A stretch of 33,621 nucleotides of DNA from Oscillatoriales cyanobacterium M59_W2019_021 (GTDB lineage: Bacteria > Cyanobacteriota > Cyanobacteriia > Cyanobacteriales > Geitlerinemataceae): contig DVED01000142.1 in the NCBI GenBank assembly GCA_015295945.1, forward strand, positions 1 through 33,621. The letters are read 5' to 3'. Below the pieces are notes generated by a model that saw nothing but the letters and a program-made list of their open reading frames with translations, was not told the origin of the DNA and did not search any database. Each line of letters begins with the position of its first letter. Positions within the stretch are counted from its first letter, which is position 1. The translations under genes were made by a program, and so were the position numbers. Below are positions 1-33,621 of this stretch, piece by piece.

Positions 1-49
1 AGGAAAACCTAATGATAATTAAGCAACATGATGAAATGCTTATTTAGCA

Positions 50-186
50 CCCGCCCTGAGATAAATCTCCGGGCTAATAGGAAAACTCCCCTAAAGGGGA
101 CTAAAATTGTCATCACCACTCGAAATTTTCCCAGTCCTCTTTCAGAGGAGTTAAGCTGTTAGCCAAGGGTTTAAACCCTTGGCGGG
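50..186. repeat. Inverted pair of REP-like composite palindromes
   Basis: Two copies of one composite element face each other. The reverse copy (50-102) has a long hairpin at 53-74 and a short CCCC-TAAA-GGGG hairpin at 88-99. The forward copy (133-186) has a short hairpin at 136-148 and a perfect TTTAAA-centred 22-bp palindrome at 162-183. Read in the same direction, each has a short hairpin, then TTAG, then the long hairpin and a CGGG foot. The arrangement resembles BIME-type REP pairs, and a HUH transposase gene lies just downstream. Confidence 0.85.
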
Positions 187-287
187 AATGGGAACCCAAC
201 GTCATCTTAGCGGGAAGGGAAACCTAACGAAATTAACGAATATGATGAAATGGTTATTTAGCTTCAATCGGCTGTTGAACGTTTATA

Positions 288-422
288 CCCGCCCGGAGAT
301 TAATCTCCGGGCTAATAGCGGAACTCCCCTAAAGGGGACTAAAACCCGAGTCAAAACCCTAAATTTTCCCTAGTCCTCTGAGCGAGGAGTCGATCTATTA
401 GCCAGGGGTTTAAACCCCTGGC
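288..422. repeat. Second inverted pair of REP-like composite palindromes
   Basis: The reverse copy is at 288-340, with its long hairpin at 291-312 centred on TTAA and a short hairpin of CCCC/GGGG arms. The forward copy is at about 372-422, with a short hairpin at 375-387 and a long TTTAAA-centred palindrome at 401-422. Arms differ in sequence from the first pair but keep complementarity, which indicates compensatory change or independent family members rather than simple duplication. The pair ends about 50 bp before the transposase start. Confidence 0.85.
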
Positions 423-470
423 AAGCTTTCGAGCTAAACAAGATATAATCAAATAAAATCGAGAAATTCT

Positions 471-911
471 ATGGCTTTATGGCGACTCTACTATCATTTA
501 GTCTGGACAACTAAAAATCGCCAACCGCTGATTACGCCAACGCGAGAACCCGAACTTTATGGCTATATCCTCGGAAAATCCGATCGCCTGAATTCCATCG
601 TTCATGCAATTGGAGGTCTCGAAGACCATATTCATTTAATTGCATCCATTCCCCCCACATTATCGATCGCCGATTTCGTGCAAACGCTCAAAGGAGGCAG
701 TGCCTATCATCTAAATCATCTATTAGCTTCTTCCGATAAATTTGGTTGGCAAAATGGCTATGGTGTTTTCTCCCTCGGTTCAAAACAATTAGACAAAGCC
801 GCCAACTATGTGAACTCCCAAAAAGAACACCACCACAATCAAACTACGATCGCCTCCCTCGAAAACATAACCGACAAAAACGATCTACCCCCTCGCTGGC
901 ATCCAAAGTAA
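471..911 (+). CDS. IS200/RAYT-type HUH (Y1) transposase
   Basis: The 146-residue protein is a single-domain Y1 transposase of the IS200/IS605 TnpA superfamily. The HUH motif is His53-Ile-His55 within DHIHLIASIPP, and the likely nucleophile is Tyr113 in ANYVNSQKEHH. Family enzymes cut and rejoin single-stranded DNA at the foot of hairpins. The opening residues (YYHLVWTTKNRQPLI) and full length fit an intact enzyme. No tnpB or accessory gene is present. REP-like palindromes lie on both sides (50-422 and 947-1000), and the same palindromes occur at distant places in the window, so a REP-associated transposase is more likely than a self-mobile IS200. The ATG at 471 lacks a strong Shine-Dalgarno sequence. 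The activity assignment is from family knowledge. Confidence 0.9.
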   Translation: MALWRLYYHLVWTTKNRQPLITPTREPELYGYILGKSDRLNSIVHAIGGLEDHIHLIASIPPTLSIADFVQTLKGGSAYHLNHLLASSDKFGWQNGYGVFSLGSKQLDKAANYVNSQKEHHHNQTTIASLENITDKNDLPPRWHPK

Positions 912-946
912 ACAGTTATGCAACTAAAATTAATCGACTAGAATTC

Positions 947-1000
947 AGTCCTCTTTAGAGGAGTTCACCTATTAGCCAAGAGATTAATCTCTTGGCGGTT
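947..1000 (+). repeat. REP-like composite palindrome downstream of the transposase
   Basis: This forward copy has a short hairpin with CCTCT/AGAGG arms at about 950-962, then CTATTAG, then a perfect ATTAAT-centred 22-bp palindrome at 975-996. It closes the REP cluster around the transposase gene and lies only 31 bp from the preferred dndD start, so any dndD promoter must lie within or upstream of the repeat. Confidence 0.85.
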
Positions 1001-1027
1001 TATATATCCCCCATCCTCATCGAAATT

Positions 1028-3022
1028 GTGAAATTTCTCGAACTCGTTCTCGAAAACTTCGGTCCCTACATCGGCAAACAAACTATCAATTTGCGCCCAG
1101 AAATTACCCCGCAAACCCAACCGATTATCCTATTAGGCGGTATGAATGGCGGTGGAAAAACGACGCTGATGGATGCCATTCGCCTCGCCTTATACGGGTC
1201 TCGCGCGCAATGTTCCACGCGGGGTAATTTGAGTTATGGCGATTTCCTCACGCAATGCGTCAACCGCCACGCCAAACCCTATGAAAATACCCGCATTGAA
1301 TTGGCGATCGAACACGTTGACAGTGGTAATTTAGTCGAATATCGCATTGTGCGAACTTGGATGAGAAATCCGAAAGATGGGAAAGATAGCTTAGGAATTC
1401 TAACACACGGTGCCCTCAATGATGAATGGAAAGATGACGGTTTAACCAATACTTGGGACGAACATATCGAAAAATTATTACCCTTGGGAATTTCCAGTTT
1501 ATTTTTATTCGATGGGGAACAAGTCAAAGAATTGGCGGAATTAGAAGCACCACCACCTGTCGTTTACGAAGCCATTCAAAACCTGTTGGGACTCGAACTT
1601 CCCGCACGTCTTGCCGCCGATTTAGAAATTTTGTTACAGCGAAAACGCAAACAAGTTGCCAGCATTCAACAACTGGCAAATATCGAAGAAATTGAAGCCA
1701 AACTGAAAACTCAGCAAGCAGAACTCGACGCAGCAACTGAGAAATTAACCGAACTAGAACAACAACGAGAACGCGCCGAAAAGCAACAAAAACGCGCCTC
1801 CGATAAATTTATCTTAGAAGGTGGTAAAATTGCGGGAGAACGACACCAACTCGATCGCGAACTCGATACGGCAAAAGATAACGTATCGCTGCTGCGTAAA
1901 AACTTACGGGAACTGGCAGAAACATCGTTGCCTTTAGGCTTAATCGAACCCTTATTACAGCAATCAAAAGAACAAGCAGAACGAGAACGAAATATCGCTC
2001 GATCGCGCATTATTCGCGATGCCATATTACAGCGCGATCGCCGCTTATTAGACTACCTTTCTCAACTCAAAATACCCGATTCTAAAACCGAAAAAATTAT
2101 AACTTTTTTAGAAACAGAAAATCAACAATTAGAAGTTAGCGACGAACCCCCAATTTTAGAACTTGACGACGAAATTCTCGATCGCCTCCAATTTATCCTC
2201 ACCCAAGATCTTCCCGCACAAATCGAACTGGCTAAACAACATCGCGACAAATTAGAAAAAGCCGAATTAGAGGTTGAAGCGAAAGAACGACAACTGAACG
2301 CAGCAGCACCGCCAGAAGTGTACGAAAAGCTGAAAAATGCCGTTATGGAAACGCAGAAAAACTTTGCTAAAGTTCAAACGCAGTACGAAGCCGCACGACG
2401 ACACAGAGACGAACTCGATCGCGCGATCGCCAAAACTAAAAAAGAACTTTCAAAGTACAGCGAAAAAAGCATCGAATCTAAAAATGCCAATCACATTATC
2501 CAAGCATCAGCTAAAGTCAAAGAAACCTTAAAACTATTCCGAGAAAAGCTAACTCTCAAAAAGCTAAATAAACTCGAGATTGAAGTTACCGAATGCTTTC
2601 GCTATCTCCTCCACAAATCCGATCTCGTTCATCGCATCGCGATCGATGCGCACAACTTCCGCCTTTCTCTCTATGATCCCCAAGGACAACCCGTCCCCAA
2701 ACATCGCCTTTCGGCGGGAGAAAAACAACTGTTAGCGATCGCCTTTTTGTGGGGTTTGGCGCGAGTTTCCGGACGACAGCTTCCCGTCGCAATCGATACA
2801 CCTTTAGGACGCTTAGATTCATCCCACCGCCAAAATTTAGTCGAACGGTATTTCCCCGCCGCCAGCCATCAAGTTATTCTACTTTCCACCGATACGGAAA
2901 TTGGTAAAGTCGAATACGAGCAATTGCAAGAACAAGAAGCGATCGCCCGCAGCTATTTATTAAAGTACGATTCTAAACAGCAACAAACGACGATCGAATC
3001 CGGTTACTTTTGGTCGAATTGA
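1028..3022 (+). CDS. dndD: DndD-like SMC/RecN-type ATPase of DNA phosphorothioation
   Basis: The protein has an N-terminal ABC half with FLELVLENFGPY and Walker A GGMNGGGKTT, a long charged coiled-coil middle with no CxxC zinc hook, and a C-terminal half with signature LSAGEKQLLAIAF, Walker B VAIDTPLGRLD and a switch region ending STD. This order and the 664-residue length match DndD, the ATPase of the Dnd DNA sulfur-modification machinery that works with DndC and DndE. I chose GTG at 1028 because VKFLELVLENFGPY matches the family N-terminus. The upstream TTG at 992 lies inside a REP hairpin and adds residues unlike the family. No Shine-Dalgarno sequence is seen. No dndB, dndC or dndE occurs in the window. 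Upstream lies the REP/RAYT cluster, downstream an opposing nuclease gene. A related orphan SMC-like ATPase is the alternative. Confidence 0.82.
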   Translation: MKFLELVLENFGPYIGKQTINLRPEITPQTQPIILLGGMNGGGKTTLMDAIRLALYGSRAQCSTRGNLSYGDFLTQCVNRHAKPYENTRIELAIEHVDSGNLVEYRIVRTWMRNPKDGKDSLGILTHGALNDEWKDDGLTNTWDEHIEKLLPLGISSLFLFDGEQVKELAELEAPPPVVYEAIQNLLGLELPARLAADLEILLQRKRKQVASIQQLANIEEIEAKLKTQQAELDAATEKLTELEQQRERAEKQQKRASDKFILEGGKIAGERHQLDRELDTAKDNVSLLRKNLRELAETSLPLGLIEPLLQQSKEQAERERNIARSRIIRDAILQRDRRLLDYLSQLKIPDSKTEKIITFLETENQQLEVSDEPPILELDDEILDRLQFILTQDLPAQIELAKQHRDKLEKAELEVEAKERQLNAAAPPEVYEKLKNAVMETQKNFAKVQTQYEAARRHRDELDRAIAKTKKELSKYSEKSIESKNANHIIQASAKVKETLKLFREKLTLKKLNKLEIEVTECFRYLLHKSDLVHRIAIDAHNFRLSLYDPQGQPVPKHRLSAGEKQLLAIAFLWGLARVSGRQLPVAIDTPLGRLDSSHRQNLVERYFPAASHQVILLSTDTEIGKVEYEQLQEQEAIARSYLLKYDSKQQQTTIESGYFWSN

Positions 3023-3036
3023 CAGGAAGGAATAGG

Positions 3037-3114
3037 GCGGTTGAAACCGCGACGACAGGAACTAAAACCGCCTTCGCGGGTTATCGAGTCTGCGAAAGCG
3101 GACTTCGTTTCTGT
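3037..3114. repeat. Dispersed GCGGTTGAAACCGC-type repeat
   Basis: A palindrome GCGGTTGAAACCGC (3037-3050) is followed by an AAAACCGCC-TTCG-CGGGTT hairpin-like stretch and GCGAAAGCGGACTTCG. It fills the gap between the convergent dndD and nuclease genes. It resembles a repeat type common in cyanobacterial intergenic DNA (recalled, not searched). Its strong stems could act as a bidirectional terminator. Confidence 0.6.
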
Positions 3115-3119
3115 AATCG

Positions 3120-3755
3120 TTAATTATTCTCGATCGCTTCTCGCCCCAAACCTTTTAAAATTTGCAAAACTGAATAGAGTTCGTTATCCGGATTCACCAG
3201 GGAAAATAACCTCGAATTCGCGTACTGAGTTACGGGTTGACGAGTTGCCTTTAAAAACAGAAATTCATTGCCATTTGTCACCATTCCAAATGTCGGTCGA
3301 TCGATCTCGGGATTACCCAACATATACGCTAAAGCTTGGGGAATTGCTCGCGTTACTGAAAAATCGCTGCGTTTTGACTCAATAACTAACAACCATAGGC
3401 GATTTTTTAACACCAATACGTCAATTCTTCCCCGAATGACTAACCCTTCATCTTCTGTTGTTATCTCTATACTAGTTTCAGTTTCCAAGCGAAATGGAGG
3501 GCGATAAAATCCCGCTAAATCCAGCAGTGGGGAAATCACCACCATTTTGACGCTATTCTCTAGTATCGGCGGATCTTCCATTAACGCTTCAAAATTGGCT
3601 TTAACGCGATCTAATAAATGTTGCTCTGTCTCTGTTAAGGAATCTTGAGCGATCGATCGTTCCAAGAAAAAGTCGGGATCGGGAGATTGCCGAAGCCCGA
3701 ATTCCTGTTTGAGTTGACCGAGAGTAACTTCTTTGGCTGCAATTGTACGAACCAT
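3120..3755 (-). CDS. Orphan PD-(D/E)XK nuclease, type I restriction HsdR-N-like
   Basis: The 211-residue protein carries a PD-(D/E)XK core: Asp112 in GRIDVLVL, then Glu126-Ser-Lys128 in VIESKRSDFS, followed by the QALAY helix (Gln140-Tyr144) typical of this superfamily. Cyanobacterial genomes hold many such short proteins related to the nuclease domain of type I restriction R subunits. No helicase domain, HsdM or HsdS is present, so it is not a complete restriction system. It is convergent with dndD and divergent from the TPR-CHAT gene, 79 bp away. ATG at 3755 is the first plausible start. DNA cleavage is inferred from the motif, and the target is unknown. Confidence 0.72.
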   Translation of the reverse strand: MVRTIAAKEVTLGQLKQEFGLRQSPDPDFFLERSIAQDSLTETEQHLLDRVKANFEALMEDPPILENSVKMVVISPLLDLAGFYRPPFRLETETSIEITTEDEGLVIRGRIDVLVLKNRLWLLVIESKRSDFSVTRAIPQALAYMLGNPEIDRPTFGMVTNGNEFLFLKATRQPVTQYANSRLFSLVNPDNELYSVLQILKGLGREAIENN

Positions 3756-3834
3756 TTTAAAATTTATGCCGATCTCACGATAATTGTATCGAATTTAGGG
3801 TAAAACTAGAGACAACGAAGCAGAAAACAGATCC

Positions 3835-6603
3835 GTGTTTAGACCTCTCCTTCTCCGTTTAAAAATCCGGCTTCGCGGATGGCAGTTCCTATTAGGAATT
3901 ACCCTCGCCCTTTGCCTTGCCACATTTCCCGCCTTGACCCAAGAACCTACTCTCACTGGGCGAGAATGGGTGCAACAAGGCATCGATCGCTACGAAAACG
4001 AACGATACACCGAAGCGATCGCCCTGTGGCAACACGCCCAACGAGAATTTAACACCACCGGAGACAACTTAGGAGAAGCGTTATCGCTGAGTAATTTATC
4101 CCTGGCATACCAACATTTAGGACAGTGGGAACAAGCCCAACAAACGATCGATCGTAGCTTCAACTTATTACAACAACAGGACGATCTTGACGATCCCACC
4201 TACTTAGAAATCCTGGGAAAAGCCGCGATCGCCCGAGGTCGCCTACACTGGATGCAGGGCAACCCCGACACCGCCCTCGATACCTGGAAACAAGCCGAAA
4301 CCGCCTACTGTCAAGCCGGAAGCGGATCGGGCGTTCTTCGCAGTTGGCTCAACCAGGCTCAAGCGCTACAATCGTTGGGGTTGAATCGCCAAGCCCACGA
4401 TCGCCTGCAACAAGTCTACACCCTGCTACAATCCCCAGATAGCCAGACTTGCGCCTTTGCCGACACCTTCGATCCCGCCTTGCGAATTGTGGGATTGCGA
4501 ACCTTGGGACAATCCTTGCGGCGATTGGGTTTCCTAGAACGAGATGGCGAACGCTTGGGATCTGTAGAAGTCTTGCAAGCCAGCTTGGAACTGACGCGAC
4601 AATTTGCCCTTGCCGAAGCCGAACCTGCCGTCTGGCTGGAATTGGGCAACACCCAACGCGCCCTATATGAGAAAATTCGAGCGATGGGGAAACCCTCTAC
4701 CGCCGCCTCCTACGCCGACGAAGCCACGCAAGCTTACGATCGCGCCGCCACCGCCCCCAACGCCGAAATCGCCCTGCAAGCCCAACTCAACCGCCTCAAT
4801 TTGGACGTTGCTACGGGAAACCCGGCGGGTATCGCCAATTGGCAGCCAATTCGGCAACAGATCGATCGCCTGCCCCCCAGTCGCCAAAGCATCTACGCTC
4901 AACTCAACTTAGCTTGGAGTTTAACCTGCTTCCAAATTCCTAACGTTCCCTCCTGCGGCGAGTCTGAGGAACAACCGCCCGCAACTGAAAATCTTACCCC
5001 CACCGAAATCGCCGAAATCGTAGCAACCGCCGCCCAAACTGCCAAATCGATCGCCGATCCCGCCGCCGAATCCTATGCCCTCGGGCAGTTGGGCGAACTC
5101 TACGAAGCCACCGGAAACCCCACCGCCGCCGCCGAGTTGACGCAGCAAGCCTTACACCGCGTGGAAGGGTTGCAATTTCTCGAAATCCGCTACCGTTGGG
5201 AGTGGCAATTGGGGCGCTTATTGCGAAACCAGGGGAAAATCGAAGATGCGATCGCCGCTTACGAAACCGCCGCCGCCTCTCTGAAATCGGTACGGAGCGA
5301 CTTACTCACCGTAAATGCCGACATTCAGTTTGCCTTTCGCGATCGCGTCGAACCCTTCTATCGGCAGTTGGTGGAACTGCTACTGCCCGCTAACGACCCC
5401 CAACCGCCCCAATTCAACCGCCAAAAAGCCCTTTACTACGTCGAAGAAATTCAATTGGCGGAATTGGAAAACTTTCTGCGGTGCAGTTTGGAAACCTTGG
5501 AAGCCATGCCGGGTGACAACTCCAGCGATGCTATTGCTCGACTCATGAGACGAATCGATCGCCTCTTGCAAGACGACGCCGCCTTAGTCTATCCCATCTT
5601 ATTGCGCGATCGCGTTGCCGTTCTGTTCAAACTCCCCGACAGCGACGATTTAGGCTACTACACCTACGCGATCAACCAAACCGACGCCCAAACCACCTTA
5701 AGAAGACTGCGAACCAGTCTCCTCAAACTCAACCGTCCCGAAGATCGCGTTCTTCAATCCCGCAAAGTGTACCAATGGTTTGCCCCCTTATTTGACACTT
5801 ATCTCCCCTCACATCCCGGCATTCAAACCCTTGTCTTCGTCCTCGATGGCGAATTGCGGAACATTCCTATCGCTGCCTTGCAAGACGATTCCGGTCGCTA
5901 CGTCGTCCAACGAGATTACGCGATCGCCGTTTTTCCCAGTTCCCAACTCTTCGACATCGCCGCCTCTCCCCATAACTTTCAAGTGTTAGGGGCAGGCATC
6001 ACCCAACAACTTACCGTCGGCGACTTACCCCCCTTTAGCGCCTTGGCCGAAGTTGAAGCCGAAGTTGCCGCCGTCTCCTCCGTCGATCCCCTCATCGATG
6101 CAGAATTCACCGAACAAAACTTAGAACAGTGGGTCGATAAGCGCGACTTTTCCATCGTCCATCTCGCTACCCACGGCAACTTCAGTTCCGATCCCGACGA
6201 AACCTACCTCCTCGTCCACGGCATCGATCCCGACAAACCCGCCGGAGAACTCCTCAAAGCCAACGAACTCGATCGCCTCTTGCGCGATCGCACCCGCGAT
6301 CGACCCCTGGATTTGCTGGTTCTCAGCGCTTGCGAAACCGCCGAAGGCGACAACCGCGCCACCTTGGGATTGGCAGGCTTAGCCGTTCGCGCCGGAGCCA
6401 AAAGTACCCTCGCCACCCTTTGGCAAGTCAGCGATCGCTCCACCGTAAAACTGATGGAACAATTCTACCGCCAACTGCAACAAAACCCGCGATCGACCAA
6501 AGCCCAAGCCCTCCACCTCGCCCAAAACGCCCTCCTAACCGATCCCAACTTCGACAATCCCTTCTTCTGGGCGCCTTACATCTTGGTCGGAAATTGGCGG
6601 TAA
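3835..6603 (+). CDS. TPR-CHAT protease, exported or membrane-anchored
   Basis: The 922-residue protein starts with a basic stretch and a hydrophobic segment (about residues 15-35, LLGITLALCLATFPALTQ), a likely signal peptide or anchor. Residues about 45-520 are alpha-helical TPR-like repeats such as GEALSLSNLSLAYQHLGQWEQA. The C-terminal part is a CHAT domain, a caspase-like peptidase fold, with catalytic His780 in HLATHG and Cys833 in LSACETA, followed by LAVRAGAKSTLATLWQVSD and the closing FFWAPYILVG. The cysteine-histidine dyad is intact. Long TPR-CHAT proteins are common in cyanobacteria, and CHAT proteases elsewhere act in gasdermin and type III-E CRISPR defence, but no gasdermin or CRISPR partner is seen here. 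GTG at 3835 gives the full signal segment; no Shine-Dalgarno sequence is evident. The substrate is unknown. Confidence 0.88.
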   Translation: MFRPLLLRLKIRLRGWQFLLGITLALCLATFPALTQEPTLTGREWVQQGIDRYENERYTEAIALWQHAQREFNTTGDNLGEALSLSNLSLAYQHLGQWEQAQQTIDRSFNLLQQQDDLDDPTYLEILGKAAIARGRLHWMQGNPDTALDTWKQAETAYCQAGSGSGVLRSWLNQAQALQSLGLNRQAHDRLQQVYTLLQSPDSQTCAFADTFDPALRIVGLRTLGQSLRRLGFLERDGERLGSVEVLQASLELTRQFALAEAEPAVWLELGNTQRALYEKIRAMGKPSTAASYADEATQAYDRAATAPNAEIALQAQLNRLNLDVATGNPAGIANWQPIRQQIDRLPPSRQSIYAQLNLAWSLTCFQIPNVPSCGESEEQPPATENLTPTEIAEIVATAAQTAKSIADPAAESYALGQLGELYEATGNPTAAAELTQQALHRVEGLQFLEIRYRWEWQLGRLLRNQGKIEDAIAAYETAAASLKSVRSDLLTVNADIQFAFRDRVEPFYRQLVELLLPANDPQPPQFNRQKALYYVEEIQLAELENFLRCSLETLEAMPGDNSSDAIARLMRRIDRLLQDDAALVYPILLRDRVAVLFKLPDSDDLGYYTYAINQTDAQTTLRRLRTSLLKLNRPEDRVLQSRKVYQWFAPLFDTYLPSHPGIQTLVFVLDGELRNIPIAALQDDSGRYVVQRDYAIAVFPSSQLFDIAASPHNFQVLGAGITQQLTVGDLPPFSALAEVEAEVAAVSSVDPLIDAEFTEQNLEQWVDKRDFSIVHLATHGNFSSDPDETYLLVHGIDPDKPAGELLKANELDRLLRDRTRDRPLDLLVLSACETAEGDNRATLGLAGLAVRAGAKSTLATLWQVSDRSTVKLMEQFYRQLQQNPRSTKAQALHLAQNALLTDPNFDNPFFWAPYILVGNWR

Positions 6604-6636
6604 GTGAGATCAAAGAATAAACGAAATACCTGTCGC

Positions 6637-6793
6637 AGTCTTCTTCAGAAGACTTGGGCTATTAGCCTGGGGTTTAAACCCCAGGCGGGTGGTGGCAACA
6701 AGTCCGAGTCTCAGTTAAAACGATCAGTAAAGCTCGCGTCCCGCCTGGAACTCAAGTTCCAGGCTAATAAGCCAAACTCCATTAAAATGGACT
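6637..6793. repeat. Inverted pair of REP-like composite palindromes
   Basis: The forward copy (6637-6689) has a GTCTTC/GAAGAC hairpin (6638-6653), CTATTAG, and a perfect TTTAAA-centred palindrome at 6665-6686 with a CGGG foot. The reverse copy (6740-6793) has a CTCAAG-centred palindrome at 6743-6764 and a TCCATT/AATGGA short hairpin. It lies 34 bp after the CHAT gene and could stabilise or terminate its transcript. It is 5.6 kb from the transposase, so it spread or was left there independently. Confidence 0.85.
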
Positions 6794-6868
6794 GAAGAAT
6801 GCAGAAGCCAAATCTTGGCTACGATAGGCTTTCTTCCCCCTTCTACCTTAAAATCACGGGCAGGGAAT

Positions 6869-6898
6869 GGTGCGTTTCGTGCCTCAACACACCCTACC
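6869..6898. repeat. GGTGCGTTTCGT...CACACCCTACC dispersed repeat
   Basis: This imperfect palindrome of about 30 bp recurs at 31977-32006 with only one or two changes, and a related copy lies inside the MITE at 25128-25161. GGTGCGTT/AACGCACC repeats are a familiar class of cyanobacterial dispersed repeat. It sits between the REP pair and the 3' end of the VWA gene. Confidence 0.7.
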
Positions 6899-6922
6899 AA
6901 CTTCCCCTTCTGCCTTCAAACA

Positions 6923-7987
6923 TTACCGTTCCCAATCCGCCACTTCGTACAAAAAGCGAGTCTGTCCGATTAACTTCCGATTCGCAGACGTACTTTGAAC
7001 GAACACGGCATACTTTTCTAGATTGCTGGGTTTAATCCGCACCGTCGTTCCCATCGGCAAACCCAACAAATCTCGCGCCGCTTCGCCTTCAAACAAATCT
7101 CCCGTCGATCGATCCATCAAAATAATTTCTTTTTTCCCTTGAATGGTTTCCGTTTTAGTAAACTCATAAAAACCGCGTCCGGTTTTAAAAGTCAATCCAT
7201 TTTCTAGGACGAACGCTTTAATCGAAATATCGCGATCGACCTCTAAAATTTGAAAGCGTCCCGGTGCGACCGATCGCAAATCTGCCGCAGCATATGTCAC
7301 CGTTTCTTCCCGTTGCAGCAAGGTCGTAAACATCCGGTTCAACCCGCGATTCATCCGTCCGCGATCGACAATTTCTCGCTCGTATGCTTGTAACTGTTCG
7401 TCAGAAGATTGTTGGTAACAAACCGCTAAAAACAAATCGGTAATCGCAGCAAACTGGTCGAGATGCAAGTGAAATCCATTGCCCCGTTCGGCAAGTTCTT
7501 TGTAAAATAAAGTTGCGTGGGAACGATTCAGCGCTTGCACGCCGTAGATGGAAATGCCTAATTCTACTAATTTATCGGCTTCCTTCCGCCAGTTCAACTT
7601 CTGCGGCGTTTGTGCGGGTGCGTGCGGAATATCGTCGCCGATTAAAACCAGGGTTTTAGAACTGTCCGGAGTCCAAGAAAAAGACTGTACTTCGTGCAAA
7701 ACGAGTTCGTAACATTCCGGGGCATCTCCACCACCCGTAGGTTGTACGTTGGTGACAAATTCGCAAATGGCATCGACATTTCCGGACAGATCGAAGTGTT
7801 GGGTCACGTAACTCGATTTAGCATCGCAATAGTCACCATGGGCGACAATCCCAATCCGAATTCCGGGAATTTCATCCAGTAATCGGGTCACGGTATGTTT
7901 GATGTTGCGCCGGACTTGGGTGAGGCAGGGATACATACTTCCGGTGGTATCAAAACTGAAAACAACCTCGATATTGTTCCGAGTCAT
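6923..7987 (-). CDS. VWA domain protein with intact MIDAS metal site
   Basis: From ATG at 7987 the product has 354 residues. A von Willebrand factor A domain starts at once: NNIEVVFSFDTTGSM supplies the D-x-T-x-S MIDAS motif (Asp13-Ser17), PTGGGDAPE supplies the third MIDAS loop, and VLIGDDIPH is a following core strand. Family members bind a divalent ion and a protein ligand. The GGGDAPE form recalls VWA domains of alpha-kinase-like proteins, but no kinase domain is present; the C-terminal third (about 230-354) is unrecognised. I prefer ATG at 7987, preceded by GAGG with a 9-nt spacer, over the in-frame TTG at 8065, whose extra residues are not VWA-like. A good sigma-70-type promoter lies at 8116-8144. 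No signal peptide, so probably cytoplasmic. Confidence 0.8.
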   Translation of the reverse strand: MTRNNIEVVFSFDTTGSMYPCLTQVRRNIKHTVTRLLDEIPGIRIGIVAHGDYCDAKSSYVTQHFDLSGNVDAICEFVTNVQPTGGGDAPECYELVLHEVQSFSWTPDSSKTLVLIGDDIPHAPAQTPQKLNWRKEADKLVELGISIYGVQALNRSHATLFYKELAERGNGFHLHLDQFAAITDLFLAVCYQQSSDEQLQAYEREIVDRGRMNRGLNRMFTTLLQREETVTYAAADLRSVAPGRFQILEVDRDISIKAFVLENGLTFKTGRGFYEFTKTETIQGKKEIILMDRSTGDLFEGEAARDLLGLPMGTTVRIKPSNLEKYAVFVQSTSANRKLIGQTRFLYEVADWER

Positions 7988-8115
7988 AACAGGAAACCTC
8001 ACAAGTTCTGAAGCTAAATTTTTACGGTACTGCAAGTGTTTCGCGCGATCGCGTAGCAACTCCAAAGGAATATTGCCCTCGGTTTTAATTCGTGCTTTTT
8101 TTCTCTCTACATAAC

Positions 8116-8144
8116 ATTATAACTTATATTGATTTTTTCGTCAA
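8116..8144 (-). promoter_or_regulatory. Sigma-70-type promoter for the VWA gene
   Basis: On the reverse strand, TTGACG (8144-8139) and TATAAT (8121-8116) are separated by exactly 17 bp in an A/T-rich stretch. Transcription would start near 8109, about 120 bp before the preferred ATG at 7987. This separates the VWA gene from hemC although both are on the same strand. Confidence 0.65.
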
Positions 8145-8237
8145 TATTAAGCGTAAAATGAAAAAGCGATCGAGATCTAGGTCGCATTGCCCATTCCTCG
8201 ATCGCGATTTAGCAGAAGGCAGAGGGTGTATCGCTCA

Positions 8238-8256
8238 ATTACCCATTACCCATTTA
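8238..8256. repeat. Heptameric repeat ending in the hemC stop codon
   Basis: Two copies of ATTACCC plus a degenerate third (TAATGGG on the hemC strand) begin at the hemC stop codon: the TAA of hemC (8256-8254) is the first three bases of the repeat. The same arrangement is seen at the fetB stop. Confidence 0.75.
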
Positions 8257-9225
8257 CGATCCGCGTTGGATCTCGCGGAAGATTTCTTCGAGAATTTCCG
8301 TCGCGCCTTGTTCCCGCAAGCGGTTAGCCAGGTCGATGCCCAGTTGTTCGGCATCCGTTGCCGCGCCTTCCAGGGTATCTTTAATCAAGCGCTGACCGTC
8401 CAAACGGGCAACCATACCCGTCAGCGTCAATCGATCGCCTTCTACCACCGTATTCACGCCAATAGGAACCTGACAACCCCCTTCCAAATTCCGCAGGAAC
8501 GACCGTTCCGCCAAACAACGCCAAGCGGTGGGTTGGTGTTCCAGCGCCTTCAGCAATTCCAACACTTCCGCATCGTCAGCGCGGCATTCGATGCCCAGAG
8601 CGCCCTGTCCGACGGCGTGTAGCGAGATTTCCGAGGGAATGACCTGGTGAATGCGATCGCCCATTCCCAGGCGTTCTAGCCCCGCCACAGCCAGGATCAG
8701 CGCGTCGTATTCCCCGGCATCCAGTTTCGTTAGTCGGGTATTGAGGTTGCCGCGCACATCTTTAAACTCGAAGTGGGGGTAGTAGTGGCGCAGTTGAGCC
8801 AACCGTCTCAGGGACGACGTACCGATCACCGCCCCTGCCGGGAGCGTGTCGAGATTTTTGCCTTGGTGTTTGGCGTGGAGAACCAGGGCGTCGGCGGGGT
8901 TTTCCCGTGCGGTGATGCAGCCGAGAATCAACCCTTCCGGCAAATTGGTAGGTAGATCCTTGAGGGAGTGTACGGCAAAATCCGTCTCGTTTTGCAGCAT
9001 CCCCACTTCTAATTCTTTGGTAAACAGTCCTTTGTCACCAATTTTGGCTAGAGCGACATCGAGGATGATGTCACCCTGAGTAGACATGGTGTGGACTTCA
9101 AAAGTGCGATCGGGATAGTGCTTTTGCAATTGTTCTTGCACCCAGTGGGTTTGCACCAGTGCCAGTTGGCTTTTGCGAGATCCGATGCGGATGGTGCGCG
9201 GTGGCGTAGAGACGGTTGCACTCAT
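8254..9225 (-). CDS. hemC: Hydroxymethylbilane synthase (porphobilinogen deaminase)
   Basis: HemC condenses four porphobilinogen molecules into hydroxymethylbilane, the linear tetrapyrrole that leads to chlorophyll, haem and bilins. The 323-residue product is full length. Diagnostic motifs are [12 protein letters not shown] at the N-terminus, HSLKD with catalytic Asp90, GTSSLRR and RGNLNTRL for substrate carboxylates, and EGGCQVPIG, where Cys251 attaches the dipyrromethane cofactor. The ATG at 9225 adds about 10 residues before the core, normal for cyanobacteria. It is divergent from the FetB-like gene. No other tetrapyrrole gene is adjacent, though a kinase with bilin-type GAF domains lies nearby. 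Confidence 0.97.
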
Positions 9226-9328
9226 GGACGAGAGAGATAAACGGCGTTCGATACAAGCTCGATCTAGATTACACTACCCAGTGGTACGACTTTCACCAAA
9301 ACTTTAAGAACCGTAACAGTTAACCGGA

Positions 9329-10108
9329 GTGGATACACCGATCAAACTGGATTTTCTCGATTTGGGATTGGCGTTGGGAATGATCGCCCTTGCCATCGGG
9401 TTGTCGGCGTGGCAGCGTTTGGGATTGGCGGGAAGTTTGGCACTGGCAGCAGCACGGGCGATCATCCAATTGTTGATGCTGGGCATCGTTCTCGAGTTCG
9501 TCTTTGCCGGGAAACAGCCGCTTTTGGTGGTGGGTTTCCTGCTGCTGTTATTAACCCTAGCAGCGATCGCGACCCGCAACCGCATCAGTCGGAAAATTCC
9601 CCGCTTATTCCCCGTTGTCTGGGTTGCCCTGTTTGCCAGCACAGCGATCGCGTTACTCTATACTCAGGTATTCGTCCTGCGCCAACCCGAAGCCTGGATC
9701 GATCCGCGCTATGCCATCACCTTTGGGGGGCTGATTCTGGGCAATACCCTCAACGGCGGAGCGATCGCCGGAGAACGGTTCGTCAGCAGCCTTCAGAACA
9801 ATCCCTGGGAAATCGAAACCCACCTGTGTTTGGGGGCAACTCCCCAACAAGCGATCGATCGCTATCGCCGGGACGCCATTCGATCGGGATTTCTCCCCAC
9901 CTTAAATGCCACCATGACCGTAGGATTGGTCGCCCTTCCCGCGCTGACAGGCGGTCAACTCCTGGGCGGCATCTCTCCCTTAACCGCCGTCGCCTATCAA
10001 ATTGTCGTGGCATTGATGTTAATGCTTGCCAACCTCATCGGTACGGTGGCGATCGTCAACGGTTTATCGAAACTCGTATTTGACGAGGGCGATCGATTGA
10101 AATTCTAA
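9329..10108 (+). CDS. FetB/UPF0014-family ABC transporter permease
   Basis: The 259-residue membrane protein has about seven hydrophobic segments and the family signatures AAARAIIQLLMLGIVL near the N-terminus, TLNGGAIAGERF mid-protein, and LGATPQQAIDRYRRDAIRSGFLPTLN read across the EAA-like cytoplasmic loop. This is the FetB/YbbM family, permease of an iron-export ABC transporter in E. coli. The partner ATPase FetA is not adjacent and must be encoded elsewhere if the system works. GTG at 9329 is the longest reasonable start; the GGAG that overlaps it is too close to be its ribosome site, so the start is not certain. Metal export is inferred from the family. Confidence 0.85.
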   Translation: MDTPIKLDFLDLGLALGMIALAIGLSAWQRLGLAGSLALAAARAIIQLLMLGIVLEFVFAGKQPLLVVGFLLLLLTLAAIATRNRISRKIPRLFPVVWVALFASTAIALLYTQVFVLRQPEAWIDPRYAITFGGLILGNTLNGGAIAGERFVSSLQNNPWEIETHLCLGATPQQAIDRYRRDAIRSGFLPTLNATMTVGLVALPALTGGQLLGGISPLTAVAYQIVVALMLMLANLIGTVAIVNGLSKLVFDEGDRLKF

Positions 10109-10204
10109 TGGGTAATGGGTAATGGGTAATCGGGAATTGGCGAGGAAGAACTAACCACTAACCACTAACCACTACCAAATGACAAATGACCAATGACTGA
10201 TGAC
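10106..10204. repeat. Heptameric repeats between fetB and NADAR, containing stop and start codons
   Basis: Four TAATGGG-type heptamers begin at the fetB TAA stop codon (10106). Next come three TAACCAC units (10152-10172), then AAATGAC, AAATGAC, CAATGAC and TGATGAC in unbroken 7-bp phase (10177-10204). The ATG of the NADAR gene (10200) lies within the last heptamer. No Shine-Dalgarno sequence is visible in the repeats. Confidence 0.85.
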
Positions 10205-10664
10205 CATCTATTTTTACAAAGTCTATAACCCATACGGTTGTTTTTCCAACTTTTCCCCCCACGGCATTCATTTGGATGGGAAAGATTGGCAAACGGTGGA
10301 GCATTACTACCAAGCCCAAAAATTTAAGGGAACGGCGGACGAATGGGTCATGCGGGAAATTTGGCAGGCACCGACGCCGGAAGAGGCGGCAAGATTGGGA
10401 CGGGATAGCTGTCGGACTTATCGTGAGGATTGGTCGGAGGCGAAAACCACCGTCATGCGCCGAGCCGTCTTCACCAAGTTTCTCACCCATGGGGAGATTC
10501 AAGCGGTCTTACTGGGGACGGGGGACGAGGAAATTGTCGAGGACTCCCCCAGGGATGATTTCTGGGGGTGCGGGGCGGACAGAACCGGACAAAACCATCT
10601 GGGCAAAATTCTGATGAGCGTCCGGGATGAAATTCGGCAAATGAGGCGAGTGGATCGTCCCTGA
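10200..10664 (+). CDS. NADAR/YbiA-like N-glycosidase family protein
   Basis: The 154-residue protein is a full-length NADAR domain. Visible family motifs are GCFSNFSPHGIHLDG, the QTVEHYYQAQKF helix, and C-terminal DDFWGCGADRTGQNHLGKIL. Known members include YbiA and plant COG3236, which hydrolyse reactive riboflavin-pathway intermediates, and others that remove ADP-ribose from guanine in DNA. No DarT-like toxin is next to it, so a housekeeping damage-control role is at least as likely as antitoxin or anti-phage function. ATG at 10200 lies in the heptameric repeat and has no clear ribosome site. Confidence 0.88.
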   Translation: MTIYFYKVYNPYGCFSNFSPHGIHLDGKDWQTVEHYYQAQKFKGTADEWVMREIWQAPTPEEAARLGRDSCRTYREDWSEAKTTVMRRAVFTKFLTHGEIQAVLLGTGDEEIVEDSPRDDFWGCGADRTGQNHLGKILMSVRDEIRQMRRVDRP

Positions 10665-11329
10665 GATCGCGACTAAAGATCGCTTGTGGGTTGTTTTTAA
10701 GATACCATAAGAATATCTAAGAATACATGGGGATCGGCTCTGAAACTGCACGTCAATTGTGGCAAGTTCGATCGATCGGGGTGGTGAGATCGAGATCCCA
10801 TGATTCGATAAACTCTTCCCGAACCGATCGCTGGAAGAACGCAACGTACAGTTTGGGAAATCCAATTCTCGGTGGGGTGCAAGAGAAAATCGTCACGGGG
10901 ATCGGGAAGCGATCGCCAAATGTAGCGCCCTAACCCTTGCTCCCGAATTAGCGTAGAGACGATCAAGATCGGGCGATCGACCCGAAACAGCCGCGTCACT
11001 CGAGATATAATAACTAATATTAACATATGAGAACGGAATTGATTTCCTATAATGTTGAAACACCGATCGTCAAATCGGCTTGATTGACAAGCGGATATGA
11101 CAATCCTGAATGATGCTGTCATCATTTGATCGGGTCAATCCTTCAAAAACAGAGAGCGGGAAGAGTCGGAAGAAGGAAAAGAAAGCCCGAACTCCCCGCT
11201 GCGACCCAAAAGAGGAATCCCAGGGGTGGAGGGAAGTTTTGCAGCTGTCCTCCGAACTCCACACTTCTCACTCTTCCAATAGACGGGGAACTTTCTTTAA
11301 AAATCGGGAATAGTAAAGGTTGAAGCGGG
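10665..11329. other. Long intergenic region upstream of the GAF kinase
   Basis: No convincing gene is visible in these 665 bp; open frames on both strands have low-complexity, Arg/Ser-rich translations. A TATAAT at 11048-11053 could be a -10 element for the kinase, which would give a leader of about 270 nt, but I see no good -35 element. The stretch 11150-11300 is purine-rich with several possible stems and could hold a leader or small RNA. I do not recognise an RNA family. Confidence 0.4.
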
Positions 11330-14104
11330 ATGGAATATAACGTACAAACGCAGCAAAAACAATTAGAGCGGGAAGTTTTACTGCACCGGATTGCCAACCG
11401 CATTCGACAATCGTTAGAACTTAAAGAGATTTTAAGTACCACCGCCGCCGAAGTGAGATCGGTCTTAAGAACTGATCGAGTGATGGTCTATCGATTTTAC
11501 CCCGACGGCAGCGGCAAAGTCATTGCCGAATCGATTTGGAAACAGCGCTTGCCCTCTCTTCTCGGGTTGAACTTTCCCGCCGACGATATTCCCGAAGAAG
11601 CGCGAGAGCAGTTTGTCAAGAGGCGGGTGCGATCGATCGTCGATCGGCAAGCGGGAACCATCGGTTGGAGTCCGCTGATTTCCGAAGAGAGTTCCATGGG
11701 AGGACTGGGGGAGTGGGAAAACACCACTCGTCCGCCGATCGACTATCGCCCCCTCGATCCGTGCCACCTCGACTATTTAAATGCCATGGGGGTAGCCTCT
11801 TCGTTAGTCGTCCCGATTTCCCTCGAATCGGATTTGCAGACGGGGACGGCGCGTCCGCTTCCCCAATTGTGGGGGTTGTTAGTCTCCCACCATTCCGAAC
11901 CGCGACCGATTTCCCCAGACGACTTAGATCTGGTGCAGATGGTTGCCGATCGCGTGTCCATCGCCATCGCCCAATCCACCCTTCTCAGCCAAGCACGCGC
12001 TAAAAGCCAACGGGAACTCACTATCAACCGCATTTCCACCCTCCTCCACGCTCAACCGACGGTGGAACTGCAAGCGGCACTAGAAGCCACGGTGGACGCC
12101 CTGCAAGGCATTGGCGGCAGACTCTATCTGAAGGCAGAGCGGCAATTGTTCGTCTGCGGCGAGCAACCCCAATTGACCGATCCCGTCAAACTCGAGGAGG
12201 TGTGGGGGGAAGACTTTCCGCGAGATGCTCAAGCGGTTTGCCAAGTCCGGGCGATCGCCGATTTGTTCCAAGATCCCCTATTTGACGCCTCGATGGCAGC
12301 ATTTGAACCGACCGTCATTCGCGGTTTGTTGATCGTGTCCTTATCCTACCGCCAACAGCATCTCGGCTACCTGAGTATTTTTCGCGCCAGCGTCACCACG
12401 GAGCGATTGTGGGCGGGACAATTTAACCCAGACGAAAAGCAAGTGCGTCCCCGGCGGTCTTTTGAAATCTGGCGGGAACGACAGCAAAATCGAGCGCCAG
12501 CGTGGACTCCGGAGGAATTGGAACTCGCTCGTGCCCTCGGCGAGCAGTTTGCCATGGCGATCCAGCAATACCAGCTTTACCAAGAAGTGCGATCGCTCAA
12601 CACCACGTTGGAATTGCAAGTGCAAGAACGCACCGCCAAATTGCAACAGGCGTTGGAGTTCAGCCAACTGCGCAAGCAAATTACCGATCGAATTCGCAGT
12701 ACCCTGAACTTGCCAACGCTGCTGGAGACCATCGTGCGGGCAGTCAGATCGGTTCTCGATACCGATCGCGCCGTCATCTACCAAATCCACCCCGATAGTT
12801 CCCCCGAGAATCCTGGCGATGTCATCGTCGAAGACGTACGGGGAGGTTGGTCGTCGGTTTTGGGAGTGCAAGAACCCAACAGTTGTTTTGCCGAGGACAA
12901 CGAAGTCGATCGCACGCATCAAGCGATTCGTCACTTTGAAGCCGGTCAAATTCGCGTTGTCGGCAATGTCGAAGTCGAAGTTGCCAATGCCTGTTACCGC
13001 CAGTTTTTACAATCCTTGCAGGTGAAAGCGTGTTTGGTGGTTCCCATCCGTCGGGAGTGGGAATCGCAAGTGTGGGGATTGCTAATCGTTCACGAATGCC
13101 GATCTCCCCGCACGTGGCAGCCATCGGAAATCGACCTGCTCGAGCAACTAGCCAATCAAGCCGCGATCGCCATCGGACAGGCGGAACTCTACGAACAAAG
13201 CCAACAAGCTACGGAAACGGCACAAGCCGAAGCGGAACGCGCCCGATTGGCGCTCGAAGAGTTGAAACAGGCACAAAGCCAACTGATCCAAAGCGAAAAA
13301 ATGTCCAGTCTCGGTCAATTGGTAGCGGGGGTGGCGCACGAAATTAACAATCCCGTCAATTTTATCTACGGCAATATTCGACATACCCACGAGTACGTTC
13401 AAGACTTGATGAAACTGCTCGAGTGCTACCAGAAATATTATCCGCAACCCCATGAAGAAATTGAGACACTCGCGGATGAGATCGACCTCGATTTTCTGTT
13501 GGAGGATCTGCCGAAAATGCTCGATTCTATGAAGCTAGGCGCCGATCGCATCCGCCATATCGTCTTATCACTGCGGAACTTTTCTCGCCTCGATCGCGCG
13601 GAAATGAAACCTGTCGATATTCACGAAGGTATTGATGGAACCTTGCTGATCTTGCAGTATCGGTTAAAGGCAAGAGCCGAACGGTGCGAAATTAAAGCAA
13701 TTAAAAACTATGGAGATTTACCGCTTGTAGAATGTTATGCAGGTCAACTCAATCAAGTTTTTATGAACTTAATTAGTAATGGAATTGATGCTATTGAAGA
13801 ACAAATCGCGCGAGGAAAGTGCTATTCTCCCTGTATTGAAGTTCGCACTCAGATGCTGCCTGAAGATCGAGTTTCAATTACAATTTCCGATAATGGTTGT
13901 GGCATGCCTCGTCACACGATCGAGCGAATTTTTGAGCCGTTCTTTACCACGAAACCCATTGGGCTTGGCACGGGATTAGGTTTATCAATTAGCCGTCAAA
14001 TCGTGGTTGAAAAACACGGTGGAAAATTTGAATGTATATCGGAAGTTGATCGAGGAACTAAGTTTATCATTGAAATTCCCAGAATTCAAGCCAATCATCC
14101 ATAA
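11330..14104 (+). CDS. Soluble sensor histidine kinase with three GAF domains, two bilin-type
   Basis: The 924-residue protein has no membrane segment. GAF1 (about 20-215) carries phytochrome-type PADDIP (Asp86) and DPCHLDYL with Cys145-His146 at the canonical bilin-attachment position, then WGLLVSHH. GAF2 (about 235-425) lacks such motifs. A coiled coil leads to GAF3 (about 445-615), which has NSCF (Cys519), NACYRQFL (Cys555-Tyr) and VKACLVVPI, as in cyanobacteriochromes. The kinase follows: H-box VAHEINNPVNF with His670, N-box QVFMNLISNGIDA, G1 ISDNGCGMP, F-box IFEPFFTTKP and G2 GLGTGLGLS. No receiver domain is fused, so the response regulator is elsewhere. Light sensing is inferred from the cysteines; redox or small-ligand GAFs are the alternative. 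It ends 2 bp from convergent ruvC. Confidence 0.9.
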   Translation: MEYNVQTQQKQLEREVLLHRIANRIRQSLELKEILSTTAAEVRSVLRTDRVMVYRFYPDGSGKVIAESIWKQRLPSLLGLNFPADDIPEEAREQFVKRRVRSIVDRQAGTIGWSPLISEESSMGGLGEWENTTRPPIDYRPLDPCHLDYLNAMGVASSLVVPISLESDLQTGTARPLPQLWGLLVSHHSEPRPISPDDLDLVQMVADRVSIAIAQSTLLSQARAKSQRELTINRISTLLHAQPTVELQAALEATVDALQGIGGRLYLKAERQLFVCGEQPQLTDPVKLEEVWGEDFPRDAQAVCQVRAIADLFQDPLFDASMAAFEPTVIRGLLIVSLSYRQQHLGYLSIFRASVTTERLWAGQFNPDEKQVRPRRSFEIWRERQQNRAPAWTPEELELARALGEQFAMAIQQYQLYQEVRSLNTTLELQVQERTAKLQQALEFSQLRKQITDRIRSTLNLPTLLETIVRAVRSVLDTDRAVIYQIHPDSSPENPGDVIVEDVRGGWSSVLGVQEPNSCFAEDNEVDRTHQAIRHFEAGQIRVVGNVEVEVANACYRQFLQSLQVKACLVVPIRREWESQVWGLLIVHECRSPRTWQPSEIDLLEQLANQAAIAIGQAELYEQSQQATETAQAEAERARLALEELKQAQSQLIQSEKMSSLGQLVAGVAHEINNPVNFIYGNIRHTHEYVQDLMKLLECYQKYYPQPHEEIETLADEIDLDFLLEDLPKMLDSMKLGADRIRHIVLSLRNFSRLDRAEMKPVDIHEGIDGTLLILQYRLKARAERCEIKAIKNYGDLPLVECYAGQLNQVFMNLISNGIDAIEEQIARGKCYSPCIEVRTQMLPEDRVSITISDNGCGMPRHTIERIFEPFFTTKPIGLGTGLGLSISRQIVVEKHGGKFECISEVDRGTKFIIEIPRIQANHP

Positions 14105-14106
14105 CC

Positions 14107-14595
14107 CTATTCCTTCTGAAACCAAGCGGTTAGGGCGATCGCCAACGCATCTGCTGCATCGTCAGGTTTGGGAAGATCTGCTAAATTTAGCTCTCTGGCT
14201 ACAGCCATTTGTACGTCCTCTTTACTAGCATTTCCGTATCCCGTCAAAGCTTGCTTGACCTGAGCGGGTGTAAATTCGAGAATCGGTAAGTTATGCTGGG
14301 CTAAAACTAATAGAATTACTCCTCTTGCTTGAGCAACTAAAATGGTATTTGCCATGCGATAAAAAAATAAATTTTCGATAGCGATGCGATTGGGCTTAAA
14401 CTCGCCAATCAAAGCGTGTAAATCGTCATAAATCGTTTGTAATCTTTGACCGATATCTTGTTTTGCTGGAGTTTGAATAACACCAAAATCGATCGCCTGA
14501 ACTTCATCTAACTCCTTCCCTCGATTTCGACAAGAAATTATCCCAAATCCCAGGGTGGCTAAACCTGGATCGATGCCGAGAATACGAAAATTCAT
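14107..14595 (-). CDS. ruvC: Crossover junction endodeoxyribonuclease RuvC
   Basis: RuvC resolves Holliday junctions with RuvAB. The 162-residue product is full length for the family. Acidic active-site residues are visible: Asp9 in ILGIDPG, Glu74 in IAIENLFF, and the C-terminal pair in [13 protein letters not shown] (Asp146 and Asp149). [22 protein letters not shown] is the usual DNA-binding stretch. It converges on the kinase gene with a 2-bp gap. Heptameric repeats abut its start codon, with no clear ribosome site. Confidence 0.96.
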
Positions 14596-14948
14596 GAATG
14601 GGTAATGGGTAATGAGTGATGGGTAATATAGCGTTTCTCAATAGGATGAGGTACGTTCGATTCACCCGAATTGTAGGGGAAAATGGCATTCACCCTTCTT
14701 CTTCCTTCCACGTGTACCGCACCCACCTGAAAATTTATTTAGTATTTTAAATCAGAAAGTTAGCACGAATAACCAATATCCAAAAAACAATAGAGAGTAT
14801 GATGCTTGGGACGGTTGGGAAAGCAACAATCCAGCGTGTTCCTCAATATAAACGATCAAGCGAAACTCCCTCACCAAATCCTCAAAATCTTGACTCACAC
14901 TAGGACGTAGAACCCGATCGAATGCTTCGTTCGCAGGAGAACAAAATT
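14596..14948. other. Divergent intergenic region with heptameric repeats
   Basis: The first 32 bases (14596-14627) hold TAATGGG-type heptamers directly against the ruvC start codon. The rest separates ruvC from the flavodoxin-like gene. An AGGAG at 14935-14939 is the ribosome site for the latter. I see no gene or clear promoter in between. Confidence 0.55.
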
Positions 14949-15551
14949 GTGAATACAAGTCCTAAAGTTATAGGAATTGTCGGTAGCTATCGCAAAAATG
15001 GCTACATCGACACAGCCGTTACCGAAATTCTAGCCGCTGCCGCCCATCGCGGCGCTCAAACTCAAAAAATTTACCTTCAAGATCGACCGATCGAATTTTG
15101 TACCAATTGTCGCGCCTGCATGCAGGAACCCGGAACTCACCGAGGAAAATGCGTCCTCGAAGATGAAATGGATAGCATTTTAAAAGAAATCGAAAGTGCC
15201 GATTCCCTGGTTTTGGGCGCACCCGTCAATTGTGGGAATATCAATGCACTGACGCGACGATTTCTAGAACGGTGCGTTTGTTATGGCTATTGGCCCTGGG
15301 AGGCTCCCGCACCTAAGCCTCGAAACCCAGTCAAGCACAAAAAAGCCGTTCTCGTTTCGTCGAGTGCCGCACCCGCTTGGATGGGTCGGTGGATGACCGG
15401 AGCGTTAGGGGCTTTGAAAAACTTAGCGAACATTCTGGGAGCAAAACCTGTTGGCGTTCTCTGGATGGGTTTGGTGAAACCGCAAGAAGTCGAACTTTCC
15501 GATCGAACCCGAAAAAAAGCTCGGCAATTGGGACAGAAATTAGCCGCTTGA
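14949..15551 (+). CDS. Flavodoxin-like NADPH-dependent FMN reductase family protein
   Basis: The 200-residue protein has the flavodoxin-fold opening VIGIVGSYRKNGYIDTAV, whose loop binds FMN phosphate, and a cysteine group FCTNCRACMQEPG as in iron-sulfur flavoproteins (Isf-like). The following GKCVLEDEMDSIL and VLGAPVNCGN are typical of the family. It probably transfers electrons from NAD(P)H via FMN; the acceptor is unknown. Whether the Cys-x2-Cys-x2-Cys group binds a cluster cannot be read from sequence. I chose GTG at 14949 because AGGAG lies 9 nt upstream; the ATG at 14922 would put that site inside the gene. The transcript ends at the terminator at 15587-15619. Confidence 0.82.
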   Translation: MNTSPKVIGIVGSYRKNGYIDTAVTEILAAAAHRGAQTQKIYLQDRPIEFCTNCRACMQEPGTHRGKCVLEDEMDSILKEIESADSLVLGAPVNCGNINALTRRFLERCVCYGYWPWEAPAPKPRNPVKHKKAVLVSSSAAPAWMGRWMTGALGALKNLANILGAKPVGVLWMGLVKPQEVELSDRTRKKARQLGQKLAA

Positions 15552-15586
15552 AGGGCGATCGCCGCATAATCCACTATAAAGTGCTT

Positions 15587-15619
15587 AAAAGCCCGATTTT
15601 CAGAAAAATCGGGCTTTTT
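15587..15619 (+). terminator. Rho-independent terminator of the flavodoxin-like gene
   Basis: AAAAGCCCGATTTT and AAAATCGGGCTTTT form a near-perfect stem with a 3-4 nt loop, followed by a T-run. It lies 36 bp after the stop codon. Because of the A-run on the left, it could also work in the reverse direction. Confidence 0.88.
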
Positions 15620-15778
15620 GATGCTTTTCTATCATTAACATATAGCTACGGTTAGTCAGGTGGCTCCACTTTGCCCAATCTCCTAAAACCCGGAATCTCA
15701 GACCGGAAAGGTTTTCTAGAACTGAAGGCTAAAAGCTAATTGCTGACAGCTATAAGCTTGAATTTCAGTCATTTAAAC

Positions 15779-15806
15779 GTGCTACCTCAAATGTGCTAAC
15801 TCAAAT
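15779..15806. repeat. Two tandem 14-bp direct repeats upstream of the five-gene cluster
   Basis: GTGCTACCTCAAAT is followed at once by GTGCTAACTCAAAT, one base different. They lie about 90 bp before the first gene of the cluster at 15897, in a 277-bp gap that otherwise holds no gene. They could be a regulator-binding site. No convincing -35/-10 pair is visible, so this is only a candidate. Confidence 0.45.
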
Positions 15807-15896
15807 GAGTTTCGCTCGAAATAGCGACTGGTCAAAATTTTCAAGAAGTTGTTACACCTAGGACAGTAACGACATCTTCATGTAAGGAGTTACGCG

Positions 15897-16766
15897 ATGT
15901 TGGACACGGAAATGATGTATCGGGAATTTGAAGACGAGTTTGAAGACGAGTTTGAGGACGAATACGAAGACGAATTTGAGGGCGAATTTGAGGACGAATT
16001 TGAAGACGAGTTTGAAGACGAATTTGAGGGCGAATTTGAAGACGAGTTTGAAGACGAATTTGAGGGCGATTATGAAAGCAAGCGCGATCGCCGACGGAAA
16101 CGACGCCGGAGAGGTTTGAAACGGTTCGGCAGTTTCTTCAAAAAATTAGGTGGTATTGCCAAAAAAGTCGCCCCGATCGCGGCTCGAGTTGTCGGCACAG
16201 CCGTTGGCGGACCCGGCGTGGGAGCGGCGGCTGGGAATATTGCCGGAATGCTCGCCCGCGAAGGAGAATACGAGTACGAACTCGAGGGGGAATTTGAAGG
16301 CGAATTCGAGGATGAATTTGAGTACGACTACGAGGGTGTTTCCGAGTACGAAGCCGCCGTTGCCGACGTGCTAGCTGATGCTGCCAGTAAAGTCAGTAGC
16401 GAAGCCGAAGCCGAAGCCCTCGCTGGCGCCTTCACGGCTAAGATTATGCCCATCAAATCCTCGGCGATGGCGCGCGTGCAGCCGGCGATCGTCAACGGTG
16501 CGGCGAAATTCACCCGCGCCATGCGGAAATCGCCCAAAACGCGCATTCTCGTGAAAACCGGTCCGGAAATCGTTCGCCGCACGAACCACGTCCTGAAAAA
16601 GCTAGAAGCCAAAGGGAAGAAACCCACCCGCGCGTTGGCTGGCAAAGTGATGGCGATGCAAACCCAGAAAGTCTTGGGCAGTCCCAAAACTTGCGCCAAG
16701 GCGATCGTCAAATCCTCTCAGAAAGCTCGCAAGATTGCCAAAAAGCCAACTATGGCGATGCGATAA
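15897..16766 (+). CDS. Charge-block protein with acidic EFED repeats and a cationic amphipathic segment
   Basis: I recognise no characterised family. Residues 10-57 are 12 units of Glu-Phe/Tyr-Glu-Asp/Gly (33 of 48 acidic). Residues 62-76 contain 12 Arg/Lys of 15. Residues 73-120 are amphipathic then Gly/Ala/Val-rich (FFKKLGGIAKKVAPIAARVV is part), resembling cationic membrane-active peptides. Residues 122-147 form a second acidic, Tyr/Phe-rich block. Residues about 148-289 are helical and become strongly basic. There is no signal peptide. TAAGGAG at 15883-15889 lies 7 nt before the ATG, a strong start. It is the first of five co-directional genes; the last also has an acidic EFEG-bearing N-terminus. 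The acidic blocks may mask the cationic segment, which is inference. From memory, similar Glu-Phe-rich hypothetical proteins exist in other bacteria. Confidence 0.85.
   Translation: MLDTEMMYREFEDEFEDEFEDEYEDEFEGEFEDEFEDEFEDEFEGEFEDEFEDEFEGDYESKRDRRRKRRRRGLKRFGSFFKKLGGIAKKVAPIAARVVGTAVGGPGVGAAAGNIAGMLAREGEYEYELEGEFEGEFEDEFEYDYEGVSEYEAAVADVLADAASKVSSEAEAEALAGAFTAKIMPIKSSAMARVQPAIVNGAAKFTRAMRKSPKTRILVKTGPEIVRRTNHVLKKLEAKGKKPTRALAGKVMAMQTQKVLGSPKTCAKAIVKSSQKARKIAKKPTMAMR
15924..16067 (+). repeat. Twelve 12-bp tandem repeats coding for EFED units
   Basis: Units of the form GAATTTGAAGAC vary mainly as GAA/GAG and GAC/GGC, while TTT is nearly constant. The unit length is a multiple of three, so gain or loss of units keeps the frame. 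A shorter related block at about 16260-16334 codes for the second acidic region. Confidence 0.9.
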
Positions 16767-16870
16767 CCGGGCGAACTCCCCAGGCGCAGAGCCTCGATCG
16801 GCGTTCGACCTTTTCACGAGACAAGTGCGTGAGCTGACGGCTGACGGCTATGACGAAGGATAAAACGGCA

Positions 16871-18226
16871 ATGTATCGACTTTTCGATCCCCAACTCAAC
16901 GGTTTCGACGCAGAACCGATCGCCTTTTCCCTGACAACCGGGACAGTTGGGCGATCGAGAGCAGAAACCGCACTGCCCAACCTCGACGCTTGGTTGAGGG
17001 TACAAGCGCTCAATGTCACCCGACACGGGGCGGCGTTGCGTCCGTTTCGGTTCGACGAGTTCGGTACTGGGGAAGCCAGTCCTTCGGGCGCCCATATCGA
17101 GGCAGCCAACGAGACGATCGCCAAATTGCGATCGCACCTGTTGAAAATCTCTCGCCAAATGGGAGTCAGCACGGAAATTGCCTTAGAAAATCCCGATTCC
17201 GATCGACTCCGGCAATTCCTCGCTCGCAAAGACTCCGCCCAAGCCTGGGTTCGCGCCGTCGAAAAAATCTGGGACTTCTACTTCGAGTTATTCGGACAGC
17301 GGCAAACGCGCTTCGGCAACTGGCTGATGGGCGCCGATCGCATTGCCTTAGATTGCTATCAGGTCATCTACATGGGGTTAGGGGTTGCCAAATCCATTCC
17401 CGCACCGGGTCCGTATACCTACATGGAAACGGGTTTTTCCCCCGCTTCCTTCCGTCGGGGTATTCCCTTAAGCCGACTGGAAAAACAGATCAATCCCTTC
17501 CCCCTCATTCAACTGCCCTATCACCGATTGGTCAATCCTTGGACGCTGGGGGCAATTTTACACGAGGTTTCCCACGCCCTGCAAACGGATTTGGGGATGC
17601 GAAAAGCCTTACCCAACGCGATCGCCCGTCGCTTGCTAAAAGCCGGGATCGATCGATCGGTGGCGAAGGTGTGGACGCGGTGGCACAGCGAAATTTGGGC
17701 GGATTTATCCGGGTTACTCCTCGGCGGTCCGGAAATGCTGGGTTCGTTGATGGATATCTGCGCGCGATCGCCCAAATCTAGCTTACACTTCCGAGGCAGC
17801 GATCCCCATCCCACGCCCTATCTCCGCATTTTCATCAACGCGGAACTGCTGCGCCGCATGGGTTTCCCCAAAACCGCCCGCCGTTACCTGCGCCTGTGGC
17901 AGAGCCTCTACCCCGATCCTCGTGCCGGGAACATTCCCTCCCCGATGCTGGCAACGTTTCGATCGGCTTGTCAAATTGTCGTCGATACCGTTTGTTTTAC
18001 GCCCTATGCCGAGTTGGGAAACAAAACCCTGGTGCGGGTTATCGGCTTTCAACCGCAGCACCAACGGGCGATCGCCGAAGCCGGAAAGCGCCTCGCAGCC
18101 GGAAACGATCCGGGGATTATTCCCGAACGGTTTTTAATTGGGGCATCCCGTTGGGCGATGGCACGGCAGTTAGCCGAACCGAGGGCAATTACCGAAAACT
18201 TTTATCGTGCGTTGGCGAAGCGGTGA
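16871..18226 (+). CDS. Putative HExxH zinc metalloprotease, unknown family
   Basis: The 451-residue protein has one clear motif: ILHEVSHALQTD with His231-Glu-Val-Ser-His235, then HSEIWADLSGLLLGG, where Glu274 is a plausible third zinc ligand, the gluzincin pattern. A later DPHPTPYLRI resembles the loop that follows such sites. The first 200 residues are mostly helical and unrecognised. No signal peptide or membrane segment is evident. I prefer ATG at 16871, with GAAGGA 10 nt upstream, over the in-frame ATG at 16850, which has no ribosome site. It lies 104 bp after the charge-block gene. It could mature that protein by cutting its acidic blocks (inference). Protease activity itself rests only on the motif. 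Confidence 0.75.
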   Translation: MYRLFDPQLNGFDAEPIAFSLTTGTVGRSRAETALPNLDAWLRVQALNVTRHGAALRPFRFDEFGTGEASPSGAHIEAANETIAKLRSHLLKISRQMGVSTEIALENPDSDRLRQFLARKDSAQAWVRAVEKIWDFYFELFGQRQTRFGNWLMGADRIALDCYQVIYMGLGVAKSIPAPGPYTYMETGFSPASFRRGIPLSRLEKQINPFPLIQLPYHRLVNPWTLGAILHEVSHALQTDLGMRKALPNAIARRLLKAGIDRSVAKVWTRWHSEIWADLSGLLLGGPEMLGSLMDICARSPKSSLHFRGSDPHPTPYLRIFINAELLRRMGFPKTARRYLRLWQSLYPDPRAGNIPSPMLATFRSACQIVVDTVCFTPYAELGNKTLVRVIGFQPQHQRAIAEAGKRLAAGNDPGIIPERFLIGASRWAMARQLAEPRAITENFYRALAKR

Positions 18227-18327
18227 GGGCAATTCGCGATCGCCTTTTGAATTCAATTTTGGGCTGGCGATCGCGACAAACCGCAACCTAGAAACCCCGC
18301 CAGCCAAATGTGCAAGGAGAAATAACG

Positions 18328-20091
18328 ATGATAACTTTTCGCATTCGCGGTCGAGTCGTCAAGCTCGTAGAAATAACTGAAACCGATGAAAATGGCTCCG
18401 AGCAAACCACACAGATCCCAGAATATGAAGCAAGTCTCCGGATTGAAGTCTGGGACAAAGACGAAAGATTTGACGATCGCCTCGGCAGCGACAAAACGGA
18501 TTCCCAGGGCTATTTTGAGATTCAATTTACCGACGAAGATGTTCGGCAAGAAGATCGAGAATTGGAATGGTTGCCCGATATTTTCTTTCGGGTGTATCGC
18601 GGCAGTCAATTGCTAGGCGATACCCAGGGAGAAGAAGGTCAGCAAATTCTGTGGAATACAGTAATTGATAAATTTAACCCAGAATCGTTGAATCCAAGAC
18701 AACAACTTCGAGTTGGCGAGACGGATTACTATATCCAAGACTTAAACGGTTGGATTATCCCAGAACCGGATCGGGGCGATCGCAAACCCAGTTCTGAAAC
18801 TTCGGACAATGCCTGCAAAGGTCAAGTCGTTGATATTCTACCCACCCTCGATCGCATTTCCCAACTCGGCAGAACGACCGCAGGCACTCCCACCAACCGT
18901 ACGGGCGGATCGCTGCAACAAATTTTCGACAGTGCAGCCCAGCGGGTGTTGGGCAGAACCCTAAGTGCGGACAATATCGCGGCGTTCCGGGCATCCTTGA
19001 GCCAAGCCTTCACCCCCCAAGAAAGCAACGGAAATACCACCTACGTGTGGACTCCAGGCGCTTATACGGTACAAAGCGAACTGGGCGGGGCGCTGACCGG
19101 AGCGCAAGCCAGTTTGTATCATCGCGCCAAAGCTGCCCTCGAGCAAATTATCCCGTTGTTGGATCGGCTTTATGCCCTCGATCCGTCGGCAGACGAGCAG
19201 AATATGGACGCCATTCGGGCGATCGTGCGGACAGAGGCGATCGAGTTAGTCAACGAAATGGGAACTCAGGGCGGGCCCCGCGCTCAGCGTGTCGAAAGTT
19301 TGTTTCAACTGCTCCTGGGGAGTTCCGAAGAGTCGCGACTTCCCGAACAACTCGGCGGACAACTCCAAGACTTGGCAGCCATTTTCGGACTGTCTCGCTC
19401 TCGGATTAATACCGTGGAAGAAGAGCAAAATTACAGCAATTTCTTGATTATTCGAGATTATCTGGTTTCCCTGCGAGGCAGTTGGAATGCGTTTATCGGC
19501 AACTCGGGGGCGGGGGCTTACGTGGGAACGCAACTGGTGTTGCTCTCCCAAGCTTTAGCCGTCGTTGCCGAATCGGTGCAAGAGACGTACCGCATTATGG
19601 AACTGGTGTTCCTCGGACCTGCCGAACGCCAAGCGGTTCAACTGAAGTTCCATCTCGCACGCGCCAACGAAGATGGGTCTTTCCCCTTACCCGACGGCAA
19701 CGATTATACAAATCCCGCGCAACTGACCCCGCCGATGAGCGTGGAAGAGTTACTGTCGTGGGTCGAGGGTTTTGCCACCAAAGAAGGGCCCACCTTAGCG
19801 CGGATGGGCGGCAAATTAGGCGTTGCCAAAGTGCTAGCCCAAACCGCCGATCGCCTGATGGTGTTGGTACAAGCGGCATCCTACGCACCCGTCCAGAATG
19901 CGGCATTCAAGCGTCAGGGGGTCATCTGCGCCCTGCGAGATTTAGCCTTCCAGTTATATGAAGTGAAGCGTTTGGCTCGAGAGTTGATTCCGCCAACGAT
20001 CGGCGATCGCGATGCCGACGACTCCAGGGATATTGTGCGATCGCTACGGGGAGGCGTCGGAAATGATACACAACCCGGATTGTTCGATTAA
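18328..20091 (+). CDS. Protein with transthyretin-like N-terminal domain, unknown C-terminal part
   Basis: The 587-residue product begins with a beta-rich domain (about 1-115): FRIRGRVVKLVE, then LRIEVWDKD, DDRLGSDKTDSQGYFEIQF and DIFFRVYRGSQLLGD, the pattern of transthyretin-like or carboxypeptidase-regulatory beta-sandwiches that mediate binding. Residues about 130-587 are mainly helical, with no motif I recognise. No signal peptide is visible. ATG at 18328 is chosen because AAGGAG (18314-18319) lies 8 nt upstream; the longer GTG at 18310 would contain that site. It follows the metalloprotease by 101 bp. A structural, carrier or receptor-binding role fits the domain but is not shown. Confidence 0.78.
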   Translation: MITFRIRGRVVKLVEITETDENGSEQTTQIPEYEASLRIEVWDKDERFDDRLGSDKTDSQGYFEIQFTDEDVRQEDRELEWLPDIFFRVYRGSQLLGDTQGEEGQQILWNTVIDKFNPESLNPRQQLRVGETDYYIQDLNGWIIPEPDRGDRKPSSETSDNACKGQVVDILPTLDRISQLGRTTAGTPTNRTGGSLQQIFDSAAQRVLGRTLSADNIAAFRASLSQAFTPQESNGNTTYVWTPGAYTVQSELGGALTGAQASLYHRAKAALEQIIPLLDRLYALDPSADEQNMDAIRAIVRTEAIELVNEMGTQGGPRAQRVESLFQLLLGSSEESRLPEQLGGQLQDLAAIFGLSRSRINTVEEEQNYSNFLIIRDYLVSLRGSWNAFIGNSGAGAYVGTQLVLLSQALAVVAESVQETYRIMELVFLGPAERQAVQLKFHLARANEDGSFPLPDGNDYTNPAQLTPPMSVEELLSWVEGFATKEGPTLARMGGKLGVAKVLAQTADRLMVLVQAASYAPVQNAAFKRQGVICALRDLAFQLYEVKRLARELIPPTIGDRDADDSRDIVRSLRGGVGNDTQPGLFD

Positions 20092-20130
20092 AAACCCCAT
20101 CGCTTCATCCATTCAGCCAGGAGATTTGTT

Positions 20131-21255
20131 ATGACCACCGCCGGAGAAAACCGAGAATTTTACGATCGCCTGGGGGCATTTCACGAAAAACTGATCGAAG
20201 ATCTCGCCCCAGAGTTGATCGAAAACCCCCGCCTTGCCGACGCCATCACCGAACGCCTAGAAAGCATCCGCACCCAAACCGAAGCCGATGCCCTCAAAAC
20301 CAAAGCCCCTCCCGATGGTGGATTGGCGGGTTTAGTCGGCATCGGTGCCGAAGCAGCCGGCAATTTAGAGGCAACGCGCTTGCCCCAAGGGGTCGAAGAC
20401 TACGACGAAACCGTAGCCTCCGGGCGCATTTTGGCGATCGCCGATCTCTACTACCTCTACCAGCACGAGCGCATCGGCGTCTTCCGCGTCATGCAGAAGT
20501 TACAGGAACTCTTTAGAGCGGGAACCGTACGATTATCGAGCGGGGAGGGCGCCTACGGACTCTATCGGTTTGATCGCCGCCGCATCCTCCGCTACACCAA
20601 AAAAGAGCGCTTCCAAACCTACCGCCGCGCCCTCGGATACACCACTGCCGCCCCCATGCGCGGCGCCAAACCCAATACCCCATTCCACGGTCAGTTTACC
20701 CAATTTATCGGTGCGGTGGCGGAGTATTGGCGCGATAAACGCATTTCCGACGTGATTCGCGATCGCGCCTACGACCCCAGTTTTGGCAGCGTTGCCACGG
20801 TGCGACGGGCGGGATTGGATTTACGCAACAACCTCAAACACGCCTCCTACGGTCATATCAGCGTTTTTCGCGTGGAGGTGCTGCAACTGCTCGACGAAGC
20901 CTTCCGCATTTTGGGCGCACCGGACGTACTGCGGTTATTTGGGGCAGATAACGCCTGGGATGTCGTCGAAGAAATCATGCGCCGCTACTGCAACCAAGAA
21001 ATCGAAGCCTCCCCGCGCCACCGCATGGCAGTTTCCGGGCGCAATATCATCCGCTGGCTGGCGATCGGACACGTCCTCAAAAGCTCCCAGGCGCAGTTTG
21101 AAGCACTGCTGCAAGAAATTGCCAACGATGCCGAAGAATGGCTCACCAGTGCAGAAACCTTGGGAATTGCCTATCGGGGCGATCGTAAAGCCGTCGTTCC
21201 CATTTCTCCCCGTCGCAATGGTAGTCGGAATTTGAGTAGTGCCGATCGCTTTTAA
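20131..21255 (+). CDS. Conserved-looking protein of unknown function in the five-gene cluster
   Basis: I do not recognise a family for this 374-residue protein. It is Arg-rich and mostly helical, with a Gly/Ala stretch (GGLAGLVGIGAEAAGN, about 64-79) that is too short and polar to be a clear membrane helix. DLYYLYQHERIGVFRVMQKL and VIRDRAYDPSFGSVATVRRA look like ordered core segments. No catalytic motif, signal peptide or repeat is seen. AGGAG (20119-20123) lies 7 nt before the ATG. It follows the transthyretin-like gene by only 39 bp, so both are probably on one transcript. Function can only be approached through its neighbours. Confidence 0.75.
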   Translation: MTTAGENREFYDRLGAFHEKLIEDLAPELIENPRLADAITERLESIRTQTEADALKTKAPPDGGLAGLVGIGAEAAGNLEATRLPQGVEDYDETVASGRILAIADLYYLYQHERIGVFRVMQKLQELFRAGTVRLSSGEGAYGLYRFDRRRILRYTKKERFQTYRRALGYTTAAPMRGAKPNTPFHGQFTQFIGAVAEYWRDKRISDVIRDRAYDPSFGSVATVRRAGLDLRNNLKHASYGHISVFRVEVLQLLDEAFRILGAPDVLRLFGADNAWDVVEEIMRRYCNQEIEASPRHRMAVSGRNIIRWLAIGHVLKSSQAQFEALLQEIANDAEEWLTSAETLGIAYRGDRKAVVPISPRRNGSRNLSSADRF

Positions 21256-21313
21256 AAGCTAAACCCGCCAAACCTTATACGAACACACCTTTGGAAAGGA
21301 AAGAGTACGGAAA

Positions 21314-22816
21314 ATGTTACCCGATCTCCGAAACCTCGATACAGAACTCGAAGAACTCCTAGAGTTCGAGGGTGCTGACCTGGAATTACTGTTAGAAAGC
21401 CCTCTAGAAAATCCCTTCCTCGCTGCCCGAGAATCAGAATTGGAGTGGGAAGAATTAGAAACTCAACCCGAGAGTCCCGCCGAAAATCCTTTCTTGGCAG
21501 AAGGAGAAGCCGGAGCCGAATTTGAAGGAGATTTAACCGCTAACTTTAGTTTGCAGGAGTTTGCCTCTCGAGGCACGCCCGTCCCCTCGCAGTACCGAGC
21601 CAACGTCCGCCGGTTAGCGCAAAACCTCCAGGTTCTCAGGGATCGCCTGGGCGCGCCAATTACCGTGACCTCTGGCTATCGCAGCCCCACCCACAACCAA
21701 CAAGTGAGAGGCGCAACCCGCAGCCAACACCTGCTTGCTAAAGCCGCCGATATTCAAGTCAAAGGCTATACGCCCAGCCAAGTTTACTGCGCGATCGAAA
21801 GCTTGATTCGCCAGGGCAAAATGGTTCAAGGGGGATTGGGAATTTATCGCACCTTCGTTCACTACGACATTCGGGGTTCGAGGGCGCGTTGGAAAGGCAG
21901 CGGTATCTCTGCTTATCCCTCCTGTAATGGCAGTAGTAGCGGCAGTTCGCCCCCCTCAGCAAGTCCGGCATTTGACGTAGCCCGAGCTGTCGTCCGCAAT
22001 CGCGAGTGGGCTCGACGATTGGGGTGGCAAGCCCATTACGACGAGATCGTCCGCCTGCTGCACGATCGACCTTTCACGCCCAACGAAGAAGCATTCGCGG
22101 AGTTGGTCTATCAATGGCAGCGCCAAAATCGCTTGACCCCCGATGGCATTATCGGACCGAATACTTGGGCGAGAATGAAAGCGGCTTTAGGCATCGCTTC
22201 GCCAGGTTCGAGCGGGTCGGGAGGAACGGCAACTGCGTATCCCTACGGTCCGAAGTGGCGATCGCAACGTCCGCCGGGACTGCCCGCCACAGCCCGCACT
22301 GCGAGCCAGAGCGGTGCCGCGTTGCCCGATATCGAACGGGTCGCCCGACAGCACAATTTAGGCGAAACGTTTGTCAAAACTGTCAAGCACTTGGCAACAA
22401 CCGAAAGCGGCGCCATGTATGCCCGTCCAGCTAATATTTTTAACGTTCTTCCCCCTTCCCAACGGGGTGGAAAACCTTACATCAGTGCTTGGGGGGTTTT
22501 CCAATTCAATCGAGATGCTTGGAGAAGCTTGCCCGGTGTGGCTAATACGGCGTTTCCTTGGGAAAGTACGCCCTCCGAAGAAATTACTCGCCCGATTCGC
22601 CGCTATGCAGAACTGTTTGCCGAAGTTCGTCGTGCGGGTGGAACCCCAATTGATGCGGCGCGAGGGATTCGGTTGTGGCATATGCAGCCAAATGGTTTGT
22701 ACAAACCTTATTTGCGTCGGGGCAAACAGTCAGGTTTTTCGGCAGCTTGGCAACAAGTTCCGGCGAAATACCAAGCCCGGATTGATCGCCATTTACGCAA
22801 TGCCGGAATCTTGTAA
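21314..22816 (+). CDS. Multidomain cell-wall hydrolase: M15 peptidase, PG-binding and lysozyme-like domains
   Basis: Residues 1-75 are acidic and low in complexity, with two ENPFL motifs and FEG units recalling the EFED protein upstream. Residues about 78-190 form an M15A-type peptidase: TSGYRSPTHN, then zinc ligands His139 and Asp146 in SQHLLAKAADI and His183 in VHYD. Residues about 220-295 are a peptidoglycan-binding domain (FAELVYQWQRQNRLTPDGII, TWARMKAAL). Residues about 340-500 look lysozyme/transglycosylase-like, with candidate catalytic Glu364 in TTESG and AWGVFQFNRDAW. It could cut both peptide and glycan bonds. There is no Sec signal peptide despite a periplasmic substrate. A purine-rich ribosome site (AAGGAAAGAG) precedes the ATG. 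It is the last gene of the cluster. Confidence 0.83.
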   Translation: MLPDLRNLDTELEELLEFEGADLELLLESPLENPFLAARESELEWEELETQPESPAENPFLAEGEAGAEFEGDLTANFSLQEFASRGTPVPSQYRANVRRLAQNLQVLRDRLGAPITVTSGYRSPTHNQQVRGATRSQHLLAKAADIQVKGYTPSQVYCAIESLIRQGKMVQGGLGIYRTFVHYDIRGSRARWKGSGISAYPSCNGSSSGSSPPSASPAFDVARAVVRNREWARRLGWQAHYDEIVRLLHDRPFTPNEEAFAELVYQWQRQNRLTPDGIIGPNTWARMKAALGIASPGSSGSGGTATAYPYGPKWRSQRPPGLPATARTASQSGAALPDIERVARQHNLGETFVKTVKHLATTESGAMYARPANIFNVLPPSQRGGKPYISAWGVFQFNRDAWRSLPGVANTAFPWESTPSEEITRPIRRYAELFAEVRRAGGTPIDAARGIRLWHMQPNGLYKPYLRRGKQSGFSAAWQQVPAKYQARIDRHLRNAGIL

Positions 22817-22920
22817 ATTTGACAATTTACCCATTCAAAGCAGGCGATCGTCCGGATTTTATCTCTCAATATATGACGCGCGATCGCCTCTCTACTCACA
22901 TCTTGCACCAGCTACGATCG

Positions 22921-23034
22921 CCCGCCTGGGGTTTAAACCCCAGGCTAATAACTCAACTCCATTAAAATGGACTCTTTATCTGTTCGAGTATTATATTTGA
23001 AGACTTGAGCTATTAGCTTGGAACTTAAGTTCCC
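22921..23034. repeat. REP-like composite plus a decayed facing copy
   Basis: The reverse copy (22921-22973) is intact, with a TTTAAA-centred palindrome at 22924-22945 identical in its arms to the one at 6665-6686, and the short TCCATT/AATGGA hairpin. The facing copy (about 22998-23034) keeps CTATTAG and a GGAACTTAAGTTCC core, but its outer arms no longer pair and its short hairpin is broken. It lies between the five-gene cluster and the Uma2 gene. Confidence 0.75.
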
Positions 23035-23077
23035 CTCGTGATTCTGAGTCTTACCGATCGAGGTGCAAGATGTGAGT

Positions 23078-23707
23078 CTACTCGATCTGGCTTCTCACCC
23101 AATTCCGAAACGTTCTAATTAGCTCTAAATAATCGATCGTTCCCACTTGCTGTAAAAATTCACCCATTTTTGAAATCGAGACATTCGGAAAAAACTGACT
23201 TCGCTCTGCATCGATATACGATCGATCGTGCAGTTGCTTAATCGTTAACGCATTATTCCGATAAATCCAGACTTCAGCTACTCCCAAATCTGCATAAACG
23301 TGGAGGCAATTCTCCGAACTGCTGGTAACATCAATTTCTACAACTAAATCCGGTGCGGGATCTTCGGCTAAATCCAGTCGTTTTTTCCCGAAAACGGCAT
23401 CGATATTGCGAATGTAGAAACATTCGTCGGGTTCTGCACCGCTGAGTTCGGGACGCTTGAAAGTCGTCGAACCCAGGGGTTCGATCCGAAGGTCTAACTC
23501 CTCTGCCAAAGTTTCCACAAAACGTCCCATCGTTCTCTTGTAGCGTTCGTGTTCTGGGGAAGGAGCCATAATTTCTAGATTGCCGCGATTGTAAGTGAGG
23601 CGCAAACGCCGATGGCTGAGCTCTTCAAGGAGGGTTTCGTAGGTTTGCCAACTAATCCCCGATAAGTGAAGGATTTCTGTGGGTTGGGTGGGAGCAGTTG
23701 CCATCAT
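23078..23707 (-). CDS. Uma2/DUF820 family putative endonuclease
   Basis: The 209-residue protein belongs to the PD-(D/E)XK-like Uma2 (DUF820) family, which is greatly expanded in cyanobacteria. Motifs are LRLTYNRGNLEIMAPSPEHE at the N-terminus, AEPDECFYI (Asp94), DPAPDLVVEID (Asp120 and Glu124, likely metal ligands) and HVYADLGVAEVWIY. No member's physiological substrate is firmly known. It starts with ATG-ATG at 23707; either is possible. The REP remnant follows its 3' end. Confidence 0.88.
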   Translation of the reverse strand: MMATAPTQPTEILHLSGISWQTYETLLEELSHRRLRLTYNRGNLEIMAPSPEHERYKRTMGRFVETLAEELDLRIEPLGSTTFKRPELSGAEPDECFYIRNIDAVFGKKRLDLAEDPAPDLVVEIDVTSSSENCLHVYADLGVAEVWIYRNNALTIKQLHDRSYIDAERSQFFPNVSISKMGEFLQQVGTIDYLELIRTFRNWVRSQIE

Positions 23708-23848
23708 AATAGGATTCGCTCTAGAGTATTTTTATTTTATCAATTTGGACTCGATCGATCTCGAAGATTACTTCTGAAAATTGTCGATTTGCCAAACAAC
23801 TGAAAGATTCTTTTATACACTGATCGCCCCAACTTCAAAGCGATCGAC

Positions 23849-23968
23849 TCATTTCTGAGACGAATCTTTTTTCCCCGGCAACTTCGTCCCCATCTCCGTC
23901 CAAGCGGATAAAAAGAGATAGCCAATCAGAACGAGAACGCCAATTCCAAACGCAAGTAAGTCGTTCAT
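23849..23968 (-). CDS. Small single-pass membrane protein, 39 residues
   Basis: Reading the reverse strand from ATG at 23968 to TGA at 23851-23849 gives 39 residues: a short MNDLLAF start, one hydrophobic helix (about residues 5-22, FGIGVLVLIGYLFLSAW), then WTEMGTK and a polar, lysine-rich tail. Size and layout match the many small subunits of cyanobacterial thylakoid complexes (photosystems, cytochrome b6f, NDH-1). I cannot identify which; an NDH-1 small subunit such as NdhP is a guess. No Shine-Dalgarno sequence is visible, common for cyanobacterial genes. It overlaps a longer, Arg-rich frame that I consider spurious. Confidence 0.55.
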   Translation of the reverse strand: MNDLLAFGIGVLVLIGYLFLSAWTEMGTKLPGKKDSSQK

Positions 23969-24050
23969 TCTAGGAGTTGCCGGAGTAAGTGGATAAGACT
24001 ACAGAATAGATGAGATGATGAGATAGGAAAGAAAGTAGGGAAGCAAACAG

Positions 24051-24124
24051 TGACCAATAACCAATAACTAATAACCCATAACCAACCTCAAACCCCAAAC
24101 CCCAAACCCCCAACACCAAATGAC
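24051..24124. repeat. Heptameric repeats ending on the Rieske gene start codon
   Basis: Degenerate CCAATAA-type units (24051-24087) pass into AAACCCC, AAACCCC, AAACCCC, CAACACC and AAATGAC in continuous 7-bp phase (24090-24124). The ATG of the Rieske gene at 24120 lies in the last unit. No conventional ribosome site is present. Confidence 0.85.
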
Positions 24125-25088
24125 TAATACTATATTCGATGACTGGCACGTTATCGGCGCCGATCGAGATTTCCCCGCCGGAACGGTTAAATCGGTGCGG
24201 TTGTTGGGACGGGATTTGGTGGCGTGGTGCGGTGCGGACGGACACTTGCGGGTGTGGGACGATCGCTGTCCGCATCGGGGCGCTAAACTGTCGGGAGGCA
24301 AGATCGAGGACAATACCCTTATTTGCCCCTATCACGGCTTAGCGTACGATATCGGGGGACACTGCATCCGCATTCCAGCACATCCCGACCTGTCTCCTCC
24401 GGCGAGAATGCGATCGGTTGCCTATGCTACCCAACCGCGTTACGGGTTGTGGTGGGTGTGTTTGGGGAACCCAGAAGCTGCGGAAATTCCCCCGTTTCCC
24501 GAATGGGACGATCGATCGTATCGAAAATTTCTCTGCGATCCCTACACGTATTGCAGTAGCGGTTTGCGAGCGATCGAGAACTTCCTCGACGTCTCCCATT
24601 TTCCCTTCATTCACGATGGATTTTTGGGCGATCGCCACCATACTACCGTTTCCGACTATCAAGTCAACACCGACGAAATGGGGCTGGAATTGCGCGACGT
24701 GCGCGTTTGGCAACCCGACCCCGACGGTACGGGAAACGGCGGCGAAGTCACCTACAACTACCGCGTTTGGCGTCCCCTGGTTGCTTCCTTCGTCAAACAA
24801 TCCCCCTCTGGTTGCCTCGCCATTTTCTTCGCCGTCACCCCCGTGGAGGAAGAACTGTGTTTGGGGTGGATGTGGATTGCCATGAACTACGGTTGGGACT
24901 TGCCCGAATCCGAACTGCGCCAATTTCAGGATACCGTCGTCCGCCAAGATATCCCCATCGTCGAATCCCAAGTTCCCCGCCGCCTCCCCCTCGATCTCCG
25001 TGCCGAAGTTCACCTGCCGTGCGATCGCGCTTCGATCGCCTATCGACAATGGCTCAGCAGTCTCGGCGTCTGTTTTGGCGCGATTTAA
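24120..25088 (+). CDS. Rieske-type non-haem iron oxygenase, alpha subunit
   Basis: The 322-residue protein has an N-terminal Rieske [2Fe-2S] domain with Cys50-x-His52 in RCPHRGAKLSGG and Cys69-x2-His72 in CPYHGLAYD, 16 residues between the pairs as usual. The mononuclear iron site is ENFLDVSHFPFIHDG, with Asp157, His160 and His165. It is therefore a complete ring-hydroxylating or demethylating oxygenase terminal component, close to VanA/PaO-like single-subunit types. The reductase is not adjacent and the substrate cannot be read from sequence. The start codon lies in a heptameric repeat. A MITE follows 7 bp after the stop. Confidence 0.9.
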   Translation: MTNTIFDDWHVIGADRDFPAGTVKSVRLLGRDLVAWCGADGHLRVWDDRCPHRGAKLSGGKIEDNTLICPYHGLAYDIGGHCIRIPAHPDLSPPARMRSVAYATQPRYGLWWVCLGNPEAAEIPPFPEWDDRSYRKFLCDPYTYCSSGLRAIENFLDVSHFPFIHDGFLGDRHHTTVSDYQVNTDEMGLELRDVRVWQPDPDGTGNGGEVTYNYRVWRPLVASFVKQSPSGCLAIFFAVTPVEEELCLGWMWIAMNYGWDLPESELRQFQDTVVRQDIPIVESQVPRRLPLDLRAEVHLPCDRASIAYRQWLSSLGVCFGAI

Positions 25089-25095
25089 CCTCGAC

Positions 25096-25185
25096 AGGAC
25101 TTACGCAGCCACGCGACTCATGGGGGTGATGGTGCGTTACCCTCCGCGCTTCACACCCTACAGATGAAGGCGTTGCGTAAGTCCT
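25096..25185. mobile_element. 90-bp MITE with perfect 12-bp terminal inverted repeats
   Basis: AGGACTTACGCA (25096-25107) and TGCGTAAGTCCT (25174-25185) are perfect inverted repeats. CTCGA occurs on both sides one base away (25090-25094 and 25187-25191), a possible 5-bp target duplication. The interior has no ORF and carries a GGTGCGTT...CACACCCTAC repeat at 25128-25161, related to those at 6869 and 31977. This inverted-repeat sequence is frequent in cyanobacterial MITEs as I recall. The transposase that moves it is not in the window. Confidence 0.85.
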
Positions 25186-25386
25186 ACTCGAACCGTACCC
25201 GCGTTTTCCTTCCTGGGGTAGATGCTCCAGCCTTGAGAAATCGAATACCTTACACGATGAAGTCTCATATTCCGCAAATCAGCTATCTCCAAGCAGGCAG
25301 AGAGGTTTCCCCAAATCGTGCAATGCAGGTAGCGCGATCGCAAAGCGGCTCCTTTGGAGCATCGAAACCATCCGTGTGAGGTATTT

Positions 25387-26448
25387 ATGCAGTCTCGTCT
25401 GTGGAAGCTCTGGTCGATCCAAAAGCAAAATTGGTTGGACTTTTGGCACGCGCATAGCGGCGACTGGCACTGGTTAGCCGAAAAACCGATGCCGATTGCC
25501 GGATTGAATCGACGGTTGTGGCGGATCTCCGTCGCCTCGTTCAGTTTCTGTTTGTTGCTGACGCTTTCGAGTACCATTGCGACGTTGGGACTCCTCGCCA
25601 ATAGCGTTGCTACCATTATCGGCGCGATGATTATCGCCCCGTTGATGGGTCCGATGGTCGGGATGGCATACGCCATGGTGGTAGGTAATCGGCGGCTGTT
25701 GCGCCGCTCTTTTCTGACCGCACTGACGGGGGTCATTCTCACGATTGTCACCTCGGCGGCGATCGCTTATACCATCGGGTTGCGAGCGGTGGGATCGGAA
25801 ATTTTAGCCCGTGCCAACCCCACGTTAATCGATTTAGGAGTGGCGCTGGCAGCGGGTGCAGCGGGTTCCTTTGCCAACTCGCGCCGCAGTATTGCCGATG
25901 CGCTGCCGGGGGTTGCCATTGCCGTTGCTTTGGTTCCGCCGTTAAGCACCATCGGTATTGGCATCGCGTTGGGTCAGCAGAGCTTGGCAGTCGGGGCGCT
26001 GCTGTTATTTTTAACCAACTTTACGGCGATCGTCTTTAGTGGTGCTTTGGTGTTTCTCCTTCAACGCTACGGCAATATCCAAAAAGCCCAGCGAGGACTT
26101 TCAATTTCCGTTTTTCTATTATTTTTATTAGGTATTCCCCTGGGATTTTCCTTGAAAAATTTGCTCGTTCAAGAAAATGTACGGCGCAATATCGGAGATT
26201 TAATTCGCCGTCAGACGCTGACATTTGCCGATCGGGACATTCGATCGATTCGTGTTCGCGATTTTCGCGGCGACGCCCTCTTTGTCGAAATCGAAATTTC
26301 CGCACCTTTCGGTTCTATTTCCCCACTACAAGTGAATTTAGTGCGAGACTTTCTGTCGCAGAAATTGGAAAAACCGATCAACCTGCAAGTGCGTGCAATT
26401 CCCATCGAAATTTTAGAATCCGAGCCAACTTCCATCGATGTTCCCTAG
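25387..26448 (+). CDS. DUF389 (TIGR00341-like) integral membrane protein
   Basis: The 353-residue protein has a short N-terminal cytoplasmic stretch, then several membrane helices. Family features include SNSVATIIGAMIIAPLMGP-like sequence (here ANSVATIIGAMIIAPLMGP), GVALAAGAAGSFANSR and PGVAIAVALVPPLSTIGIG. The last 90 residues form a soluble domain. The family's function is unknown; transport has been proposed because of the conserved Pro/Gly-rich helices. ATG at 25387 has GAGG 5 nt upstream; the in-frame TTG at 25354 lacks a site and adds non-family residues. The MITE lies 200 bp upstream. Confidence 0.87.
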   Translation: MQSRLWKLWSIQKQNWLDFWHAHSGDWHWLAEKPMPIAGLNRRLWRISVASFSFCLLLTLSSTIATLGLLANSVATIIGAMIIAPLMGPMVGMAYAMVVGNRRLLRRSFLTALTGVILTIVTSAAIAYTIGLRAVGSEILARANPTLIDLGVALAAGAAGSFANSRRSIADALPGVAIAVALVPPLSTIGIGIALGQQSLAVGALLLFLTNFTAIVFSGALVFLLQRYGNIQKAQRGLSISVFLLFLLGIPLGFSLKNLLVQENVRRNIGDLIRRQTLTFADRDIRSIRVRDFRGDALFVEIEISAPFGSISPLQVNLVRDFLSQKLEKPINLQVRAIPIEILESEPTSIDVP

Positions 26449-26534
26449 AAGTAGGGATGCAATTTCGAGCGATGAAAATTGGCGATCAAAACCCATCCAT
26501 AAAGTTGTCAGTGGTTCGTTACCCATTACCTACT

Positions 26535-26939
26535 TTAACAACCGGGTTTTTTCACGTTGTAATCTTCGTGGGATAAGACCTCTTGGGGAACCGTCGTCGT
26601 ACCGTTGTCGTGGCAAATCATCCGATAGTTGCGCGTAATGGGAATGCTGATAATATCTCGGTTGTGGCGCAGGCGTTTCCCGCCAAATTCTCGATAATCC
26701 TGTCCGGCACTCAAGGCAGCAACGATCGTCCGCGACTTAACGACTACATGAGGCGGTAATGCCGTCAGGTCGATGGGATCTTCGGCAAACAATGCTTCCC
26801 ACTGAATTTTTTCCATGCGCTTCTGCGCCCGATCTTGCTCTTGCTGCTCCTTGAGCGCCTCTTCTTGAGCGCATCGGTGGCAAATTTGACCGTAGCCTTT
26901 GTGACCGCAGGGAAATGTTTTTTTACGTCTTTTAGGCAT
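26535..26939 (-). CDS. Small zinc-ribbon protein with RelE/ParE-like C-terminal part
   Basis: From ATG at 26939 the product has 134 residues. It opens with MPKRRKKTFPCGHKGYGQIC and an immediately following HRC, a Cys-x-His...Cys-x2-Cys zinc knuckle or ribbon. A charged helix (about 25-45) leads to a C-terminal part, residues about 70-134, with GGKRLRHNRDIISIPITRNY and RMICHDN...EVLSHEDYN. The basic strand, paired 'IPI..NYR' strands and terminal HEDYN resemble RelE/ParE-fold toxins. I recall zinc-binding proteins with this start as conserved in cyanobacteria. The ATG is chosen over a longer upstream start because MPKRRKKTF begins the conserved-looking part. Toxicity and RNA cleavage are not shown, and no antitoxin gene lies adjacent. 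Confidence 0.75.
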   Translation of the reverse strand: MPKRRKKTFPCGHKGYGQICHRCAQEEALKEQQEQDRAQKRMEKIQWEALFAEDPIDLTALPPHVVVKSRTIVAALSAGQDYREFGGKRLRHNRDIISIPITRNYRMICHDNGTTTVPQEVLSHEDYNVKKPGC

Positions 26940-27101
26940 AAACCAGTCGTGTTGGTTTAAACCCACACCTGAATCAAAATCACCGAGACCATAGCTACTT
27001 AGCACGATGTTGCTGGGAATCTTCAGTCAGATTCCCCTTTAATTATGCTACTGGAAAACGCGATCGCTTAACAGGGGGAGCCGAGGAGGCAGGGAAAGGA
27101 G

Positions 27102-27207
27102 GACACGGGGACACGGGGACACGGAGATCGTGATGTGAATGCGAAAGCGCAAATCCTCAAATGACAAATGACCAATGACAAACCCCAAACCCCAAACTCC
27201 CAACCCC
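27102..27207. repeat. Octamer and heptamer tandem repeats downstream of avtA
   Basis: GACACGGG is repeated about three times with 8-bp period (27102-27124). After a gap, AAATGAC, AAATGAC, CAATGAC, AAACCCC, AAACCCC, AAACTCC and CAACCCC run in unbroken 7-bp phase (27159-27207). They fill the gap between the zinc-ribbon gene and the avtA stop at 27213. Here no start codon is involved on the + strand. Confidence 0.8.
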
Positions 27208-27212
27208 AAACT

Positions 27213-28493
27213 TCAACAAACGGGCATCTTCTGATAGACCTGTTCGATGGTTTGTGCCAGGTGGCGCATTCCCGTTGCGATCTCGTCGTCAGTGGCAGTG
27301 AGACTCACCCGGATGCACTGTTTGGCGTGTCGCCACTCTCCTTGAAGTCCGGGAAAGAAGGGTTCGCCGGGAACGACGATAACACCCGATCGCTTGATTT
27401 CTTGGTACAATTCCCAATCGGTCATCGGTAAGTCTTGGAACCACAACCAGGCAAAAATCGCCCCTTCACCGCGATGGAGGAACCAGGGTACGTCTTTGGG
27501 CATGGCTTCGTGAAGGGTGGCATCTACCACGTCGAATTTCTTCTGGTAGTGGGGGCGCACCACGTTGGCGGCAATTTCTCCGAGAGCGCCCGAAGCAATG
27601 GCTCGTGCGGCGATGGCTTGTCCGTACCGCGAGGAATGGATGCACAAATTGGTTTGGAAGGATTCCAACACCCGAATTAGGGGTTCGGGTCCGATGGCAA
27701 CGCCAATGCGCTCTCCCGGCAATCCCGCTTTCGACAGGCTGAGACAGTGAAGGATATTCGGTCCGAAAATCGGCGTCATTTCCGTAAAATTCAAGGCGGG
27801 AAAGGGCGGTGCGTAGGCGGAGTCTACCAGTACGGGAATATTGTAGGTTTCGGCGAGGGCGGCAATTTGGCGGACTTCCGTATCGCTGAGGACGTTTCCG
27901 GTGGGGTTGCAGGGACGGGAAAAGATAACGCAGCCGACGTTCTCGTCGATTTCTAGCTGGCTGAAATCGGGGCGGTATTTGAATTGATGGTTGGCGGCAT
28001 CGATGTCTAAGGTGGGCTTGTAGGACACCAAGGCTTCTTTGACTAAGCTGACGCCGCCATAGCCGGTATAATCGGGACTCAGGGGTAAGACGATGCGTTT
28101 GAGTTGGCCGTTTGCGGTGTAGCCGCCGAAAGCGTTGGCGGCGTAGAAGTAGATGGATTGGCTTCCGGGGGTAATGAGGATGTTGCGATCGGTCAAACTC
28201 AATCCATAGCGGCGGTTGAAGTCATCGCGAATGGCTTCGATCAAAGGTTGGTATCCTTGGGAGGAACCGTAGCGGCACACCACTTCTCCGTAGTCGGAAC
28301 TGGCAAGGAGTTCGGCAGTGCAGTCGCGCCACAATTGCTCCACTTCCGGCAAAATCACCGGATTTCCCGCACTGAGATTAATAAACTCTCGTCCTTGCCC
28401 TGCTTGTAACGTTTCGATGATATCCTTCATAATTGCCCGCACCCCAGTCAGGTGGGACATTTGTTCGCCAAATCGAGTCAGAGCAGGGTTCAT
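27213..28493 (-). CDS. avtA: Valine-pyruvate aminotransferase (AvtA-like)
   Basis: This fold-type I PLP aminotransferase of 426 residues is full length. The PLP lysine is Lys255 in CLSLSKAGLPGERIG, cofactor-binding Asp is in VLVDSAYAPP, the substrate-side loop is SRPCNPTGN, and the arginine binding the alpha-carboxylate is in CIRVSLT. N-terminal LSAGNPVILPEVEQLW and RYGSSQGY are characteristic of AvtA, which makes alanine and 2-ketoisovalerate from valine and pyruvate. The gene is divergent from the chemosensory cluster and apparently monocistronic. No ribosome site is visible before ATG at 28493. Confidence 0.93.
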   Translation of the reverse strand: MNPALTRFGEQMSHLTGVRAIMKDIIETLQAGQGREFINLSAGNPVILPEVEQLWRDCTAELLASSDYGEVVCRYGSSQGYQPLIEAIRDDFNRRYGLSLTDRNILITPGSQSIYFYAANAFGGYTANGQLKRIVLPLSPDYTGYGGVSLVKEALVSYKPTLDIDAANHQFKYRPDFSQLEIDENVGCVIFSRPCNPTGNVLSDTEVRQIAALAETYNIPVLVDSAYAPPFPALNFTEMTPIFGPNILHCLSLSKAGLPGERIGVAIGPEPLIRVLESFQTNLCIHSSRYGQAIAARAIASGALGEIAANVVRPHYQKKFDVVDATLHEAMPKDVPWFLHRGEGAIFAWLWFQDLPMTDWELYQEIKRSGVIVVPGEPFFPGLQGEWRHAKQCIRVSLTATDDEIATGMRHLAQTIEQVYQKMPVC

Positions 28494-28915
28494 AGCCGTT
28501 CGGATCGTAAGTGTGGATGGGGTCGCGATACTCCTACGGAGTCGCTTGGCGATCGCAGCCTTTTCAAGCTCGGCACGCGCATCGCATTGTTTTTTATTGT
28601 GTCCTATCGTAGCCTAGGCGACAATTGCCGAGGAAAGACGATCGCGGATCGATACGAGACCGATCTCCAGACCGACTCGATCGGTTGGGCAAATGCGCGT
28701 CGGACATAGCGGTAAGATTAAAAGTGTTAATTTATGGTTATATACCACTTTTGGGAATCGCGATCGGTAATTGGGTCTGAAAAATCTACCGAGCGATCGC
28801 TCGCTGTTGTGCCTAAAATCGAACCCACAGATGCCGAAGCGTTCCCTGGGTTGATTCGCTATTTGGGGGCGATCGCACTTCGCGATGGAGTTGATTTCAA
28901 TCCTGTATTTTTGTC
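28494..28915. other. Divergent intergenic region avtA / chemosensory cluster
   Basis: These 422 bp hold several HIP1 octamers and a 13-bp ACTCCTACGGAGT palindrome (28530-28542). An open frame at 28734-28943 overlaps the CheR start by 28 bp in another frame; it has no recognisable domain, so I do not call it. Promoters for both flanking genes should lie here, but none is convincing by eye. Confidence 0.45.
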
Positions 28916-30157
28916 ATGGATGTTTCACCGATTGAAAAATTGATAGAAAATAAAATCGGCTTAGAGGGCAGTCGGATTAATTCCCACCATATTGCCAAGG
29001 TCACGATCGAACGCATGACCACTTTGCAACAACCCGATTTAAATGCCTACATCCAGTACCTACAGAATTCTCCTCGAGAATTTGAAGCACTTATTGAAAG
29101 CGCCATCGTTCCCGAAACTTGGTTTTTTCGCGATCGAGAAGCCTTCAACTTTATGAAGTTGTACGTTAAATATACGTGGTTACTATCGAAAGCGAGCAAG
29201 GTTTTGCGAGTGTTAAGTGTTCCGTGTTCGACCGGAGAAGAACCTTATTCCATCGCGATCGCTCTGTTGGAAAGCGGTTTGACTCCCAATCAGTTTCAAA
29301 TTGATGCCGTTGATATCAGTAAAGTTGCACTCAAAAAAGCTCGAGCTTATACCTACTCAGAAAATTCATTTCGGGGGAATAATTTAGAGTTTAAAAGTCA
29401 TTATTTTAAAAGACAAAAATGTCAATATAAACTCTATGATTGGATCGCTAAAAATGTGAATTTTAGTTGGGGAAATTTGCTCGATCCATTATTTTTAGTC
29501 GATCGCCAACCCTACCATATGATTTGGTGTCGAAATTTACTCATCTATTTAAATCGAAACTCTCAAAAAAAGGCATTTCAAGTTTTAGATAGATTGCTCT
29601 TGCCTGAAGGCTTTTTGTTTTTGGGATACGCAGAATTAGGCACGATCGAAAGCGATCGGTTTGTATCGGTTCGCCATCCTCGCGCATTTGCTTATCGCAA
29701 AGTTGCCACATCTAACTTAAAATCAAACTTCAACAAGAGCGATAAAAAAATCCGAAAAGATCCGAGTCGAGCGATGGCATCCAGCTCTTTTCCTACCTCC
29801 TCGCCGTCACCCCTTCAACCCCCATCCCATACTCCCCAAAGTTCTGTTTCTCCAACCGACCTTCAATCTGCAAGGCGTTTAGCCGATGAAGGAAAATTAG
29901 AGGAAGCAAAATCCCACTGCGATGCTTACATTCAACAGCACCGAACGAGTAGTGAAGGATTCTTATTACTCGGTGAAATCGAGCAAGCTTTAGGTCGTAA
30001 CGACATTGCCGAAGCTAATTTGCGCAAAGCCGTTTACTTAAACCCCAATTGCTACGAAGCCCTCGTACATCTGGCACAATTACAAGAACAACGCGGGGAC
30101 GATCGCAATGCTACGATTATCCGCCAGCGCATTCAAAGACTTTTAGAAACTTCATAA
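28916..30157 (+). CDS. CheR-type methyltransferase with C-terminal TPR, WspC-like
   Basis: The 413-residue protein has a CheR fold. VPETWFFRDREAF is the CheR signature for receptor methyltransferases, VLSVPCSTGEEPYSIAIAL is the AdoMet-binding motif, and MIWCRNLLIYLNRNSQKKAF is the late conserved motif. A proline/serine-rich linker (about 285-315) joins a TPR region (about 320-400, EGFLLLGEIEQALGRNDIAE). A C-terminal TPR and the N-terminus beginning directly at IEKLIENKIGL match WspC. It would methylate glutamates of the adjacent MCP using S-adenosylmethionine. ATG at 28916 matches the WspC start. The TPR may dock partner proteins. Confidence 0.9.
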   Translation: MDVSPIEKLIENKIGLEGSRINSHHIAKVTIERMTTLQQPDLNAYIQYLQNSPREFEALIESAIVPETWFFRDREAFNFMKLYVKYTWLLSKASKVLRVLSVPCSTGEEPYSIAIALLESGLTPNQFQIDAVDISKVALKKARAYTYSENSFRGNNLEFKSHYFKRQKCQYKLYDWIAKNVNFSWGNLLDPLFLVDRQPYHMIWCRNLLIYLNRNSQKKAFQVLDRLLLPEGFLFLGYAELGTIESDRFVSVRHPRAFAYRKVATSNLKSNFNKSDKKIRKDPSRAMASSSFPTSSPSPLQPPSHTPQSSVSPTDLQSARRLADEGKLEEAKSHCDAYIQQHRTSSEGFLLLGEIEQALGRNDIAEANLRKAVYLNPNCYEALVHLAQLQEQRGDDRNATIIRQRIQRLLETS

Positions 30158-30279
30158 AAATATAAATATACCCAGTCCTAGATGGGCAGTTGACAAGTAT
30201 GATAAGATTCCGGATTGATCGCCAATTTATTTTTACCCCTCAACTCGATCGCAGTTAACTTCATTTTTTAGAAAAACGT

Positions 30280-31917
30280 ATGTTTAAAAACTGGACAGTC
30301 GAACAGCGAATGTTGTTATCTTATTTGGTCATTGGCGGACTGTTTTTTTTCGTCGCGGGGATTGGTTGGATGAGTACCCATCGACTGAAGCAGCATATTG
30401 AAAGCGTGGCAAGTTTGTGGAAAGTTAACGAAGGAAAAACCCAAGTAGACTCTTCAGAAAATATGCTGGCGATCGATCTGTTGCCTGCCGAACGCACTGC
30501 GGAAGTTGAGAGAATGGAAAAAGCGCTCGCCCAAAGCGAGCGAGGATTTGGGGAATACGAAGCCATTCCTCGCAACGATCGCGAAAACGAATTATATCAA
30601 GCGGTGCGGGCAAATTGGGAAATTTGGTTGAGCGATCACGAAAAATTGATGGCACTCAACGAACAATTACAAAATGCAACTACAGAAAAACAACAAACCG
30701 AACTGCTGAACCAAATAGCCCAACAAGCCCAGTACAATCGTCAGTCTTTCGATGTAGCGACTGCCAGTATTTTAGAATTAATTGCGTATAACGAAGAACA
30801 ATCCACTTCGGATATTCGGATCAGTACGATTTTGTCTTGGCTCGGTTTGTTTATCAGCGTAGGAACCGTTCTCTGGTTCCGCTGGTACTTCACCCAAACG
30901 GTGTCCAAACCCCTAGGGGCAAAAATTGCCGATGTGGTCAAAGTTGCCGAAGAAATTTCCACGGGAAATTTAACGACAAAAGTCGATCGCGCCTCGAGCA
31001 ATGGAGAAGTGGATGGCGATGATGTCGGCAAACTCCAAGTCGCTTTTGCCCGCATGAATAAAAACCTGAACTCTCTAGTCAAACAAGTTCAGGAATCCAG
31101 CATCCAAATTATGTCTTCGGCAACCCAAATTTCGGCATCGGGCAAACAGTTAGAAGCCACCATGACCGAGCAAGTTGCCTCCATCAACGAAGTGGCAACC
31201 ACCAGCAAGCAAATTGCCGCTACCACTGAAGAATTGGTACAGACGATTGGAGAAGTCGCCGATGTCTCCGGTAACACCGCCATGTCGGCAGCTAGCGGTC
31301 AAGATCGGTTGATCGAAATGGAAAACACCATGCGCCAACTCACCGATGCGACGGGTTCGATTTCCTCCAAACTGGGGGCGATTAGCGAAAAAGCCAACAA
31401 TATCAGCAGCGTCGTCACCACCATTACCAAAGTTGCCGACCAAACCAACCTGCTCTCCCTCAATGCCGCCATCGAAGCCGAAAAAGCGGGAGAATACGGT
31501 TCCGGGTTTGCCGTCGTCGCTCGAGAAATTCGCCGCCTCGCCGACCAAACCGCCGTCGCCACCTTAGAAATCGAGCAGATGGTCAAAGATATGCAGTCGG
31601 CAGTTTCCAGCGGGGTCATGGAAATGGATAAATTTACCCAAGAAGTGAGTCGGGGGGCGAATGACGTTCGCAGCATCGGCGGACAACTGGCGCAAGTCAT
31701 CGAGCAGGTGCAAAGTTTAACGCCGCGTTTTGAAGTGGTCAACGATGGGATTGAAGGTCAGTCTATCGGCGCCCAACAAATCAGCCAAGCGATGGCGCAA
31801 TTGAGCGAAGCGTCGCGGCAAATTGCCAGTTCCCTGCGCGAAACCAATAACGCGATCGATCAATTAAACGATGCCGCAACGGGTTTGCAGCACGAAGTCG
31901 CCAAGTTTAGAGTGTAG
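30280..31917 (+). CDS. Methyl-accepting chemotaxis protein, WspA-like
   Basis: The 545-residue receptor has membrane helices at about 11-30 and 182-201 enclosing a helical periplasmic domain of about 150 residues, of four-helix-bundle type. A HAMP domain (about 202-255, SKPLGAKIADVVKVAEEIS) and a long cytoplasmic coiled coil follow. The hairpin tip is VADQTNLLSLNAAIEAEKAG, the universal CheA/CheW contact, with family-typical GFAVVAREIRRLADQ. The receptor lies between the methyltransferase and CheW genes, so it likely feeds this local CheA. The ligand is unknown; WspA of Pseudomonas senses surface or envelope stress. A TTGACA at 30190 upstream lacks a good -10 element. Confidence 0.92.
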   Translation: MFKNWTVEQRMLLSYLVIGGLFFFVAGIGWMSTHRLKQHIESVASLWKVNEGKTQVDSSENMLAIDLLPAERTAEVERMEKALAQSERGFGEYEAIPRNDRENELYQAVRANWEIWLSDHEKLMALNEQLQNATTEKQQTELLNQIAQQAQYNRQSFDVATASILELIAYNEEQSTSDIRISTILSWLGLFISVGTVLWFRWYFTQTVSKPLGAKIADVVKVAEEISTGNLTTKVDRASSNGEVDGDDVGKLQVAFARMNKNLNSLVKQVQESSIQIMSSATQISASGKQLEATMTEQVASINEVATTSKQIAATTEELVQTIGEVADVSGNTAMSAASGQDRLIEMENTMRQLTDATGSISSKLGAISEKANNISSVVTTITKVADQTNLLSLNAAIEAEKAGEYGSGFAVVAREIRRLADQTAVATLEIEQMVKDMQSAVSSGVMEMDKFTQEVSRGANDVRSIGGQLAQVIEQVQSLTPRFEVVNDGIEGQSIGAQQISQAMAQLSEASRQIASSLRETNNAIDQLNDAATGLQHEVAKFRV

Positions 31918-31976
31918 AAAAGGCAGAAGGCAAAGGGAGCCGGGGAAGCAAGGGGAGAGAAGCAACTAACCATCAT

Positions 31977-32048
31977 GGTGCGTTTCGTCCCTCAACACAC
32001 CCTACCTACTCACAAACCCCAAAACCCAAAACCCAAATAACAAATGAC
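31977..32048. repeat. GGTGCGTT repeat plus heptamers ending on the CheW start codon
   Basis: A near copy of the 6869-6898 repeat lies at 31977-32006. It passes into AAACCCC, AAAACCC, AAAACCC, AAATAAC and AAATGAC in 7-bp phase (32014-32048). The CheW gene ATG at 32044 is in the final heptamer, as in the Rieske gene. Confidence 0.85.
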
Positions 32049-32742
32049 CGAATTTAACGATTGTTGGAAAAAAATTGGGGTTGAAGGCGATCGATCGTGT
32101 CCGGAGTTAGAAACTCACATTCACTGTCGCAACTGTCCGGTGTATTCGGCGGCGGGGCGGGGTTTGTTGGAGCGAGAAGCGCCGGAAGGCTATCTAGAAG
32201 AGTGGACGAATTTGCTCGCCCAAAGCCAGCAAATTTCCACTCTGTCCGATCGCAAAAAAAGTGCGATTCAAAAGACAACACGATCGCTTTCGGTGACGAT
32301 CTTCCGCCTTGGCAATGAATGGATGGCGCTGCCAGCCAAACTGTTTAAAGAAATTACCCCACCCACGCCGATTCATACTCTTCCCCATCGCAGTAACGAC
32401 TTATTTTTGGGTCTGGCGAACGTGCGGGGAGAAATCTTAATGTGCGTTTCCCTATTTATTTTGCTGGGGATCGATCGCGCGACTCAAGCTCAGTCTAAAA
32501 TGAGTCCTGTCGTTTACGAACGGATGGTTGTCGTTGAAGTTGAAGGGTATAGTTGGGCGTTTGCAGTCGATGAAATCTACGGAGTTCATCGGGTGCGAGA
32601 AGAAGACTTGCGACCCCCTCCGGTGGCGCTCTCCAAATCTGAAGAAAATTATACAATAAGCACAATTAATTGGCAAGATCAAAAAGTTAATTACTTAGAT
32701 TCAGAGCTTTTATTCTACACGCTACAGCGGAGGGTGCTGTGA
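32044..32742 (+). CDS. CheW-like coupling protein with Cys-rich N-terminus, WspD-like
   Basis: Residues about 80-232 are a CheW fold: SVTIFRLGNEWMALPAKLFK, FLGLANVRGEILMCVSLFIL and YSWAFAVDEIYGVHRV. The first 40 residues carry DCWKKIGVEGDRSCPELE followed by HIHCRNCPVYSA, a Cys/His set (Cys7, Cys19, His25, His27, Cys28, Cys31) that is the hallmark of WspD-type CheW proteins; a metal or redox role is possible but unproven. It couples the MCP to the CheA kinase. Its stop codon overlaps the CheA start (GTGA). The start codon sits in a heptameric repeat without a ribosome site. Confidence 0.9.
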   Translation: MTEFNDCWKKIGVEGDRSCPELETHIHCRNCPVYSAAGRGLLEREAPEGYLEEWTNLLAQSQQISTLSDRKKSAIQKTTRSLSVTIFRLGNEWMALPAKLFKEITPPTPIHTLPHRSNDLFLGLANVRGEILMCVSLFILLGIDRATQAQSKMSPVVYERMVVVEVEGYSWAFAVDEIYGVHRVREEDLRPPPVALSKSEENYTISTINWQDQKVNYLDSELLFYTLQRRVL

Positions 32743-33621
32743 TCGACGGCGGATTTGATATGAGCGGTTTCTCCATGATGGACTTGTTCCGCATGGAGGT
32801 GGAAGGTCAAGCCGAAGTCCTCAACGAAAACCTGCTCGCCTTAGAAAACGACCCGCAATCCCCCGAAACGTTGGAATCGCTGATGCGAGCGGCGCATTCA
32901 GTCAAAGGAGCGGCTCGCATCGTCGATTTAGATGCTGCAGTCAATATCGCTCACGTCATGGAAGATTGCTTTGTGGCGGCACAAGGGGGAACCATCGTTT
33001 TAGATTCCCCAAAAATCGACGTGCTGTTGCAGGGGATCGATTTTTTGGTCAATCTCTCCCAAGTGGGGGAAACGGGAGTTGCCAGTTGGATTGCCGAACA
33101 TCAGGAAGAAATCGAAACCTTACAGAGAGCGATCGCCGCGTTGTATGCTGAGGGCGAGGAGACTAGTGAGGAAAATATCGAGGAGACTAAGGAAGAAACC
33201 GCCGAACCTCCTGTTTCCACTTCAGAAAACGACGAAGCAACCGTAGGAGACATGGAGGAAGCAACCGAACCGGAACCGGAACCCGCGCCACCCTCTCCCT
33301 CCAAATCCGAATCCGCCCTGGTGGCGACGAAGACGCAGAAGCCTACTGTAACCCCGAAACGGGCGATCGCTCAACCCCAAAATCCCCCCAGTTCCGTCCA
33401 ACCCTCTACCTCCACCAAAGAAGTCAAAGACCGAGTGGTGCGGGTGAGTGCCGACAACCTCAACCGAATTATGGGCTTAGCTGGGGAATCCTTAGTCGAA
33501 GCCAATTGGCTCGAACCCTTTGGCGAATCCCTACTGCGGCTCAAAAAGCACCAGCGAGACCTCTGCGACGGCTTAACCCAACTCCAAGAAGCCCTCAGCG
33601 GCATTCCCCTCAACTCCGATG
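32739..33621 (+). CDS. CheA-type histidine kinase, WspE-like, 3' end outside the window
   Basis: My translation from GTG at 32739 stays open to the window end (294 codons). It begins MSGFSMMDLFRMEVEGQAEV (residues 8-27), then an HPt domain with phosphorylatable His53 in RAAHSVKGAARIV. A Glu/Pro/Ser-rich linker (about 140-215) follows, then the CheA dimerisation start VVRVSADNLNRIMGLAGESL, as in WspE. The catalytic, CheW-like and possible receiver domains lie beyond the window. The start overlaps the CheW stop by 4 bp (GTGA), so the two are translationally coupled. GTG lacks a strong ribosome site; a downstream ATG at 32760 is an alternative. Confidence 0.9.
   Translation, partial: MIDGGFDMSGFSMMDLFRMEVEGQAEVLNENLLALENDPQSPETLESLMRAAHSVKGAARIVDLDAAVNIAHVMEDCFVAAQGGTIVLDSPKIDVLLQGIDFLVNLSQVGETGVASWIAEHQEEIETLQRAIAALYAEGEETSEENIEETKEETAEPPVSTSENDEATVGDMEEATEPEPEPAPPSPSKSESALVATKTQKPTVTPKRAIAQPQNPPSSVQPSTSTKEVKDRVVRVSADNLNRIMGLAGESLVEANWLEPFGESLLRLKKHQRDLCDGLTQLQEALSGIPLNSD

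What the first reader, a model, noticed from the sequence alone, without database searches (positions are those of the whole stretch)
15897..22816. Five-gene cluster combining a charge-block peptide-like protein, a putative protease and a multi-activity cell-wall hydrolase
Seen: five genes on one strand with gaps of 39-104 bp, most with good ribosome sites; the first and last share acidic EFEG-type segments; one carries HExxH, one a transthyretin-like domain, and the last M15, PG-binding and lysozyme-like domains. None has an evident Sec signal peptide. Known: M15 and lysozyme-fold enzymes act on peptidoglycan. Inference: the genes act together as a released or packaged antibacterial or envelope-remodelling set, with the first protein a maskable membrane-active component. 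I know no described system with this composition.
Basis: partly seen in the sequence, partly recalled or inferred. Interest (0 to 1): 0.82.

Follow-up and report, generated by a model that had tools for sequence, protein, structure and literature searches.

The report
Conserved gene module with swappable enzymes
Four uncharacterised genes travel together in the same order across many bacterial phyla and sit next to swappable enzymes, often wall-degrading and sometimes carrying a shared short tag, which suggests an undescribed way for bacteria to deploy antibacterial or lytic proteins.

Summary
The five genes are real, and the first four (A-B-C-D) form a widespread conserved unit. B homologues lead to 72 further loci, by record titles from eight phyla. 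Where A, B, C and D are all found they keep the order A-B-C-D on one strand in 57 of 58 loci; 12 of the other 15 are cut by a contig end. The window's A-D reach no family cut-off in Pfam or NCBIfam and match nothing in PADLOC or PHROGs. A is an ampholytic "charge-block" protein, usually two ancient paralogues (this genome has only one). B keeps an HExxH...W..E...D zinc site. C carries TTR/Ig-like domains; D is all-helical. E is not conserved, but its position is: it holds exchangeable modular enzymes (M15, SLT, DUF2272, OmpA/PG-binding, nuclease, M35), a minority with an acidic or FExP tag like that of A. No Sec-like N-termini in A-E; contractile-sheath genes are absent from two of five cluster-bearing genomes, including this one. 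Best reading: an undescribed polymorphic-effector module, A membrane-active or a scaffold, B the activating protease, E wall-hydrolase cargo. Co-occurrence, tags and module swapping are shown; activation, release and target are inferred.

The parts
15587..15618 (.). Intrinsic-terminator-like hairpin (14-pair stem) between the upstream flavodoxin-like gene and gene A; likely left border of the unit
   Evidence: consensus scan; 11 sites in the region against 10.6 in shuffles, but this has the longest stem
15897..16766 (+). Gene A: ampholytic charge-block protein, first-paralogue type; no family match
15897..16076 (+). A, N-terminal acidic block (EFEDEFE repeats; net -36 over residues 1-60)
16077..16256 (+). 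A, cationic amphipathic and Gly-rich hydrophobic segment (residues 61-120)
16257..16337 (+). A, second acidic block (residues 121-147)
16338..16763 (+). A, conserved C-terminal domain, mostly basic (residues 148-289)
16850..18226 (+). Gene B: putative zinc metallopeptidase, no family match
17561..17575 (+). B, HEVSH zinc-binding motif (H238, E239, H242)
   Evidence: invariant in 37 of 37 aligned sequences
17690..17704 (+). B, E281 (third-ligand candidate) to D285
   Evidence: both invariant in 37 of 37 aligned sequences
18328..20091 (+). Gene C: TTR/Ig-like N-terminal domain (sub-threshold here) plus conserved C-terminal region (ORF also open from GTG 18310)
20131..21255 (+). Gene D: all-helical by prediction, highly conserved, no family match above cut-off
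21314..22816 (+). Gene E: cargo-position protein, acidic/ENPFLA-tagged putative peptidoglycan hydrolase
21314..21547 (+). E, N-terminal acidic tag with two ENPFLA motifs and EFEG segments
21557..21868 (+). E, M15_3 peptidase domain
22103..22177 (+). E, PG_binding_1 domain (best stretch)

Best explanation
A-B-C-D is the core of an undescribed polymorphic-effector module, and E is its current cargo. Shown: the core genes occur together in fixed order; A and a minority of cargo proteins share tags (at the N-terminus, or for some acidic tags further inside); cargo enzymes are modular and swap domains; B keeps a complete zinc-peptidase site; A-E have no Sec-like N-terminus and D no membrane-like stretch. 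Inferred: A (with its paralogue A' where present) is kept inert by its acidic sequence; B clips A, and perhaps the tags, so that cationic hydrophobic segments can disrupt a membrane or assemble a carrier; C (surface-type Ig/TTR domains) and D organise or address the complex; the tag brings cargo to it. The cargo then cuts peptidoglycan, nucleic acid or protein, most likely in competing bacteria after release, with LuxR-type control in many genomes.
For: A-B-C-D order in 57 of 58 loci with all four; 12 of the other 15 loci are cut by a contig end. The loci are not redundant: one pair of B proteins is 95% or more identical. Eight phyla by record titles. Identity matrices of B, C and D over 60 loci correlate (0.87, 0.81, 0.79; 0 of 500 permutations). 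A and A' are separate ancient paralogues: the best match elsewhere holds the same position in 103 of 105. FExP tag in the first 60 residues: 9 of 108 cargo-position ORFs against 2 of 704 others; A-tag and cargo-tag coincide per locus, 6 of 8 against 1 of 55. In genome G227 all three WLFExP hits lie within about 5 kb behind D. Acidic-tag score >=3: 9 of 100 cargo-position ORFs against 7 of 606 others. Domain swapping: the L013 N-half matches L028/L029/L046, its C-half L060; an OmpA-like and an unnamed 'RHPER' module also change partners. Cargo domains above cut-off include PG_binding_1, OmpA, M15, SLT, DUF2272, Endonuclea_NS_2 and M35. Zinc site invariant in 37 of 37 aligned sequences, five of them only 20-28% identical to the window's B, and readable in all 73 loci (66 by strict regex; the other 7 by eye).
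Against: No export route is identified and no immunity gene was recognised. Only 15 of 63 loci with D carry a tagged cargo by these criteria; a general acidity score shows no shift (62 cargo against 575 other ORFs, p 0.18), and 16 of 63 D proteins pass a looser tag score. In many loci an M20 peptidase and/or an amidohydrolase lies nearby, mostly behind D (27 and 23 of 73), which fits peptide metabolism as well as conflict. The cationic stretch of A is mostly not followed by an acidic block. A' is missing from the window genome. No match of B or D to a solved fold was found, so the peptidase call for B rests on the motif. The B-C-D correlation can partly reflect host relatedness.
Confidence: 0.46

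Rival explanations
1. Programmed self-lysis or abortive-infection cassette: A works like a holin unmasked by B, and E like an endolysin that then reaches the cell's own wall.
For: E resembles phage endolysins (phrog_894, E 1.7e-32) and has no Sec-like N-terminus; A has cationic hydrophobic stretches; two distant B homologues sit beside CHAT genes, one of them also beside S8, patatin and PLD genes.
Against: No PADLOC match for A-E; no relative of B or D in the phage collection and none confirmed in viral contigs; cargo also includes a nuclease-like, an M35 and OmpA modules; domain swapping is more usual for weapons.
Confidence: 0.2
2. Peptide-maturation system: A and A' are precursors, B cuts them, the M20 peptidase and amidohydrolase trim the product, and the LuxR-type regulator reads or controls it.
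For: A-B adjacency is the closest link (71 adjacent pairs, median gap 24 bases); M20, amidohydrolase and LuxR-type genes recur in 27, 23 and 42 of 73 loci; a zincin with a diversifying precursor is described in PMC7159879 (section 24 read).
Against: A is about 300 residues long with a conserved C-terminal domain, unlike small precursors; this does not explain tagged wall hydrolases or C and D.
Confidence: 0.12
3. Envelope or extracellular-matrix module of the producer: ampholytic A proteins build or attach an outer layer, and E-type enzymes remodel the wall for it.
For: C carries adhesin-type Ig/TTR domains in some genomes; OmpA and PG_binding_1 modules bind peptidoglycan (domains).
Against: No Sec-like N-termini in A-D (0 of 125, 73, 66 and 63); variable cargo; sporadic distribution (B in 6 of 386 genomes of the phylum, the window's own and one distant match included).
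Confidence: 0.12
4. Cargo set for a contractile injection system encoded elsewhere in the genome.
For: Phyla overlap with those of such systems (recalled); 3 of 5 cluster-bearing genomes have a sheath match.
Against: Sheath family absent from G000 and from the single-contig genome G066; it is about as common in cluster-free genomes (7 of 15). B is not alignable with eCIS_core beyond the zinc motif (probability 0.6-1.6%).
Confidence: 0.04

Closest known systems
Polymorphic toxin systems (Zhang et al. 2012, PMC3482391; abstract and outline, passages, sections 13 and 37 seen)
   Same: Constant parts beside variable, recombining enzyme modules; peptidases and wall-active domains among them.
   Different: The constant part is a four-gene core plus, in a minority, a short acidic or FExP tag, not a long N-terminal trafficking domain; no immunity gene and no named secretion route recognised.
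PVC/eCIS toxins with the eCIS_core (DUF4157, PF13699) metallopeptidase
   Same: HExxHxxQ-like motif (Q245 nearly invariant in 31 B proteins); variable enzymes.
   Different: B is a separate gene of about 450 residues, not alignable beyond the motif; no sheath in two cluster-bearing genomes.
Zincin/FxSxx-COOH peptide-processing systems (Kaur et al. 2020, PMC7159879; passages and section 24 seen)
   Same: A zincin-like peptidase beside a diversifying substrate-like protein, one type of which is acidic.
   Different: A is a large, usually two-paralogue ampholyte; no radical-SAM, AP-ATPase or vWA partner is evident among the 11 recurring neighbour families (judged by eye).
Phage holin-endolysin cassettes
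   Same: Membrane-active-looking protein with a signal-less wall hydrolase; E matches endolysin profiles.
   Different: B and D have no relatives in the viral and phage collections searched (A and C were not searched there); A matches no PHROG.

Membership tests
Polymorphic toxin systems | Variable enzyme modules exchanged by recombination | tested here: met
   Module sharing with different partners among cargo proteins; Pfam domains
Polymorphic toxin systems | Shared N-terminal trafficking domain of a known secretion route | tested here: not met
   None in 25 cargo proteins scanned with Pfam (E, four, twenty); only short tags on a minority
Polymorphic toxin systems | Adjacent immunity gene | tested here: inconclusive
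   No such family among the 11 recurring neighbour families; immunity genes vary too much for this to exclude them
eCIS / PVC system | Contractile sheath in the genome | tested here: not met
   PF04984 absent from G000 and G066; present in 3 of 5 cluster-bearing genomes
eCIS / PVC system | eCIS_core metallopeptidase (PF13699) in the candidate peptidase B | tested here: not met
   No Pfam match; hhalign probability 0.6-1.6% over 14-17 residues
Zinc metallopeptidase (gluzincin type) | HExxH with a downstream glutamate ligand candidate | tested here: met
   H238, E239, H242 and E281 invariant in 37 of 37; motif in 73 of 73 (66 by strict regex; 7 by eye)
Zinc metallopeptidase (gluzincin type) | Known peptidase fold | tested here: inconclusive
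   Model pLDDT 81.5; no Foldseek match at E<=0.001, best VIA Z 4.3
Zinc metallopeptidase (gluzincin type) | Proteolytic activity | not testable with these tools
   Needs purified protein
Peptidase M15 (gene E) | Family profile above cut-off | tested here: met
   PF08291 71.2 bits against 23.2; match to 1lbu, E 1.1e-6
Known anti-phage defence systems | Match to a PADLOC model | tested here: not met
   0 families for 8 proteins: the neighbouring RuvC gene, A-E, and the PGU19 x and D proteins
Phage lysis cassette | Core genes present in phages | tested here: not met
   B and D: no match in phages, none confirmed in viral contigs; A and C not searched there

The most novel reading that the evidence does not exclude
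A signal-peptide-independent deployment system in which two ampholytic charge-block proteins (A and A') form the carrier, condensate or pore, B arms it by proteolysis, C and D address it, and a short acidic or FExP tag recruits interchangeable antibacterial enzymes. It would be a delivery principle distinct from the numbered secretion systems and from contractile particles, spread over some eight phyla.
Probability: 0.26. Interest if true: 0.93.

Novelty: categorically new. Interest (0 to 1): 0.78.

Why it matters
Four protein families without a name in the libraries searched are kept together across distant phyla beside enzymes that keep changing, a pattern typical of conflict systems. If the reading is true, it adds a tag-addressed way of deploying wall-degrading and other enzymes, offers new peptidoglycan hydrolases and possibly membrane-active peptides, and gives clear tests: does B cut A, and does the tag carry the cargo?

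Tried and rejected
Contractile-injection link: sheath search over 20 genomes, 3 of 5 cluster-bearing and 7 of 15 others positive: rejected as a requirement. eCIS_core kinship of B: hhalign of 31- and 37-row B alignments against 26 domains cut out by motif from 30 fetched loci, not alignable. Phage origin: no match for B and D; the B model against viral structures gave none at E<=0.001. Solved structures: profiles of B, C and D found nothing convincing (best E 0.05, 0.4 and 0.026); Foldseek and VIA-align gave no good match for B or D, which does not show a new fold. RNA families or tRNAs in the window: none. A first genome-contig scan with C alone found nothing. C in near relatives: besides the own genome, only short matches in 1 of 58 others. 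A against plasmids: no match, uninformative, since PGU19 does carry A-type genes. A general acidity score did not separate cargo from other ORFs. A Fisher test with a narrower FExP regex was not significant (p 0.057); the wider regex was chosen after seeing A N-termini, so its p-values are descriptive. One GG-P regex on A matched nothing and a looser one only 24 proteins. Trans-encoded cargo in this genome: two exact ENPFLA-pattern hits outside E fall in frames of 9 and 60 residues; looser tags were not searched. Of the five WLFExP hits outside G227, four were inspected and lie deep inside or in short frames; the fifth (L131) was not. A' elsewhere in this genome: none. The closest LuxR-type relative in this genome lies at the end of another contig, without A-D in 10 kb; five weaker ones were not inspected.

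Counts and drops: the 73 loci are the window, L005, L012-L015 and L024-L090; L016-L023 (distant relatives) were left out of the counts. One search dropped M20, amidohydrolase and LuxR-type rows by regex and kept three A-labelled ORFs downstream of D (12 of 65 against 8 of 645); one search dropped only A-, B-, C- and D-labelled rows and ORFs under 120 residues (9 of 100 against 7 of 606), and three of those seven 'others' look like further cargo (by eye). The acidic score counts a tag anywhere in the protein. High-GC loci contribute spurious ORFs. A statistics use 125 A proteins over 200 residues upstream of B. The 20 cargo proteins were picked by eye from the 83 D+1/D+2 rows. The genome-contig scan used two short peptide patterns, so the 67 loci are a sample, and many are metagenome bins whose titles may misname the host; all planctomycete, verrucomicrobial and armatimonad loci are such bins.

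Literature: eight searches listed no paper that describes this cluster, judged by listings, apart from the two papers read in part; only open-licence papers are held, so it may be described elsewhere.

Full report
OBSERVATION. The five plus-strand genes exist as described. C most likely starts at 18328 behind AAGGAG. A 14-pair terminator-like hairpin at 15587-15618 separates gene A from the flavodoxin-like gene upstream. Pfam finds nothing in A, B or D, a sub-threshold transthyretin-like match in C, and M15_3, M15_2 and PG_binding_1 in E. PADLOC and PHROGs have no match for A-D; NCBIfam has one weak match for D (13.6 bits against a cut-off of 186), taken as noise. E resembles endolysins.

THE SET IS CONSERVED. 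A DNA match to a Paraburkholderia plasmid across B to D led to the same order there. A search of 386 genomes of the phylum gave B in 6, one of them the window's own and one a distant match, and a scan of named genomes with an alignment of B gave 67 loci: by title 21 cyanobacterial (one Vampirovibrio included), 18 acidobacterial, 14 actinobacterial, 7 chloroflexal, 2 proteobacterial, 2 planctomycetal, 2 verrucomicrobial and 1 armatimonad; many are metagenome bins. With the window, L005 and L012-L015 this makes 73 loci, of which one pair has B proteins 95% or more identical. Iterated profiles found C in 66, D in 63 and A in 71 of the 73 loci, but an E-like protein in only 2. All four core genes are found in 58 loci; in 57 they lie in the order A-B-C-D on one strand, the exception being L084. 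Of the other 15 loci, 12 are cut by a contig end and 3 have D but no recognised C. Two A genes precede B in 54 of 73 loci. They are different ancient paralogues: the best match in another locus holds the same position in 103 of 105. The window has only the first kind, and its genome has no second. A further protein of about 186 residues is found in 23 loci, mostly between B and C; a small LuxR-type gene lies in 42 loci, an M20 peptidase in 27 and an Amidohydro_2 gene in 23 (names from the PGU19 copies).

PARTS. A is ampholytic: the mean net charge per 100 residues runs from about -26 in the first tenths to +22 in the last, and 124 of 125 proteins carry a 36-residue cationic hydrophobic stretch, against 28 of 125 shuffles. 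The 60 residues before it are usually acidic (median -16), those after it usually not (median +6.5); in the window it is KRDRRRKRRRRGLKRFGSFFKKLGGIAKKVAPIAARVVGTAVGG with acidic sequence on both sides. B keeps H238, E239, H242, W278, E281 and D285 in all 37 aligned sequences, including five distant relatives of 20-28% identity; the motif can be read in all 73 loci, 66 by strict regex and 7 by eye. The AlphaFold2 model is good (pLDDT 81.5, pTM 0.83) but matches no solved fold at E<=0.001. C carries TTR or Ig-like domains in varying number in some genomes before a conserved part. D is all-helical (pLDDT 74.9) with no solved relative found. A-D have no Sec-like N-termini (0 of 125, 73, 66 and 63). 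D has no membrane-like stretch; 26 of 73 B, 14 of 125 A and 2 of 66 C proteins pass a hydropathy threshold of 1.6, for B perhaps buried helices.

THE LAST POSITION IS EXCHANGEABLE. The genes after D differ between genomes. Pfam domains above cut-off among 20 examples picked by eye include PG_binding_1 (5), OmpA (3), DUF2272 (2) and one each of M15_4, SLT, Endonuclea_NS_2, M35 and DUF4056; 7 of the 20 had no match at E<=0.01. Their modules are shuffled: the first half of the L013 protein is found in L028, L029 and L046, its second half in L060; an OmpA-like and an unnamed 'RHPER' module change partners too. A minority carry tags like those of A. In one cyanobacterial subtype both A' and cargo begin with a FExP motif; per locus A-tag and cargo-tag coincide (6 of 8 against 1 of 55), and 9 of 108 cargo-position ORFs have it against 2 of 704 others, one of these two being behind D as well. 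In genome G227 the only three WLFExP matches all lie within about 5 kb behind D, the last of them behind unrelated genes; 18 other genomes have five matches, of which four were inspected and are not N-terminal tags of this kind. Acidic alternating tags, anywhere in the protein, score >=3 in 9 of 100 cargo-position ORFs against 7 of 606 others. Altogether 15 of 63 loci with D carry a tagged cargo by these rules. The regexes were tuned on the data, so p-values are descriptive; a plain acidity score shows no difference, and 16 of 63 D proteins pass a looser score.

WHAT IT IS NOT. A contractile sheath is absent from this genome and from the single-contig genome G066. B is not alignable with the eCIS_core peptidase. 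No relative of B or D was found in phages, and none was confirmed in viral contigs.

HOW IT MAY WORK. The data fit a polymorphic-effector module (for the known kinds see PMC3482391: abstract, passages, sections 13 and 37 read) with an unknown core. I propose that B arms A by proteolysis and that the tag recruits cargo to A, C or D; how it leaves the cell is not known. A zincin next to a diversifying substrate is known from peptide-processing systems (PMC7159879, passages and section 24 read). The absence of a recognised immunity gene would fit targets that are not close kin, as PMC3482391 argues for PVC toxins. Self-lysis is the main rival.

NOVELTY. Eight literature searches listed no description. 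I rate it categorically new because neither the core families nor the tag-and-core logic match a named system here, while stressing that no function has been shown.

Noticed in passing
L021, L022, L023 (rhizobial and Paraburkholderia plasmids, around 8-16 kb of each locus): A second type of the system: A-like and B-like genes adjacent (profile E-values about 1e-5 to 1e-8 for A and 1e-25 to 1e-27 for B), with a differently built A, and in L023 a nearby protein with an acidic segment that looks like a PG-binding protein.
   Followed up: partly
L016:6776-14926: A distant B homologue lies between two large proteins with ESPF/SPFL-type N-terminal motifs, one with papain-like and trypsin-like regions by eye.
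   Followed up: no
L019:9146-10993 and L020:4194-5999, 9824-10819: Distant D relatives in a Tolypothrix plasmid and a Burkholderia pyrrocinia plasmid lie next to S8 peptidase and PG-binding or amidase genes, so D belongs to a wider set of loci.
   Followed up: partly
L017 and L018: Distant B relatives on rhizobial plasmids sit next to CHAT genes and, in L017, S8, patatin-like and phospholipase-D-like genes, a conflict-type neighbourhood.
   Followed up: no
L084 (Mycobacterium sp. MAG): C, D and a further A lie on the opposite strand from A-B, the only break of order among 58 complete loci; rearrangement, second copy or assembly fault.
   Followed up: no
window 471-911 and 3835-6603: An IS200-like Y1 transposase and a TPR-CHAT protein lie upstream in the window.
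   Followed up: no
window 11330-14104: A phytochrome-type (PHY, GAF) histidine kinase lies 1.8 kb upstream of gene A.
   Followed up: no
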